This document shows, one piece after another, positions 1 to 64,000 of a DNA stretch of 64,000 bases (within the stretch, counting starts at the first letter, position 1; every line of letters begins with the position of its first letter). The DNA is from Nakamurella alba (GTDB lineage: Bacteria > Actinomycetota > Actinomycetes > Mycobacteriales > Nakamurellaceae), in assembly GCF_009707545.1 (NCBI RefSeq), contig NZ_WLYK01000001.1:744001-808000 (forward strand), written 5' to 3'. The position numbers and the translations under genes are program-made. Below the pieces are notes generated by a model, which did no database searches, had not been told where the DNA came from, and was given only the letters and a program-made list of their open reading frames with translations.

Positions 1-261
1 CACCAGGTGACCCGGGACGGCGAGATCATCCCGCTCACCCCGCTGGAGTTCGACCTGCTGGTGGCGCTGGCCCGCAAGCCGCGCCAGGTCTTCACCCGGG
101 AGGTGCTGCTGGAGCAGGTCTGGGGCTACCGGCACGCCGCCGACACCCGGCTGGTCAACGTGCACGTGCAGCGGCTCCGCTCCAAGATCGAACGTGACCC
201 GGAGCGCCCCGAGGTGGTCGTGACGGTCCGCGGTGTGGGCTACAAGGCGGGGAACGCCTGA
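1..261 (+). CDS. mtrA: MtrA response regulator, C-terminal part (5' end outside window)
   Basis: Only the DNA-binding half is present; the frame is open from base 1 and stops at 261. The visible part is an OmpR/PhoB-type winged helix, with the LTPLEFDLL start of the domain, the recognition-helix stretch around TRLVNVHVQRLRSKIE and the terminal wing VRGVGYKAG. MtrA is the regulator partner of the sensor MtrB in actinobacteria and controls cell wall and division genes. The mtrB gene follows after 16 nt, and lpqB overlaps mtrB, which is the canonical operon order and gives the assignment. The receiver domain and phospho-acceptor Asp lie upstream of the window. Confidence 0.93.
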   Translation, partial: HQVTRDGEIIPLTPLEFDLLVALARKPRQVFTREVLLEQVWGYRHAADTRLVNVHVQRLRSKIERDPERPEVVVTVRGVGYKAGNA

Positions 262-277
262 CCCGGCGGCACCACCC

Positions 278-1981
278 ATGAGCACCGCCACCCCCGGCAC
301 CGCCGGCCCCGACACCCGCCGCCGGCGTGGGGCGATCCGGCGGCTGCGGGTCCGGTTGGCGTTCTGGAGCCGCTCGCTGCTGCTCCGCGTCGTCATCCTC
401 ACGCTGTTCTTCACGACCGTGGTGATGGTCGGCGTCGGCTTCGTGCTGCAGTCGCAGATCACCTCGAAGCTGTTGGAGGACAAGACGAACGCGGCGCTCG
501 CCGAGCTGACCAACGACGTCGCGGTGGTGCAGCAGGGGATCGCCGGGGTCGACTCCGATCAGACCTCGCTGCGCGACGCGCTGGCCAGGGTGCGGGACAG
601 CCTGGGTAGCGTCACCACCGCCGCCGGCGGCTCCGGCCAGAACTCGGCGGGCACCTTCGAACCGGTGATCCTGTCCATCGGCCCTGGGGCCGACCCCGGT
701 TACGACCTCGGTGCCGTCGACGACGTGCCGGACGCGCTGCTGGAGCGGGTGGCCGCCGGCGGCATCGCCACCCAGTACACGACGGTCTCCCGCGGTGGCA
801 GCTCGGTGCCGGCGCTGGTGGTCGGGTCGCCCGCCGCGCAGGCCGCCACCGCGTCCTTCGGACTGTTCCTGATCTTCCCGCTGACCGGCGAGCAGAGCAC
901 CGTCGCCGTCGTCCAGAACACGCTGCTGCTGGGCGGTGTCGTGCTGGTGGTGGCACTGACCTTCATCGCGGCGCTGGTCGCATACCAGGCGGTCGGCCCG
1001 GTCCGCCGGGCCGCGCTGGTGGCCCGCCGGCTGGCCGGTGGGGACCTCGCCGAGCGGATGCCGGTCAAGGGACCGATCGAGCTGACCACCATGGCCACCT
1101 CCTTCAACGGCATGGCCGACGCCATCCGGGCGCAGATCCGGCAGCTGGAGGAGTTCGGGAAACTGCAGCGCCGCTTCACCTCCGACGTCTCGCACGAGCT
1201 GCGCACCCCCGTCACCACCGTGCGGATGGCGGCCGACCTGCTGCACTCCAGCCGGGACGAGTTGCCGCCGCACCTCGGCCGGTCCACCGAACTGCTGGTC
1301 GACGAGCTCGACCGGTTCGAGAGCCTGCTCGCCGACCTGCTCGAGATCAGCCGCCACGACGCGGGTATGGCCGAACTGGCCGCGGAACCGATGGACGTGC
1401 GCGCGGTGGTCCGGCAGACCTGCGACGGCGTCCGCAGCATCGCCGCCAAGGTCGGCGTGGAGCTGCGCCTGGTGATGCCCGACCATCCGGTCGTCGCCGA
1501 CATCGACTACCGGCGGGTGGAGCGGATCCTGCGGAACCTGATCCACAACGCCATCGACCACGCCGAGGGCCGGCCGGTGGAGATCGAACTCGCCGCCGGC
1601 ACCCGCGCCATCGCGATCACCGTCACCGACCGCGGTGTCGGGCTGCGGCCGGGGGAGGCGTCGCTGGTGTTCAACCGGTTCTGGCGGGCCGACCCGTCCC
1701 GGCAGCGGCAGACCGGCGGCACCGGTCTGGGGCTTGCCATCTCGCTGGAGGACGCACGGCTGCACGGCGGCTGGCTGCAGGCCTCCGGCGTGCTCGGCGT
1801 CGGCGCCCGGTTCCGGCTGACGCTGCCGCGCGAGAAGGGCATGCTGATCGACTCCTCACCGCTGCCCTTGCGGCTGCCCGGCGACGACGGCCCGGACACC
1901 GGGAGTGCCGACGACGACAAGGATCCCGCCGAGGCGCTGGTGTCCGACCAGGCGTACGGCGTCGACGAGGTGGTCCGGTGA
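278..1981 (+). CDS. mtrB: MtrB sensor histidine kinase
   Basis: The protein is 567 residues. An in-frame upstream start at 233 would overlap mtrA; ATG at 278 is preferred because it lies just past the mtrA stop. There are two membrane segments, about residues 38-59 and 208-237, flanking an extracytoplasmic sensor domain, followed by a HAMP linker. The HisKA dimerisation box has FTSDVSHELRTP with the phospho-acceptor His306. The HATPase part shows the N box NLIHNAIDHA, G1 VTDRGVGL and G2 GGTGLGLAIS. MtrB phosphorylates MtrA and LpqB modulates it. The stop overlaps the lpqB GTG by four bases (GTGA), so translation is probably coupled. Confidence 0.95.
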   Translation: MSTATPGTAGPDTRRRRGAIRRLRVRLAFWSRSLLLRVVILTLFFTTVVMVGVGFVLQSQITSKLLEDKTNAALAELTNDVAVVQQGIAGVDSDQTSLRDALARVRDSLGSVTTAAGGSGQNSAGTFEPVILSIGPGADPGYDLGAVDDVPDALLERVAAGGIATQYTTVSRGGSSVPALVVGSPAAQAATASFGLFLIFPLTGEQSTVAVVQNTLLLGGVVLVVALTFIAALVAYQAVGPVRRAALVARRLAGGDLAERMPVKGPIELTTMATSFNGMADAIRAQIRQLEEFGKLQRRFTSDVSHELRTPVTTVRMAADLLHSSRDELPPHLGRSTELLVDELDRFESLLADLLEISRHDAGMAELAAEPMDVRAVVRQTCDGVRSIAAKVGVELRLVMPDHPVVADIDYRRVERILRNLIHNAIDHAEGRPVEIELAAGTRAIAITVTDRGVGLRPGEASLVFNRFWRADPSRQRQTGGTGLGLAISLEDARLHGGWLQASGVLGVGARFRLTLPREKGMLIDSSPLPLRLPGDDGPDTGSADDDKDPAEALVSDQAYGVDEVVR

Positions 1982-3792
1982 AGCGGCGGACGTTCCTCGG
2001 CGGCGCCCTCACCGTCTTCTCCGGCCTGGGCGCGGCGGCCTGCTCGACGGTGCCCGGCAACAGCACCCCGACGATCGTCGGCACCGTGCCGTCGACCGCC
2101 AACGCGGTGGCGGTGCAGCCGCCGGCCGACGGCGCGCAGCCGGACGAGATCGTCCGCGGTTTCATCCAGTCCATCGGCAGCAACGTCCCGGAGGTGAGCG
2201 CCGGCACCAGCGCCACCACCAACTTCACCGCGGCCCGGCAGTACCTGACGCCGCAGGCGGACGACGACTGGGCACCGAACGGCCGGACCCCGATGATGGT
2301 GCTGCGCGCCGACTTCCGGGTCGCGCCGGGCCAGGAGACGAACGTCTACGTGATCACCGGGACGTTGATCGCGAGCCTGGACGAGACCCGCTCCTACACC
2401 GTCCCGGCGGACGACACCTTCAGCACCGAGGTCACCGTCGCCCGGGTCAACGGCCAGTGGCGGATCGCCACCCCGCCCGACGTCCTGCTCATCACCACCG
2501 CGAACTTCGGGCTGAACTACATCCAGCGCACCCTCTACTTCCTGGACCCGACCGGGTCGGTGATGGTGCCGGACCCGCGGTACATCCCGGTGGCCGGCTC
2601 GGCCGTCTACCGTGCCGCCCGGGTGCTCTCGCTGCTGCTCGCCGGCCCGGGCCCGGCACTGCAGGGTGTGGTGCGCAACGAGCTGGAGGGCGCCGAACTG
2701 CGCCGGAACTTCGTCCCCGAGCAGGGCGCGCTGCCGCAGGTGGACCTGACGAACGTGAAGACGCTGGAGACCGGCGACCGCAAGGCGCTGGCCGCGCAGA
2801 TCGCCTACTCGCTGTCCGCCGACGCGGCGACGGTGCCGGTGCTGATCAACGGCGAACTGCTGGAGCCGGGCGTCGACTCCTACTCCCGACGCGGACTGGG
2901 CTCCTACGACCCGGACAGCACACCGGGCAGCGGCACCATCAACTCCGAGCCCTACTGCATCCGCTCCGGTCGGGTCGAGAGTCTGCTCACCCGCAAGCCT
3001 CTCGACGGTCCGGCCGGCAACGGGGTGCTCGAGGTCCTGTACGCCTCGCTGTCCACCGTCACCGGCACCCTGGCCGTGGTCACCGGCACCCTCGACAAGC
3101 TCGACCAGCAGCAGCTGCGGCTGGGCGACCCGCTCTCCCCGGTCACCGTGCTGGAGGCGGAGAAGATGACCCCGCCGGTGTTCTCACGCACCGGCGACGA
3201 GGTGTGGGTGGCCCAGACGACTCCCGGGTCGAACAAGCAGGAGATCTACGCGGTCAGTGTGCCGACCGGGTCCGGCGCCGGAGCCGGCCGGACCCGGATC
3301 TCCACACCGGATCTCGACGGCAAGGGCACGGTGACCGCCATCGCGCTGTCCCCGGACCGGGTCCGGGTCGCCCTGGTCATCGACGGCCGGCTGTTCCTCG
3401 GCGCGGTGCAGAACTCCATCGGCGACGCGGGCGCCGGCACCACCACGACCGTCGTCAACGCGGTCGAGATCCGGCCCGGCATCTCGCAGGTCAACACCCT
3501 GGCCTTCCGCAGCTCGGTGGAGCTGCTGGTGTCCATCTCCGAGTCGACCAGCACCGGCAGCATCGTGCGGGTCCCGCTGGACGGCAGCGAGCAGGCCGCG
3601 GTCACCTCGAGCGGGCTGGTGCAGGACGTCGACACCATCGCGGTGTCCGGTGACGACGTGTACGTCTCCTCCAACACCCTGCAGCGCATCGTCGTGCTGG
3701 AAGGCACCCTGGATGCCGGGACCTGGGAGCAGCCGGTGAACTCCGGCGGGTTCCCGATCACCGGCGGCGAGCAGCCGTTCTTCCCCAACTGA
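1978..3792 (+). CDS. lpqB: Lipoprotein LpqB, MtrAB accessory
   Basis: The protein is 604 residues, with a twin-Arg-like start (KRRTF), a hydrophobic stretch and a lipobox LGAAAC ending at Cys22, so it should be a membrane-anchored lipoprotein on the outer face of the cytoplasmic membrane. The first half corresponds to the GerMN-type domain of the family and the second half, from about residue 320, to the beta-propeller-like LpqB C-terminal domain. LpqB interacts with the extracellular part of MtrB and tunes MtrA phosphorylation. The GTG start overlaps the mtrB stop. The position as third gene after mtrA-mtrB is invariant in actinobacteria. Confidence 0.94.
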   Translation: MKRRTFLGGALTVFSGLGAAACSTVPGNSTPTIVGTVPSTANAVAVQPPADGAQPDEIVRGFIQSIGSNVPEVSAGTSATTNFTAARQYLTPQADDDWAPNGRTPMMVLRADFRVAPGQETNVYVITGTLIASLDETRSYTVPADDTFSTEVTVARVNGQWRIATPPDVLLITTANFGLNYIQRTLYFLDPTGSVMVPDPRYIPVAGSAVYRAARVLSLLLAGPGPALQGVVRNELEGAELRRNFVPEQGALPQVDLTNVKTLETGDRKALAAQIAYSLSADAATVPVLINGELLEPGVDSYSRRGLGSYDPDSTPGSGTINSEPYCIRSGRVESLLTRKPLDGPAGNGVLEVLYASLSTVTGTLAVVTGTLDKLDQQQLRLGDPLSPVTVLEAEKMTPPVFSRTGDEVWVAQTTPGSNKQEIYAVSVPTGSGAGAGRTRISTPDLDGKGTVTAIALSPDRVRVALVIDGRLFLGAVQNSIGDAGAGTTTTVVNAVEIRPGISQVNTLAFRSSVELLVSISESTSTGSIVRVPLDGSEQAAVTSSGLVQDVDTIAVSGDDVYVSSNTLQRIVVLEGTLDAGTWEQPVNSGGFPITGGEQPFFPN

Positions 3793-3838
3793 TCCGGTCC
3801 GTTCACCGGACCCGCTCTGCGCCCGGCAGGATCGGGCG

Positions 3839-4549
3839 ATGGGGATGCTCGGGCTGCTGGCGGAGGCCGTGGACCTGGTGCTGCCGCGGACCTGTCCCGG
3901 TTGTGACGCGGGCGTGCCCTGGTGCGCCGCCTGCGCCGCGACGCTGACCGTCCCGCTGCGCCGGGTGCGGCTCGGCGAGGAGGCACTGGACGCGCTGGCC
4001 GGGCTGCCGGCGCCGCCGGTGCGCGCGCTGGCCCGCTACGCCGGTCCGGTCCGGGCGGCGGTCATCGCCGGCAAGGAACGGGACCGTCGGGACCTGCCGC
4101 CGCTGCTCGGCGCCGCGATGGGCGAGGCGCTGGTGACCCTGCTGCGGGTCGACCCACCGCCCGGGCCGCTGGTGCTGGTGCCCGCGCCGAGCCGGCGGGC
4201 GGCCGCCCGCCGCCGCGGCGGCGACCCGGTGGCCGCGATGGCCCGGTCCGCGGCCCGGGTGGTCGCGGCACACGGCCGGCCGGTGACCGTGTCCCGCTGC
4301 CTGTGGACCTCCGCGCGGGCGCTGGACTCGGTGGGCCTGCGACCGAGGGAGCGGATCACCAATCTGCGCGGCCGGGTACGACTCTCCGTGGCCGCCCTGC
4401 CGCCGTCCGGTGCCACGGTCGTGGTGCTGGACGACGTGGTCACCAGCGGGGCGACGACGGTGTGTGTGGTGGAGGCGCTGGCCGCCGTCGGCATCGGTGT
4501 GCACGGGGTCGTCGCGATGGCCTCGGCGATGCCGTGGAGCAGTGTCTGA
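3839..4549 (+). CDS. ComF-family phosphoribosyltransferase-like protein
   Basis: The protein is 236 residues. The N-terminus has a double Cys pair, CPGC and CAAC at about residues 19-34, typical of the zinc-binding part of ComF proteins. The C-terminal half has the type I PRTase signature VVVLDDVVTSGATT at about residues 196-209, which binds the ribose phosphate of PRPP. ComF in Bacillus takes part in DNA uptake, but the actinobacterial homologue has no defined role and no other competence gene is in this window. It follows lpqB by 46 nt and precedes hpf, as in M. tuberculosis (Rv3242c, from memory). An inverted pair TCCGGT/ACCGGA lies in the lpqB-comF gap. Confidence 0.85.
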   Translation: MGMLGLLAEAVDLVLPRTCPGCDAGVPWCAACAATLTVPLRRVRLGEEALDALAGLPAPPVRALARYAGPVRAAVIAGKERDRRDLPPLLGAAMGEALVTLLRVDPPPGPLVLVPAPSRRAAARRRGGDPVAAMARSAARVVAAHGRPVTVSRCLWTSARALDSVGLRPRERITNLRGRVRLSVAALPPSGATVVVLDDVVTSGATTVCVVEALAAVGIGVHGVVAMASAMPWSSV

Positions 4550-4618
4550 GACACGCGGGAGGAAGATGCACGAAGCGGGCGAAAGCATGGTGATCCCACG
4601 CTGAATTCGTTGCCGTGG

Positions 4619-4646
4619 TTGCGATCCGGTGTCATCCCGGTAGGGT
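4619..4646 (+). promoter_or_regulatory. Candidate promoter for hpf
   Basis: In the 247-nt gap before hpf, TTGCGA at 4619-4624 and TAGGGT at 4641-4646 are separated by 16 nt, resembling a housekeeping -35/-10 pair. The gap also holds two copies of CATCCCGG (4633-4640 and 4653-4660). This is motif matching only; no transcription start is known. Confidence 0.3.
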
Positions 4647-4796
4647 CGGTGGCATCCCGGGGAAGCCCGGAGGAACCGCAGACGAACGTCCGGTGGAGAC
4701 ACCTGGCGCACGGGCCGCGTGGGCATTCCCGGGACTCACCGAGACCAGGGGTGCGCCGGGTCCGCCCGGCCGCTCCGGAGGCCAGGAGGACTGCGC

Positions 4797-5456
4797 ATGG
4801 ACATTGTCGTGAAGGGTCGGAACGTCGAGGTGCCGGAGCACTTCCGGACCCACGTGGAGGAGAAGCTCGCCCGCAGCGAGCGGTACGACTCGAAGATCAT
4901 CCGGGTCGATGTCGAGCTCTCCCACGAGACCAACCGACGGCAGTCCAAGACCTGTCAACGGGTCCAGATCACCCTCGCCAGCAAGGGTCCGGCCGTGCGC
5001 GCCGAGGCCTGCGCGGAGAACTTCTACTCCGCCCTCGAGGGTGCGGTCGACCGGCTCGAGTCCCGCCTGCGCAAGGCCGCGGACCGACGGCACGACCGGC
5101 AGCACGCCCGCACGCCGATCATGGCGGTCGCCGCCGGTGCGTCCTACCTCGACGGCCCGCCCGTCCTGGACGGTCTCGACGGCGTGGACGGCGCCGACGT
5201 GGCCGCGGACGACACCCGGCCGTCGCACTGGCACGAGGACGAGGCGACCCGGCCGGTCGACGACGAGCCCGGCAAGGTGGTCCGGATCAAGGACCACCCG
5301 GGTGCCCCGATCACCGTGGACCAGGCGCTGTTCCAGATGGAGCTGGTCGGCCACGACTTCTACCTCTTCCACGACGCCGACACCGGGTTGGCCTCGGTCG
5401 TCTACCGGCGCCGCGGGTTCGACTACGGCCTGCTCCGGCTCTCGCCGCAGGAGTAG
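4797..5456 (+). CDS. hpf: Long-form ribosome hibernation promoting factor HPF
   Basis: The protein is 219 residues. ATG at 4797 is chosen because AGGAGG ends about nine bases upstream and the product begins MDIVVKGRNVEVPEHFRTHV, the normal start of the family. Residues 1-100 form the S30AE/YfiA domain that sits in the 30S decoding region. After a variable, charged linker, residues from about 160 (PITVDQALFQMELVGHDFYLF) form the C-terminal domain that dimerises 30S subunits into 100S particles. The two-domain length identifies the long HPF of actinobacteria and Firmicutes rather than short HPF or RaiA. It lies directly before secA. Confidence 0.93.
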   Translation: MDIVVKGRNVEVPEHFRTHVEEKLARSERYDSKIIRVDVELSHETNRRQSKTCQRVQITLASKGPAVRAEACAENFYSALEGAVDRLESRLRKAADRRHDRQHARTPIMAVAAGASYLDGPPVLDGLDGVDGADVAADDTRPSHWHEDEATRPVDDEPGKVVRIKDHPGAPITVDQALFQMELVGHDFYLFHDADTGLASVVYRRRGFDYGLLRLSPQE

Positions 5457-5529
5457 ATCCACACCGCCCGGGGAGCCTCCTGCCGCGCACTGCCCACGGC
5501 CGACGTCACGGACGCCTACCATGGTCGGT

Positions 5530-5550
5530 GCCGGGGGAGACCTCCCCGGC
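5530..5550 (+). other. Small hairpin in the hpf-secA gap
   Basis: The 148-nt gap between hpf and secA has seven-base arms GCCGGGG (5530-5536) and CCCCGGC (5544-5550) around a seven-base loop. There is no T-run after it. It could attenuate read-through from hpf or simply be a GC-rich chance repeat. Confidence 0.25.
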
Positions 5551-5604
5551 GGCGGCGGCATGCCCGCAGGGGTGCCGCGGCGACGTACGACGACAGGGTG
5601 ACAC

Positions 5605-8505
<2,901 letters not shown>

Positions 8506-9018
8506 TCACCAGCCGATCTGCAGGGCGGTGACCCGCCAGCGTCCGTCGATGCCCTCCATCCGGAAGGCCAGAGCGCGGGCCCGCCGCCCGGCCCGGACCA
8601 CGGCGCTCGCCTCGGCGATGCCGTCGGCGGGCGCCGACACCCGGACGCTGGACACCTGCATCCGGGTCCCGGTCCGGCGGGAGCGCTGCAGGCCGGCGAA
8701 CACACCGGGCGCGCAGTGCTGCCGGAGCTGGGCGACAGGCCGGACCCCGCAGAGGGTCTCGACCAGGCCGCGGGCCAGCACGGAGGCCGCACCCGCCGCG
8801 GCCGGGAGATCGTCCGCGGAGTTCCGCCTTACCCCGACGTCCGGGTCCTCGGACCACGTCGGCACCCGGGCGTCGTCGACGATCCGTGGCACCGCCGGCG
8901 CCCGGCTCTCCCGGACCAGCGGGAGCTCGTCGTCGTACGGCGGCAGCGAGACCGGCACCGGCGCGAGATACGGTGCCGTGGGTCGGTAGTCGTCGAGCAG
9001 GTCGAACGCTGTGGTCAT
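8506..9018 (-). CDS. Rv3235-family conserved protein
   Basis: The protein is 170 residues. The N-terminal 60 residues are Pro/Asp-rich and look disordered. The C-terminal 90 residues have the pattern of a small alpha+beta domain: a helix LVETLCGVRPVAQLRQH, a basic strand region RRTGTRMQVSSVRVSAP and a tail AFRMEGIDGRWRVTALQIGW. This matches the actinobacterial Rv3235 family as remembered; no biochemical role is known. Its ATG overlaps the stop of the upstream LysM gene by four bases (ATGA), so the two are co-translated. The stop abuts that of secA. Confidence 0.72.
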   Translation of the reverse strand: MTTAFDLLDDYRPTAPYLAPVPVSLPPYDDELPLVRESRAPAVPRIVDDARVPTWSEDPDVGVRRNSADDLPAAAGAASVLARGLVETLCGVRPVAQLRQHCAPGVFAGLQRSRRTGTRMQVSSVRVSAPADGIAEASAVVRAGRRARALAFRMEGIDGRWRVTALQIGW

Positions 9019-9851
9019 GGTTGTCCCCCTGGTGGTGCTGTGTCCCCTGGTGCTGGTGCTGTCAGTCGCTGGCCCGGCAGCAGCAGGTCCGGTTCGTCGC
9101 CGATGACCTGACGGTTCGCGACGTACCAGGCGCGCCAGGCGGTGTCGATCTCCGCGTCGGTCGCACCCGTCGGCAGGTGCGCGGCGGCGATGCCCCAGAG
9201 CGTGTCGCCGCGGAGCACCACCACCTCGGCGGGCTCCGGAGGTTGTACGACTGGAGGTGCCGGTTGCTGTGGTGGTTCCATCGGCCAGTCGAGGTCGACA
9301 TCACCTGCGGTGCTGTGGTTCTGGATCGTGCTGGCGGCGAGGTGTCGTCCCGGGCCGCCGGTCCGGTGCTCCTCCGGTGGCTGTCCTGCCGGTGACGTGG
9401 ACGGCACCCCTCGAGCCGTCCACGTCACCTCGCCTGCGGTGCTCGTGGTGTCTGTGCTTCTTGTTGTGCTTGCGGTACCTGCGACCAGGCCGCCGATGGT
9501 GCCGACACCGAGGGCGACGGCGATGAGCCGACGGCTTGCTCCGGGCAGTACAGCTGCCGCCGCGCGGCGGGCGGTGCGCCCGACGGTGCCCGGGATCCGA
9601 CCGGCCAGGGTGAGGACCAGACCTGTTGCCCCCCAGCAGATCAGGGCCCACACCAAGCCGGAACAGACAGCCAGCGCGACGGCGGTCAGCGCCGCGTCTG
9701 CCGTGTCCGTCCCGGACCCGGCCGGATCCCGGAAACCGTCCCAGGGCCGTGGGAGCACGACCGCCAGGACAGCGAGTGGGAGCACCGGGACGAGGAGCCG
9801 GAACCGGATCCCCTCCACCGGCCCGACTGCTCTGTGCACCCCCATTCGCAT
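9015..9851 (-). CDS. Membrane protein with C-terminal LysM domain
   Basis: The protein is 278 residues. Hydrophobic segments lie at about 17-34, 52-83 (long, possibly two passes) and 106-126, followed by a Ser/Thr/Pro-rich linker of about 80 residues. The C-terminal LysM domain is at about 210-266 (VVLRGDTLWGIAAAHL ... LLLPGQRL) and would bind peptidoglycan. Topology suggests a membrane anchor with the LysM in the wall. The linker region has unusually low GC for this window (about 60% over 9421-9480). ATG at 9851 is the outermost start; an in-frame ATG at 9845 is equally possible. It forms a two-gene unit with the Rv3235-family gene. Confidence 0.75.
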   Translation of the reverse strand: MRMGVHRAVGPVEGIRFRLLVPVLPLAVLAVVLPRPWDGFRDPAGSGTDTADAALTAVALAVCSGLVWALICWGATGLVLTLAGRIPGTVGRTARRAAAAVLPGASRRLIAVALGVGTIGGLVAGTASTTRSTDTTSTAGEVTWTARGVPSTSPAGQPPEEHRTGGPGRHLAASTIQNHSTAGDVDLDWPMEPPQQPAPPVVQPPEPAEVVVLRGDTLWGIAAAHLPTGATDAEIDTAWRAWYVANRQVIGDEPDLLLPGQRLTAPAPGDTAPPGGQP

Positions 9852-9957
9852 GTAACGCAGTCAAACAGCATCAAATGAAAGAATCAAGCCCCGAACGCAA
9901 CATGTGGACATCCACCGCACGGTTGACCCCAGGTGCTGGGTGCCGGACGGTGGTCGC

Positions 9958-10512
9958 ATGCGATGGGAGAGCCTGTTCGACGACCTGGAGGCCCGGTTCG
10001 ACCAGCTCGCCGACGCCGCACTGCTCGCCGAACTGGCCGACCGTCAGCGGGTGGCCCTCGGCGCGGTGCCGTTCGTCGCCCGGCTGACCGGTGCGATCGG
10101 GGCGCCGGTGCGGCTGCACGTCACCACCGGTGCCTCGGTGACCGGACAACTCGCCCGGGTCGGGCCGGACTGGTGCCTGCTGGCGGAAGGTCCCGGTCGC
10201 GAGGTGGTCGTCCGGCTGGCCGCGGTCACCGGTGTGGAAGGACTCGGGCGGGCCACCGGTGAGGCGCCGGCCGGGGTGGCGTTGCGGCTCGACCTGCGGC
10301 ACGTGCTGCGGGGGGTGGTGCGCGACCGCTCACCGGTGGCGGTGGTGGTGACCGGCGGGGAGTTCACCGGGACGTTGGACCGGGTCGGCGCCGACTTCGT
10401 CGAGCTGGCCCGGCACGCGGCGTGGGAGTCCCGGCGGCCGGACCAGGTGCGCTCGGTGCTGACCGTCCCGCTGACCGCCGTCGTACTGGTCCGGGCGGTC
10501 CCCGCCGGATGA
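9958..10512 (+). CDS. Conserved protein with two Sm-like repeats
   Basis: The protein is 184 residues, starting at ATG 9958 after the divergent gap to the LysM gene. I do not recognise a named family with certainty. After a helical N-terminus (1-40) it has two strand-rich segments with the same plan: residues 51-90, VRLHVTTGASVTGQLARVGPDWCLL, and 126-178, PVAVVVTGGEFTGTLDRVGADFVEL. Each has the G-x-x-[VF]-x-G-x-L-x-x-V-G-x-D pattern of Sm/LSm-like small barrels. RNA binding is one possibility, but the sequence does not show it. It is followed after 12 nt by an alpha/beta hydrolase and probably shares its transcript. Confidence 0.6.
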   Translation: MRWESLFDDLEARFDQLADAALLAELADRQRVALGAVPFVARLTGAIGAPVRLHVTTGASVTGQLARVGPDWCLLAEGPGREVVVRLAAVTGVEGLGRATGEAPAGVALRLDLRHVLRGVVRDRSPVAVVVTGGEFTGTLDRVGADFVELARHAAWESRRPDQVRSVLTVPLTAVVLVRAVPAG

Positions 10513-10524
10513 GCCCCGCGAGCC

Positions 10525-11445
10525 GTGCGCGAGGATGACGAGGTGACCGGACCGCTGCCGCCCGACGAGACACCGGGCGAGTTCGACTTCCTCGCCGCCG
10601 AGGCCGCCGAGGTCGGCCGCACCGGGCCGCTGCCCGCCGTGCGCCGGGTGGAGCTGGAGCTGCCGGACGCCCCGCCGGTGAGCGGCCTGCTCTGGGGCGA
10701 CGGGCCGCCGGAGGTGGTGCTGCTGCACGGTGCCGGGTTGAACGCGCACACCTTCGACACCACGGTGCTGGCGCTGGGCCGCCCGGCGCTGGTCCTCGAC
10801 CTCCCCGGCCACGGCCGGTCGGGCTGGCGGTCCGACGCCGACTACTCGCCGCCCACCAACGCCGCGGCGGTGATCGCCGCGCTGGACGCATGGACCGGCG
10901 GCGGTGTGGTGCTGCTCGGCCAGTCGCTGGGCGGGCTCACCGCGCTGGTGGTCGCCGCCCGGCGACCGGACCTGACGCGGTCACTGGTGATGGTCGACAT
11001 CACCCCGGGCGTCACCGCCCAGGACAGCGCCCAGGTCGTCGAGTTCCTCGCCGGCCCCTCGGAGTTCGCCTCCCGGGACGAGATCGTGGAGATGGCCCTG
11101 CGGTTTGGCCTCGGGTCCGGCCGAGAAGCGTTGCAGCGCGGGGTGTTCCACAACACCCGGATCCGTCCCGACGGCCGGGTGGTCTTCGTGCACCACTTCG
11201 CCCACCTGGGTGGGCTGTCACCGACGGTGCTGTCCGACCGCGACCGGCTGTGGTCGGCGGCGGACGAGGTGGTGGGCGCCGGCATCCCGGTCCTGCTGGT
11301 CCGGGCCTCCGACGGGTTCGTCTCCGAGCAGCGTGTCGCGGAGTTCCGGGAGCGGGTGCCCGCGGCCCGGGTGGTGCAGGTGCAGGCCGGGCACAACGTG
11401 CAGGAGCAGGCCGCGGCCGCCCTCGCCGCGCTGATCCCGGTCTGA
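10525..11445 (+). CDS. Alpha/beta hydrolase
   Basis: The protein is 306 residues if GTG 10525 is used; an in-frame GTG at 10543 has GAGG eight bases upstream and may be the real start. The fold shows the oxyanion HGAGLN motif, the DLPGHGRSG stretch, the nucleophile elbow GQSLGG, an acid in VRASDGFVSEQ and the catalytic His in QAGHNVQ. Substrate cannot be inferred. No signal peptide is seen, so it should be cytoplasmic. The 3' end is 16 nt from the stop of the convergent HTH gene with no clear terminator between them. Confidence 0.82.
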   Translation: MREDDEVTGPLPPDETPGEFDFLAAEAAEVGRTGPLPAVRRVELELPDAPPVSGLLWGDGPPEVVLLHGAGLNAHTFDTTVLALGRPALVLDLPGHGRSGWRSDADYSPPTNAAAVIAALDAWTGGGVVLLGQSLGGLTALVVAARRPDLTRSLVMVDITPGVTAQDSAQVVEFLAGPSEFASRDEIVEMALRFGLGSGREALQRGVFHNTRIRPDGRVVFVHHFAHLGGLSPTVLSDRDRLWSAADEVVGAGIPVLLVRASDGFVSEQRVAEFRERVPAARVVQVQAGHNVQEQAAAALAALIPV

Positions 11446-11461
11446 TCGCGGGGCGGGTTGC

Positions 11462-11692
11462 TCAGACCTCGGTCGGCAGCGTGCTCGGCATGTCCGACAG
11501 GCTGGCCGCGGTGCGGCGGTAGGCCTCGTCGATGTACTCCTCGAGCTTGGAACGCTCGACCCGCCACTGGTTCCGGCCGCCGATCTGGATGCCGGCCAGG
11601 TCACCGGAGCGCACCAGCGCGTAGGTCTGCGACGCGGAGATGTTGAGGATCTCCGCCACGTCGGCCAGGGTCAGGAACCGCTCCGAGGTCAT
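11462..11692 (-). CDS. Small excisionase-like helix-turn-helix protein
   Basis: The protein is 76 residues. ATG at 11692 is chosen because GGAGG lies about ten bases upstream on the minus strand and the product then begins MTSERFLTLADVAEILNIS, the normal start of the excisionase/MerR-like HTH_17 family. The HTH is residues 7-30 and the wing is GIQIGGRNQWRVERSKLEEYI. A short Ser/Thr tail follows. It is divergent from the SAF-domain gene across 175 nt, so it may control that promoter. Similar small HTH proteins are common in actinobacteria outside phages, and nothing nearby suggests an integrated element. Confidence 0.75.
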   Translation of the reverse strand: MTSERFLTLADVAEILNISASQTYALVRSGDLAGIQIGGRNQWRVERSKLEEYIDEAYRRTAASLSDMPSTLPTEV

Positions 11693-11867
11693 GGGGTCAC
11701 GCCTTCCTCCGCACTGCCGGTCCGTCCCGTTCGGGTGGGCCTGCGCGAAGCGCCGACGTCCCGTCCCGGACTGCGCTATTTTGGCACGGTCGGGTGGGGG
11801 CGCGTTCCGGTTGTCCCCAGACCGCAGGTCACAGAGCCGGTCGGGGGACCGGTAGGGGGAGCAGGTC

Positions 11868-12584
11868 GTGAAGATCGTCGTACCGTCGCGCGCCCGGGGG
11901 CGGAAGTCACCGACCTCCGGCGACCGCCCGCAGTCACCACCGCCGGCCGCGGCGGATCCACCGGCCCCGGTGCCGCGCCGGATGACCCGCCCGAGGTGGT
12001 GGGACCCGCGGATCCTGGCCGGACTGCTGCTGGTGGTGGGGTCGGTGGTGCTCGGCGCGAAGGTCGTCGGCGCTGCGGACCGGACGGCCCCGGTGTGGTC
12101 CGTCACCCGCGATCTGGCGACCGGGACCGTGCTCACCGCAGAGGATCTCGCCGTCGTCCGGGTCAAGCTCGACGACACGGCGGACCGGTACCTGGCCGGC
12201 GCCGCCCCGCCGGTCGGCCTCGCGCTGACCCGGCCGGTGGACGTGGGCGAGCTGCTGCCGGCGTCCGCGGTCCGGCCGGCGCCGGACCACCGGGTGCTGG
12301 TGTTCGGCGTGACCCCGGAGGACATGCCGCCCGGTGTGGGGCACGGCTCGGTGGTGGACCTCTACCTGGAGGTCGCAGGGCGGTCGGGGGAGCGGGCCAC
12401 CACCGACCTGCTCGCCGCCGGGGTGACGGTGCAGTCGGTCGCCGGACCGGCGTCCGGTGGGCTGTCCGGGGCCGCCACCGACGACTACCAGGTGGCAGTG
12501 GCGCTGCCGCCGGCAGCCGCGGACGACCTGATCCGGGCGCTGCCGACCGGGACGGTCCGGTTGCTGGTGCGGAGCGCGCCATGA
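11868..12584 (+). CDS. SAF-domain membrane protein (RcpC/CpaB-like)
   Basis: The protein is 238 residues, from GTG 11868 with a purine-rich GGGGGAG upstream. A basic, Pro-rich N-terminal tail precedes one membrane segment at about 49-69. The SAF domain is at about 73-135 (WSVTRDLATGTVLTAEDLAVVRV ... GLALTRPVDVGELL). The rest resembles the RcpC/CpaB segment of Tad/Flp pilus systems. The stop overlaps the start of the next gene (ATGA), and that gene is a CpaE/MinD-like ATPase, supporting a shared envelope-associated function. No TadA, TadB/C or pilin gene is in the window, so a pilus role is unproven. Confidence 0.72.
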   Translation: MKIVVPSRARGRKSPTSGDRPQSPPPAAADPPAPVPRRMTRPRWWDPRILAGLLLVVGSVVLGAKVVGAADRTAPVWSVTRDLATGTVLTAEDLAVVRVKLDDTADRYLAGAAPPVGLALTRPVDVGELLPASAVRPAPDHRVLVFGVTPEDMPPGVGHGSVVDLYLEVAGRSGERATTDLLAAGVTVQSVAGPASGGLSGAATDDYQVAVALPPAAADDLIRALPTGTVRLLVRSAP

Positions 12585-13864
12585 CCGCCGGGCTGCTCAC
12601 GGCCGGCGGTGGCCGACAGTGGGAGAGCGACCTGGTCGCCCTCCTCGACCGACCCGGCGGTCCGTTCCGGGTGGTGCAGCGCTGCGCCGATCTCGCCGAT
12701 GTACTGGCCGAGGCGGTGACCGGCCGGGCCGCCGCCGTCGTGCTGTCCGACGGGCTCCGGCGGCTGGACACCGATGCGGTGCAACGACTCCGGGTCTCCG
12801 GGGTCGCCGTGGTGGCGGTGCACACCGCCGGCGACCAGCGTGCGCCGGTCCGGTTGGACCGGATCGGCATCGACGCGGTGGTGGCCGACGACGCCGGACC
12901 CGATGCCCTGGTCGCGGTGCTGCGGGAGGCGCTGCTGGATCTGACACCGCCGTCGTTGCCGGGGGTCTCGGACCCGGAGCGGGCACTGGACGCCGCGCCC
13001 CGCCGCGATGCACCCGTGGCGTCGGACCCTTCGGACCTTTCGTGCGAGGGGAGCGGCGCCGGCGCGGTGGTGGCGGTCTGGGGCCCGACCGGGGCGCCGG
13101 GGCGGAGCACGGTGGCGGCCGGGCTCGCGGTGGCGGCGGCCGCGGCCGGCACGCCGACACTGCTGGTCGACGCCGACGTCTACGGCGGGGTGCTGTCCGC
13201 CGCCTTCGGGCTGCTGGACGAGTCACCCGGCCTGACCGGTGCCTGCCGGGCAGCGGCGGGCGGCCGGCTCGACCGGACGGAGCTCACCCGGCTGAGCTGG
13301 CGCCTCGCTCCGGGACTCTCGCTGCTGAGCGGCATCTCGCGGCCGGACCGGTGGCCGGAGGTGCGCCCCTCCGCAGTACCAGGGGTGCTGCAGGTGGCCC
13401 GCAGCTGCGCGGCACTGACCGTGCTGGACACCGGGTTCTGCCTCGAGGTGGACGAGGAGCTGTCCTTCGACACCATGGCCCCGCGACGCAACGGCGCCAC
13501 CCTGGCGGCGCTGGCCGGCGCCGACGTCGTGCTGGCGGTCGGCTCGGCGGACCCGCCCGGGATCGAGCGCCTGGTCCGCGGTCTCGACGAACTCGCCGAG
13601 CGGGTGCCGGAGGCGGACGTGCGGGTGGTACTGAACCGGGTGCGGCGGGACGCGGCGGGCCGGGTGGAGGCGCAGGACGCGTTCGCCAGGTTCAGTGCGC
13701 TGCCGGTGGTGGCGCTGCTGCCCGAGGACCGGGCGGTGACGGACCGGGCCTGGCGGCAGGCCCGGCCGGTCGCCGACATCGCGCCCGCCGCCCCGTTGGT
13801 GAAAGGGCTGGCGGCGCTCGCCGACTTCTGCGCGGCGGTTCCGGCTCGCGACCGCACCGGGTGA
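12581..13864 (+). CDS. MinD/CpaE-like ATPase with altered Walker A
   Basis: The protein is 427 residues. The start is ATG 12581, inside the stop of the SAF gene. Residues 1-150 form a receiver-like N-terminal domain without an obvious phospho-acceptor, as in CpaE/TadZ. The C-terminal part is a MinD/ParA-type P-loop domain: GPTGAPGRST at about 168-177, DADVYGGVLSAAFGL as the A' region, and a VLNRVRRD segment. Normally this class has KGGxGKT; here both the signature Lys and the P-loop Lys are absent, the latter being Arg. TadZ-like proteins often have weak ATPase sites, so a localisation role at the membrane with the SAF protein is the likeliest reading. Confidence 0.7.
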   Translation: MTAGLLTAGGGRQWESDLVALLDRPGGPFRVVQRCADLADVLAEAVTGRAAAVVLSDGLRRLDTDAVQRLRVSGVAVVAVHTAGDQRAPVRLDRIGIDAVVADDAGPDALVAVLREALLDLTPPSLPGVSDPERALDAAPRRDAPVASDPSDLSCEGSGAGAVVAVWGPTGAPGRSTVAAGLAVAAAAAGTPTLLVDADVYGGVLSAAFGLLDESPGLTGACRAAAGGRLDRTELTRLSWRLAPGLSLLSGISRPDRWPEVRPSAVPGVLQVARSCAALTVLDTGFCLEVDEELSFDTMAPRRNGATLAALAGADVVLAVGSADPPGIERLVRGLDELAERVPEADVRVVLNRVRRDAAGRVEAQDAFARFSALPVVALLPEDRAVTDRAWRQARPVADIAPAAPLVKGLAALADFCAAVPARDRTG

Positions 13865-13885
13865 GGCCTGTGCCACGATGACCGC

Positions 13886-15355
13886 ATGACCGATCGGCTC
13901 TCCGCCGTCGACGCCGCGTTCCTCTACGCCGAGGACGGCTCGACCCCGCTGCATGTGGGTGGTGTGGTCATCCTGGAGCCGGATGCGCCGGAGGGGTCGG
14001 GCTCGGAGTACGAGGACATCGTCGACCTGATCCGGTCCCGGCTGTCCCTGGTCCCGCGGTACCGGCAGAAGGTGCGGTTCGTCCCCGGCCGGCTGGCCCG
14101 CCCGGTCTGGGTGGACGACGACGCCTTCGACCTGACCTACCACGTGCGGCGGTCCGCGCTGCCGCGGCCGGGCACGATGGACCAGCTGGATGACCTGGTG
14201 GGGCGCTTGATCTCCCGGCCGCTGGACCGCACCCGCCCGCTCTGGGAGATCTACGTGATCGAGGGACTGGCCGACGGCCGGGTCGCCCTGGTCAACAAGA
14301 CGCACCACGCCATGGTCGACCGGATCGGTGCCGTCGACGTCGCCGCCGCGATCCTGGACGTCACCCGCCGGCCGCGCCGGTTGCCGGAGCAGCCGTGGAT
14401 GCCGCTGCCGCCACCCAGTGACGTCGACCTGGTGGTGGACGCGGTGGCCGACCTGACCAGCCGGCCGTCGGGGGCGATGGACCTGGTGCGGCTGGCCGCG
14501 ATGGACGTGCGGTCGACGGTGGCCAAGGTCGGCCACTTCGCCGGGGCCTCGGTGGAACTGGTCCGCCGGACGGTGAAGCCGGCCCCGAGGTCGGTGCTGA
14601 ACGTGACCAAGAGCGGGCAGCGGCGGTTCGCCACGTCGCAGGTCCGGCTGGCGGACCTGAAGACGATCCGCTCCACCCACGGCGGCTCGCTCAACGACGT
14701 CATCCTCGCCGTGATCACCGGGGCGCTGCGCACCTGGCTGCTCTCGCACGGTGAGCCGGTGACCCCGACCACCGTGCTGCGGGCGTTGGTGCCGGTGTCC
14801 CTGCAGCCGGGGCGGCGTGACGAGGCGGGGGAGAGCGCCGTCGACCCGCAGGCGCCGGTCACTTCCTACCTGCTCGACATGCCGGTCGCCGAGCCGAATC
14901 CCGCGATGCGGCTGCACCAGGTGTCGTTCGCGATGGGCGCGCAGCTGGAGGCCGGGCGGCAGATGGGCGCCGACGCGCTGATCGGGCTCGGGCGGTTCGC
15001 CCCGCCGACGCTGCACGCCCTCGGCGCCCGGGTGGCCGGGCAGCTGTCCGGCCGGATGTACAACGTGCTGGTCACCAACGCCCCCGGCCCGCAGGCCCCG
15101 CTGTACGCCGCCGGGCGCACCGTGGCCGCCATGTACCCGGTGGCGCCGTTGGCCTCCGGGCAGGCGCTGGCGGTCGCGATCACCTCCTACAACGGCGGGG
15201 TCTTCTTCGGGGTGACCGCCGACCGGGACGCCATCCCCGACATCGAGGAGTTCGCCGACCACATCGGCGAGGCCGTCGAGGAACTGCTGCCCGTGCCGGA
15301 CCCACCGGCCGGCAAGGCCGCGCCCAGGCGCGGCAGGAAGCGAGCCACCGACTGA
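13886..15355 (+). CDS. WS/DGAT-family acyltransferase
   Basis: The protein is 489 residues, the normal length for wax ester synthase/acyl-CoA:diacylglycerol acyltransferase. The N-terminal motif RLSAVDAAFLYAE, PLDRTRPLWE, SLNDVILAVITGALR and the NAPGP segment (VTNAPGPQAPL) are all present. The active-site motif HHxxxDG reads H140-H141-A-M-V-D145-R146, so the general-base His and Asp are kept but the Gly is Arg. The family makes triacylglycerol or wax esters at the inner membrane face. The position matches Rv3233c/Rv3234c of M. tuberculosis. The ATG of the next gene overlaps its stop. Confidence 0.88.
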   Translation: MTDRLSAVDAAFLYAEDGSTPLHVGGVVILEPDAPEGSGSEYEDIVDLIRSRLSLVPRYRQKVRFVPGRLARPVWVDDDAFDLTYHVRRSALPRPGTMDQLDDLVGRLISRPLDRTRPLWEIYVIEGLADGRVALVNKTHHAMVDRIGAVDVAAAILDVTRRPRRLPEQPWMPLPPPSDVDLVVDAVADLTSRPSGAMDLVRLAAMDVRSTVAKVGHFAGASVELVRRTVKPAPRSVLNVTKSGQRRFATSQVRLADLKTIRSTHGGSLNDVILAVITGALRTWLLSHGEPVTPTTVLRALVPVSLQPGRRDEAGESAVDPQAPVTSYLLDMPVAEPNPAMRLHQVSFAMGAQLEAGRQMGADALIGLGRFAPPTLHALGARVAGQLSGRMYNVLVTNAPGPQAPLYAAGRTVAAMYPVAPLASGQALAVAITSYNGGVFFGVTADRDAIPDIEEFADHIGEAVEELLPVPDPPAGKAAPRRGRKRATD

Positions 15356-15849
15356 TGCGGGTCTACCTGCCGCTGACCGTGTCCCGGCTGCGGGCCGCCG
15401 TGCCCACCGCGCAGTTCGGCGCCGCCGGGGAGGTGGTGTTCGCCGTCACCGACGGCCTGCGCGCCGAGTACCCCGGCGCCGACGACGACGAGCTGGAGTA
15501 CCTGGCGATGGCCGACGCCGCGCGCGCCTCGCTCCGGCTGCTCGCCGCTGAGGACGGCCCGGACTGGCTGCGGGTGGTGCTGGCGGCGGACGTCGAGGGG
15601 CTCACCCCGGCAAGCGATCTCGACCGGGCCGCTGCCCGGCTCGGCGGCACCATCCCGTGGAAGCGGGTGGCCAGCGTGCACATCGACGGGGCCGACGCGG
15701 CCGCGGTGGTGCAGGAGGCGGCCGGCGCGGTGGACGCCGCCGATCTCGGTGACATCGATGCGGAGTACGCCGTCGGCAGCGCGGAGGACCTCGACCTGGC
15801 CTGGTACGGCCCCGGCGAGGTGCGGTTCCTGCTGGAGGACCTGAGCTGA
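15355..15849 (+). CDS. Conserved actinobacterial protein (DUF6912-like, Rv3231c-like)
   Basis: The protein is 164 residues, starting at an ATG that overlaps the stop of the acyltransferase gene. It begins MRVYLPLTVSRLRAAV and has a central segment DDDELEYLAMADAARASLRLL and an acidic C-terminal half ending AWYGPGEVRFLLEDLS. This matches from memory the small DUF6912 family found next to SecA/AroA regions of actinobacteria (Rv3231c in M. tuberculosis). There is no transmembrane segment, metal motif or nucleotide-binding motif. Function unknown. It is followed by a strong terminator. Confidence 0.68.
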   Translation: MRVYLPLTVSRLRAAVPTAQFGAAGEVVFAVTDGLRAEYPGADDDELEYLAMADAARASLRLLAAEDGPDWLRVVLAADVEGLTPASDLDRAAARLGGTIPWKRVASVHIDGADAAAVVQEAAGAVDAADLGDIDAEYAVGSAEDLDLAWYGPGEVRFLLEDLS

Positions 15850-15885
15850 CCTGGGTCCGGCCTTCGGAAAGACACCGGAAACGAC

Positions 15886-15923
15886 TCCGCCCGGTTAGTT
15901 GAGACGTCAACTAACCGGGCGGA
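15886..15923. terminator. Bidirectional terminator between convergent genes
   Basis: Perfect 17-bp arms (15886-15902 and 15907-15923) surround a GACG loop and are followed on the plus strand by TCTTTT. It lies between two convergent stops (15849 and 15955). The stem top contains GTTGA-N4-TCAAC, the same core as the palindrome in front of yceI at 16595. Confidence 0.8.
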
Positions 15924-15954
15924 AGTCTTTTCACCGGCCGTGCGGCCGGGTGGA

Positions 15955-16503
15955 TCAGGCGTTCTTGGTGAACTCCAGCTCGAGGTCGATCTCGACCTTG
16001 TCGGCCACGACCGAGTTGCCGGCACCGAAGGCGGCGCTGAAGGACACGCCGTACTCCTTGCGGCTGATCGAGGTCTTGGCGGAGAAGCCGATCCGCTCGG
16101 CGCCGTAGGCGTCGGTGGTGGCGCCCAGGAACTCGGTGGTCAGCTCGACCGGCTTGCTGGTGCCACGGATGGTCAGGTCGCCCAGCAGGACGAACTCGTC
16201 GCCGTCGAAGTCCTTGACGCCGGTGGACACGAAGGTGATCTCCGGGTGCTCCTCGACGTGCAGGAAGTCCTCGGACTTGACGTGCTGGTCGCGCTGCTCC
16301 TGGTTGGTGGAGACGCTGGTGGCGTCGATGACGGCGGTGACGGTGCCGTCGGCCAGGCCCGACTCCGGGACGACCAGCTCGGCCGACTTCAGGGTGAACG
16401 AACCCTTGGCCTTGCCGACCGCCATGTGACGGACCTTGAAGCTGACGTCGGAGTGGATCGCGTCCGCGGTCCAGGTGCCGGTGAGGGTGGTGGTGCTGGT
16501 CAT
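15955..16503 (-). CDS. YceI-family protein
   Basis: The protein is 182 residues. ATG at 16503 has GGAGG nine bases upstream. It starts TLTGTWTADAIHSDVSFKVRH, the usual YceI opening, and keeps the eight-stranded lipocalin-like pattern, including GSFTLKSAELVV, EHPEITFVST and RKEYGVSFSAAF. The family binds long isoprenoid or fatty chains in a hydrophobic barrel. There is no signal peptide, so it is a cytoplasmic member, as is common in actinobacteria. Two palindromes upstream (16595-16608 and 16638-16651) suggest a repressor; no MarR-type gene is adjacent. Confidence 0.88.
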   Translation of the reverse strand: MTSTTTLTGTWTADAIHSDVSFKVRHMAVGKAKGSFTLKSAELVVPESGLADGTVTAVIDATSVSTNQEQRDQHVKSEDFLHVEEHPEITFVSTGVKDFDGDEFVLLGDLTIRGTSKPVELTTEFLGATTDAYGAERIGFSAKTSISRKEYGVSFSAAFGAGNSVVADKVEIDLELEFTKNA

Positions 16504-16594
16504 GGTGTGCCTCCGGGCTGGTCTGCGCCGCGACTCTCGCGGTGCTGGTCTGTGGTGCTTCTCAGCGGAATTGCTGCTGGCCTGGCCGGTCGCT

Positions 16595-16608
16595 GTTGAT
16601 GTGTCAAC
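16595..16608. promoter_or_regulatory. Operator-like palindrome 1 upstream of yceI
   Basis: GTTGA-TGTG-TCAAC, 92 bp upstream of the yceI start. The five-base arms and four-base spacer fit a MarR-type half-site arrangement. The same core is found in the terminator stem at 15886-15923. Confidence 0.45.
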
Positions 16609-16637
16609 GACTTCCTGGCCGAGCATAGGGGCAGAAC

Positions 16638-16651
16638 GGTGACGTGTCACC
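16638..16651. promoter_or_regulatory. Operator-like palindrome 2 in the yceI/SGNH gap
   Basis: GGTGAC-GT-GTCACC, six-base perfect arms, lies 29 bp beyond palindrome 1 in the 300-bp divergent gap. Both palindromes contain TGA-N(2-4)-TCA. It could serve yceI, the divergent SGNH hydrolase gene, or both. The rest of the gap shows no coding potential. Confidence 0.4.
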
Positions 16652-16803
16652 TTTCATTCCCGAGGAATCCTGTTCCGGCTGGTGAGGGAGATGGTGATCG
16701 TCGCCACACCGCCCCCGGATCCGGTGGCGGCCGGGCTGCGGAGCGGGGTTACCGGCGAGTAGCCTGCTGCCGGTCGGACGTGCCCGGAGAAGATCGGAGA
16801 ATC

Positions 16804-17559
16804 ATGGGTCTGCAGCGCACGCGGTTCGTCGCGATCGGCGACAGCTTCACCGAGGGCCTGGGCGATGCGCGGGCCGACGGCTCGCTGCGGGGGTGGGCCG
16901 ACCTGGTCGCCCCGGAGGTCGCCGGCGAGTACGCCAACCTGGCGATCCGCGGCAAGCTGCTCGGCGCGATCATCGACGAGCAACTGGAACCGGCGCTGGA
17001 GCTGGAGCCCGACCTCGTCACCTTCGCCGGTGGCGGCAACGACGTGCTGCGCCCGCGCGCCGACCTGGTGACCCTGCGACGGCTGTACGACCTGACGGTG
17101 GCCCGGCTGGTCGACTCGGGCGCCTCGGTGGTGCTGTTCACCGGCGCCGACCCGTCGGCCAACCTGCCGCTCGGCGCGGTGGTGAGGTCCCACGGTGACC
17201 GGTACTGCGACATGATCCGCGAGGTCGCCGCCCGGCGGGGTGCGCTGCTGGTGGACCTGTGGGCCGTCGACGAGCTGCGCGACCTGCGGTTCTGGGCCGC
17301 CGACCACCTGCACCTCAATGCCGCCGGGCACGCCCGGGTCGCCGGCAGGGAGCTGGACGTGCTGGACCTGCCGGTCCCGGCCGGCTGGACCGCGCCGGTA
17401 CCGCCGGTGCCGCCGTCGGCGAAGCCGGTGCGCGACCAGGTGCACTACTACCGCGAGTTCGTCGGCCCCTGGGTACAGCGCCGGTTGACCGGCCGCTCCT
17501 CCGGCGACCACCGCAGTCCCAAGATCCCGGCGCCGGTCACCCCCTCGCTGCTGGGCTGA
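16804..17559 (+). CDS. SGNH/GDSL-family hydrolase
   Basis: The protein is 251 residues. ATG 16804 gives MGLQRTRFVAIGDSFTEGLG, with the block I nucleophile Ser14 in GDSFTEG. Block III is GGGNDVL and block V is ADHLHLN, carrying the catalytic Asp and His. Block II Gly lies in NLAIRGK. There is no signal peptide, so this is a cytoplasmic esterase/lipase-type member. Substrate unknown. The stop lies 23 nt inside the convergent FHA-FtsK gene. Confidence 0.88.
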   Translation: MGLQRTRFVAIGDSFTEGLGDARADGSLRGWADLVAPEVAGEYANLAIRGKLLGAIIDEQLEPALELEPDLVTFAGGGNDVLRPRADLVTLRRLYDLTVARLVDSGASVVLFTGADPSANLPLGAVVRSHGDRYCDMIREVAARRGALLVDLWAVDELRDLRFWAADHLHLNAAGHARVAGRELDVLDLPVPAGWTAPVPPVPPSAKPVRDQVHYYREFVGPWVQRRLTGRSSGDHRSPKIPAPVTPSLLG

Positions 17560-20500
17560 TGTCCGGCCGCCCATCGGGCACCGCCACCTGGACCGGCACC
17601 GCGGACCCGTCGAGCACCCAGAACCCCTGCCCGGGGCGGGGTTCGGCCGACCGTCGTGGCAGTGTCGTGTCCAGCAACGACCCGTCGGCCGGGGTGGGCT
17701 GCAGCAGCAGGCCGGTCCGGTGGGCGCGCACCTCGGCGAGCAGCCCGCGCAGCGCCCGCTGGGCCTGCTCCGGCCGACAGCCGATCGCGAGGTACTGCCC
17801 GGGGCCGCAGATCTCGAGGTAACGGAGCAACAGCTCGGCGAGCGGCCCGTCCGGGACCGGGCCGTCGTGCACGAGCAGCAACGGGCCGGTGTGGTCGGTC
17901 AGGAACCTGTGTTCCGCGGCCGGATCCGTTCCCCGGACACGACGCGACGGCACCCCCTGCGATGCCAATGCCAGAGCCAGCGCGGCGAGGGCGGTGCTCA
18001 CCCCGGACCGGCGGGGACCGGCGACCAGGATGCCGCCGCCCGGCCCGGGCACCGGCAGGCCGACCGGTCCGGCGTCCTCCCCGCCGGGACCGATCACCGC
18101 GAGTCCCGGTGGAGCCGCGGGCCGCTCGGCCCATCCGAGGGACGTCGGCAGCGGCCGGACCACCACCGCCCCACCGACCGGCCGACCCGGCGGCGGTGTG
18201 TCCGGGCCGAGCAGGACCGCAGTGCTCATGCCGCCGATCCTCCCGCGACCGGGGCCGTCGACGGCCGGGTCCGCCAACTCGAGCACGGTGTCGAAGGACC
18301 GTGCGCTCCGGTGGTGCACCGCCCGCTCACCACCGCTCGCCACCACGTGCAGGCCCACCGGGCCGCCGCCCGCGACCATCTCGGCGAGCTGGCCGGACCC
18401 GGTGCCGAAGTCGGCCAGATCCAGTGCGGCGGTGATGGTCTCCCACCCGTCGAGGACGAGGACCAGCGGTGATCCGTCACCACCCGCTGCTCGTCCGGTC
18501 CACTCCCGGTGCAGCCGGCGGATCAGCACACCGACCAGAACCGGGTCCCGGCCGTCCAGGTGGGTCGCCGTGTGCGGCCAGTCGACGAGCGGTCGCAGTC
18601 CGCCGGTCGGATCGACGAGCAGCAGCTGCGCACCCTTCGCGGCGTGCAGGTGGGCCAACCGCCGCAGCGTGCTGCTCCGCCCGCTCCGGTTCGGCCCGGT
18701 GACCAGCACCGAACCGGACGGCAGTGGAACGTCCCGCTGCTCGGCGGATTCCGGGAGATCGGCGACGGCGAGACGGTGGTCGCCGGGTGCCGCGGTCAGC
18801 ACGGCCGGGAGCGGCGGCAGCCACGGGCGGTGCGGCGCCGGCAGCCCCTGCGCCGCCGCCGAGAGCGTCCGGACGAGGTCGTCGACATCGCGGGGGCCGG
18901 AGGATTCTCCGGCGGGCACCGGCATCCCGGACCGGCGGACCGTGGCCCGCACCGGGCGGTGCCCGGTGATGCGGGCGGTCTGCACCGGCCGCGGGCGTTC
19001 CGGGCCGCGCCGGAGGTAGGCCCGGCCCGGTAGGCCGAGGGGGATCGCGGCGGCGTCGGCCGATCCGAGAACGTCCAGCGAGTCGGCGGTCTCGCCCACC
19101 CGGAGGCAGATCCGGGTGGTGATGTTGGCCCGGATCGCGGCCGACACGACGCCGGCCGGCCGTTGCGTGGCCAGCACCAGGTGGATCCCCAGTGCCCGCC
19201 CGCGCCGGGCGAGATCGACCAGCCCGTCGAGGAAGTCGGGGAGTTCGGCGGCCAGGGTGGCGAACTCGTCGACCACCACCACCAGCGCCGCCGGTACCCC
19301 GACACCCGGCGGTCGGATCCGGCCCAGGGCAGCGAGATCGGGGACGGAGTGCTCGGCCAGGATCCGTTCCCGGCGGCGGAGCTCGGCGCGCAGGCCGGTC
19401 AGTGCCCGGGCGGCGGCGTGCTCGTCCAGGTCGGTGATCACACCGACCGTGTGCGGCAGCGCCGCCAGCGGACCGAAGGCCGCACCGCCCTTGTAGTCGA
19501 CCAGCAGGAAGGAGGTCTCGGCCGGCGGGGCGGACACCGCCAGCCCGGCCACCAGGGTCAGCAGCAGCTCGGACTTGCCGGCACCGGTGGTGCCGGCGAC
19601 CAGCAGGTGCGGTCCGTCGGCGGCCAGGTCCAGGACCGCCGTCGCACCGGGGGCGGCGCCCAGCACCGCGGTGCGGCCCGGCGTCCGCCAACCGGTCCGG
19701 ACCGTCGCCGGATCCGTCGGCCACGGCGCCAGGTCCCGCCGGTGCACGGCGGCGGGCAATCCGCCGGACCCGGTGCCGGTGCGGAGCCGCAGCGGAGCCA
19801 GGGCCCGTCCGGCCCTGGTCAGCAGGCCCGACCCGATCCCGGTCAGGTCGCACCACGCAGCGGTCCCGTCCGGCCCGTGCACCCTGACCCGGGTCCCGGC
19901 CACCTCGAGCACCAGGTCGCAGGGCTCCGGCAGCAGCAGCCGATCGGCGGCCGGCAGCACCGTCGTCAGACCCGGACCGGGTGGCCGGCGCGCGGGATCG
20001 TCCGGCCGGCCCCGGCGCACGACCACCCGGTACGGCGTGCCGTCCCCGGTGCCCAGGTGCGGTACGGGTGCGAGGGACCGGAGGCAGGGATCGCCGGGAC
20101 CCAGCTCGACGGCCAGGTCGGCGGGGGAGTACCGGGTGACCAGCTGCAGCAGCAGCCACCGCAGCAGGGACTCGACACCCGCGCCGGCACCGACGATCCC
20201 GAGCGTCCCGGCCATCGCGACGGTGATCGGCACCTCGTCGACCTCCGGTGGCGTGTGCCGGTCGATCAGGGCCGGCCGGCGGCCGGTGCCGATCACCACC
20301 CGGGGACCGGCCCGCTGTTCCCACAGCCGGAAGGATCCGGTCTCCGCCCGTCGCAGCAGGGTGGCCGGATCGTCGTGATACCGCCAGGACCGCCGCCGGT
20401 CGTCGGCGAGGGCGCCGGCGAGCACCGCTGCTTCGGCGAGGGTGTCGGCCCGGTGGTCGAGCCGGGCCCGGCGGTACCCGCGGCGCCCGGTGATCCGGTC

Positions 20501-21307
20501 GGCGACGGCGCCGAGCAGCAGGAGGGCCGGTCCCAGCGCGGCCAGCAGCAGGAACATCCACATCCCGGTCACCGCCGCGATCACCGCCCCGAGGACGGCA
20601 CCGCCGACGGCCGCGACCAGTGGCAGCGGGCGCCGCCGGAGCTCGGGGGCCGGTCCCGGCGGGGGCGGCAGCGGTGGCACCGCCGGCTCGGCCGGAACCG
20701 TTGCCGTGCCGACGATCTCGATCCCGGCCCGACCATCGGGACGTCCGGTCGGGTCGCCGTCGTGGTCCAGGGTGACCGAGAGCCGGCTGGACCCGGCGCG
20801 CAGGACGGCCCCGGGCGGCCACCGTGCCGGCACGTCGACCGGTGCACCGTCGAGGTGCAGCACCGGACGATCATCGGCGGACGCCGGCAGCAGCAGTACA
20901 CCCTCCGGGCCGGGCCGGATCTCCAGGTGGCGGCGGGACAGGTGTGGATCGTCGAGCGACAGGTCGTTGCCCGGCCCGCGGCCCACCCGGACCGGACCGT
21001 CCAGCACGACCGACCGGCCGGCATCGGGACCGGCCACGCAGGTCACCCGCATCGCGCCCACCACCGGGAGGTCGGCGGCCGGGACGTCGGCCAGCAGCAC
21101 ACCGTCGACCAGGGGCGGCAGGCCGATCGTCCAGGCCGGGTCGACCGCGAGGGCGCCCAGGTGCAGCACGGCGTCCGCGGGCAGCCCGGCGGCCGCCACC
21201 AGCTCAGGCAGCAGCGGTCCGAGCGGCTGCGCGGCCGGCAGGTCCACTTCGAGATCCACCGTGCGGCCGCGGACCTCGATCGTCGGACACCATCGGAAGG
21301 CGGGCAC
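17537..21307 (-). CDS. FHA-FtsK/SpoIIIE ATPase, EssC/EccC-like, without type VII partners
   Basis: The protein is 1256 residues from GTG 21307. N-terminal residues 1-85 form a small domain of uncertain fold. An FHA domain follows at about 88-175 with the phospho-peptide motif GRGPGNDLSLDDPHLSRRH. Two membrane segments lie at about 227-267. Three FtsK-type ATPase domains follow: the first has a full Walker A GTTGAGKS near 572-579, Walker B VVVVDEF and the LATQRP sensor; the second has GPNRSGRS near 875 and the third GPRRSGVS near 1100, both lacking the P-loop Lys. This domain order is that of EssC (FHA-TM-three ATPases) of type VII secretion. No WXG100, EccB, EccD, EccE or mycosin gene is in the window. 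Confidence 0.82.
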   Translation of the reverse strand: MPAFRWCPTIEVRGRTVDLEVDLPAAQPLGPLLPELVAAAGLPADAVLHLGALAVDPAWTIGLPPLVDGVLLADVPAADLPVVGAMRVTCVAGPDAGRSVVLDGPVRVGRGPGNDLSLDDPHLSRRHLEIRPGPEGVLLLPASADDRPVLHLDGAPVDVPARWPPGAVLRAGSSRLSVTLDHDGDPTGRPDGRAGIEIVGTATVPAEPAVPPLPPPPGPAPELRRRPLPLVAAVGGAVLGAVIAAVTGMWMFLLLAALGPALLLLGAVADRITGRRGYRRARLDHRADTLAEAAVLAGALADDRRRSWRYHDDPATLLRRAETGSFRLWEQRAGPRVVIGTGRRPALIDRHTPPEVDEVPITVAMAGTLGIVGAGAGVESLLRWLLLQLVTRYSPADLAVELGPGDPCLRSLAPVPHLGTGDGTPYRVVVRRGRPDDPARRPPGPGLTTVLPAADRLLLPEPCDLVLEVAGTRVRVHGPDGTAAWCDLTGIGSGLLTRAGRALAPLRLRTGTGSGGLPAAVHRRDLAPWPTDPATVRTGWRTPGRTAVLGAAPGATAVLDLAADGPHLLVAGTTGAGKSELLLTLVAGLAVSAPPAETSFLLVDYKGGAAFGPLAALPHTVGVITDLDEHAAARALTGLRAELRRRERILAEHSVPDLAALGRIRPPGVGVPAALVVVVDEFATLAAELPDFLDGLVDLARRGRALGIHLVLATQRPAGVVSAAIRANITTRICLRVGETADSLDVLGSADAAAIPLGLPGRAYLRRGPERPRPVQTARITGHRPVRATVRRSGMPVPAGESSGPRDVDDLVRTLSAAAQGLPAPHRPWLPPLPAVLTAAPGDHRLAVADLPESAEQRDVPLPSGSVLVTGPNRSGRSSTLRRLAHLHAAKGAQLLLVDPTGGLRPLVDWPHTATHLDGRDPVLVGVLIRRLHREWTGRAAGGDGSPLVLVLDGWETITAALDLADFGTGSGQLAEMVAGGGPVGLHVVASGGERAVHHRSARSFDTVLELADPAVDGPGRGRIGGMSTAVLLGPDTPPPGRPVGGAVVVRPLPTSLGWAERPAAPPGLAVIGPGGEDAGPVGLPVPGPGGGILVAGPRRSGVSTALAALALALASQGVPSRRVRGTDPAAEHRFLTDHTGPLLLVHDGPVPDGPLAELLLRYLEICGPGQYLAIGCRPEQAQRALRGLLAEVRAHRTGLLLQPTPADGSLLDTTLPRRSAEPRPGQGFWVLDGSAVPVQVAVPDGRPDISPAARG

Positions 21308-21411
21308 GGCACCAGCCTGGACCGCTGCGCCGGAAAGGCCGGGCGGGGCGACGGGCTGCTGTGGACACCTGCGTGGCTGTGGACAACCACGCACGGAAGG
21401 ATCGGTCCGGG

Positions 21412-22470
21412 TCAGCCCAGGTCGTCGGCGGCGCCGGCCCTCGAGGCCAGCAACCGGCGGAAGGAGGCGAGCCGCTCCGGGCTCGCCCCACCGGCCGCGA
21501 CGAACGCGTCCAGCGCGCAGACCGCATCCCCGGACCCGGTGTGGTCGCATCCCGGCGGGCAGTCGGCGGTGGCCGGCAGCAGGTCGGTGAAGGTCTCCAG
21601 CAGGTCGTCGGCGGTCACGTGGGCCAGGCCGAACGACCGCACGCCGGGGGTGTCGATCACCCAGCCGCCGCCCGGAAGGGCCAGTGCCACCGCCGATGTC
21701 GAGGTGTGCCGGCCCTTGCCGACGCCGGTCACGCTGCCGGTGGCCCGGTCGGCGTCCGGCACCAGGGTGTTCACCAACGTCGACTTGCCGACACCGGAGT
21801 GACCGACCAGCACCGTCGTCCGGTCCGCCGTCAGCTCCCGCAGCTCGTCCGGCCCGGCCGGGTCCAGCACCCGGCCGCCGTCGACCCGCCGGGTCACCAC
21901 CACCGGCAGGTCCAGCGCCGTGTAGGAGGACAGCAGCACCGCGGGATCGGCCAGGTCCGACTTGGTCAGCACCAGCACCGGCCGCAGGTTCCCGGTGTAC
22001 GCGGCGACCAGGCAACGGTCGATGAAACCGGTCCGCGGCTCCGGGTCGGCGAGCGCCGTGACGATCGCCAGCTGGTCCGCATTGGCGACGAGAACCCTTT
22101 CGGTGTTGGCGGTCTCGCCGGTGTTCGGGTCGACCGCGTCGTCCCGGGAGCGGCGCAGCACGCTGCGCCGGGGCTCGATCCGGACGATCCGGGCCAGCGT
22201 GTCCGGGTCGCCGCTGGTGTCGCCGACCAGGTCGACCTCGTCGCCGACCACCACCCCGCGCCGGCCCAGCTCGCGGGCCCGCATGGCCACGACCAGGTGC
22301 TCGCCGCCCGGGTCACCGACCAGGCAGCCGTACCGGCCGCGGTCCACGGTGATCACCATCGCCCGGACCGCCTCGCCGTGCGTCGGCCGGGTCTTCGTCC
22401 GCGGGCGTGACCGCTTGCCGGGCCGGATCCGGACGTCCTCGTTCTCCCAGGAGTCCTCGAGTCGCCTCAG
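21412..22470 (-). CDS. rsgA: Ribosome small-subunit-dependent GTPase RsgA
   Basis: The protein is 352 residues if it starts at CTG 22470. The circularly permuted GTPase order is clear: OB-fold start with [18 protein letters not shown]4 TKSD, then G1 [10 protein letters not shown]3 DTPG, and the zinc segment [15 protein letters not shown]. RsgA releases late factors from the maturing 30S subunit. No ATG/GTG/TTG lies just before the conserved N-terminus: the nearest canonical start upstream is GTG 22521, inside aroA, and the next downstream is the ATG of MVITVDRG, which would delete conserved sequence. The CTG would overlap the aroA stop as CTGA, like the other overlaps here. Confidence 0.9.
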
Positions 22471-23801
22471 GACGACGCCCCGGTGCCGACGTCCGCCGCA
22501 GCACCCAGCATCCGGGCCCACATGCCCTCGAAGCCGGGCAGTGTCTTGGAGGTGGACGCGATGTCGTCGACCACCACGCCGGGCACCCGCAGGCCGACGA
22601 TGGCGCCGGCGGTGGCCATCCGGTGGTCGGCGTAGGCGCCCCATTCACCTCCGGTCAGCGGGCGCGGCCGGATCACCAGGCCGTCCTCGGTCTCGTCGGC
22701 ATCACCGCCGACGGCCCGGATGTCGGCGACCAGCGCGGCCAGCCGGTCGGTCTCGTGACCGCGCAGGTGGGCGATACCGCGCAGCCGGCTGGTCCCCGAG
22801 GCGAACAGGCACAGCGCGGCGACGGTCGGCGTCAGCTCGCCGATGTCGTGCAGGTCGGCGTCCAGCGGGTCGAGCGTGCCGGTGCCGGTGACCTGCAGGA
22901 CGCCGTCGCGCAGCAGCACCTGCGCGCCCATGTCCGTGAGCAGGTCGCGGACCGCGTCACCGGGTTGGGTGGTTGTCGTCGGCCAGCGCGGGATCCGCAC
23001 GGTCCCACCGGTGATCGCGGCAGCGGCCAGGAACGGGGTGGCGTTGGACAGGTCCGGCTCGATCGGGTCGGTCCACCGGACGACCGGTCCGGGCTCCACC
23101 CGCCAGGTGTTGGCGCCGCTGTCGTCGACCTGCACACCGACGGCCCGCAGCACCTGCACGGTCATCTCGATGTGCGGCATGGACGGCACCGGCTTGCCGG
23201 TGTGCACGACGGTCAGACCGCCGGCGAACCGCGCCCCGGACAGCAGCAGGCCGGACACGAACTGGGAGGAGGCGGAGGCGTCGATCCGGACGGTGCCGCC
23301 GGCCGGTGCCTGCACCCCGTGCACGGTGAACGGCAGCCCGTCCCCGTCGACCCGGACGCCGAGATCGCGCAACGCCTGCAACACCGTGCCCATCGGCCGC
23401 ACCCGGGCGGCCGGGTCGCCGTCCATGGTGACCGCGCCCGGGGCGGTCGCCGCCAGCGGCGGCAGGAACCGCATGACCGTGCCGGCCAGCCCGCAGTCGA
23501 TGTGTGCCGGGCCGTGCAGCGGCCCGGGGGTGACCCGGAGCAGCCCGCCGGGCAGCTCCTCGAAGCCGCAGCCGAGCGCCCGGAGACCGGCGACCATCAG
23601 GTCGGAGTCGCGGCTGCGCAGCACGCCCTCCAGGTCGGTGGGTCCGTCGGCCTGTGCCGCGAGCACCAGCACCCGATTGGTCAGCGACTTCGACCCCGGG
23701 ATGGTGACGGTCGCGTCGATCGGGCCGGTCCCGCTCTCGGCGAGGGTGGGGGCGGCCCAGACGGCCGGTGCGGGAGCGCTCACCGCCCCATGATCCCGCA
23801 T
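22467..23801 (-). CDS. aroA: EPSP synthase (3-phosphoshikimate 1-carboxyvinyltransferase)
   Basis: The protein is about 444 residues and catalyses the sixth shikimate-pathway step, joining shikimate-3-phosphate and phosphoenolpyruvate. Visible motifs are the substrate-binding GSKSLTNR near the N-terminus, the [12 protein letters not shown] segment, [12 protein letters not shown], and [14 protein letters not shown] near the C-terminus. Start choice is open: GTG 23804, ATG 23801 or GTG 23783, the last having GGGGCG just upstream. The gene is divergent from the SRAP gene and overlaps rsgA at its stop. aroA-rsgA adjacency is the same in M. tuberculosis. Confidence 0.94.
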
Positions 23802-23848
23802 CACCGGCGTCCCGGCGGACTGTCGGCAGCCGGTGGCAGCATGGGCGC

Positions 23849-24736
23849 ATGTGCGGTCGCTACGCCACCACCATGGACACCGAGACGCTGTTCGGCGTGT
23901 TCGACGCCGAGCCGGATCCGGCCGCGGAGCCGGGCCTGTACGGCGGTGACCCGCCGCGCCCGCGCTACAACATCGCCCCGACCACGGAGAACCCGGTGGT
24001 CCGGCTGCGCCTGGTGAAGGACGAACCGGCCGACGGCGACGCGGCCGGGGAGCACCTGGCCCGCACGATCGAGCCGATGAAGTGGGGGCTGGTGCCGTCG
24101 TGGGCGAAGGACCCGAAGATCGGCAACCGGATGTTCAACGCCCGGTCGGAGAGCGCGGCCACCACCCCGTCCTTCCGCACCGCCTTGCGCAAGCGGCGCT
24201 GCCTGATCCCGGCCAGCGGGTTCTACGAGTGGCGCAAGCTCGGTCCCAAGCCCGGGTCGAAGAGCTCCAAGCAGCGCAAGCAGGCCTACTGGATCCACCC
24301 GGCCGACGACTCGGTGATGGCCTTCGCCGGGCTGTGGGAGTACTGGAAGCCCAAGGGGGACGGGGACACTGCCGGGTCCGGGGAGGCGGCACAGGAGGCG
24401 ATCGTCTCCTACACAATCCTGACCTGCGACGCGGTGGGCGAGATGCGCACCGTGCACGACCGGATGCCGTTGATCCTGCCGGCGGCGGACTGGGCGGCCT
24501 GGCTCGATCCGGATGCCGACCCGGAGGCGGTGCAGCGACTGCTCGCACCGCCGGACCCGCGGCTGGTGGAGCAGTTGGAGTTCCGGCCGATCGGGGCCCG
24601 CATCGGCAGCGTCGGCAACGACGACGAGGACCTGCTGGTGGAGGTCCGGCCGGGCGAGCCGGGCACGGCGCCGGACCCGGCAGCCGACACCAGCAGCAAG
24701 GCCGACGACGGGCAGTTGATGCTGCAGCCGGAATGA
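23849..24736 (+). CDS. SRAP-family protein (HMCES/YedK-like abasic-site shield)
   Basis: The protein is 295 residues. It begins MCGRYATT, so that Met removal exposes Cys2, the residue that crosslinks to abasic sites in single-stranded DNA. The other family residues are visible: [22 protein letters not shown] with the active Glu, [13 protein letters not shown], and VHDRMPLIL with the catalytic His. The protein is longer than E. coli YedK (about 220 residues) owing to an insert near residues 130-180 and a low-complexity C-terminal tail after about 250. It would protect stalled forks. Divergent from aroA, as in mycobacteria. Confidence 0.92.
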
Positions 24737-24752
24737 GCCGGGATGAGCCGGC

Positions 24753-25232
24753 TCAGTGCCCGGCGATCGGCGCGCTGGTCCCGCCGCAGGCCCGGAGCAG
24801 GTCGGCGGCGGACAGCTCGACCTGCAGCCCGCGTCGGCCGGCGCTGACGAAGATCGTCTCGAAGCCGGCCGCGGAGGAGTCCAGCACGGTGGGCAGCCGC
24901 TTGCGCTGGCCCAGTGGTGAGATCCCGCCGGCGACGTAGCCGGAGGAGCGTTCGGCCTCGGCGACCGGGGCCATCGCCACCTTCTTGCCGCCGACCGCGG
25001 CGGCCAGTGCCTTGAGATCGAGGTGTGCGGCGACCGGCACCACGCCGACGACCAGCCGGCCGTCGACCGAGGCCACCAGGGTCTTGAACACCCGTTCCGG
25101 GTCCTGGCCGAGGGCCCGGACCGCCTCGTCGCCGAACGCCGTGGTGCGCGGGTCGTGCTCGTAGGTGCGGACGGTGTGCGGGATCTTCCCCTGCAGCAGC
25201 ACCGCGATCGCAGGGGTGGGGGCGCCGGCCAT
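24753..25232 (-). CDS. ybaK: YbaK/EbsC-type Cys-tRNA(Pro) deacylase
   Basis: The protein is 159 residues, usual for the free-standing YbaK editing domain, which clears Cys mis-charged on tRNA(Pro). Family features are the YEHDPRTTAFGDEAVRALG segment, VFKTLVASVDGRLVVGVVPV, the Lys-rich AAVGGKKVAMAP loop, and GYVAGGISPLGQRKRLPTVLD. A homologue occupies the same place next to sigH in M. tuberculosis. It converges on the SRAP gene with 16 nt between stops. Confidence 0.88.
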   Translation of the reverse strand: MAGAPTPAIAVLLQGKIPHTVRTYEHDPRTTAFGDEAVRALGQDPERVFKTLVASVDGRLVVGVVPVAAHLDLKALAAAVGGKKVAMAPVAEAERSSGYVAGGISPLGQRKRLPTVLDSSAAGFETIFVSAGRRGLQVELSAADLLRACGGTSAPIAGH

Positions 25233-25272
25233 GCCGGAACCCTAGGGCATGCCGCGGAGGGGGCGGCGATCC

Positions 25273-25298
25273 GGAATAGCCGCCGGTCCGGCCGTGTT
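25273..25298 (+). promoter_or_regulatory. SigR/SigH-type autoregulatory promoter
   Basis: GGAAT at 25273-25277 and GTT at 25296-25298 are separated by exactly 18 nt, the SigR/SigH consensus. The predicted start near 25305 leaves a leader of roughly 19 nt to ATG 25324, with GGAAGGA at 25308-25314 as ribosome binding site. Confidence 0.72.
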
Positions 25299-25323
25299 CC
25301 CATGGTCGGAAGGACTGGTGTCG

Positions 25324-25485
25324 ATGACTTCATCCGCAGTGCTGGAGCGGGCAGTGGCAGATCCGGTGGTGCTCGACCGGATCCCGCAACCCGTCCGATC
25401 GCTCGCCGACCGGGAGGGTCCGGCGGCACGGGTAGATTCGCCTTCACGCAAGGACCCGCGCGCCGGGTCCCGGAGGAGGCTGCAG
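25324..25485 (+). other. Predicted N-terminal extension of the sigma factor isoform
   Basis: In-frame ATG 25324 (and GTG 25318) would add 54 (56) residues before the internal start at 25486. The stretch is stop-free, and GGAAGGA precedes the ATG by nine bases. In Streptomyces coelicolor the stress-induced transcript of sigR encodes a 55-residue-extended, unstable isoform; the length and promoter position here are the same. Whether both products are made is inference. Confidence 0.6.
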
Positions 25486-26169
25486 GTGACACCCGAGGTG
25501 GACCCGGATCCGGGCACGACGGATCCGGAGGCGACGGTGCAGCAGGAGCCCGCCGCTCCCGAGATCAGCGAGCAGGAGCGGTCCCGGCTCTTCACCGAGC
25601 AGGCCATGCCGTTGCTGGACCAGCTGTACGCCGCCGCCATGCGGATGACCCGCAACCCGGCCGACGCCGAGGACCTGGTGCAGGAGACCTACCTGAAGGC
25701 GTACAGCGCCTTCGCCGGGTTCACCCAGGGCACCAACCTGCGGGCCTGGCTCTACCGCATCCTGACCAACACCTACATCAACGGCTACCGCAAGAAGCAG
25801 CGGCAGCCGCAGGTGGCGCCGACCGACGAGATCACCGACTGGCAGCTGGCCTCGGTGGAGTCGCACACCTCGACCGGCCTGCGGTCGGCCGAGATGGACG
25901 CACTGGACCGGCTGCCGGACAGCGACATCAAGGAGGCGCTGCAGGAACTCCCCGAGGACTTCCGGCTGGCCGTCTACCTGGCCGATGTCGAGGGCTTCTC
26001 CTACAAGGAGATCGCCGGGATCATGGGTACGCCGTTGGGCACCGTGATGTCCCGCCTGCACCGTGGCCGCCGGCAGCTCCGCGAGCTGCTGACCGACTAC
26101 GCGACCGAACGCGGATTCCTGCGCGGTTCGTCGATGGCGACGGCCGGCGCCGAGGAAGGGAACGAGTGA
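25486..26169 (+). CDS. sigH: ECF sigma factor SigR/SigH (thiol-oxidative stress)
   Basis: The internal GTG 25486 has GGAGG ten bases upstream and gives 227 residues, the normal SigR/SigH length. Region 2 is [23 protein letters not shown] with [17 protein letters not shown]; region 4 is [47 protein letters not shown]. The stop overlaps the ATG of its redox-sensing anti-sigma by one base, so the two are coupled. Known regulons include thioredoxin, mycothiol and protease genes; the upstream GGAAT-N18-GTT shows likely autoregulation. From memory the gene order matches Rv3223c. Confidence 0.93.
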
Positions 26170-26525
26170 TGGAGACCGGTGGCGGTGTGACCGGGCCGTG
26201 CGGTGCGCCCGGCGAGAAGGGCGACTGCTCGGACGTGCTCAACGACGTCTGGATGTTCCTGGACGACGAGATGGACGTGGCGCGGAGGTCGGCCGTGCAG
26301 CACCACCTCGACGACTGCTCGCCCTGCCTCGAGGAGGCCGGGCTGACGCAGAAGCTGAAGTCGTTGCTGCACAACAAGTGCGGCGGCGACCGGGCACCGG
26401 AGGAGCTGCGGTCGCGGCTGGTCACCAAGCTCAGTGCGCTGCAGGTGACCGCCGACGCGCGCGGCGCCGACATCACCTGGACCGAGGTCACCCAGGTGAC
26501 CACGGTGCGCACCGACCAGGCCTGA
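26169..26525 (+). CDS. rshA: Zinc-binding redox anti-sigma factor RsrA/RshA
   Basis: The protein is 118 residues. The ZAS zinc motif is complete: Cys20, then H46-x3-C50-x2-C53, with the same 26-residue spacing from the first Cys to His as RsrA. Oxidation of these cysteines to a disulfide releases zinc and the sigma factor. Cys11 and Cys71 are additional. The N-terminal 18 residues are Gly-rich and not conserved. The ATG overlaps the sigma stop, and a strong hairpin terminator follows 13 nt after the stop. Confidence 0.92.
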   Translation: METGGGVTGPCGAPGEKGDCSDVLNDVWMFLDDEMDVARRSAVQHHLDDCSPCLEEAGLTQKLKSLLHNKCGGDRAPEELRSRLVTKLSALQVTADARGADITWTEVTQVTTVRTDQA

Positions 26526-26537
26526 GCAGCAGACACG

Positions 26538-26574
26538 GGAACGCCCCGGGACCGTCCAGGTCCCGGGGCGTTCC
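26538..26574. terminator. Hairpin terminator after rshA / bL37
   Basis: Perfect 15-bp arms (26538-26552 and 26560-26574) with a seven-base loop lie between the convergent rshA and bL37 genes. There is no T-run, as is common for actinobacterial hairpins, and it can serve both directions. Confidence 0.7.
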
Positions 26575-26620
26575 GCGTATCCGTATCGGGTGGCCGCGAG
26601 CAGGTGCCGCGGCCGCCGGA

Positions 26621-26695
26621 TCAGGAGTTGGGGCGCTTGCCGTGGTTCGCGCCGGAGCCCTTACGGGCCTTCTTCTTCCGTGCACGCTTTCCCAT
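26621..26695 (-). CDS. Ribosomal protein bL37 (24 residues)
   Basis: A 24-residue, strongly basic product, MGKRARKKKARKGSGANHGK followed by RPNS. The lysine/arginine run plus the ANHGKRPN end matches, from memory, the tiny actinobacterial 50S protein bL37 found in mycobacterial ribosome structures. It is easily missed because of its size. It stands alone between the rshA terminator and the biotinyl-protein gene, on the strand opposite both. Confirmation needs an alignment. Confidence 0.8.
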   Translation of the reverse strand: MGKRARKKKARKGSGANHGKRPNS

Positions 26696-26821
26696 GTGCT
26701 TCTCCGATCTGCGAGAGGGCTGTGACGCGTCGTCCATCGTGCCATGTCCGGGCCGTCCGCCGGGCCGTGCGAGGATGGCGGCCGGGAACGCCGATGTGTC
26801 CGACAGGAGGACTCGAGGTCC

Positions 26822-27037
26822 ATGGCCGAGCAAGTACACGCCGAGATGGTGGCCAACGTCTGGAAGGTGCTGGTCGCCGTGGGTGACACGGTCGCCGACG
26901 GGGACACCCTGGTGATCCTGGAGTCCATGAAGATGGAGATCCCGGTCCTGGCCGAGGTCGACGGCACCGTCACCGCCGTCGCGGTCGCCGAGGGCCAGGT
27001 GGTCCAGGAGGGCGACCTGATCGCCGAGATCTCCTGA
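26822..27037 (+). CDS. Biotin/lipoyl-attachment protein (TB7.3-like)
   Basis: The protein is 71 residues, a free-standing biotinyl domain. The attachment motif is ESMKMEIP with Lys37 as the biotinylated residue; the two-fold barrel shows VGDTVADGDTLVILE and VAEGQVVQEGDLIAEIS. ATG 26822 is chosen to match the family start MAEQVHAEMVANVWKV. It resembles TB7.3 (Rv3221c), which in M. tuberculosis lies between rshA and pdtaS as here. The acceptor carboxylase is not known. pdtaS follows after 40 nt. Confidence 0.9.
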   Translation: MAEQVHAEMVANVWKVLVAVGDTVADGDTLVILESMKMEIPVLAEVDGTVTAVAVAEGQVVQEGDLIAEIS

Positions 27038-27077
27038 ACCTGGCCGTCCCGTGAGCCACCGATAGGCCGGCGGAGCC

Positions 27078-28622
27078 GTGTCCACCCTCTCCGACCTGCT
27101 GGCCGAGCACACCGCGCTGCCCGGCGCCACCGTCGCGCACCTGCAGCGACTGGTGTCCGAATGGCAGCTGCTGGCCGACATGTCCTTCTCCGACCTGCTG
27201 CTGTGGGTGCCGGAGGAGCGCGCCGAGCCGCAGACGGACGGCAGCGGGACCGGTGCCGGCACGTCCTGGGTCTGCGTGGCCCAGGTGCGGCCGACCACCG
27301 GTACCACGGTGCACCCGGACGACCTGGTCGCCGACGTGATGACCGGCGAGGACGCCTTCACCCTGGAGGAGTCCCGGAGCAGCGGCCGCACCATCACCGA
27401 GGTGCAGGGCATCGACCCGCCGCGCATCCACTTCGAGGCCGGCCGCGCCCGCACCTACCACCGCGAGGTGCGGCCGGTGCTGTTCGGCGACGAGGTCGTC
27501 GCCATGCTGAGCCGGGACACCGGCAGCCTGGTCGGCCGGGAGGCGTCGCTGCTGGAGACGGCGTACATCGATGCCGCGGACGACCTGTTCCAGATGGTGG
27601 TGGACGGCAGCTTCCCACCGAAGGAGCAGACCGGCGAGATGCACACCGGCCCGCGCGCCGGTGACGGGCTGGTCCGGCTGGACGCCGACGGCCGGGTCGT
27701 CTACGTCAGCCCGAACGCCCTCTCCGCCTATCACCGGATGAACCTCACCGGCTCCCTGGTCGGCGCCGACCTGGCCGCGGTGACGCGGCGGCTGGTCGCC
27801 GACCCGTTCGACGCCGCGGAGCTCGCGGCCCGTATCTCCGGTGCGGTCCAGGGCCGGCCGAGCCTGCGCATGGAGGTCGAGGTGCGGGCGGCCACGGTGC
27901 TGTTCCGTGCCCTGCCGCTGCGCCCGCTCAACCGCCCGCACGGTGCCCTGGTGCTGGTCCGCGACGTCACCGAGGTGCGCCGCCGGGACCGTGCGCTGTT
28001 GTCGAAGGACGCGACCATCCGGGAGATCCACCACCGGGTGAAGAACAACCTGCAGACCGTGGCGGCCCTGCTCCGGCTGCAGTCCCGGCGCTCCCGGGAG
28101 CCGGCGGTCCGCGCGGCGCTGCTCGAGTCGGTGCGCCGGGTCTCCTCGATCGCCCTGGTCCACGACACCCTGTCCACCTCGGCCGACGACCGGGTCGACC
28201 TGGACCAGATCGTCGACCGGCTGGTGCCGATGATCGTCGACATCGCCTCGGCCGAGATCCGGGCCCGGGTGCGGCGGATCGGCAGCTTCGGCACCCTCGG
28301 CGCGGACCGTGCCACTCCGCTGGTCATGGTGCTGGCCGAGGTGGTGCAGAACGCGCTGGAGCACGGCTACCGGCCGACCCGGCAGGACGGCGAGGTGGTG
28401 ATCGGTGTCGAGCGGTCGGCCCGTCAGCTCGACGTCCGGGTGGTCGACGACGGCGTCGGCCTGCCGGTCGGGTTCTCCCTGGAACGGGCCTCCGGCCTGG
28501 GACTGCAGATCGTCCGCACCCTGGTCGACTCGGAGCTCTCCGGCACCATCACCTTGCGCCGCCGCGACGACCAGCCCGGCACCGAGGTGCTGATCCGGGT
28601 TCCGTTGCGCTCGCGGCACTGA
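27078..28622 (+). CDS. pdtaS: PdtaS-type sensor histidine kinase
   Basis: The protein is 514 residues from GTG 27078. A GAF-like domain fills about 1-160 (LSDLLAEHTALPGATVAHLQ), a PAS domain about 200-300, then HisKA_2 with REIHHRVKNNLQTVAALLRLQ, the phospho-acceptor being in H318-H319. The HATPase has the N box EVVQNALEHGY, G1 VVDDGVGLP and GLGLQIV. There is no membrane segment, so it is a cytosolic kinase. PdtaS signals to the ANTAR-domain RNA-binding regulator PdtaR, which is not in this window. The surrounding order (TB7.3-like, pdtaS, whiB1) is that of M. tuberculosis. Confidence 0.93.
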   Translation: MSTLSDLLAEHTALPGATVAHLQRLVSEWQLLADMSFSDLLLWVPEERAEPQTDGSGTGAGTSWVCVAQVRPTTGTTVHPDDLVADVMTGEDAFTLEESRSSGRTITEVQGIDPPRIHFEAGRARTYHREVRPVLFGDEVVAMLSRDTGSLVGREASLLETAYIDAADDLFQMVVDGSFPPKEQTGEMHTGPRAGDGLVRLDADGRVVYVSPNALSAYHRMNLTGSLVGADLAAVTRRLVADPFDAAELAARISGAVQGRPSLRMEVEVRAATVLFRALPLRPLNRPHGALVLVRDVTEVRRRDRALLSKDATIREIHHRVKNNLQTVAALLRLQSRRSREPAVRAALLESVRRVSSIALVHDTLSTSADDRVDLDQIVDRLVPMIVDIASAEIRARVRRIGSFGTLGADRATPLVMVLAEVVQNALEHGYRPTRQDGEVVIGVERSARQLDVRVVDDGVGLPVGFSLERASGLGLQIVRTLVDSELSGTITLRRRDDQPGTEVLIRVPLRSRH

Positions 28623-28649
28623 CACGTTCCCGCCCCCGAGTGCGGGCGG

Positions 28650-29729
28650 TCAGCGCCAGGCGCCGCGCAGGTACTGGTCCGGGTAGTGCACCCGCTCCGG
28701 GTGCCCCAGGTCGGCGGCCGCCCGCTGCGGCCAGGCCGGGTCGCGCAGCGCGGCGCGGCCGATCAGCACCAGGTCGGCGGATCCGTGGGCCAGCACCTGT
28801 TCGGCCCCGGCCGCGGTGGTGATCAGGCCGACGGCGCCGGTCGCCACCTGCGCGCCGTGCCGGACCCGCTCCGCCAGCGGCACCTGGTATCCCGGTCCCA
28901 CCGGGATCTGTGCGGTGGGGGAGTTCCCACCGCTGGAGACGTCGAACAGGTCGACGCCGAGCGGCCCGATCCGCCGGGCCAGCGCGACGGTGTCCTCGAT
29001 CGTCCAGCCGCCGTCGACCCAGTCTGTGCCGGACAGCCGCACCAGCAGCGGCATCTCGTCCGGGATGCGGGCGCGGACGGCGTCGACGACCTCGGCCAGC
29101 AGTCGGCTGCGGCCGGCCAGGTTGCCGCCGTAGGCATCGGTGCGGGTGTTGGACAGCGGGGACAGGAACTGGTGCAGCAGGTACCCGTGGGCACCGTGCA
29201 GTTCGATCACCCCGAACCCGGCGCGTACCGCCCGGACGGCCGAGTCCGCGAACGCCTCGACGATCGCCGCGATGCCGGCCCGGTCCAGCGCCGCGGGGGT
29301 CGCCAGGTCGCCGAACGGCTCCCGGCCCGGGCCGACCGTGCCCCAGCCGCCGTCGGCCGTGGGTACCGAGCCGGCGGTGCCGGCGAACGGTGGGTAGGTG
29401 GAGGCCTTCCGGCCGGCATGGGCGAGCTGGACCCCCGGTACGGCGCCCTGCTGCCGGACGAAGTCGGTGATCCGGCGCCAGCCGGCCACCTGCTCCTCGT
29501 TCCACAGTCCGGTGTCCTGCGGCGAGATCCGGCCGTCGGCCCGGACCGCGGTCGCCTCGGCGAGCACCGTGCCGAACCCGCCGGCCGCGCGGGCACCGAG
29601 GTGCACCAGGTGCCAGTCGGTGGGCACACCGTCCTGCGCGGTCACGCTGTACTGGCACATCGGGGACAGCACCATCCGGTTCGGCAGGGTGGTGCCACGC
29701 AGGGTCAGGGGTTCCAGCAGCAGGCTCAC
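28650..29729 (-). CDS. NADH:flavin oxidoreductase, old yellow enzyme family (YqjM-like)
   Basis: The protein is 359 residues from GTG 29729 with CTCCTGGG upstream. It is an FMN-dependent TIM barrel of the YqjM/NamA class: NRMVLSPMCQYS (the Cys senses flavin potential in this class), DWHLVHLGARAAGGFG, GVQLAHAGRKAS, GVIELHGAHGYLLHQFLSPLSN and the C-terminal GRAALRDPAWP. The class reduces activated alkenes such as enones and quinones with NAD(P)H. It lies between pdtaS (convergent) and whiB1 and is not part of the mycobacterial order, so it is probably an insertion. Confidence 0.9.
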   Translation of the reverse strand: MSLLLEPLTLRGTTLPNRMVLSPMCQYSVTAQDGVPTDWHLVHLGARAAGGFGTVLAEATAVRADGRISPQDTGLWNEEQVAGWRRITDFVRQQGAVPGVQLAHAGRKASTYPPFAGTAGSVPTADGGWGTVGPGREPFGDLATPAALDRAGIAAIVEAFADSAVRAVRAGFGVIELHGAHGYLLHQFLSPLSNTRTDAYGGNLAGRSRLLAEVVDAVRARIPDEMPLLVRLSGTDWVDGGWTIEDTVALARRIGPLGVDLFDVSSGGNSPTAQIPVGPGYQVPLAERVRHGAQVATGAVGLITTAAGAEQVLAHGSADLVLIGRAALRDPAWPQRAAADLGHPERVHYPDQYLRGAWR

Positions 29730-29806
29730 CCCAGGAGCAATCCGGCCGGCGACCGCCCGATTCCCCCTGCAGCGTCCGGTGTGTCGTGATGCACAGGCCC
29801 GAAACG

Positions 29807-29844
29807 CAACACCGCCCGATTCCGGGTGGAATCGGGCGGTGCTG
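29807..29844 (-). terminator. Terminator of whiB1
   Basis: Arms of 14 perfect pairs (29810-29823 and 29828-29841) around a four-base loop extend by a G-U and further pairs in the minus-strand RNA. It starts 29 nt after the whiB1 stop; a short T-run (TTT) follows on the minus strand. Confidence 0.75.
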
Positions 29845-29873
29845 TGACGTGCAGTGATGCTGCGCGGTGCTGC

Positions 29874-30125
29874 TTACAGGCTGCGGGCGCGGGCCCGCGC
29901 GCGGCGACGCTTGAGGGCGCGACGCTCGTCCTCGCTCATCCCGCCCCAGACGCCGGCGTCCTGGCCGGTCTCGATGGCCCACGAGAGGCACTCGCTGGTG
30001 ACGGGGCACCGCTGGCAGACCGCCTTCGCGTCCGTGATCTGCAGCAGCGCCGGACCGGAGTTCCCCACGGGGAAGAACAGCTCCGGATCCTCGTCGCGAC
30101 AGATTGCGCGGTGGCGCCAGTCCAT
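29874..30125 (-). CDS. whiB1: WhiB1-type iron-sulfur transcription factor
   Basis: The protein is 83 residues. ATG 30125 is chosen because AAGGAG precedes it and the product opens MDWRHRAICRDEDPELFFPV as in WhiB1. The four cluster ligands are Cys9, Cys37, Cys40 and Cys46, at the WhiB1 positions. The turn GVWGG and the basic C-terminus RRALKRRRARARAR follow. WhiB1 is an essential NO-responsive [4Fe-4S] protein that binds the primary sigma factor. It has its own terminator and a long upstream region. Confidence 0.94.
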   Translation of the reverse strand: MDWRHRAICRDEDPELFFPVGNSGPALLQITDAKAVCQRCPVTSECLSWAIETGQDAGVWGGMSEDERRALKRRRARARARSL

Positions 30126-30630
30126 GGTGTGGTGACTCCTTCTGAATTGGATGTCCGGCTTTGTCTCGCCGGAAGGCTTCGAGCACACGATCCCGCGCCC
30201 GACAGACCTCGTCCGGCTGTATCACATGCTGTGGTGGGTTCCCGCTGTCCCTGTTGCATCCATCGTTTCACGTGACACGGGGATGTCAAGGGTTCATGAC
30301 GATGAGGTTACGCACCTCACGTCCGCGTGACGGGCGGGCGACCGGCTGGCGACCCGGCCCTCCATGATGCCAGTTCGGAACGATTCAGACGAGGAAATTC
30401 ATCCGGTTGGGCGCCGGTCCGACGACGGAGGGTCAGCGCACCACGGAGGGTGCGGTCGGTGCGGGCCCGTTCCGACCGCCGTGCCGTCACCGAAGCCTCA
30501 CGGGACCCCGGTCAGGTGATGTGAACCGGTCTGTTGTGCAATCGACCGGGTTGGGCCGCTTCGGCCATTTCGGGAAGATCCAGGTAGTTCCGGTGGATAA
30601 CGGTGTCGGAATTGCCGGATCCCGGTGCAC
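30126..30630. other. Long non-coding region upstream of whiB1
   Basis: About 505 nt with no gene I can support. The part next to whiB1 carries the promoter candidate below. TCACGTGA, an eight-base palindrome, lies at 30268-30275 inside the promoter spacer. The remaining half (30300-30630) shows no repeat, RNA gene or motif that I recognise; on the far side is the 3' end of the lipid kinase gene. Confidence 0.5.
30262..30289 (-). promoter_or_regulatory. Candidate whiB1 promoter
   Basis: On the minus strand TTGACA (30284-30289) and AACGAT (30262-30267) are separated by 16 nt, giving a leader of about 130 nt. The -35 is perfect and the -10 is weak. M. tuberculosis whiB1 is controlled by the cAMP receptor protein; no clear TGTGA-N6-TCACA site is seen here. 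Confidence 0.4.
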
Positions 30631-31602
30631 CTAGTCGCCGGCGGCCGGGGTGTCCGTCTCCGCCGGCGGGCCGAACAGTCCCAGTGCGCCCGGCACGCTG
30701 CGGAACCGCACCTCGCTCCGGGTGCCCAGGTAGTCGCCGTCGACCTGCAGCCCCACCGGCTCGCTGCAGCGCACGTGCGCCGAGGGAACGTCGTCCTCAC
30801 GGATCAGTGCCCCGGCACGCGGAGGGGCCTCGCCGCTGCGCAGCAACTGGCCGACCACCCGGGCGACGGTCGGCACCTTCATCGATGTGAGCGCGAACAC
30901 GCCGAGCCCGCCGTCGGCGGTGGTGCCGGGATTGGTGCGGATGGCCCGCTTCTCCCAGTAGGTCCAGGGATCGACGTTGGACACGAAGGCCAGGTGCACG
31001 CCGGGGATCGGCTCCCGGCCGGGCAGCTCCAGGGTGAGCCGGGCGGTCCGGCCGTGGCCGGTCAGGTAGTGCCGCAGCGTCTTCCGGACGTGCAGCGAGT
31101 TGGAGATCGCCCGGCCCGATCCGCGCACCTCCTCGACGGCGTGCACCACCTCCGCGTCCAGACCCAGTCCGGCGTTGAAGGTGAAGTAGCGGTCGTCGGC
31201 CAGCCCGAGGGAGATCCGCCGGGGGAGCCGGCGCTCGGCCAGCGCCTCCAGGATCTGCTCGGTGGCTCCCGTCGGGTCCGGGTCGACGCCCAGTGCCCTG
31301 GCGAACACGTTGGTCGATCCGCCGGGCACCACCGCGATCATCGGCCGGGTCCCGGTACCCGCCTTCATGATCCCGTTGACCACCTCGTTGACCGTGCCGT
31401 CGCCGCCGTGCACCACCACCAGGTCGGCGCCGGCCTCGGTGGCCCGGGCCGCCAGCTCGCTCGCGTGCCCGCGGCCGTTGGTCTGCTCGACGGCCAATCG
31501 CAGCTCGGAGGCCAGGGCGTGGGCGAGCAGGTCCCGGCGACGTCCGGTGGTGGACGTCGCGTGCGGGTTGACGACGAGCACGGCGCGCAGCGGATCCGAC
31601 AT
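30631..31602 (-). CDS. Diacylglycerol/lipid kinase family protein
   Basis: The protein is 323 residues. The DAGK catalytic fold shows AVLVVNPHATSTTGRR, the ATP-binding VVHGGDGTVNEVVNGIM, and the VVPGGSTNVFARALG segment. The C-terminal half contains NAGLGLDAEVVHAVEE and the terminal Asp-containing QVDGDYLG that closes the site in DgkB/YegS proteins. No membrane segment is present. The substrate could be diacylglycerol or another lipid alcohol. The position next to whiB1 is the same as Rv3218, from memory. Confidence 0.88.
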   Translation of the reverse strand: MSDPLRAVLVVNPHATSTTGRRRDLLAHALASELRLAVEQTNGRGHASELAARATEAGADLVVVHGGDGTVNEVVNGIMKAGTGTRPMIAVVPGGSTNVFARALGVDPDPTGATEQILEALAERRLPRRISLGLADDRYFTFNAGLGLDAEVVHAVEEVRGSGRAISNSLHVRKTLRHYLTGHGRTARLTLELPGREPIPGVHLAFVSNVDPWTYWEKRAIRTNPGTTADGGLGVFALTSMKVPTVARVVGQLLRSGEAPPRAGALIREDDVPSAHVRCSEPVGLQVDGDYLGTRSEVRFRSVPGALGLFGPPAETDTPAAGD

Positions 31603-31666
31603 GGTCCCCCGACCTTATGCGGCGGGGACGAGGCGCCGACGATCTCGGGGCACCTAGGCTGACCGG

Positions 31667-32107
31667 GTGCCGCAGCAACCCGTCGATCCGCCCCCGGTGT
31701 CCATCCCGCCGCCCACCCCGGTGCGCATCGCCGGGGTCTCCGTGCTGGTGCAGGCGGCGGCGGTGGTGGTGCTGGCGGTGATCATGGTGATCAGCGGGCT
31801 GGGCAACGACGCCGACGTCGGCCAGCTGCTCGCCCAGGGTGCCTACTTCGTCGTGCTGGCGCTGGCCATGGCGGTGTGTGCCGCCGGCCTGCTGCGCGGT
31901 CGCCGCTGGGGCCGCACGCCGGTGATCGTGCTGCAGATCATCGTCGGCGCGATCGGCTTCTACCTGGCGGTGCCCAGCGGGCAGCTGCTGCCCGGCCTCG
32001 GGCTGATCGTGCTCGCCGTCGCGACCGGCGGCCTGCTGCTCACGAAACAGGCCAACGACTGGATCAGTCGGTTCCCGAGCCTCTTCGGGCCAGAGCCGGG
32101 CCGGTGA
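31667..32107 (+). CDS. Small four-helix membrane protein
   Basis: The protein is 146 residues from GTG 31667. After a Pro-rich N-terminus (1-20) there are four hydrophobic segments at about 21-44, 56-75, 83-102 and 104-124, and a short cytoplasmic tail. I see no catalytic motif. It corresponds in position to Rv3217c. The last 44 nt lie inside the convergent acetyltransferase gene. Confidence 0.72.
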   Translation: MPQQPVDPPPVSIPPPTPVRIAGVSVLVQAAAVVVLAVIMVISGLGNDADVGQLLAQGAYFVVLALAMAVCAAGLLRGRRWGRTPVIVLQIIVGAIGFYLAVPSGQLLPGLGLIVLAVATGGLLLTKQANDWISRFPSLFGPEPGR

Positions 32108-32558
32108 GCCGGTAGGTGGTCCAGCCCTCCAACGGGACGGCGCCGAAGGCCCGGTAGAAGTCGATGGACGGGGTGTTCCAGTCCAGCACCGACCACTCCA
32201 CCCGGGCGTAGCCGCGCTCCACCGCGATCTCGGCCAGCCGGACCAGCAGCGCCTTGCCCAGCCCGGACCCCCGGGCGCCGGGCTGCACGTAGAGATCCTC
32301 CAGGTAGATGCCGTGCACGCCCTCCCAGGTGGAGAAGTTGAGGAACCACAGCGCGAACCCCACCGGGTCCCGGCCACCGGTCTCCCGGGCGACCAGCGCG
32401 AACGCGGCCGGGGAGTCGCCGAACAGCGCGGCGGTCAGCTGCGACTCCTCGAGATGGCAGTCCTGCGGCAGCTTCTCATAGGCGGCCAGCTCGTGCACCA
32501 TGCCCACGATCGCCGGCACGTCGGCCGGGGTGGCAGCGGTGATCCGTGGGTCGGTCAT
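32064..32558 (-). CDS. GNAT acetyltransferase, diamine acetyltransferase-like
   Basis: The protein is 164 residues. The N-terminus PADVPAIVGMVHELAAYEKLP and the core GFALWFLNFSTWEGVHGIYLEDLYVQP match the spermidine/spermine-type branch of GNAT. The acetyl-CoA loop is ARGSGLGKALL and the C-terminal part has RVEWSVLDWNTPSIDFYRAFGA. The natural substrate may be a polyamine or thialysine; this cannot be decided. The ATG overlaps the stop of the phosphatase gene upstream (ATGA). Confidence 0.86.
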   Translation of the reverse strand: MTDPRITAATPADVPAIVGMVHELAAYEKLPQDCHLEESQLTAALFGDSPAAFALVARETGGRDPVGFALWFLNFSTWEGVHGIYLEDLYVQPGARGSGLGKALLVRLAEIAVERGYARVEWSVLDWNTPSIDFYRAFGAVPLEGWTTYRLTGPALARRGSGTD

Positions 32559-33154
32559 GCCGGGCCTCCGACGAACGGGACCACGTTGGCGTGGTCGATG
32601 ATCGGGTCGCCGCGGTAGGTGCCGAGCACCGTGATCGCGGCCGGGCTCATCGCCAGCAGGGACCCGGTCGCCACCGGGAGCCCCACCCAGCGGACGGCCA
32701 GCACCCGGGAGATGTGCCCGTGGCAGACCAGCGCGACGTCACCGTCGGCCAGCGCCGCCCGGGCCGCGGCGAGGGCCCGGTCGGCCCGCGCCGTCGTCTG
32801 CTCCGGTGATTCCCCGCCCGGGGCGCCGTCGGTGAAGATCGACCAGCCGGGCCGGTCCTGGTGGATCTGCGCGCTGGTCAGGCCCTCGTAGCTGCCGTAG
32901 TCCCACTCGGCCAGGTCGTCCAGCACAGCGGTCGGGGTCAGACCCGCCAGCTCCGCGGTGCGCCGGGCCCGCAGCCGCGGGCTCACCAGCACCGTGCGGG
33001 GGGCGAGCTCGAGCCCGGTCAGCATCCCCGCCACCGCACCGGCCTGCTGCACGCCTTCGGCGGTCAGATCGATGTCGGTGGTCGAGGTGTGCTGCCCGGA
33101 GGCACTCCACTCGGTCTGCCCGTGCCGGATCAGCGCGATGCGCGGCCCGCTCAC
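32555..33154 (-). CDS. Histidine phosphatase superfamily protein (phosphoglycerate mutase-like)
   Basis: The protein is 199 residues from GTG 33154. It has the phospho-acceptor motif LIRHGQTEW with His11, the conserved Arg in VSPRLRARRTAEL, the acidic DYGSYEGLT and the second catalytic His in CHGHISR. M. tuberculosis Rv3214, in the same place, is an acid phosphatase rather than a glycolytic mutase, so a broad phosphatase is the safer call. Its start overlaps the rfbC-like stop and its stop overlaps the acetyltransferase start, giving a tight three-gene unit. Confidence 0.87.
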   Translation of the reverse strand: MSGPRIALIRHGQTEWSASGQHTSTTDIDLTAEGVQQAGAVAGMLTGLELAPRTVLVSPRLRARRTAELAGLTPTAVLDDLAEWDYGSYEGLTSAQIHQDRPGWSIFTDGAPGGESPEQTTARADRALAAARAALADGDVALVCHGHISRVLAVRWVGLPVATGSLLAMSPAAITVLGTYRGDPIIDHANVVPFVGGPA

Positions 33155-33762
33155 GGGGCGAGCGTGGCGATGTACTCCTGGCAGGCGTCCCAGGTCGGCA
33201 GCAACCCGGCGAGCCGGGCCTCCTCGAGCGACGGTGCCTGGGCGTCCTTGTCGGACAGGGTGTACTCGACACCCGCCGGCAGCAGCCCGTCCAAAGGCAG
33301 GCCGATACCCGGGTCCAGCGGGTTGATCCCGTGCTCGCGTCCGGGGCTGTAGCCGGTGGAGCACAGGTAGGTCAGGGTGCTGCCGTCCTCGAGTGCGAGG
33401 AAGGCGTGGCCGAGTCCTTCGGCCAGGTAGACCGCGCGCCGGTCGACGGTGTCCAGCCGGACGGCGTCCACGGCGCCGAAGGTCGGCGAACCGACCCGGA
33501 TGTCGATGATGAAGTCGACGACCGCACCCGCCGGGCAGGTGACGTACTTGGCCTGACCGGGCGGCACGTCGGCGAAGTGGATGCCGCGCAGGCTGCCCGC
33601 CTTCGACACCGACATGTTGGCCTGGGCCAGGGTCAGCGGGTGACCCGCGGCGCCCAGGAACTTCTCCACCTTGAACCATTCGAGGAAAAGACCGCGGTCG
33701 TCGCCGTGCTGCACCGGCGTGAACTCGTATGCGCCGGCCATCGCCAGCTCCCGTACCTGCAT
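33151..33762 (-). CDS. rfbC: dTDP-4-dehydrorhamnose 3,5-epimerase family protein
   Basis: The protein is 203 residues from ATG 33762; an upstream in-frame ATG at 33783 would overlap the iclR stop. RmlC cupin features: GVYEF-like start GAYEFTPVQHGDDRG, the catalytic His62 in SLRGIHFADVPPGQAK with Lys72, and the late EGLGHAFLALEDGSTLTYLCSTGYSP. The enzyme inverts C3 and C5 of dTDP-4-keto-6-deoxyglucose in rhamnose synthesis. The partner genes rmlA, rmlB and rmlD are not in the window. It starts 10 nt after the iclR stop, so it may be read from the iclR promoter. Confidence 0.88.
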   Translation of the reverse strand: MQVRELAMAGAYEFTPVQHGDDRGLFLEWFKVEKFLGAAGHPLTLAQANMSVSKAGSLRGIHFADVPPGQAKYVTCPAGAVVDFIIDIRVGSPTFGAVDAVRLDTVDRRAVYLAEGLGHAFLALEDGSTLTYLCSTGYSPGREHGINPLDPGIGLPLDGLLPAGVEYTLSDKDAQAPSLEEARLAGLLPTWDACQEYIATLAP

Positions 33763-33772
33763 GGCCGGAATG

Positions 33773-34636
33773 CTATCCGGCATGGGTGCCGGGCCATCGC
33801 CCGCCGATGGCCGCTGTGACCGATCGCGCTGCCTCCTGCACGGCGGCGGCCAGACCCGCCGGCCCGGCCAGGTCGGTGCCGCAGCCGACCGGGTCGTCCG
33901 GTGCCGGGCAGCGGTGCCGCACGGTCACCCCGACCGCCGCCAGCGGCCGGCCGGAGTGGTCGTGCACGGCGGCGGCCACCGAGGCGGTGCCGGGGGAGAC
34001 CTGGCAGTCCTCGTCGGCCCACCCCCGGCGGCGGACGGCGGCCAGCCGGGCGCGCAGCGCCGCCGGGTCCGCCGGACCGCGGGCGGTCCGCATCACGAAC
34101 CGGTCGGCGGAGGGGAAGAGCGCCCGGACCTGCTCGGCGGGCAGGCCGGCCAGGATCGACAGCCCGGTCGCGGTGAGCTGCCCGGGCAGCCGCACCCCGA
34201 CGTCGGTGACCAGGGTCGGCGGGGATGCCGTCCGGCCGGCCCGGTCCGGCTGCTCCTTCGCCAGGTAGAGCGTCTCGGCGCCGTGCAGCACGCCCAGCTG
34301 TGCGGTCCCGCCGGTGGTCCGGGCCAGACGCACCAGGACCGGGGTGCCGACCCGGGTCAACGGATCCGCCCGCTGGTAGGCGCTGCCGATCTCGAAGGCG
34401 GCGACGCCGAGGCCCCAGCGGCGCTGCGGCCCGAGATGGGCGGCGAAACCGGCGGCCGCCAGCTCGTGCAGCAGTTCGTAGGTGGTGGACCGGGGCAGCC
34501 CGAGTTCCCGCGCGATGGCCGCCGCCGACAGCGGTGACGGCCGGGCGGCCAGCAGGGACAGCACCGCCAGCCCACGGCGCAGTGCGGGGGCGGGTCCGGC
34601 AGGTCCGCTTGCGTCTGCCGGGTCCGAGGTGCTCAT
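33773..34636 (-). CDS. IclR-family regulator, probable hut repressor
   Basis: The protein is 287 residues, ATG 34636. The winged helix lies at about 18-80 (ALRRGLAVLSLLAARPSPLS, AIARELGLPRSTTYELLHEL). The C-terminal effector domain keeps VGVRLPGQLTATGLSILAGL and GWADEDCQVSPGTASVAAAV. It is divergent from hutH and the perfect 18-bp palindrome at 34639-34656 ends just two bases from its start codon. Control of the hut operon and of itself is therefore likely; the effector would be urocanate or histidine by analogy. Confidence 0.88.
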   Translation of the reverse strand: MSTSDPADASGPAGPAPALRRGLAVLSLLAARPSPLSAAAIARELGLPRSTTYELLHELAAAGFAAHLGPQRRWGLGVAAFEIGSAYQRADPLTRVGTPVLVRLARTTGGTAQLGVLHGAETLYLAKEQPDRAGRTASPPTLVTDVGVRLPGQLTATGLSILAGLPAEQVRALFPSADRFVMRTARGPADPAALRARLAAVRRRGWADEDCQVSPGTASVAAAVHDHSGRPLAAVGVTVRHRCPAPDDPVGCGTDLAGPAGLAAAVQEAARSVTAAIGGRWPGTHAG

Positions 34637-34638
34637 GA

Positions 34639-34656
34639 TGTCCGGTATACCGGACA
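34639..34656. promoter_or_regulatory. IclR/hut operator palindrome
   Basis: TGTCCGGTATACCGGACA is a perfect 18-bp palindrome in the 66-bp gap between iclR and hutH. It touches the iclR start region, so binding should block iclR translation initiation/transcription and the hutH promoter together. Confidence 0.75.
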
Positions 34657-34702
34657 GTTCCGCGGCGGCGGCACTGGGCAGGGTGCCGTCCGGAGGAGTG
34701 GA

Positions 34703-36307
34703 ATGGTGCCCGTGAAGCCTCCGTTCGAGCAGCCCTCCACCGACCTCGCCGGAGCCACCGTGACGGTGGGCATCGGTCCGGTCACCCCGGCCCAGGTCGT
34801 CGCGGTGGCCCGGGACGGGGCCCGGGTGGTGCTGTCGGAGGACGCGCTGGCCGGGATCGCCGCCACCCGCGCGGTCGTCGACCGGCTGGCCGGGGACAGC
34901 GCACCGCACTACGGCATCTCCACCGGCTTCGGCGCGCTGGCCACCGTGCAGATCGACACCGCCCGCCGGCAGGCGCTGCAGGTCTCGCTGATCCGCTCGC
35001 ACGCCGCGGGCACCGGCACCCCGGTGGAGACCGAGGTGGTCCGGGCGATGATGCTGCTCCGGCTGTCCACCCTCGCCACCGGCCGCACCGGGATCCGGCC
35101 GGCCACCGCCACCGCCTATGCCGACCTGCTCAACTCCGGCCTCACCCCGCTGGTGCCGGAGTACGGATCCCTGGGCTGCTCCGGTGATCTCGCCCCGCTG
35201 TCCGCCGTCGCCCTGGCGCTGATCGGCGAGGGGCAGGTGGTCGACCGGGAGGGCACGGTGCTGCCGGCGGCACAGGCGTTGCCGGCCGCCGGGCTCACCC
35301 CGGTGGTGCTCGCCGAGAAGGAGGGTCTGGCCCTCATCAACGGCACCGACGGCATGCTCGGCCAGCTGCTGCTGGCGCTGGCCGACCTGGAGGCGCTGCT
35401 GGACGTCGCCGACCTCGCCGCCGCGATGAGCGTGGAGGCCCTGCTGGGCACCGACCGGGTGTTCGCCGCCGACCTCGCCGCGCTGCGACCCCAGGTGGGG
35501 CAAGGGATCTCGGCGGCCCAAATGGCCGGCGCACTGGCCGGGTCACCGATCGTCGCCTCGCACGCCGGTCCGGAGGACACCCGGGTGCAGGACGCCTACT
35601 CGCTGCGCTGCGCCCCGGCCGTGCACGGCTCGGCGCGCGACACCCACGCGCACGCCGCGATGATCGCCGGTCGCGAGCTGGCGTCCGCGGTGGACAACCC
35701 GGTGGTGCTGCCGGACGGCCGGGTGGAGTCCAACGGCAACTTCCACGGCGCCCCGGTCGCCGCGGTGCTGGACTTCCTGGCCATCCCGGTCGCCGACGTC
35801 GCCTCGATCTCCGAACGCCGCACCGACCGGATGCTGGACCCGGCCCGCTCGCACGGGCTGCCGCCGTTCCTGGCCCACGAGGTCGGCGTCGACTCCGGCC
35901 ACATGATCGCCCAGTACACCCAGGCCGGAATCGTCGCCGAGCTCAAGCGGCTCGCCGTCCCCGCCTCCGTCGACTCGATCCCGTCCTCGGCCATGCAGGA
36001 GGACCACGTGTCCCTCGGCTGGCATGCCGCCCGCAAGCTGCGCCGCGGCGTGGACGGGCTGCGCCGCGTGCTGGCGGTCGAGATCCTCACCGCGGCCAGG
36101 GCTCTCGACCTCCGTGCGCCGCTGGTGCCGGGCCCGGTCACCGGCGCGGTGCGCGACCTGGTGCGCACCCGGGTCGACGGTCCCGGACCCGACCGGCACC
36201 TGGCCGCCGAGATCGACGCCGTGGTGGACCTGCTCGCCACCGGAGCCCTGCAGTCCCCGAACCAGAGCCCGACCCTGTTCGTCCCCGATGCGAAGGAGAC
36301 CCCGTGA
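34703..36307 (+). CDS. hutH: Histidine ammonia-lyase
   Basis: The protein is 534 residues and converts histidine to urocanate and ammonia. GGAGGAG lies before ATG 34703. The MIO region reads [13 protein letters not shown] with Cys159-Ser160-Gly161, so the usual Ala of the Ala-Ser-Gly tripeptide is Cys. Other family segments are [11 protein letters not shown], the glutamine-rich [18 protein letters not shown], and the tail [14 protein letters not shown]. It is the first gene of a five-gene operon in which every stop overlaps the next start. Confidence 0.95.
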
Positions 36308-38004
36308 CCGCCCTCCCCGGAGCCCGTCCCGTCCGCGCCGCCCGCGGCACCACGCTGACCGCGAAGTCGTGGGCCACCGAGGCGCCGCTGCGGATGCTGC
36401 AGAACAACCTCGACCCGGACGTGGCCGAGGACCCGGACAACCTGGTGGTCTACGGCGGCACCGGCCGGGCCGCCCGGGACTGGGCGTCCTTCGACGCGAT
36501 CTCGCGGGAGCTCACCGATCTCGAGCAGGACGAGACCCTGCTGGTGCAGTCCGGCCGGCCGGTCGGTGTGCTGCGCACCCACGAGTGGGCGCCCCGCGTG
36601 CTGATCGCCAACTCGAACCTGGTCGGTGACTGGGCCACCTGGCCGGAGTTCCGCCGGCTGGAGGCGATGGGGCTGACCATGTACGGCCAGATGACCGCCG
36701 GATCGTGGATCTACATCGGCAGTCAGGGCATCGTGCAGGGCACCTACGAGACCTTCGGTGCGGTGGCCACCAAGCTCGCGGCCTCTGGTCGGCATCAACA
36801 CAGTGGCGGGTCGCTGGCCGGGACCCTTACCGTGACCGCGGGTCTCGGCGGCATGGGCGGCGCCCAGCCGCTGGCCGTCACCCTCAACGGCGGCGCCGTG
36901 CTGTGCATCGAGGTGGATCCGCACCGCGCCCGCCGCCGGGTGGAGACCCGCTACCTGGACGTCGTCGCCGACTCGCTGGATGCCGGGCTGGAGCTGGTGC
37001 TCGCGGCCAAGAAGGACCGGAAGGCGCTGTCCGTCGGCGTCATCGGCAACGCCGCCGAGATCCTGCCGGAGCTGCTGCGCCGCGGCGTCGAGGTCGACAT
37101 CGTCACCGACCAGACCAGCGCGCACGACCCGCTGTGGTACCTGCCGACCGGGGTGTCGCTGGAGGACTGGCACGACTACGCCCGGGCCAAGCCCGACGAG
37201 TTCACCGACCGGTCCCGGGTCTCGATGGCCGCGCACGTGGAGGCGATGGTCGGCTTCGCGGACGCCGGTGCCGAGGTCTTCGACTACGGCAACTCCATCC
37301 GCGGCGAGGCGCAGCTGGCCGGCTACGAGCGGGCCTTCGACTTCCCGGGGTTCGTCCCGGCCTACATCCGGCCGCTGTTCTGCGAGGGCAAGGGGCCGTT
37401 CCGCTGGGCGGCGCTGTCCGGCGACCCGGCCGACATCCACGCCACCGACCGGGCGATCATCGAGATGTTCCCGGAGAACGAGGGTCTGCAGCGCTGGATG
37501 CGGCTGGCCCCGGAAAAGATCGCCTTCCAGGGCCTGCCGGCCCGGATCTGCTGGCTGGGCGCGGGGGAGCGGCACCTGGCCGGCCTGCGGTTCAACGAGA
37601 TGGTGGCCTCCGGCGAACTGTCCGCGCCGGTGGTCATCGGCCGGGACCATTTGGACTCCGGGTCGGTCGCCTCGCCGTACCGGGAGACCGAGTCGATGGC
37701 CGACGGATCGGACGCGATCGCCGACTGGCCGCTGCTCAACGCCCTGGTCAACACCGCCTCCGGCGCCACCTGGGTGTCCATCCACCACGGCGGCGGGGTC
37801 GGCATCGGCCGGTCCATCCACGCCGGCCAGGTCACCGTGGCCGACGGCACCGAGCTGGCCGCGCAGAAGGTCGAGCGGGTGCTGACCAACGACCCGGCGA
37901 TGGGTGTGCTGCGGCACGTCGACGCCGGCTACCCGGAGGCGTCCGCCGCGGCGGAGAAGGTCGGCATCCAGGTACCCATGGCCCAGTCGGCACAGGACTC
38001 CTGA
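36304..38004 (+). CDS. hutU: Urocanate hydratase (urocanase)
   Basis: The protein is 566 residues, GTG 36304 overlapping the hutH stop. It hydrates urocanate to 4-imidazolone-5-propionate with tightly bound NAD+. Conserved urocanase features seen are [24 protein letters not shown] at the start, [18 protein letters not shown], the cofactor-site cysteine region [16 protein letters not shown] and the C-terminal [19 protein letters not shown]. The next gene begins inside its stop codon. Confidence 0.96.
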
Positions 38005-39239
38005 TGCGCACCCCGCCGGTGGAGCCGTCCCGGTTCGCCTCGCTGTGGTCCGATCTCGCGGTGATCGGCCGGGACCGGTTGCGCGGCGGGTACTCCCGGC
38101 ACGGCTTCGACGACGCGGACCTGCACCTGCGCGAGTGGTTCACCGCCCAGGCGCAGCGCCGCGGGCTGGACGTGGAGACCGACCGCAACGGCAACGTCTG
38201 GGCCTGGTGGGGCACGCCGGGGGCGGGTGCCGTGGTCACCGGGTCGCACCTGGACTCGGTGCCCGGCGGCGGTGCCTTCGACGGCCCGCTCGGCGTGGTG
38301 TCCGCGCTGCTGGCGGTGGACGAGCTGCGGGTGCGCGGGGTGCGACCCACCCGGCCGCTGGCGGTGGCCTGCTTCACCGAGGAAGAGGGCGGCCGGTTCG
38401 GCCTGGCCTGCCTGGGATCCCGGCTGATGACCGGTGCGGTGGACGCCGACCAGGTGCGCCGGCTGCACGACGGTGCCGGGCAGACCCTCGCCGAGGCGGC
38501 CCGCCGGGCCGGCGTCGACCCGGCGCACATGGGGCCGGACCCGGAACGGGTCGCGATGATCGGCAGCTTCATCGAGCTGCACGTCGAGCAGGGCCGGTTG
38601 CTGAAGTCGGCGAGCCCGGCCGGGGCCCCCGCGGCGATCGGGGTCGGGTCGGAGATCGTCGCCCACGGCCGGTGGCGGCTGAGCCTGACCGGTGAGGGCA
38701 ACCACGCCGGCACCACCGTCGCCGACGACCGGCACGACCCGATGATCCCGGCCGCCGCGACCGTGCTCGCCGCCCGCCGGGCGATCACCGCGCGACCCGG
38801 CGCGGTGGCCACCGTCGGCCGGATCCAGCCGGTGCCGGGCGGCACCAACGTCATCGCCTCCCGGGTCGACGTCTGGCTGGACGCGCGGTATCTCGACGGT
38901 GCGGCGACCGGTGAGCTGGTCGACGAGATCGTCGCCGCGGTACGCGAGGAGGCCGCGCTGGAGGGCTGCGCGCTGACCGTGCACCGGGAGTCGATGTCGG
39001 ACCGGGTGGACTTCGACCCCGGCCTGGCGATGCAGCTCGCCGAGCAGCTCGGCGCGCCGATCGTGCCCACCGGTGCCGGCCACGACGCGGGTGTGCTGGC
39101 CGCGCACGTGCCGAGCGCGATGCTCTTCGTCCGCAACCCGACCGGAATCTCGCACGCCCCCGGCGAGCACGCCGAGACCGCCGACTGCATCACCGGTGTC
39201 GAGGCGCTGGCGGACGCCCTGGAGGTCCAGCTCCGGTGA
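38004..39239 (+). CDS. M20-family amidohydrolase in hut operon (annotated type: allantoate amidohydrolase/carbamoylase)
   Basis: The protein is 411 residues. Di-metal ligands are visible in TGSHLDSVPGGGAFDG, the TEEEGGRFG segment, FIELHVEQG and the C-terminal ISHAPGEHA. By sequence class it belongs to the N-carbamoyl-L-amino acid hydrolase/allantoate amidohydrolase group. Its place between hutU and hutF, and the absence of a hutG-type formylglutamate hydrolase in the cluster, suggest that it performs the last step, N-formyl-L-glutamate to glutamate plus formate. The same arrangement occurs, from memory, in Streptomyces hut clusters. Confidence 0.85.
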   Translation: MRTPPVEPSRFASLWSDLAVIGRDRLRGGYSRHGFDDADLHLREWFTAQAQRRGLDVETDRNGNVWAWWGTPGAGAVVTGSHLDSVPGGGAFDGPLGVVSALLAVDELRVRGVRPTRPLAVACFTEEEGGRFGLACLGSRLMTGAVDADQVRRLHDGAGQTLAEAARRAGVDPAHMGPDPERVAMIGSFIELHVEQGRLLKSASPAGAPAAIGVGSEIVAHGRWRLSLTGEGNHAGTTVADDRHDPMIPAAATVLAARRAITARPGAVATVGRIQPVPGGTNVIASRVDVWLDARYLDGAATGELVDEIVAAVREEAALEGCALTVHRESMSDRVDFDPGLAMQLAEQLGAPIVPTGAGHDAGVLAAHVPSAMLFVRNPTGISHAPGEHAETADCITGVEALADALEVQLR

Positions 39240-40537
39240 CGGTGTTCCGTTGCGCCGCCGCAGTGCTCGACGGCGAGGTGGTCCCGGACGTGGACATCTC
39301 GGCCACCGACGGGATCATCACCGCGATCAGCCGCGGGCCGGGTGCGGCACCGGTCGACGAGTGGCTGCCCGGGCTGGTGGTGCCCGCCTTCGCCGACGCG
39401 CACTCGCACGTCTTCCACCGCGGCCTGCGCGGCCGCACCCACGACGAGGGCGGCAGCTTCTGGACCTGGCGGGACCGCATGTACACGCTGGCCGACCGGC
39501 TGGACCCGGACCGGCTGTACGAGCTGGCGCTGGCCGCCTACGTGGAGATGGTCTGCGCCGGGGTGACCGCCGTCGGCGAGTTCCACTACCTGCACCACGG
39601 TCCCGGCGGGGCCCCGTACGCCGACCCGAACCTGATGGGGCTGGCCGTGTCCGAGGCCGGCCGGGCCGCCGGGCTGCAGGTCACCCTGCTCGACGTCGCC
39701 TACCTGGCCGGGGGTTTCGGCCAACCGGTCGGTCCGTCGCAGCGGCGCTTCTCCGACGGCACGGTACAGGCCTGGGCCGAGCGGGTCGGGGCACTGCCGG
39801 ACTCGGTGCGCAGCGGGGTGGCGATCCACTCGGTCCGTGCCGTCCCGCCGACCGATCTGGGTGCGGTCGCCGCGGCGGCCGGGGACCGCGTGGTGCACGT
39901 GCACCTGTCCGAGCAACCGGCCGAGAACGACGCCTGCCTGGCCGCCACCGGCCGCACGCCGACCGGCCTGCTGGCCGATGCCGGGGTGCTCTCGCCCCGG
40001 CTGGCCGCGGTGCACGCCACCCACCTCACCGACGCCGACATCGCGCTGCTGGGCGCGGCCGGCGCCACCGCGGTCATCTGCCCGAGCACCGAGGCGGACC
40101 TGGCGGACGGGCTGCCCCGGGCCGGCGATCTGGCCGCATCCGGGGTGCGGCTGGCGCTGGGCAGCGACCAGCACGTGCAGATCGACCCGATCGCGCAGGC
40201 CCGGGGACTGGAATACGGCGAGCGGCTGGCCACCGGCCGGCGCGGGCACTTCGCACCGTCGGCGCTGCTCACCGCCGCCACCGCCGACTCGCACGCGGCC
40301 ATCGGCTCGGCCGCCGGGCGGATCGGGGTGGGGGCGCCGGCCGACCTGGTCGCGCTGGACCGGTCGTCGGTGCGCACCGCCGGATCGCTGGGTCTGCAGC
40401 TGCTGCTGTCCGCATCCGCGGCCGATGTCCGCGTGGTGGTGACGGCAGGGGTGGTGCAGGCCCGGGACGGGGTACATGTCCGGTGGGGCGACCCGGGGCC
40501 CCTGCTGGCCCGGGCCATCGAGAGGGCGTGGGCATGA
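39236..40537 (+). CDS. hutF: Formimidoylglutamate deiminase
   Basis: The protein is 433 residues, GTG 39236 overlapping the preceding stop. It is an amidohydrolase-fold enzyme with metal ligands in ADAHSHVFHRGLRG, the HVHLSEQPAEN segment, the VHATHLTD segment and the ALGSDQHVQ Asp. It releases ammonia from N-formimidoyl-L-glutamate to give N-formyl-L-glutamate, defining the two-step (HutF) branch of histidine breakdown. The stop overlaps hutI. Confidence 0.92.
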   Translation: MTVFRCAAAVLDGEVVPDVDISATDGIITAISRGPGAAPVDEWLPGLVVPAFADAHSHVFHRGLRGRTHDEGGSFWTWRDRMYTLADRLDPDRLYELALAAYVEMVCAGVTAVGEFHYLHHGPGGAPYADPNLMGLAVSEAGRAAGLQVTLLDVAYLAGGFGQPVGPSQRRFSDGTVQAWAERVGALPDSVRSGVAIHSVRAVPPTDLGAVAAAAGDRVVHVHLSEQPAENDACLAATGRTPTGLLADAGVLSPRLAAVHATHLTDADIALLGAAGATAVICPSTEADLADGLPRAGDLAASGVRLALGSDQHVQIDPIAQARGLEYGERLATGRRGHFAPSALLTAATADSHAAIGSAAGRIGVGAPADLVALDRSSVRTAGSLGLQLLLSASAADVRVVVTAGVVQARDGVHVRWGDPGPLLARAIERAWA

Positions 40538-41724
40538 CGGTGCTGGTGCAGGGCATCTCGCAGCTGGTGACGAACGACCCGGCGCTGGGCGAGGGCCCGC
40601 TCGGGGTGGTCCGGGACGCGGCGCTGGTGCTGGACGGCGAAAGGGTGCTGTGGGCAGGAACCGCAGCGTCCGCGTCCGACGTCGGCGCCGACGAGCGGGT
40701 CGACGTGGGCGGGCGGGCGGTGCTGCCGGGCTGGGTCGACTCGCACACCCACCTGGTCTTCGACGGCGACCGCGCCGCCGAGTTCACCGCCCGGATGGCC
40801 GGTGAGGCGTACGAGGCCGGCGGCATCATGACCACGGTGCACGCCACCCGGGAGGCCTCCGACGAGCAGTTGACCGGGCTGGTCCAGGCCCGGCTGGCCG
40901 AGATGCTGCGCGGCGGCACCACCACCGTGGAGACCAAGACCGGGTACGGCCTGTCCTTCGTGGACGAGGTGCGGTCGGCCCGGATCGCCGACGCCACCTG
41001 CGATGTCACCACGTTCCTCGGGGCGCACCTGGTGCCGGCCGATTTCGCCGGCGACATCGACGGCTACCTCGACCTGGTCTGCGGGCAGATGCTGGACGGC
41101 GTGCTCGCCGCCTTGTCCGGGCCGCCCGGCGGTTATTTCATCGACGTGTTCTGCGAGGACGGGGCCTTCGACGAGGCCCGCTCCCGGCGGGTGCTGGCCG
41201 CCGGGCAGCGGGTCGGCCTGGGTCTGAAGGTGCACGGCAACCAGCTCGGCTACGGGCCCGGGGTGCGGCTGGCGGTCGACGCCGGCGCGACCTCGGTCGA
41301 CCACTGCACCTACCTGACCGACGAGGACATCGACCTGCTGGCCGGGTCGAGCACGGTCGCGACCCTGCTGCCCACCTGCGACCTGTCCACCCGGCAGCCG
41401 GCCGCCCCCGGCCGCCGGCTCGCCGACGCCGGCGCGACGATCGCGCTGGCCTCCAACTGCAACCCGGGCACCTCGTACACCTCGTCGATGAACCTGGTGG
41501 TGGCGCTCGGTGTGCTGCAGTGCGGTCTGACCGCCGACGAGGCGGTGCGGGCGGCGACCGCCGGGGGAGCGGCGGCACTGGGCCTGACCGACGTCGGGGT
41601 GCTCCGGCCCGGTGCCTTCGCCGACCTGCACGTGCTCGACGCGCCGTCCCACGACCACCTGGCCTACCGCGTCGGCATGCCCCTCACCCACGCCGTCTGG
41701 CGCCGCGGGAAGCAGGTCGCCTGA
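40534..41724 (+). CDS. hutI: Imidazolonepropionase
   Basis: The protein is 396 residues, ATG 40534 inside the hutF stop. The amidohydrolase metal motif VDSHTHLVFDGDRAAEF, the family region ETKTGYGLSFVDEVRSARIA, KVHGNQLGYGPGV with a metal His, and ASNCNPGTSYTSSM are all present. It opens the imidazolone ring to give formimidoylglutamate, the HutF substrate. It is the last gene of the operon; only 13 nt separate its stop from that of the convergent VanW gene, with no terminator hairpin. Confidence 0.95.
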   Translation: MTVLVQGISQLVTNDPALGEGPLGVVRDAALVLDGERVLWAGTAASASDVGADERVDVGGRAVLPGWVDSHTHLVFDGDRAAEFTARMAGEAYEAGGIMTTVHATREASDEQLTGLVQARLAEMLRGGTTTVETKTGYGLSFVDEVRSARIADATCDVTTFLGAHLVPADFAGDIDGYLDLVCGQMLDGVLAALSGPPGGYFIDVFCEDGAFDEARSRRVLAAGQRVGLGLKVHGNQLGYGPGVRLAVDAGATSVDHCTYLTDEDIDLLAGSSTVATLLPTCDLSTRQPAAPGRRLADAGATIALASNCNPGTSYTSSMNLVVALGVLQCGLTADEAVRAATAGGAAALGLTDVGVLRPGAFADLHVLDAPSHDHLAYRVGMPLTHAVWRRGKQVA

Positions 41725-41737
41725 GGAGGTACCCGGG

Positions 41738-43726
41738 TCAGCCGGCGGGGGTGGTGGCCGGCGGCGGGGCGCTCGGCGCCGAGGGGGAGCTGGTCACCGG
41801 GGCGGGCTCGCAGATGACCTTCACGCTGCCGTTGTAGGAGGTCGACTGTTCGTTGCGCTCGATCTCCTTGCCCGCGAGATCCCGCACGATGCGGGTGTTG
41901 TCGACGGTGAACCCGCTGCTGCCGCCGGTCGGGCTGCAGCTCTCGCCGTAGGGGATCGTGACCTCGGGAGCGGCGGTGAAGTCGTACCGCTCGCCGGTGA
42001 TCGACTCCACCTCGACCGTCTTCGTGCCCCAGAACCGGACGGTGATGTCCGACTCGGTCCAGATGGTCTGGATCAGCACGGCGGTCTCGAAGTTGTTCTT
42101 GAACGCCAGGTCGATGACGCTGCTGCCGTCCGGGTTCTGGAACACCGTGGCCTCCCGGCCCTCCGGGTAGCGGGAGATGTAGATCGAGTGCGCCTGGTGG
42201 TCGACGTCCTCCATACCGGCGAAGTAGGCGGCGTTGTAGGTGGTGGTGGCGAACTGCGAGATGCCGCCGCCCACCGCCCGGGCCGGCCGGCCGTTCTCCA
42301 GGATCCCCGCCTCCACGTACCCCTCCGCCTCGGAGCGCCGCCCGGTGTAGGTGTTCAGCGAGAAGGTCTCGCCGGGCAGCACGATCGCGCCCTGCACCTC
42401 CTCCGCCACGATCCGCACGTTCTGGCCGGAGTCGTAGGCGAAGCCGCCGGTGGTGAACTCGGAGACGACCTCCCTGATGCCCAGCGCCTCCACCTCGGCG
42501 GTGGTGGTGCCGGGTTCGGTCACGGTGTAGGCCGCGTCGATGCGGCGGTCGCTGCCGCGCAGCGCGTCGGCCAGTGCGGTGGTGGTGGCGGCCCGGTCCA
42601 GCGTCCGGCCGTCCACGCCCGGGGTGATCTTCGGGGCGCCGTCGACCAGCCCGATCGACGCGTCCGCCGGCTGCGTCTCGACGGCCTGCAGCTGCGGCAG
42701 CAGCAGCTCGATCAGCGACGCCTCGTCGATGGTGACCGCCCAGCCGCCGGCCTCGTCGGGCACCACGGTGATCGCGGCGGCGATCCGGGCGATCGGCAGG
42801 CCGACCTCGGTACCGGCCGCGGACAGGATCACCGGACCGGACAGCAGGGTGTCCAGTTCGGCCACCGCTTCCCGGGTCAGCTCGATGGTGGCCCGCACCG
42901 GCTGTTCGTCCACCGGCAGCTCGATCCCGGCCGCGGTGGCCGGGTTGCCGGAGAGCCAGGCGGCGGAGATCAGGTCCGCCGAGCCGGGCACGTCCAGCAG
43001 CCGTCCGGTGACCGGCTCGATCGCGCTGACCTCGTTACCGGTCAGCTCCACGACGCCCTCGACGGCGGTGACGTCGGACTCGGCCGCGAGGCCCTCGAGC
43101 TGGGTGGTCAGCGCCGTCTCGTCGACAGTGGCGATCAGCGGCAGATCCTGCTCGGTGCCGAACAGCGCCCGCACCCGGTCCACCGGGTTCGCCGAGCGGG
43201 TGCCGGCGGCCGCCACCGAGGCGGCGATGTCGAAGTCGAGCCCGGCGGCGACCGGGTCCAGGGTGAGCGTCTCGCCGTGCGCCTGCACCGAGAACGGCTG
43301 CTGCAGACCGGCCGCCTCGGTGGCCAGTCGCTCGCGGGCCTGCTCCGGGGTCAGCCCGCCCACGTCGACGTGGCCGATGGTGGTGCCGGCCTCGATCTCG
43401 CCGGAGGTGCGCAGCAGATCCACCAGGTAGGCGCCGGCCACCAGGAGCACCAGCGCCGCCGCCGCGATCACCGGGATCAGCCAGCCCGGCCGTTTCCGAC
43501 GCACCGGGGACTCCTCCGCCATCGGCTCTGCCTCCGGTGCGGGGTCAACAGGATCAGGCGCGGCCGGAGCAGCCGGCACCACCGGCAGCACGTCGGTCCG
43601 CTCGGCGTCCGGCTCCGGCCGGGAGTGCCGGCCGGGCATCGCGGACCGGCCCAGGTGCACGGTGGCGTCGGGGTCCTGCCCCGGCCCGTACGGGCGCGGG
43701 GGCGTCGGATCTCCGGGGTCGGGCAC
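41738..43726 (-). CDS. VanW-family membrane protein
   Basis: The protein is 662 residues from GTG 43726. A Pro-rich cytoplasmic N-terminus (1-80) precedes one membrane segment at about 82-105. Outside it are repeated peptidoglycan-binding-4-like (YoaR) domains at about 110-440, then the VanW domain with GQNVRIVAEEVQGAIVLPG, SLNTYTGRRSEAEGY and GGGISQFATTTYNAAYFAGM. A Ser/Pro/Thr tail ends the protein. Despite the name, VanW proteins are widespread in non-resistant actinobacteria; a role at the cell wall is likely but undefined. Confidence 0.88.
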   Translation of the reverse strand: MPDPGDPTPPRPYGPGQDPDATVHLGRSAMPGRHSRPEPDAERTDVLPVVPAAPAAPDPVDPAPEAEPMAEESPVRRKRPGWLIPVIAAAALVLLVAGAYLVDLLRTSGEIEAGTTIGHVDVGGLTPEQARERLATEAAGLQQPFSVQAHGETLTLDPVAAGLDFDIAASVAAAGTRSANPVDRVRALFGTEQDLPLIATVDETALTTQLEGLAAESDVTAVEGVVELTGNEVSAIEPVTGRLLDVPGSADLISAAWLSGNPATAAGIELPVDEQPVRATIELTREAVAELDTLLSGPVILSAAGTEVGLPIARIAAAITVVPDEAGGWAVTIDEASLIELLLPQLQAVETQPADASIGLVDGAPKITPGVDGRTLDRAATTTALADALRGSDRRIDAAYTVTEPGTTTAEVEALGIREVVSEFTTGGFAYDSGQNVRIVAEEVQGAIVLPGETFSLNTYTGRRSEAEGYVEAGILENGRPARAVGGGISQFATTTYNAAYFAGMEDVDHQAHSIYISRYPEGREATVFQNPDGSSVIDLAFKNNFETAVLIQTIWTESDITVRFWGTKTVEVESITGERYDFTAAPEVTIPYGESCSPTGGSSGFTVDNTRIVRDLAGKEIERNEQSTSYNGSVKVICEPAPVTSSPSAPSAPPPATTPAG

Positions 43727-43907
43727 AGTCGGTCCTCACTCTGGTCTGCACTGCTCGGCCTTCTCGTGCCGGTCCTCGCCGGACCGGCACCGGTGCTCCA
43801 TCCTGCCGAAGGCACCACCCGCCGTGGCACGGAACGGACGAACCGGGACCGACACCACACCGGACAGTGCTCGGTTCACGGTGCTCGATACACAGAGCCC
43901 CGGCACA

Positions 43908-43945
43908 CGACACCGCCGGTGCGCTGCAGCGCACCGGCGGTGTCG
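43908..43945. terminator. 38-bp perfect palindrome, terminator of kgd
   Basis: Bases 43908-43945 are a perfect palindrome centred on TGCA, with 17 to 19 paired bases, 51 nt beyond the kgd stop on the minus strand. No T-run follows. It lies in the 269-nt gap between the VanW and kgd genes, both on the minus strand; the rest of the gap near 43727-43900 would hold the VanW promoter, not identified. Confidence 0.72.
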
Positions 43946-43955
43946 GACGAACAAC

Positions 43956-44008
43956 TCAGCTGAACGCTGTGACACTCAGCTGAACGCTGTGACACTCAGC
44001 TGAACGCT
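43956..44008. repeat. 20-bp tandem repeat spanning the kgd stop
   Basis: The unit TCAGCTGAACGCTGTGACAC occurs at 43956-43975 and 43976-43995, and its first 13 bases again at 43996-44008, where they form the end of the kgd reading frame. Each copy contains the minus-strand AFS-stop sequence, so the 3' end of kgd has been duplicated twice downstream of its stop. Confidence 0.85.
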
Positions 44009-47000
44009 GCCGCCACAACGGCGGCCTGCTCCACCTCGTGCACCCGCAGCGACCCGGCCGACGGCGCGGCCATGGACCGGCGGGACACCCGCTTGATCCC
44101 GGTGAGCCGCGGCAGCATCTCCGGCAGCGCCAGCGCCAGGAAGGTCCACGACCCCTGGTTGGCCGGCTCCTCCTGCACCCAGCGGAAGTCGGTGACGTTC
44201 GGGTACGCCTCCAGGATGTGCGCCAGCTTGCGGCGCGGCACCGGGTAGATCTGCTCCATCCGGACGATCGCCGTGTCGGTGATCCCGTTCTTCCGGCGGT
44301 ACTCCTCCAGCTCGTAGTAGATCTTCCCGGAGGTGAGCAGCACCCGCTGCACGCCGGCCGGGTCGACCGTCGAGTCGGCGATGACCGACTCGAACTTGCC
44401 GGTGGTGAAGTCCTCGACGGCGGAGACCGCGGCCTTGTTGCGCAGCATCGACTTCGGCGTGAAGACGATCATCGGCCGGTGCACGCCGTCCAGCACGTGC
44501 CGGCGCAGCAGGTGGAAGTAGTTGGCCGGGGTGGACGGCACCGCGACGGTCATCGACCCCTCGGCGCACAGCTGCAGGAAGCGCTCGATCCGGCCCGAGG
44601 TGTGGTCCGGGCCCTGGCCCTCGTGGCCGTGCGGCAGCAGCAGCACGACACCGCTCTGCTGACCCCACTTCGCCTCGCCGGAGGACAGGTACTCGTCGAT
44701 CACCGACTGGGCGCCGTTGACGAAGTCGCCGAACTGCGCCTCCCACAGCACCAGCGCATCCCGGTTCGCCACCGAGTAGCCGTACTCGAAGCCGAGCCCG
44801 GCGTACTCCGTCAGCGCCGAGTCGTAGGCCAGGAACTTGCCCTGGCCCTCCGAGAGGTGCTGCAGCGGAACGTATTCCGCGCCGGTGTTGCGGTCGATGA
44901 GAGCCGCGTGCCGCTGCCCGAAGGTGCCGCGGCGGGAGTCCTGGCCGGTCAGCCGGACCAGCCGGCCCTCCATCGCGATGGAGCCGAAGGCCAGCAGCTC
45001 GCCGAAGGCCCAGTCGATGCCGCCGTTGCGGGACATCTCCACCCGGCGCTCCAGCACCGTCTTCACCCGGGGGTGCGCGGTGAAGCCCTCGGGGAAGGTC
45101 ATCTGCGCGTCGGCGATGTGCTGGAGTTGTTCCAGGCTGATCGAGGTCTCCACCTTCGGCGGGATCGGCTGCTCGGCCTCGATGGTCGGCGACGGCGCCG
45201 CCACCGCCCGCTCCAGTTCCTTGACCTCGTTGAAGACCCGCTCGAGCTGCAGGTGGTAGTCCTTCAGCGCCTCCTCGGCGTCCTCGGGGGAGAGGTCGCC
45301 GCGGCCGATCAGGGCCTCGGTGTAGATCCGGCGGACCGACCGCTTGCCGTCGATGATCTGGTACATCAGCGGGTTGGTCATCGACGGGTCGTCGCCCTCG
45401 TTGTGACCGCGGCGGCGGTAGCAGACCATGTCGATGACGACGTCCTTGCCGAACGTCTGCCGGTACTCGACCGCCAGCCGGGCCACCCAGACCGCGGCCT
45501 CCGGGTCGTCGCCGTTCACGTGGAAGATCGGCGCCTGGATCATCTTCGCGACGTCGGTGCAGTACTCGGAGCTGCGCGAGGCCTCCGGGGCGGTGGTGAA
45601 GCCGACCTGGTTGTTGATGATCACGTGCACGGTGCCGCCGGTGCGGTACCCGCGCAGCAGCGAGAGGTTCAGGGTTTCGGCCACCACGCCCTGACCGGCG
45701 AACGCGGCATCGCCGTGGATCGCCAGCGGCATGACGGTGAACCCGCCCTCGCCACGGTTGAGCAGGTCCTGCTTGGCCCGGGTCAGCCCCTCCAGCACCG
45801 GGTCGACGACCTCCAGGTGCGAGGGGTTGGCGACCAGCGAGACGTCCACCTGGCCGTCGCCGAACGGGCGGATGTACTTGCCCTCCGCGCCCAGGTGGTA
45901 CTTCACGTCGCCGGAACCGTGCGCCTGCTTGGGATCCAGGTTGCCCTCGAACTCACGGAAGATCTGCGAGTACGGCTTGCCGACGATGTTCGCCAGCACG
46001 TTGAGCCGGCCACGGTGCGCCATCCCGATGACGACCTCGTCCATGTCGGACTCGGCGGCCTTGTTGAGCGCGGCGTCCAGCAGCGCGATGACCGTCTCGC
46101 CGCCCTCGAGCGAGAAGCGCTTCTGGCCGATGTACTTGGTCTGCAGGAAGGTCTCGAAGGCCTCGGCCGCGTTGAGCCGGCCCAGGATGTACTTCTGCTC
46201 CTCGGGGGTCGGGTTGGAGTGCCTGGCCTCCACCCGGTCCTGGATCCACTTGCGCTGCACCGGATCCATGATGTGCATGTACTCGGTGCCGATGGTCCGG
46301 CAGTAGGAGTCGCGCAGCACGCCCAGCACGTCGCGCAGCTTCATGTACTGCTGGCCGTTGAAGCCGCCGACCGGGAACTCCCGCTCCAGGTCCCACAGGG
46401 TCAGGCCGTGCGAGATGACGTCCAGGTCGGGGTGCTTGCGCTGGCGGTAGTTCAGCGGGTCGGTGTCGGCCATCAGGTGACCGCGCGACCGGTAGGCGTC
46501 GATCAGCTCGAGGATCCGTGCGGTGCGGTCGATCTGGCCCTGCTTGCCCTGGTTGACGTCCGGCACCCAGCGCACCGGCTCGTAGGGCAGGCGCAGCGAG
46601 GCGAAGACGTTGTCGTAGAAGCCGTCCTCGCCCAGCAGCAGCTGGTGGATGCGGCGCAGGAACTCGCCCGATTCGGCGCCCTGGATGATCCGGTGGTCGT
46701 AGGTCGAGGTGATCGTGATGATCTTGCTGATACCCAGGTCGGCGATCGTCTTCTCGGACGCGCCCTGCCACTCGGCCGGGTACTCCATGGCGCCGACGCC
46801 GATGATGGCGCCCTGCCCGGTCATCAGCCGCGGCACCGAGTGCACGGTGCCGATGCCGCCCGGGTTGGTCAGCGAGATGGTCGTGCCGGCGTAGTCCTCG
46901 GCGGTCAGCTGGCCGGACCGGGACTTGCGGACGACGGCCTCGTAGGCCGACCAGAACTGGGTGAAGCTCATCGACTCGCAGCCCTTGATGGGCACGACGA

Positions 47001-47781
47001 CCAGCGAGCGCTGGCCGTTCTTGCCGGGCAGGTCGATGGCCAGCCCGAGGTTGACGTGCGCCGGGGTGACGACCTGCGGCTTGCCGCCGACCTCGGCGAA
47101 GTGCCGGTTCATGTTCGGGTAGTCGGCCAGCGCGCGGATGATCGCGTACCCGATGAGGTGGGTGAACGAGACCTTCCCGCCGCGCTGCCGGCGCAGGAAG
47201 TTGTTGATGACGATGCGGTTGTCGGCGATCAGCTTGGCCGGGACGGCGCGCACCGAGGTGGCGGTCGGCAACTCCAGCGAGCTGGTCATGTTGCGCACGA
47301 CGGCGGCGGCGGCCCCGCGCAGCGGGGCGGCGGACTCCTGCGGCTCGGCGGCCGCGGCGGCCTGGTCGGCCTTCGCCTGCTTGGCGGCCTTCGCCGCGGC
47401 GAGGTCGTCCGGGGTGGCGGTGGTGGCCGGCCGGGCCGGGGCCTTCTCCGGCGCAGGAGCGGCGGGCGCGGCAGGAGCCGGTGCGGCAGCAGCCGGGGCG
47501 GCGGTCGCGCGCTTCGGCGGCGGGGGCGGCGGCGGGGCGCCGGCGGCGGGCGGAGCAGGCGGAGCTGCGGCTGGTGCAGGAGCTGCGGCGGGTGCAGCGG
47601 CAGCGGGGGCCGGAGCGGCGGCCCCGTTGCCGTTGGCCTTGCGGTGCTCGGCCACGGGATCGGTGAAGAAGTCCCGCCAGATGGGCTCCACGCTCGCCGG
47701 GTCTGCGAGGAACTGCTGGTACTTCTCCTCGACGAACCAGTCGTTGGGTCCGAATTCGGGCGTGGTCGTGGCTGACGACAC
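43996..47781 (-). CDS. kgd: Kgd, fused 2-oxoglutarate decarboxylase/dehydrogenase E1-E2
   Basis: The protein is 1261 residues from GTG 47781. The order is a short N-terminal arm [16 protein letters not shown], an Ala/Pro-rich linker (about 45-160), an E2 acyltransferase-like domain ending in [17 protein letters not shown], and the thiamine-diphosphate E1 domains with [30 protein letters not shown] and NNQVGFTT. No lipoyl domain is present. This is the actinobacterial form that oxidises 2-oxoglutarate in the TCA cycle with AceF and Lpd, controlled by the FHA protein GarA. Its end is embedded in a tandem repeat. Confidence 0.96.
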
Positions 47782-47868
47782 TGTCGCTTCCGCCTTCTCA
47801 GTCTTCCTGGGTGATGTGTGTGACCCGTCAAGGCTAGACCGCTTGTCGACGCTTCGTCGGAAGAGGTA

Positions 47869-47880
47869 TGGGACATGTCC
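47869..47880. promoter_or_regulatory. 12-bp palindrome upstream of kgd
   Basis: GGGACATGTCCC is a perfect palindrome 88 bp upstream of the kgd start, in the 191-nt gap before the ABC exporter stop. It may be an operator; the gap also has TTGACG on the minus strand near 47827 without a clear -10. Confidence 0.35.
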
Positions 47881-47972
47881 CACACCGGACGGTTCGGACA
47901 CCGCGCAACCTCCGTTCGGGTCGCGCGTCGGGCCGGTCGCTCACCCGTCGCTCACCCGTCGGCACCCACGGG

Positions 47973-50900
47973 TCAGCCGGCCGGGTCCTCCCGGTACAGC
48001 CGGGAGTAGAGGCCACCGGCGTCCAGCAGGTCGGCGTGCGTGCCGGTCTCGACCACCCGGCCGTGGTCCATCACGACGATGGAGTCGGCCCGGGACGCGG
48101 TGGTCAACCGGTGCGCGACCACGACGGTGGTACGGCCCTTGGCCAGCCGGTCGGTCGCCGCCAGCACGGCGGCCTCGGCCGCGGGATCGAGCGCCGCGGT
48201 GGCCTCGTCGAGCAGCAGGATGTCCGGGTCGACCAGCTCGGCGCGGGCCAACGACACCAGCTGCCGCTGTCCGGCCGAGAGGTTCCGCCCGCGCTCGTCG
48301 ACCCGGTGCCGGAAACCACCGGACAGCGCGGCCACCGCGTCGATGGCGCCGACCGCGCGGGCGGCCGACTCGACCTCGGCGTCGGTGGCGTCCGGTCGGC
48401 CGTAGGCGATGTTGTCCCGGACGGTGCCGGCGAACAGGTGCGGCTCCTGCGGGACCACGCCGAGCCGCCGCCGGTAGGACGGCAGGTCGAAGTCCCGGAT
48501 GTCGGTGCCGTCCACCCGCACGGTGCCGTCGGTGACGTCGTAGTACCGGGCGATGAGCTTGACCAGGGTCGACTTCCCGGCGCCGGTCGGGCCGACCACG
48601 GCGATCGTCCGGCCGGGCGGGAACTCCAGGTCGACGTCCACCAGCGCGGGTGACGCCCCCTCGTCGGCGGTCGAGTACCGGAAGCCGACCCGCTCGGCGC
48701 GCACGTCGCCGGCCAGCGGCGGGGCGGTGAGCGGGTGCGCGGCGACCGGTGTGCTGGTCGGGGTGGACAGCAGCTCGCCGATCCGGCGCAGGCCGACCGC
48801 TGCCTGCTGGTAGCTGTCGAACACCTGGGACAGCTGCTGGATCGGGGTGAAGAAGGAGTCCAGGTAGAGCACGAAGGCGATCAGCGTCCCGGCGGTGACG
48901 GTGCCGGCCGCCACCCGTTCCGCGCCGACCCCGAGGACCAGGGCCGCGGCCAGCTCGGAGAGCAGCGCGACGAACGGGAAGTAGACGGAGATGGCGGTCT
49001 GCGCCCGCATCCGGGACCGCCGGTAGTCGTCGCTGCGGGCGGCGAACCCGGCGGCGTTCGCCTGCTCGCGCCGCATCGCCTGGGTGATCCGCATCCCGGA
49101 GACGTTCTCCTGCAGGTCGGCGTTGACCGCGCTGACCTTCTCCCGGGCGTCGTCGTAGGCGCGGGCGGAGAACCGGCGGAAGTAGAAGGTGGCCACGAAC
49201 AGCGGCGGCAGCACGGCGAAGGCCAGCAGCGCCAGGCCGGGGTTCATCACCACCAGGGCGATGGCGATGCCGAGGAACGTGGTCAGCGAGACCACCGAGG
49301 TGACCAGACCGGTCTGCAGGAACGTCGACAGCGCATCGACGTCGGTGGTCATCCGGGTCATGATCCGGCCGGACATCTCGCGCTCGTAGAAGTCCAGGCC
49401 GAGCCGCTGCAGGTGCGCGAACTCGCGGGTGCGCAGCGTGTAGAGCACGCCCTCGCCGGCCTTGCCGGTGACCACCAGCTGCCGTCGCTGCACCACGTAG
49501 TCGACGGCGACCACCAGCAGAGCCAGCCCGGACATCAGCCACACCACGTCCATCGCGCCGGCCGACACACCGTGGTCCACGCCGCCGCGGACCAGTGCGG
49601 GAATGGCGATCTGCGCCGCGGCGTCCAGGGCCACCAGCACCAGCGCGGTCCAGAGCAGGGCGCGGAACGGCCGCAGCGCGCCGCCGAAGGAGAACCGGCG
49701 GCCCTCGCCCGCGGCGACGGCCTCGTCCACCGGTCGCTCCGGCGGGTCGTCGGTGCCCGGCGGCAGCTGCCGCACCTTCTCCAACAGCTCCGGGGTGGCC
49801 TGCACGGCACCGCCCATCAGGCCGCCTCCGGGTCCACCGCCCGCGGGCCGCATCCGGGGTCCGACCCGGGCGGCCGCCGCGGCCGCGAGCCGGGCACCGT
49901 GATCGGCCGGGTCGCCGTCGTCCGCCGGGTCGGCGTCCGGCCACAGCTCGGGTGTGACACCCCCGTCCACCGGTGCCGGGCGGGCGGTCCGCAGCTCGAC
50001 CCCGCCGCCGTCGAGATCCCCGGTGTCGCCGCCCAGCAGCTCCCGGTAGGGAGCACAGCGCAGCAGCAGGTCCTCGTGGCTGCCCTGGTCGACGACCCGG
50101 CCGCCGACCACCACGGCGACCTGGTCCGCGAGCTCGAGGGTGGACCGGCGGTGGGCGATCAGCAGCGTGGTGCGGTCCCGGGTCAGCCGGTGCAGCGTGG
50201 CGTGGATGGCGGCCTCGGTGGCCGGGTCGACCGCGCTGGTGGCGTCGTCCAGCAGCAGCACCCGTGGGTCGGTGATCATCGCCCGGGCGAGCGCGAGCCG
50301 CTGCCGCTGGCCGCCGGACAGGGTGAGACCGCGCTCCCCGATGACGGTGTCGTACCCGTCGGGCAGCGCGCTGATGAACTCGTCCGCCTCGGCGGCCCGG
50401 GCCGCGGTCCGCACGTCCTCCGCGGTGGCGTCCGGCCGGCCGTAGGCGATGTTGGCGCCGATGGTGTCGGAGAAGAGGAAGGCCTCCTCGAACACCACGC
50501 CGACCGTGCCGCGCAGTTCGGCGAAGGACAGCCGGCGGATGTCGGTGCCGGCCAGCGCGACGGTGCCCTGCTGCGGGTCGTAGAAGCGGGGGAGCAGCAG
50601 CGAGACCGTGGACTTGCCGGAGCCGGACGCGCCGACCAGGGCGACCGTGGCGCCGGCCGGGACGTGCAGGTCGAACCCGTCGAGGACCGGTTCGTCCGAG
50701 GTGTAGCCGAACCGGACCGCGGTCAGGTCGACGGCGACCGGCCCGTCGGGCAGCCGCTCCGGCCGGTCCGGCTCGGTGACGGAGGCCTTGGAATCGATGA
50801 TGTCCAGCACCCGCTCGACCGACGCGCGGCCCTGCTGGGCCAGCACCAGCAGGTAGGACAGGGTGCGGGTGGGCGCGACCAACTGGGCCAGGTACAGCGA

Positions 50901-51821
50901 GAAGGCCAGGAAGGTGCCGAGCGAGACGACACCGCGCAGCGCCAGGTAGCCGCCCAGGGCCAGCACACCGACCTGGCCGATGGCGGTGACCGACGACAGG
51001 CCGGGGGAGATCCGGGCGGTCAGCCGGACGGCGCGCAGCCGGTCCCGGTACAGCCGGCCGGCGCCGGTGCGCAGCCGGCGCAGCTCCCGCTCCTCCTGGC
51101 CGAAGCCCTTGACCACGCGGACGCCGGTGACGTCCTCCTCGACGATGTCGGCGACCTCGGCCGCGGACTGCTGCGCCGCCCAGGTCGCCGGGAACAGCAC
51201 GATCCGGGTGGCCCGGACCAGCAGCCAGACCGCCGGGACCACCAGCAGCGCCATCACCGTGAGCAGCGGTGACAGGAACGCCATCAGCACCAGCGACGCG
51301 ACGAACAGCACCACCTGCCCCGCGGACAGCGGCACCATCGCGAGCAGGCCCTGCACCACCTGCAGGTCGGAGGACGCGCGAGAGACGACCTGGCCGGTGC
51401 GCAGTGCGTCCTGGCCGGCGCCGTCCAGCCGGGACAGCGCACCGAACACGTCCTGCCGCATGTCGTGCTGCACGTCCAGCGACATCCGGCCGCCCGCCCA
51501 GCGACGCAGGAACGAGGACCCGAACCGGACCAGGGCAAGTGCGACCAGGGCGACGATCACCGGCGCCAGGGCGTCGGTGCGCCCGTCCGTCGCGTCGTCG
51601 ACGGCGAGACCGGTGAGCCACGGGGTCAGCGCGCCGAGGCCGACGCCGCCGAGGCCGGCGACGGCGGCCAGCGAGGTGATGACCTTGTGCCGCCAGCAGT
51701 AGGCCCAGATCCGGGCGATCCACCGCCGGTGGCCGCCGGCCGCGACCGGAGCCGTCGTTCCGTCGGTCGGCGCCCCCGGAGCGGTGGTCCCGGTCGTCCC
51801 GGTGGCGGTCGAAGGTGGCAC
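47973..51821 (-). CDS. Tandem ABC exporter (TMD-NBD-TMD-NBD in one chain)
   Basis: The protein is 1282 residues from GTG 51821, a full exporter made as one chain. TMD1 is about 40-350, NBD1 has Walker A GASGSGKST near 400, signature LSGGQRQRLALARAM and Walker B LLLDDATSAVD. TMD2 is about 700-1010 and NBD2 has GPTGAGKST near 1078, LSAGQRQLVSLARAE and LLLDEATAALD. NBD1 carries Asp where the catalytic Glu is expected, as in heterodimeric exporters with one degenerate ATP site. A multidrug or lipid substrate is likely; nothing nearby specifies it. Confidence 0.93.
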   Translation of the reverse strand: MPPSTATGTTGTTAPGAPTDGTTAPVAAGGHRRWIARIWAYCWRHKVITSLAAVAGLGGVGLGALTPWLTGLAVDDATDGRTDALAPVIVALVALALVRFGSSFLRRWAGGRMSLDVQHDMRQDVFGALSRLDGAGQDALRTGQVVSRASSDLQVVQGLLAMVPLSAGQVVLFVASLVLMAFLSPLLTVMALLVVPAVWLLVRATRIVLFPATWAAQQSAAEVADIVEEDVTGVRVVKGFGQEERELRRLRTGAGRLYRDRLRAVRLTARISPGLSSVTAIGQVGVLALGGYLALRGVVSLGTFLAFSLYLAQLVAPTRTLSYLLVLAQQGRASVERVLDIIDSKASVTEPDRPERLPDGPVAVDLTAVRFGYTSDEPVLDGFDLHVPAGATVALVGASGSGKSTVSLLLPRFYDPQQGTVALAGTDIRRLSFAELRGTVGVVFEEAFLFSDTIGANIAYGRPDATAEDVRTAARAAEADEFISALPDGYDTVIGERGLTLSGGQRQRLALARAMITDPRVLLLDDATSAVDPATEAAIHATLHRLTRDRTTLLIAHRRSTLELADQVAVVVGGRVVDQGSHEDLLLRCAPYRELLGGDTGDLDGGGVELRTARPAPVDGGVTPELWPDADPADDGDPADHGARLAAAAAARVGPRMRPAGGGPGGGLMGGAVQATPELLEKVRQLPPGTDDPPERPVDEAVAAGEGRRFSFGGALRPFRALLWTALVLVALDAAAQIAIPALVRGGVDHGVSAGAMDVVWLMSGLALLVVAVDYVVQRRQLVVTGKAGEGVLYTLRTREFAHLQRLGLDFYEREMSGRIMTRMTTDVDALSTFLQTGLVTSVVSLTTFLGIAIALVVMNPGLALLAFAVLPPLFVATFYFRRFSARAYDDAREKVSAVNADLQENVSGMRITQAMRREQANAAGFAARSDDYRRSRMRAQTAISVYFPFVALLSELAAALVLGVGAERVAAGTVTAGTLIAFVLYLDSFFTPIQQLSQVFDSYQQAAVGLRRIGELLSTPTSTPVAAHPLTAPPLAGDVRAERVGFRYSTADEGASPALVDVDLEFPPGRTIAVVGPTGAGKSTLVKLIARYYDVTDGTVRVDGTDIRDFDLPSYRRRLGVVPQEPHLFAGTVRDNIAYGRPDATDAEVESAARAVGAIDAVAALSGGFRHRVDERGRNLSAGQRQLVSLARAELVDPDILLLDEATAALDPAAEAAVLAATDRLAKGRTTVVVAHRLTTASRADSIVVMDHGRVVETGTHADLLDAGGLYSRLYREDPAG

Positions 51822-51905
51822 GCCGCCACGGTAACCACGCGCCCCGACAGCCCGCCCCCGGGTTTCGCCGCGGGCGTAGCCCGGCCCGGGATCGGTACCG
51901 GCGGC

Positions 51906-52487
51906 TCAGTACAGGTGGAAGCTGGAGAGGAAGACCGCCAGCAGCAGGATCAGCAGGAGCACCAGGACCAGCCCGACGATGCCGAGCACCAGACCGGCCA
52001 CCGCCGCGCCGCGGTTGGTGGCCTCGCCCCGCCGGGCCCGGCCGATCCCGACCGCGCCGAAGACGATGGCCAGGATCTGCAGCACGCCGGCGATCAGGAT
52101 CGCTCCGCCGCCGCTGCCGTTGCGCATGCCGAAGGCGCCCAGGTCGAAGACGATGCCGATGATCCCGAGCACCAGGGCCGCGGTGCCCATGCCGTTGCGC
52201 CGCTGTCCGGGCGGGGGCGGCTGCATCGGGTAGCCGCCGGGGTACTGGCCCGGGTGCTGACCGGGATAGCCGTGGCCGGGCGCGCCGTATCCCGGGTAGG
52301 CACCGGGCGCCGCGTACGTCGGCTGCCCGGGAGGCGGGTAGGCCGGCTGTCCCGGATAGGCCTCCGGCGCGGCGGCCGTGGCCGCGTACGGATCCGCGCC
52401 CTTGGTCAGGTCCGGCGTGCCCCCGTCACCGCTGTAGGGCAGGGCACCTCCGTGGTCGGGTGCCTGCTCGGGTCCGTCGTTCTGCAC
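51906..52487 (-). CDS. DUF4190-type membrane protein with Pro/Gly/Tyr-rich N-terminus
   Basis: The protein is 193 residues. Residues 1-95 are low-complexity, with repeated YPGQPAYPPPG-like units. The C-terminal half has hydrophobic segments at about 98-118, 126-148 and 160-186, with GTAALVLGIIGIV, GRARRGEATNRGAAVAGLVLGIVGLV, the DUF4190 pattern of two related halves. Function unknown. It is divergent from the FAD oxidoreductase across 97 nt. Confidence 0.78.
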   Translation of the reverse strand: MQNDGPEQAPDHGGALPYSGDGGTPDLTKGADPYAATAAAPEAYPGQPAYPPPGQPTYAAPGAYPGYGAPGHGYPGQHPGQYPGGYPMQPPPPGQRRNGMGTAALVLGIIGIVFDLGAFGMRNGSGGGAILIAGVLQILAIVFGAVGIGRARRGEATNRGAAVAGLVLGIVGLVLVLLLILLLAVFLSSFHLY

Positions 52488-52584
52488 TGGCGGGCTCCTG
52501 TGGGTCGGTGTCGGTGCTGCTCCTGACCGGAACCGTACCGAGCCGCGCAGCCCGGAGGGGACCGATCACCGCTACGGTGCGCTG

Positions 52585-54159
52585 ATGACCGGCAGCCGGG
52601 GTGATGCACCGAGCGACGCCGCCGTGGACGTGCTCGTCGTCGGCGGTGGCCACAACGGCCTGGTGGCCGCGATCCTCGCGGCGCAGGCGGGCCTGCGGGT
52701 GCGGCTGCTGGAGGCCGCCGACCACCTCGGTGGTGCCACCCTGGGCGCCGCGGTGTTCCCCGGGATCCCGGTCCGGCTGAGCCGCTACTCCTACCTGGTC
52801 TCGCTCTTCCCCGCGGAGCTGGCCGACCGGCTCTGCATCACCCTGCCGCTCGCCTCCCGCCGGGTGTCGTCGTACACCCCGGTCCGCCGGGACGGCCGGG
52901 CCGGCGGCCTGCTGGTGGAGCGGGATCCCGGTCCGGCCACCGAGGCGTCCTTCGCCGCGCTGACCGGCGGCCGCGCGGAGTTCGCTGCCTGGCAGCAGTT
53001 CTACGGCGAGCTGGCCGCCCTCGCCGCCGTGGTCGCACCCGCCCTCACCGGGCCGCTGCGCCGCCGGTCGGCGGTCCGCGACGCCGTGGTCGCCACCGCC
53101 GGCAGCCGGATCTGGGACGAGATCGCGGAACGACCGCTGGGCGAGACCATCACCGGCCGGTTCGCCGACGACACGGTGCGCGGGGTTGTGGCCACCGACG
53201 GCCTGATCGGCACCCACACATCGCTGTTCGACGCCGGGCTGCTCGCCAACCGCTGCTTCCTCTACCACCTGATCGGCCGCGGCACCGGGGAGTGGCTGGT
53301 GCCCGTCGGCGGCATGGGTGGGGTCGCCGACGCGCTGCTGGCCCGGGCGCGCGGGCTCGGTGTCGACCTGGTCACCGACGTGACCGTCGCGCAGGTCCAC
53401 GAGGCCGCCGACGGGGTGGTCGCGGTGGACACCACCGGCCGGGAGTGGCCGGCCGCCCATCTGCTGGCGGCGGTGGCACCGGCTGTGGTGGCCGGCTGGC
53501 GCGGTGAGGTGCCCGACCGGCCGGTGGGCGCCCAGATGAAGATCAACATGCTGCTGGACCGCTTGCCGCGCCTGCTCTCCGGCGCCGATCCGGCCGAGGC
53601 CTTCGCCGGGACCACGCATCTCGAGGAGAGTTTCGACCAGCTCGAGGCGGCGTACCGGTTGTCGGTGGCGGGGGCGCTGCCGACTGCGTTGCCCGGCGAG
53701 GTCTACTGCCATTCGCTCACCGATCCGGGCATCCTGGCCGGCCGGGGCGGCGCCACGCTGACCCTGTTCGGCCTGCACACCCCGGACGCGCTGTTCCGCG
53801 CCGATCCCGTGGCCGCCCGGGCGGCGGCGGCCCGGTCCGCGCTGGACGCCCTGCAGCTGCACCTGGCCGAGCCGCTGGAGGAGTGCCTGGCCCGGGATGT
53901 GGACGGCCGGCCGTGCCTGGACGTGGCGTCCCCGCTCGACCTGGAGCGGGACCTGCTGATGCCGGGCGGGAACATCTTCCACGGTGACCTGTCCTGGCCG
54001 TGGCTGGCGGACGACGAGGAGGTCGACTCCCCGGCGCAGGCGTTCGGCGTGGCCGTTCCCGGCAGTCGCCGGATCCTGTTGGCCGGAGCGGGATCCCGCC
54101 GCGGCGGCGGGGTCTCCGGACTCGGCGGCGCGGCCGCGGTCGACGCGCTGCTCGCCTGA
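52585..54159 (+). CDS. Phytoene-dehydrogenase-like NAD(P)/FAD oxidoreductase
   Basis: The protein is 524 residues. The dinucleotide-binding motif VVGGGHNGLVAAILAAQAGLRVRLLEA lies at about 18-44, followed by the HLGGAT segment. The C-terminal FAD segment is RRILLAGAGSRRGGGVSGLGG. The overall plan is that of PYROXD2-type proteins, related to carotenoid desaturases. No carotenoid gene (crtB, crtE) is near, so a carotenoid role is not supported. Start ATG 52585; no signal peptide. Confidence 0.86.
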   Translation: MTGSRGDAPSDAAVDVLVVGGGHNGLVAAILAAQAGLRVRLLEAADHLGGATLGAAVFPGIPVRLSRYSYLVSLFPAELADRLCITLPLASRRVSSYTPVRRDGRAGGLLVERDPGPATEASFAALTGGRAEFAAWQQFYGELAALAAVVAPALTGPLRRRSAVRDAVVATAGSRIWDEIAERPLGETITGRFADDTVRGVVATDGLIGTHTSLFDAGLLANRCFLYHLIGRGTGEWLVPVGGMGGVADALLARARGLGVDLVTDVTVAQVHEAADGVVAVDTTGREWPAAHLLAAVAPAVVAGWRGEVPDRPVGAQMKINMLLDRLPRLLSGADPAEAFAGTTHLEESFDQLEAAYRLSVAGALPTALPGEVYCHSLTDPGILAGRGGATLTLFGLHTPDALFRADPVAARAAAARSALDALQLHLAEPLEECLARDVDGRPCLDVASPLDLERDLLMPGGNIFHGDLSWPWLADDEEVDSPAQAFGVAVPGSRRILLAGAGSRRGGGVSGLGGAAAVDALLA

Positions 54160-54179
54160 TCGATCGGCGAGGGCCCGGA

Positions 54180-55208
54180 TCAGCGCAGGGCGAGGCGGAC
54201 CACCAGGGCCCGGTGGTCGCTGCCGCCGATCCGTTCGGTGTGCGTGCCGAGCACCCGCCACTGCTCGCCCGTGTAGAAGACGTGGTCGATCGGGGTGGCC
54301 AGGGCCGACGGCAGGGAGGACGGCCAGGTGCCCTCCGCGCCGCGACCGGCGGCGGTCGCGGCGTCCACGCAGTGTCCCAGGTCGGCGAACGCCGGATGGT
54401 CGACGGTGGTGTTGAAATCACCGGCCACCACGGCGTTCCCGGTGTTCCGGCACTGGTCCAGTGCGATGCCACCGTAGTGCTGCCAGGTGCCGTACCCGAC
54501 CGCGGCGACCGGGGCCGGCGGGTGCACGGCGGCCAGCACCGGCCCGTCCCCGGAGACCGGTTCCACCCGCACCGCGCCGAGCATCATGTACGGGGCCGCC
54601 ACCTGCCGGTAGCCGCCGAGGCCCTCGGCCACCAGCAGGCTGGTGGTCTGGGTCGGGCCGGTGCCGTCGGAGCCGTGGAACACCTGGTACCGGAGTCCCT
54701 GTGCCGCGAGCAGTTCCGCCGCCCGGCGGGCCGTCACGGCCGGTGTCTCCGGCAGCGCCACCACGTCCGCCCCGGCCGCGACGACCAGGCCGGAGATCTG
54801 CTCGGCCGTCGTCGCGCTGTGCAGCGTGTTGAACGAGACCACCGTCAGGTCGGCCGCTGTCGTGGTGTCCGGGGCGGCCGACCAGCCGCGGGCCAGCACG
54901 ATGCCGCCCTGCACCAGGGCGAGGGCCAGCAGCGTGCCGGTGGACACCAACCGGATCCACGGCCGTCCGGTGCGCGGCAGCAGCAGCGTGGCCGCACCGA
55001 CCACCGCCGCACCCAGCAAGCCCAGCGCGGTCAGCCCGCGGAAGGAGACGGCGTGCAGGTAGCCCGGAGTGCCGGCCAGGCCCACCGCGTCCGGGTCGAC
55101 GGTGAGCACCGCGGCCAGCAGTCCGGCACCGACCGGCAGCCAGGCCCACCGGCGCCACCGGCGGGACGTCCGGGGTGCGGCGGTCTCCCCGTGGGCGGTC
55201 CCGGTCAT
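54180..55208 (-). CDS. Endonuclease/exonuclease/phosphatase family membrane protein
   Basis: The protein is 342 residues. Three N-terminal membrane segments lie at about 21-39, 53-75 and 83-103. The EEP domain follows: VVSFNTLHS, VVALPETPAV with the metal-binding Glu, VAGDFNTTVDHPAF, and the terminal GGSDHRALVV with the catalytic Asp-His. The catalytic domain should face outside the membrane. Substrates in this group include phospholipids, DNA and phosphoinositides; the sequence does not decide. Divergent from the cytosine deaminase gene across 129 nt. Confidence 0.84.
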   Translation of the reverse strand: MTGTAHGETAAPRTSRRWRRWAWLPVGAGLLAAVLTVDPDAVGLAGTPGYLHAVSFRGLTALGLLGAAVVGAATLLLPRTGRPWIRLVSTGTLLALALVQGGIVLARGWSAAPDTTTAADLTVVSFNTLHSATTAEQISGLVVAAGADVVALPETPAVTARRAAELLAAQGLRYQVFHGSDGTGPTQTTSLLVAEGLGGYRQVAAPYMMLGAVRVEPVSGDGPVLAAVHPPAPVAAVGYGTWQHYGGIALDQCRNTGNAVVAGDFNTTVDHPAFADLGHCVDAATAAGRGAEGTWPSSLPSALATPIDHVFYTGEQWRVLGTHTERIGGSDHRALVVRLALR

Positions 55209-55337
55209 ACGTCCAGCGTGCCCGACCCCGGGTGATCCCGGTGTGGGAATCGGGCACCGGCCGGTGTGATGTCCGGCGGGTCGTGCTGGGATCATGCTCG
55301 GCAGCGACCGGTCGGCGGTCGGGGACCGGAGGATCAC

Positions 55338-55787
55338 GTGACCGATCAGGAACTGCTCGCCGCCGCGGTGTCCGCCGCCCGCCAGGGTCTCGCCGAGGGC
55401 GGTATCCCGATCGGCGGTGCGCTGGTGGTGGACGACGAGGTGGTCGCGATCGGCTGGAACAAGCGGGTGCAGCTGGGCAGCGCCATCCGGCACGGCGAGA
55501 CCGACTGCCTGGAGAACGCCGGCCGGCTGCCCGCCTCGGTCTACGCCCGCGCCACCATGGTGACCACGCTGTCCCCGTGCGACATGTGCACCGGCGCGAT
55601 CCTGCTCTACAAGATCCCGCGCGTGGTCATCGGCGAGAACCGTACGTTCCTGGGCGGAGAGGAGCTGCTGCGCAGTCGCGGCGTGGACGTGGTGGTGCTC
55701 GACGACTCGGAGTGCGTGCAGATGATGACCGACTTCATCGCGGCCGAGCCGAGCCTGTGGAACGAGGACATCGGCGTCCAGGACTGA
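55338..55787 (+). CDS. Cytosine deaminase of the yeast Fcy1 type
   Basis: The protein is 149 residues from GTG 55338, with GGAGGA upstream. Zinc ligands are His52 and the catalytic Glu54 in RHGETDCLENAGR, and Cys81 and Cys84 in LSPCDMCTGAILLYKIPRVV. The flanking GGIPIGGALVV, VVIGENRTF and the tail FIAAEPSLWNEDIGV follow yeast cytosine deaminase closely, more so than bacterial CodA (an unrelated amidohydrolase) or TadA. Cytosine to uracil is the expected reaction. The neighbouring nucleoside hydrolase supports nucleobase salvage. Confidence 0.85.
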   Translation: MTDQELLAAAVSAARQGLAEGGIPIGGALVVDDEVVAIGWNKRVQLGSAIRHGETDCLENAGRLPASVYARATMVTTLSPCDMCTGAILLYKIPRVVIGENRTFLGGEELLRSRGVDVVVLDDSECVQMMTDFIAAEPSLWNEDIGVQD

Positions 55788-55830
55788 CGTCCGTGACTGA
55801 TCGGGCCGGGTCTGATCGGGAAGGGGGGAC

Positions 55831-56793
55831 TCAGCCGCCCAACGTGGACAGCCAGAGCTGCGCGTAGCGCGGGCCGTCGACGGCGAGTGCGACGTCGACA
55901 CCCGTGGCGCGCAACGGGTTCGGGTCGGTGCTGTGGTCCCCGGCCCAGGTCCGGCGGTCGACCAGGGTCTGCCCGCGGGCAGGCCCGGAGTCCAGCACCA
56001 CCTGTACCGGCAACAGCTGCGTGGTCAGTCCGTCCGGGTCCGCCACCGCGCACACCGTGCCGGCGTCGCCGATGGTGGCGCCGTCGCGGCCGAAGGTGCG
56101 GGCGGAGAACCGGAGCAACCGGCCGGCCAGCTGGGCGGCCGGATCGGGCAGGGCGGCCAGCCGGTCCGCCTCGTCGACCGTGACCACGACGTCCTCGAAG
56201 ACGTCGAGACCGTACATGGTGACCGGGATGTCGAGCTCGCCGGCGGCGCGCAGCGCCACCGCGGCGGCCTCCGGGTCGTGCCAGATGTTGAACTCCGCCG
56301 CAGCGGTGGCGTTGCCGCGGCCGGCCGAGCCGCCCATGAACAGGATCCGCTCGATGCCGGGTGCGACCTCTGGGTGGGTGCGCAGCAGCAGGGCGATGTT
56401 GGTGAGCGGCGCGCTGGGCACCAGGGTGATGCGCTCGCCGATGCCGATGGCGGTCATCAGCACCTGGTGCAGCAGCTGCACGGCCGTCGACGACGACGCC
56501 CGCCGGTCGCTGGGCCGGGAGAACCCGCCGAGGCCGTCGGCGCCGTGCACGTGCCCGGCGTGCTCCGGGTCGACCAGCAGCGGGTGGGTGGCGCCGCGGG
56601 CCACCGGGATCTCCGGGGCACCGGCCGCGTCCAGCACGTACAGCGTGTTGCGGACCACCTGGTCGACCGGGGCGTTCCCGGTCACGCAGGTCACCGCCCG
56701 CAGGTCGATGTCCGGGCTGCGCACCGCGAAGAGCAGGGACAGGGCGTCGTCGATGCCGGTGTCGACGTCCATCACCACCGGTGTCGGGCTCAT
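55831..56793 (-). CDS. Nucleoside hydrolase (inosine-uridine type)
   Basis: The protein is 320 residues. The calcium-binding motif DVDTGIDDA is at 9-17, with the internal VPSAPLTNIALLL, FMGGSAGRGNATAAAEFNIWHDPEAA and YGLDVFEDV. The DAGTVCAVADP segment carries the late active-site residues. It hydrolyses ribonucleosides to base and ribose in the cytoplasm. Its ATG overlaps the stop of a small membrane protein gene, so both come from one transcript starting near the divergent racemase-like gene. Confidence 0.9.
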   Translation of the reverse strand: MSPTPVVMDVDTGIDDALSLLFAVRSPDIDLRAVTCVTGNAPVDQVVRNTLYVLDAAGAPEIPVARGATHPLLVDPEHAGHVHGADGLGGFSRPSDRRASSSTAVQLLHQVLMTAIGIGERITLVPSAPLTNIALLLRTHPEVAPGIERILFMGGSAGRGNATAAAEFNIWHDPEAAAVALRAAGELDIPVTMYGLDVFEDVVVTVDEADRLAALPDPAAQLAGRLLRFSARTFGRDGATIGDAGTVCAVADPDGLTTQLLPVQVVLDSGPARGQTLVDRRTWAGDHSTDPNPLRATGVDVALAVDGPRYAQLWLSTLGG

Positions 56794-57014
56794 CGGCGGG
56801 CGGCGGCCTCGGCGAGGCGCTGCTGCCGGCGCTGCCAGCGCTGCGCCAGGATCACCGCGGCCACCGCGCCGAAGGCGATCGGCACGATCCACAGGTACCA
56901 GGCGGCCTGCAGGGTGAACACGGTCAGGAAGGTGAAGAAGAACAGCATCACGCTGACCAGCAGGACGTGTGTGGAGCGGGGGACGCGGGCTTCCGGCGGC
57001 GTGGGGTTCGACAC
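56790..57014 (-). CDS. Small two-helix membrane protein
   Basis: The protein is 74 residues from GTG 57014. Two hydrophobic segments lie at about 18-40 (HVLLVSVMLFFFTFLTVFTL) and 43-60, with a basic Arg/Gln-rich C-terminus. It is translationally coupled to the nucleoside hydrolase (ATGA). I do not recognise a family; small subunits of transporters look like this, but no large subunit is adjacent. Confidence 0.62.
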   Translation of the reverse strand: MSNPTPPEARVPRSTHVLLVSVMLFFFTFLTVFTLQAAWYLWIVPIAFGAVAAVILAQRWQRRQQRLAEAAARR

Positions 57015-57036
57015 CCCACCAGCTTGCCACCATCCG

Positions 57037-57056
57037 CGGGAGATATATCGCTCCCG
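57037..57056. promoter_or_regulatory. Inverted repeat in the divergent promoter region
   Basis: CGGGAG (57037-57042) and CTCCCG (57051-57056) flank an AT-rich spacer ATATATCG in the 91-bp gap between the nucleoside hydrolase unit and the racemase-like gene. It is suited to be an operator shared by both directions. Confidence 0.45.
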
Positions 57057-57105
57057 TAGCGCGACCGACACCAGCACCCCCCGGTCGCCGCCTAGCGTCG
57101 GTGGC

Positions 57106-57852
57106 ATGCGGATCCTGGTCGTCAACTGCAACACCTCGGCCGGGATGACGGCCGCCATCGGCGATGTCGCGCGGGCAGCGGCTTTGCCCGGGACCCGGGT
57201 CGTCGCCGTGGAGCCGTCCTGGGGGGTCTCCTCCGCCGAGGGTTTCTACGAGAGCTTCATCTCCGCCGCCGCCGTGCTGGATCTGCTGGCGACCACCGAG
57301 GAGAGCTTCGACGCCGTGGTGATGGCCGGATTCGGCGAGCACGGCCGGGAGGGTGCGCGGCAGCTGCTGGACGTGCCGGTGGTCGACATCACCGAGGCCG
57401 CAGCGGCTCTCGCGGTCCTGGTGGGTCACCGGTTCGGCGTGGTCACCACGGCACCGACCGCCGTCGCCGGGATCGAGCACTCGCTGGCCACGGCCGGCGT
57501 CGCCGGGCGGTGCGCGGGCATCCGCGCCACCGCCATCGGCGTGCTGGACCTGCACGGTGACCTCGACCGCACCGCGGCGGCGCTGATCGCCGGCGGCCGC
57601 GAGCTGATCGCCGCCGGAGCCGACGCGCTGGTCCTCGGCTGTGCCGGGATGGCCGGGCTGGACCTGGAGCTCGAGCGCGCGCTCGGTGTCCCGGTGATCG
57701 ACGGGGTGGCCGCCGCCGTCGCGCTGTGCGAGTCGCTGGTCCGGCTGGGCAAGACGACCAGCAAGGCCGGTCCGTACACCCGCCCCGACCTGCTCAAGGA
57801 CCGGCCGGGGTGGCCGGTCGGGCTGCACCGACCGGTGCCGGTCGACGCCTGA
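57106..57852 (+). CDS. Asp/Glu/hydantoin racemase-family protein
   Basis: The protein is 248 residues. It opens RILVVNCNTSAGMTAAIG, typical of hydantoin/allantoin racemases. The second catalytic cysteine is present (Cys179 in LVLGCAGMAGL), but the first motif reads MAGFGEHGREG with Gly75 where these racemases have Cys in ACFGDPG. A normal two-base racemisation is therefore doubtful; a one-base isomerase or binding protein is possible. It is divergent from the nucleoside hydrolase pair. Confidence 0.8.
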   Translation: MRILVVNCNTSAGMTAAIGDVARAAALPGTRVVAVEPSWGVSSAEGFYESFISAAAVLDLLATTEESFDAVVMAGFGEHGREGARQLLDVPVVDITEAAAALAVLVGHRFGVVTTAPTAVAGIEHSLATAGVAGRCAGIRATAIGVLDLHGDLDRTAAALIAGGRELIAAGADALVLGCAGMAGLDLELERALGVPVIDGVAAAVALCESLVRLGKTTSKAGPYTRPDLLKDRPGWPVGLHRPVPVDA

Positions 57853-57867
57853 GTCTCCAACGGCCTG

Positions 57868-57881
57868 GACTTATATAAGTC
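57868..57881. promoter_or_regulatory. ArsR-type operator palindrome
   Basis: GACTTATATAAGTC is a perfect 14-bp palindrome 69 bp upstream of the SRPBCC gene. AT-rich palindromes of this kind are bound by ArsR-family repressors that often sit next to AHSA1 proteins. TAGTGT at 57890-57895 could be the -10, placing the palindrome over the -35. No ArsR gene is in the window. Confidence 0.6.
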
Positions 57882-57949
57882 TGAGGTTCTAGTGTGGTGC
57901 GGGTGCGGCGGATGCCGCATCATCGGCTCGCCCACCGAGAGGACCGACC

Positions 57950-58450
57950 ATGCAGCTCGACGGACTCCTGCAGCGCCGCGACGGTGCCCCCAGCGCGACC
58001 TTCGTCCGGGAGTACCGGACCACCGCCGCCGACCTGTGGTCGGCGGTGACCGACCCGGCCCGGATCGCCCGCTGGTTCGCCCCGGTCGGCGGTGACCTCC
58101 GCGCCGGCGGCGACTACGAGATCGACTTCGGTCCCGGCAACCGGACCCACGGCACCGTGCTGGCCTGCGACGACGGCGGCTACCGGATCAGCTGGTTGGT
58201 CGAGGGCCGTCCGCTGGGCGAGGTCGAGGTCCGCATCCGGGACGCGGCCGGCGGGTCGGAGCTGGCCGTGATGCACACCCTGCTGCCCGAGGACCAGTGG
58301 ATCGGCTACGCCGCCGGCTGGCACGCCCACCTCGACTCCCTCGGCGCAATACTCGATCCCACCACGCCGGAGTCCGCGGGCGAGTTCGACTGGGACAGCA
58401 CCTTCTCCGCCGTACTGCCCGGCTACCGGGCCCTGGCCGCGCAGGTCTGA
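57950..58450 (+). CDS. AHSA1-type SRPBCC protein
   Basis: The protein is 166 residues. The START-like opening is FVREYRTTAADLWSAVTDPARIARWFAPVGGDLRAGGDYEI, followed by strands VLACDDGGYRISWLV and VEVRIRDAAG, and the late helix WIGYAAGWHAHLDSLGAIL. The fold binds hydrophobic ligands in a cavity; ligand unknown. The ArsR-type palindrome upstream suggests stress or ligand control. Four 17-bp tandem repeats follow the gene. Confidence 0.87.
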   Translation: MQLDGLLQRRDGAPSATFVREYRTTAADLWSAVTDPARIARWFAPVGGDLRAGGDYEIDFGPGNRTHGTVLACDDGGYRISWLVEGRPLGEVEVRIRDAAGGSELAVMHTLLPEDQWIGYAAGWHAHLDSLGAILDPTTPESAGEFDWDSTFSAVLPGYRALAAQV

Positions 58451-58462
58451 GCACCCCCTCGC

Positions 58463-58530
58463 CGCAGCAACACCCTCACCGCAGCAACATTCTCACCGCA
58501 GCAACACCTTCACCGGAGCAACACCGACAC
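58463..58530. repeat. 17-bp tandem repeat, four copies
   Basis: Units 58463-58479, 58480-58496, 58497-58513 and 58514-58530 share CGCAGCAACAcyyTCAC; the fourth is the most diverged (CGGAGCAACACCGACAC). The array lies in the 131-nt gap between the SRPBCC gene and olsB and would be part of the olsB leader or promoter. Too short and without spacers to be CRISPR. Confidence 0.85.
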
Positions 58531-58581
58531 GACACCCGCAGGTGGTACCCCCGACCGATTCGCGGCCGACAGTCCCGGGGT

Positions 58582-59370
58582 GTGACGACCATCGAGATGG
58601 TGCCGGGCACGTACCCGGGAACTGCGTCTGCCGGTGGCTACCGGCTGGGCCTGGCCGCTGTTCGCAGCGATGTGCTGGCCGTGTGCGAACTGCGGGACCA
58701 GGTGTTCCGCATCGAAGGGGGAGCGCGGACCCCCGGCCCCGAGGGTTTCGACATCGACGACTTCGACGACATCTGCGACCACCTGGTGGTCTGGTGGTCG
58801 CCGGACGGCATCCGGCCCGAGATCCCGGTGGCCACCTACCGTCTGCTGCCACCGGGGCAGAACCACCGGCGCCCGCGGCACGCCGGCCTGTACGGGTCCG
58901 GGGAGTTCGACCTGCGCCCGCTGGACGGGTTGCTGGAGTGGACGGTCGAGGCCGGCCGGGCCTGTGTCCACCCGGATCACCGCAGTGCCACGGCGATCTC
59001 GCTGCTCTGGCGGGGGATCGCCCGGTACATGGCCGGTGCCGGCCACCGGTACCTGCTGGGCTGCGCCTCCTTCCACGTCGAGGACGGCGGGCGGGCGGCC
59101 GCGGCGTTCGCCGACCTGGCCGCCCTCGGCCACCGGGCGCCGACCGCGCTGCACTGCACACCGCGCCGGCCGTTCCCGATGGCCGGGATCCCGGCCGCCT
59201 CCCGCGCCGAGGTGCCACCGCTGGTGCGCGGGTACCTGCGGCTGGGCGCCCAGGTGTGCGGCGCGCCGGCCTGGGACGAGGACTTCGGCACGGCCGACTT
59301 CCTGATGCTGCTGGATCTCCAGCAGACCGACCAGCGCTACCTGCGGCGCTTCCTGGGGCCGATCCGTTGA
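58582..59370 (+). CDS. olsB: OlsB-like ornithine N-acyltransferase (GNAT fold)
   Basis: The protein is 262 residues from GTG 58582 (ATG 58597 also possible). Features of the OlsB family: RSDVLAVCELRDQVFRIEGGA, the acidic DIDDFDDICDHLVVW, VATYRLLPP, EWTVEAGRACVHPDHRS and the late LLGCASFHVEDG with LVRGYLRLGAQVCGAPAWDEDFGTADFLMLLDL. OlsB links a 3-hydroxy fatty acid from ACP to ornithine to make lyso-ornithine lipid. The adjacent, overlapping acyltransferase gene completes the pair. Confidence 0.85.
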   Translation: MTTIEMVPGTYPGTASAGGYRLGLAAVRSDVLAVCELRDQVFRIEGGARTPGPEGFDIDDFDDICDHLVVWWSPDGIRPEIPVATYRLLPPGQNHRRPRHAGLYGSGEFDLRPLDGLLEWTVEAGRACVHPDHRSATAISLLWRGIARYMAGAGHRYLLGCASFHVEDGGRAAAAFADLAALGHRAPTALHCTPRRPFPMAGIPAASRAEVPPLVRGYLRLGAQVCGAPAWDEDFGTADFLMLLDLQQTDQRYLRRFLGPIR

Positions 59371-60338
59371 CCCGCACCGCGTCCCGGCCGGCACCGCCGT
59401 GCCGGCGTGCCGCGTGCACGGCCGACTGCGCCGGCCACCCCGGCGCGACGGTCGGCCCGGTCACCCGGGCCCGCCGCTGGTGCGCGCTCGCGGTGGCGCT
59501 GGCGGTCGGGCTCACCTGGCTCGGTCTGGTGCTCGCCGTCCCGGGGCCGGGGCGCATCCGCCGGACCGCGCGGGCCCGCACCCGCGGATCCCGCTGGGTG
59601 CTGCGTGCCCTCGGCGTGCGCCGGGAGGTCACCGGCGCGCCCCGCAGCGGGCCGTCGCTGGTCGTCGGCAACCATCTGTCGTTCCTCGACATCCTGGCCT
59701 TGTCGGCCGGTGCGCCGATGTTGATGGTCGCCAAATCGGAGGTGGCCGGCTGGCCGGTCATCGGCTGGGCGGCGCGCAGCAGCGGCAGCATCTTCCTGCG
59801 CCGGGACAGCCTGCACGACCTGCCGCGCACCGTCGATGACATCACTGCGGCCCTGCGCTCCGGCCACCGGGTGCAGGTCTTCCCGGAGGGCACCACCCGC
59901 TGCGGCACCGCCCTGGATCCCTTCCGCCGGGCCGCTTTCCAGGCCGCGATCGATGCCGCGGTGGTGGTCAGCCCGGTGACGGTGCGCTACCGGGATGCGA
60001 GCGGGGCGTCCACCGCGGCGGCGTTCGTCGGCGACGAGTCGCTGCTGCGGTGCCTGCGCCGGGTGGTGGCCAGCCGCGAGCTGGTCGCCGAGATCCACTG
60101 GCTGGTACCGGTGCCGGCCATTGCGGGCACCGGCCGGCGGGCGGTGGACCGACGCACGGTCACCACGCTGGTGGAGTCGGCCGTCGCCCGGGATCTCGGG
60201 ATCCCGGTGCTGCACCGGGATGTCGCCCGGCGCGGACGACCGGGACTACGCGTCCTGCCCGGCGCACCGCGCGCAGCGGCCGCGGTAGATGACCTCCGCC
60301 GCCTCGACGACGAAGCCGCCGGCCTCGCCGCCGGGTGA
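59367..60338 (+). CDS. olsA: OlsA-like lyso-ornithine lipid O-acyltransferase (PlsC family)
   Basis: The protein is 323 residues from TTG 59367, which overlaps the olsB stop (TTGA). A membrane segment lies at about 44-64. The acyltransferase motif NHLSFLD is at about 102-108 and FPEGTTRCG at about 172-180. It adds the second fatty acid to lyso-ornithine lipid, a phosphate-free membrane lipid. The conserved domain ends near LGIPVLHRD; the last 30 residues are encoded in the 93 nt that also encode, on the other strand, the conserved end of the Fur-family protein. Confidence 0.84.
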   Translation: MTRTASRPAPPCRRAACTADCAGHPGATVGPVTRARRWCALAVALAVGLTWLGLVLAVPGPGRIRRTARARTRGSRWVLRALGVRREVTGAPRSGPSLVVGNHLSFLDILALSAGAPMLMVAKSEVAGWPVIGWAARSSGSIFLRRDSLHDLPRTVDDITAALRSGHRVQVFPEGTTRCGTALDPFRRAAFQAAIDAAVVVSPVTVRYRDASGASTAAAFVGDESLLRCLRRVVASRELVAEIHWLVPVPAIAGTGRRAVDRRTVTTLVESAVARDLGIPVLHRDVARRGRPGLRVLPGAPRAAAAVDDLRRLDDEAAGLAAG

Positions 60339-60674
60339 CGGCGGCGGTACCGGGAGGGCGGGGACGTCGAAGATGGCGCCGCACCCGGTGCAGACCAGGT
60401 GGTGGTGCTCGGTGTGCACGTTCGGGTCGTACCGGGTGATGCGGTCGCCGACGCTGACCGCGAGCAGCTCGCCCGCGTCCACCAGCTCGCCCAGGGTGTT
60501 GTACACGGTCGCCCGGCTGATGTCCGGCAGCACGGCGACGGCCTGCTCCAGCACGTCGTCGGCGGTCAGATGCACGTGCTGCGACGCGCTCACGTCGAAC
60601 AGTGCACTGATCACCCGGCGCTGCGGGGTCATCCGCCAGCCACGGGTGGTCAGCCGCTCGGTCAGGGTGGGCAC
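60246..60674 (-). CDS. Fur-family metalloregulator
   Basis: The protein is 142 residues from GTG 60674. The DNA-binding half has GWRMTPQRRVISALFD and LPDISRATVYNTLGELVDAG. The sensory half has the HTEHHHLVCTGC motif with His ligands and the first CxxC, and the second pair in GRCARCAGQ at the C-terminus. Whether it senses iron, zinc or peroxide cannot be told. The HHHLVCTGC and C-terminal CxxC are conserved to the last residues, so the overlap with olsA is real on this side. Divergent from a membrane protein gene with 48 nt between starts. Confidence 0.88.
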   Translation of the reverse strand: MPTLTERLTTRGWRMTPQRRVISALFDVSASQHVHLTADDVLEQAVAVLPDISRATVYNTLGELVDAGELLAVSVGDRITRYDPNVHTEHHHLVCTGCGAIFDVPALPVPPPSPGGEAGGFVVEAAEVIYRGRCARCAGQDA

Positions 60675-60722
60675 GGGTCCAGGATAGGTGACCGGTCCGG
60701 GGACACCCGGCACAATCCACGG

Positions 60723-61907
60723 GTGACCACCACCCGGCCGCCCGTGAGGGACAGCGCGCAGCGGTTCTTCCTCGACCGTGGGCTGCCGCTGGTGCTGACA
60801 CCGCGGGTGCGGGCGTACCGGATCGTGCGCCGCAGCAGCTCGTTCGTCGCCGCGCTGGCGGTGCTGGAACTGGTCGCGATCCTGATGTTCGGGATCTTTG
60901 ACGTGCCCGACGAGGAGTACGACCGCCGACTGGGCTCGTCCGGCTGGCTGACCCTGCTCTGGATCCTCATCGGCGCCTCGGTGGTGGTGCCGCCGCTGGT
61001 CGGCGCGCTGGTCGCCCGGATGACCCGGGGCCCGGCCGGTGGCTGGGTGGCGCCGGTGGTGGTGGTCACCATGGCGGTGCTGGTGCCGGTCGTCGGGTCG
61101 CTGGTGGTGGACGGGGAGGTCGGCGCCGATCTGCTGCCGGTGATCGGCCTGCACCTGCTCGCCGACGTCCTGGTGGTGCTGATGAACTACCTCGGCGCCG
61201 GGTCGGTGCTCTGGTGGGCGGCCCGCTTCGCCTGGCGGCAGCTCGGCGCGCTGGGCACCATGGGCGGCCGGGCACTGCCGCTGGTGATGCTGACCGTGGT
61301 GGTGTTCTTCACCGGCGAGCTCTGGCAGTGGGCGGCCACCGCGGACCGGGCGGTCGTCTGGCGGACGACCGCCTTCCTGGCCGCCATCGCCCTGGCCTTC
61401 ATGATCACCCAGCTGCGCGACGAGCTGCGTGGGATCCGCCGCCGGCTGCGCACCGAGGGCGAGGCCGAGCGGATCCTGGTCCGCACCCCGATGGCGTCCA
61501 TGCCGGTGCCACCCACCCGCCCGCCGATGTTGTTCCGGGAGAAGGTCAACGTGCTCGGCGTGCTGCTGGTGGCGCAGGCCATCCAGGTGGTGCTGTTCAC
61601 GGTGGTGGTGCTGGTGCTCTTCGTCGTACTGGGCGCGATCATGCTGCCGACCGCGATCGTGGAGACCTGGTCCGGCGCGACGGCGGCCCCGGGCACCTGG
61701 TTCGGGTTGCGGCTGCCGGTGCCGAACTCGCTGGTCCACATGGCGTTGTTCATCGCTGTGCTGTCGGGCCTGTACTTCACCGTGCACAGCAGCACCGATG
61801 CCCAGTACCGCGCCCAGTTCTTCGTCCCGCTGATCGACGACGTCGCGGTCAGCCTCGCCGCCCGTGACGTCTACCTGACCAGCTGGCGCAGCTCCCCGCC
61901 GGGTTGA
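60723..61907 (+). CDS. Large multi-pass membrane protein
   Basis: The protein is 394 residues from GTG 60723. Eight or so hydrophobic segments are spread over it, at about 40-60, 80-102, 110-130, 140-160, 185-205, 215-235, 275-305 and 335-355, separated by short basic loops such as ITQLRDELRGIRRRLR. I do not recognise a family. No transporter or enzyme motif is evident. Its position divergent from the Fur-family gene makes metal-responsive control possible. Confidence 0.75.
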   Translation: MTTTRPPVRDSAQRFFLDRGLPLVLTPRVRAYRIVRRSSSFVAALAVLELVAILMFGIFDVPDEEYDRRLGSSGWLTLLWILIGASVVVPPLVGALVARMTRGPAGGWVAPVVVVTMAVLVPVVGSLVVDGEVGADLLPVIGLHLLADVLVVLMNYLGAGSVLWWAARFAWRQLGALGTMGGRALPLVMLTVVVFFTGELWQWAATADRAVVWRTTAFLAAIALAFMITQLRDELRGIRRRLRTEGEAERILVRTPMASMPVPPTRPPMLFREKVNVLGVLLVAQAIQVVLFTVVVLVLFVVLGAIMLPTAIVETWSGATAAPGTWFGLRLPVPNSLVHMALFIAVLSGLYFTVHSSTDAQYRAQFFVPLIDDVAVSLAARDVYLTSWRSSPPG

Positions 61908-61968
61908 GCCTGGAGTGTCCGCCGCGCATGTCGAAGGGCGCCCGCGGAGCGCCTACCCTGGGAGGGCC

Positions 61969-63165
61969 ATGACCTATCTCGACCACGCCGCCACCACCCC
62001 GGTCCTGCCGGAGGTGGTCGCCGCTGTCGCCGAGGCCATGTCGACCTGCGGCAACGCCTCGTCCCTGCACTCCTCGGGGCGGGCCGCCCGGCGGCGGGTG
62101 GAGGAGGCCCGGGAGTCGATCGCCCGGGACCTCGGCGCCCGGCCCAGCGAGGTGGTCTTCACCTCCGGCGGGACCGAGTCGGACAACCTGGCGGTCGCCG
62201 GTATCCACCGGGCGCGCCGGGCTGCCGACCCGCGCCGGACCCGGCTGCTGCTGGCCGCCGTCGAGCACCACGCGGTGCTGGACGTCGCGGAGCAGCTGGA
62301 GCGCGCCGGGGAGGCCCGGATCGGCTGGCTCGAGGTGGACGACTACGGCCGGGTGCACGCCGACACCCTCGCCGCCGCGATCGCCGAGAACCCGGACGAC
62401 GTCTCGCTGGTCAGCGTCATGTGGGCGAACAACGAGGTCGGCACCGTCAACCCGATCCGCGAGCTGGCCGGAGTGGCCCACCGGCACGGCATCCCGCTGC
62501 ACACCGACGCGGTGCAGGCGCTGGGTCAGCTGCCGGTCGACTTCGGTCGCAGCGGCGCCGACGCGCTGACCGTCACCGCGCACAAGATCGGTGGCCCGAC
62601 CGGGGTCGGCGCGCTGCTGCTGCGTCGGGAGCAGGCCGTCGCGCCGCTGCTCTTCGGCGGCGGCCAGGAGCGCGGGATCCGCTCCGGCACACTCGATGTC
62701 GCCGGCATCACCGGCTTCGCCGTGGCCGTCCGGGACGCGGTGGCGCACCAGCCGCAGCGGGCGGCCCTGCTGGCGGCCCTGCGTGACGACCTGATCCACC
62801 GGGCCTCGACCGCGGTGGCCGGTGTCGCGCTCTCCGGTGATCCCGGACTCGGCCTGGTCGACGGGGCACCGTCCCGGCTGCCGGGCAACGCCCACCTGCG
62901 GTTCACCGGTTGCGAGGCGGACTCGCTGCTGATGCTGCTCGACGCCCGCGGGATCGAGTGCTCGACCGGCTCGGCCTGCACCGCCGGGGTGGCCCGCCCG
63001 TCCCACGTGCTGCTGGCGATGGGGCTGGAGGAGGACAGGGCCCGTGGGGCCCTGCGCTTCTCGCTCGGGCACACCTCGACGCAGGCCGATGTGGACGCGG
63101 TCATCGACGCGCTGCCGGCGGTGGTCGAGCGCGCCCGGGCGGCGGGCGCGCTGATCCGCCGATGA
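61969..63165 (+). CDS. iscS: Cysteine desulfurase (IscS/NifS class)
   Basis: The protein is 398 residues; GGAGGG lies just before ATG 61969. It starts [17 protein letters not shown]. The pyridoxal-phosphate lysine is Lys206 in [10 protein letters not shown] and the catalytic sulfur-carrying Cys337 is in [18 protein letters not shown] supplies other cofactor contacts. It gives persulfide sulfur to the overlapping MnmA for 2-thiouridine in tRNA, and possibly to Fe-S assembly. iscS-mnmA adjacency is standard in actinobacteria (Rv3025c-Rv3024c). Confidence 0.94.
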
Positions 63166-64000
63166 AGGTGCTGGCCGCGATGAGCGGCGGGGTGGACTCG
63201 GCGGTGGCCGCCGCACTGGCGGTGGAGGCCGGGCACGAGGTGACCGGCGTGCACATGGCGCTGTCCCGGCAGCCCGGCACGCTGCGCACCGGCTCCCGCG
63301 GCTGCTGCACGATCGAGGACGCCCATGACGCCCGCCGGGTCGCCGATCATCTCGGCATCCCCTTCTACGTCTGGGATTTCAGCGCGGAGTTCGCTGAGGA
63401 CGTGGTGGCCGACTTCCTCTCCGAGTACGCCGCCGGCCGCACCCCGAACCCGTGCCTGCGGTGCAACGAGAAGATCAAGTTCGCCGCGCTGCTGGACCGG
63501 GCGATCGCCCTCGGCTTCGACGCGGTCGCCACCGGGCACCACGTCCGGCTGGTCGACGGGGTGCTGCACCGCTCGGTCGACGCCGCCAAGGACCAGTCCT
63601 ACGTGCTGGCCGTGCTCACCCGGGAGCAGTTGGCGCACACCATGTTCCCGCTCGGCGAGCTGACCAAGGAGCGGGTGCGGGAGCTGGCCGCGGAGCGCGG
63701 CTTCGCGGTGGCCGGCAAGAAGGACTCGTACGACATCTGCTTCATCCCGGAGGGCGACACCCGCGGCTACCTGCGCGAGAAACTGGGCGAGCGGCCGGGT
63801 GTCGTGGTCGACGCCGCATCCGGCGAGGAGCTGGCCCGGCACGACGCGTTCTACGGCTACACCATCGGCCAGCGCAAGGGTCTGGGCCTCGGCCGGCCGG
63901 CCGCCGACGGGAAGCCACGGTTCGTGCTCGGCATCGAACCGGTCTCCGGCACGGTGACCGTGGGCCCGGTGGACGGACTGGACGTCGACTCGCTGACCGG
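63162..64000 (+). CDS. mnmA: tRNA 2-thiouridylase MnmA (3' end outside window)
   Basis: The frame starts at ATG 63162, overlapping the iscS stop (ATGA), and is open to the window end: 279 codons of about 360. The PP-loop [12 protein letters not shown] binds ATP. The catalytic cysteines are Cys98 in NPCLRCN and Cys193 in DICFIPEGD, which shuttle the persulfide sulfur to U34 of Lys, Glu and Gln tRNAs. GHHVRLV and DQSYVLAVL are further family segments. The C-terminal barrel is cut off. Confidence 0.94.

Follow-up and report, generated by a model that had tools for sequence, protein, structure and literature searches.

The two-isoform organization of sigR reportedly goes back to an original paper by Kim et al. 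(2009), which is said to cover Mycobacterium smegmatis as well. In Streptomyces, two isoforms and two promoters, p1 and p2, are experimental facts (PMC5472188, PMC4921905), and excerpts of these papers place the constitutive p1 downstream of the long-form start (PMC5472188) and give the unstable long form 55 or 58 extra residues (PMC4921905, PMC5472188). The SigR consensus of S. coelicolor is described as GGAAT-N18-19-GTT (PMC9205884), and work in Corynebacterium glutamicum, in the portion drawn on here, indicates that GGAAT, not GGAAC, points to SigR/SigH over SigE (PMC10012870). Mycobacteria and corynebacteria carry a similar sigma/anti-sigma pair, sigH-rshA, with the same promoter consensus (excerpts of PMC4803200 and PMC10012870). 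M. tuberculosis sigH is described as having a p1 plus a p2 recognized by SigH (PMC4921905), and the three sigH starts mapped in C. glutamicum are, in the sections of PMC3489674 that treat them, all of the SigA type, so the loop is not universal.

Here we analyze a sigR locus in a window of 64,000 nucleotides, the whole stretch of DNA examined, from the 6.05-Mb genome of the soil actinobacterium Nakamurella alba (29 contigs). A first-pass annotation had likened its layout to that of Streptomyces, and the match held up: sigR-rsrA of S. coelicolor and S. venezuelae (SigR, SigR') has the same p2 consensus, an in-frame ATG after p2, an extension of about 55 residues (54 codons here versus the 55 or 58 residues in the Streptomyces excerpts), an internal p1, which is predicted here, and a short-form start after a strong Shine-Dalgarno sequence. 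The elements are present in a conserved order, and the reading frame is under selection across the class. The two-promoter, two-isoform layout known from Streptomyces is therefore very probably present at this locus, and we put at roughly 0.7 the probability that it works as a redox switch of SigR and RsrA in which two nested promoters serve two isoforms, its burst ending itself through an unstable long form.

Under this model, p1 mRNA in unstressed cells would be translated from GTG 25486 into short SigR, which RsrA would hold. Thiol stress would oxidize RsrA, and the freed SigR would fire p2, whose mRNA would start near 25308. Translation from ATG 25324 would yield a form carrying a 54-residue N-terminal tail that is probably disordered. 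This long form would raise the amount of sigma factor quickly, and its tail would, by analogy with Streptomyces, make it a short-lived Clp substrate, so that the burst would end itself. The two-isoform design is established in Streptomyces, and the window locus is an ordinary instance of it. The wider comparison suggests that the layout is widespread among actinobacteria, which would bring the SigR/SigR' loop, as known from Streptomyces, closer to what is probably a general rule of the class, and this broadening is accompanied by statistical support for translation of the extension. We found no description of class-wide frame selection in sigR in the limited library of literature searched.

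The sigR-rsrA locus and its stress promoter

We compared the locus with a non-random sample of 99 loci, made up of 30 from 61 genomes of the genus and order, 29 out of the top 30 matches by score among 295 genomes of the class, and 40 hand-picked for family spread before their upstream DNA was inspected. Duplicates (L067 and L138, both identical to L027, and L109, identical to L013) were removed before counting. Another 78 named loci were those that matched the window protein best and so lean to close orders. Frame tests leave out the 6 of 99 loci that have no strict p2, and p1 tests leave out a further 5 of 93 with no TANNNT in register 1; all p-values ignore kinship among the sequences.

The sigR/sigH core, encoding the 227-residue short isoform, occupies 25486-26169 on the forward strand and ends with TGA at 26167-26169. 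Its product scores 335.4 bits against TIGR02947 (curated cut-off 251.55), which places it in the SigR/SigH family. The partner zinc anti-sigma gene rsrA (26169-26525, forward strand) follows directly 3' of sigR, scoring 95.3 bits against TIGR03988 (cut-off 62.5) and carrying the HxxxCxxC motif as HLDDCSPC. Its start overlaps the sigR stop by one base (TGATG); the two genes also overlap in S. coelicolor and S. venezuelae, where the junction is ATGA. Divergent from sigR lies a YbaK gene for a Cys-tRNA(Pro) deacylase (24753-25232, reverse strand, TIGR00011), a thiol-linked proofreading enzyme that shares the short intergenic region and starts 40 nt from p2. A second forward frame, 25023-26525, stays open for 500 codons over the whole of sigR and finishes in the frame of rsrA; it is most likely a by-product of GC-rich DNA.

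Direct reading of the sequence bears out the SigR-type promoter named at first pass: p2, at 25273-25298 on the forward strand, consists of GGAAT (25273-25277), an 18-nt spacer and GTT (25296-25298). The motif by itself was dropped as promoter evidence, as the genome of 6.05 Mb contains 85 copies of GGAAT-N17-19-GTT and the base composition of the window predicts about 82. A reversed-pattern control gave 8 matches, differs in base composition and carries no weight. Because the motif stands at background genome-wide, support for p2 comes from its conservation in place. The chance of finding it on this strand in the 91 nt that separate ATG 25324 from the divergent gene is about 0.0006, and GGAA[TC]-N17-19-GTT lies within 700 nt 5' of sigR on the coding strand in 93 of the 99 loci from across the class, compared with 2 of 99 on the opposite strand and 1.9 of 99 expected from shuffles. 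In the first locus set, GGAA[TC] and GTT stand 18 or 19 nt apart in 30 of 30, and p2 is present in all 17 Nakamurella loci and in 78/78 of the further named loci, mostly from close orders. Four of the six misses have GGAAA instead, namely L096 and three loci of one genus (g7, family f7) that we take to be probably mycobacterial; at L060 and L099 the relaxed patterns tried returned nothing p2-like. By homology, p2 is a probable SigR-dependent promoter.

The internal promoter and the short-form start

The first-pass annotation made no mention of p1, which is required for the short form. We identified TAGATT (25433-25438, forward strand; in frame as G-TA GAT T) as the probable -10 hexamer of a constitutive p1 that, by homology, would be active. 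A sigma-70 and terminator scan of 25230-25500 returned nothing, and this p1 has a -10 but no recognizable -35. Across the loci compared, 88 of 93 have TANNNT in the codon register xTA NNN Txx (89 matches), compared with 7 and 2 matches in the other registers, and control counts of register-matched hexamers are 3 in 13846 codons of the core and 4 in 9300 upstream of p2. The codon that opens the hexamer is GTA in 54 cases, CTA in 24 and ATA in 10, and in the core GTA makes up 1.6% of valine codons. Since xTA codons are rare and the encoded residues vary, TANNNT is conserved as DNA and not as peptide.

We dropped the p1 codon register as proof of translation, because leaderless p1 mRNAs can fix the register too. 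In 26 of 88 loci, an in-frame ATG or GTG stands exactly 8 nt downstream of the hexamer, while starts at the other in-frame offsets of 2, 5, 11, 14 and 17 nt number 3, 6, 2, 5 and 1, and where a start sits at 8 nt the p1 mRNA may be leaderless. Such starts would favor an explanation in which the geometry of leaderless p1 promoters, and not translation of the extension, sets the register. We regard this as unlikely, as hexamers with no start nearby keep the register (61 versus 6 versus 2) and, in the 60 loci that lack a leaderless-like p1 start, stops in the gap from p1 to the first in-frame start number 0 in 894 codons in the sigR frame and 11 in 837 in each of the others. Promoter geometry would in any case be a partial explanation at best, leaving untouched the avoidance of stops upstream of p1 described below.

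The short-form start consists of a Shine-Dalgarno sequence, GGAGGAGG at 25472-25479, and GTG 25486, 6 nt downstream of it (25472-25488 together, forward strand). Its position 54 codons inside ATG 25324 is as the first-pass annotation had it. The start codon is GTG here and GTC in Streptomyces. In Nakamurella endophytica (L013), the arrangement of this start and its distance from p1 are as in the window. By homology, we expect both starts to be used.

The locus could alternatively make one protein only, the long form from ATG 25324, with GTG 25486 an internal codon and TAGATT no promoter. The frame is open throughout, the scan of 25230-25500 gave no sigma-70 consensus promoter, and downstream starts with a good Shine-Dalgarno sequence (match of at least 5) are found in the sigR frame in only 19 of 88 loci, the other frames having 5 and 0. 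This reading is quite improbable in view of the strong GGAGGAGG before GTG 25486, the retention of TANNNT as DNA on rare xTA codons, the excess of starts 8 nt after the hexamer over other in-frame offsets, and the production of both forms in Streptomyces, as described in part of PMC5472188.

The long-form start and the N-terminal extension

The fifth base of the -35 element GGAAT/C is numbered -31 in the relevant passage of PMC10012870. With an 18-nt spacer, this puts GTT at -12 to -10 and the predicted +1 at about 25308, leaving a leader of about 16 nt (25308-25323, forward strand). The first-pass estimate of about 19 nt should, by the numbering in that passage, be nearer 16. The leader contains the Shine-Dalgarno sequence GGAAGGA (25308-25314), 9 nt before the in-frame ATG 25324, and direct reading confirms this pairing as first annotated. 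Predicted leaders are about 40-50 nt in five Streptomyces-like loci, taken as such because L063, of the same family (f30), has AGGAGGTG followed by GTC. An ATG 16 nt from the predicted +1 is also found in L010 and L012, whose sigR cores come closest to that of the window among the relatives (88% and 87%).

The sigR frame is open upstream as far as a stop at 25243-25245 and holds two other candidate starts. ATG 25249 is in frame but lies upstream of p2, and GTG 25318 has AAGGA only 3 nt before it. Our first start-picking rule chose GTG 25318 and a second, ATG-favoring rule chose ATG 25324; we consider GTG 25318 the less likely of the two.

From ATG 25324 the long isoform gains an N-terminal extension of 54 codons (25324-25485, forward strand), and the corresponding frame is open across 88 loci. 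Between p2 and the core, stops take up 15 of 8086 codons in the sigR frame compared with 130 of 8058 and 234 of 8022 in the other two. The cleanest test of translation is given by the 20 codons just upstream of p1, because the short form cannot be coding there. Across the 88 loci these codons contain no stop in the sigR frame (0/1685) versus 22/1677 and 46/1677 in the others. The Nakamurella loci alone give 0/320 versus 2 and 5 (7/640), which is not significant (Fisher 0.10). In each of the 88 loci the sigR frame offers a start codon between the two promoters, and in 65 that start has a Shine-Dalgarno match of at least 4. Of the 171 loci with p2, 5 lack a usable start at a sufficient distance upstream to encode an extension. 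Together these counts make it very likely that the extension is translated across the class.

It is least likely of the alternatives that p2 is real and self-activated yet translated only from GTG 25486, with no long isoform and an open frame that is a by-product of GC-rich DNA: the extension has weak codon bias and a poorly conserved sequence, which fits this reading, and the Nakamurella loci alone are compatible with it, but it is opposed by the class-wide avoidance of stops upstream of p1, by the 35 in-frame starts at the p2 +1, every one of them open to the core, versus 4 out of frame among 93 loci, and by the retention of the ATG at 16 nt in L010 and L012.

Returning to the two-isoform reading, the first-pass annotation had named conservation of the extension in relatives as a check on its proposal. 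The frame and the layout are kept and the first residues resemble those of some relatives, while the rest of the amino-acid sequence is poorly conserved and diverges fast. The long form begins MTSSAVLER here, MTNSAVLDR in L012 and VTNTAVLDR in L018, and by eye the extension is unlike those of Streptomyces. Among the window locus, L010 and L012, differences per codon at positions 1, 2 and 3 are 0.45, 0.46 and 0.60 in the extension and 0.10, 0.04 and 0.27 in the core. GC content by codon position is 0.78/0.59/0.74 in the extension, a weak bias, and 0.67/0.46/0.94 in the core; extensions of Streptomyces-like loci give similar values (0.72/0.72/0.75). As a coding test, codon-position GC and substitution counts were rejected as too weak to decide and were counted against translation.

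An AlphaFold model of the long form, of modest quality (mean pLDDT 61.7, pTM 0.32), has pLDDT below 50 for residues 1-77, and the 54-residue tail is probably disordered. RNA folding of the 5' end gave no signal (z 0.86). The motif [LMVIT][DE]RP falls within the first 15 long-form residues in 7 of 34 families (shuffled mean 0.4), and the looser [LMVIT][DE]R in 9 of 34 (shuffled mean 3.9); because starts were picked by rule and the families are related, we treat the motif as suggestive only. In several other families (L093, L095, L078, L079, L061 and L087), residues 13-18 of the extension contain WPEW or WAEW, a tryptophan motif that could act in recognition of the long isoform. A lone W in comparable surroundings (EWP, DWP or LDW/LEW) is seen in f15, f23 and f30, and the W residues of the Nakamurella tails in L019 and L023 lie outside the motif. 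At three loci, L051 and L055 (f26) and L054 (f33), p2 lies only 123-157 nt from the core, with no room for the usual extension; these may have lost the long isoform and kept self-activation.

Leaderless candidates and the Clp genes

In-frame starts peak 9 nt after the GTT of p2, which is the predicted +1. The 35 in-frame and 4 out-of-frame starts counted above in 93 loci lie at offsets 8-10 after GTT, and the same offsets in the 78 named loci hold 33 in-frame and 1 out-of-frame; the in-frame starts are all open through to the sigR core. An in-frame start at the predicted p2 +1 is found in 23 of 38 families. Restricting the count to starts that lie 37 or more codons above the core, which excludes L054 with its p2 only 123 nt before the core, leaves 34 of 90. 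Both states are found within Nakamurella: 3 of its 17 loci appear to be leaderless, and the window belongs to the other state with its 16-nt leader. The pattern suggests that in many lineages the long isoform is probably made from a leaderless mRNA. In M. tuberculosis, 3 of 25 newly mapped SigH-dependent starts, at other or unnamed targets in the part of PMC4803200 drawn on, lie within 5 bp of the initiation codon, consistent with leaderless mRNAs. No description of a leaderless sigR mRNA turned up in the literature searched, a limited library that lacks most subscription journals.

We hold at even odds the broader idea that actinobacterial sigR is a nested leaderless/leadered switch, with the p2 +1 on the long-form start in many lineages and, in some, the p1 +1 on the short-form start. 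If so, promoter choice alone would pick the isoform, independently of a Shine-Dalgarno sequence, and synthesis of the regulator could go on while stress impairs initiation on leadered mRNAs. Sequence would also predict which lineages make the long form from a leaderless message; Lentzea and Amycolatopsis are genera with a predicted leaderless form, and Streptomyces is leadered.

The autoregulatory loop put forward at first pass is upheld by comparison in its self-activated promoter (probable), its longer in-frame isoform and its downstream start. Clp proteases are regulon members in Streptomyces (in excerpts of PMC5472188), whereas here no SigR-type promoter lies in the 1.5 kb upstream of clpP1P2, relaxed patterns included. 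Among the matches listed, no GGAAT stands just upstream, on the right strand, of clpX or of the presumed clpC, an 848-codon gene with two Clp_N domains on contig 3; M. tuberculosis clpC1 is described as carrying a SigH consensus site (in the portion of PMC4803200 used here). The Clp-induction half of the negative loop is so far without promoter support here, and constitutive Clp could degrade the long form.

Elsewhere in the genome, trxB has GGAAT-N18-GTT upstream, and an ATPase gene with two Clp_N domains on contig 8, presumed to be clpB, has GGAAT-N17-GTT. GGAAC matches number at least 372 genome-wide, too many to interpret singly; those listed come from contig C1 only, and the presumed clpC on contig 3 is outside them. 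One of them, GGAAC-N18-GTT at C1:1527098-1527123, lies 25 nt upstream of the start codon, GTG, of a paralogous ECF sigma gene on contig 1 whose product is 38% identical to the window SigR, which suggests that this SigE-like factor is controlled by SigR or by itself.
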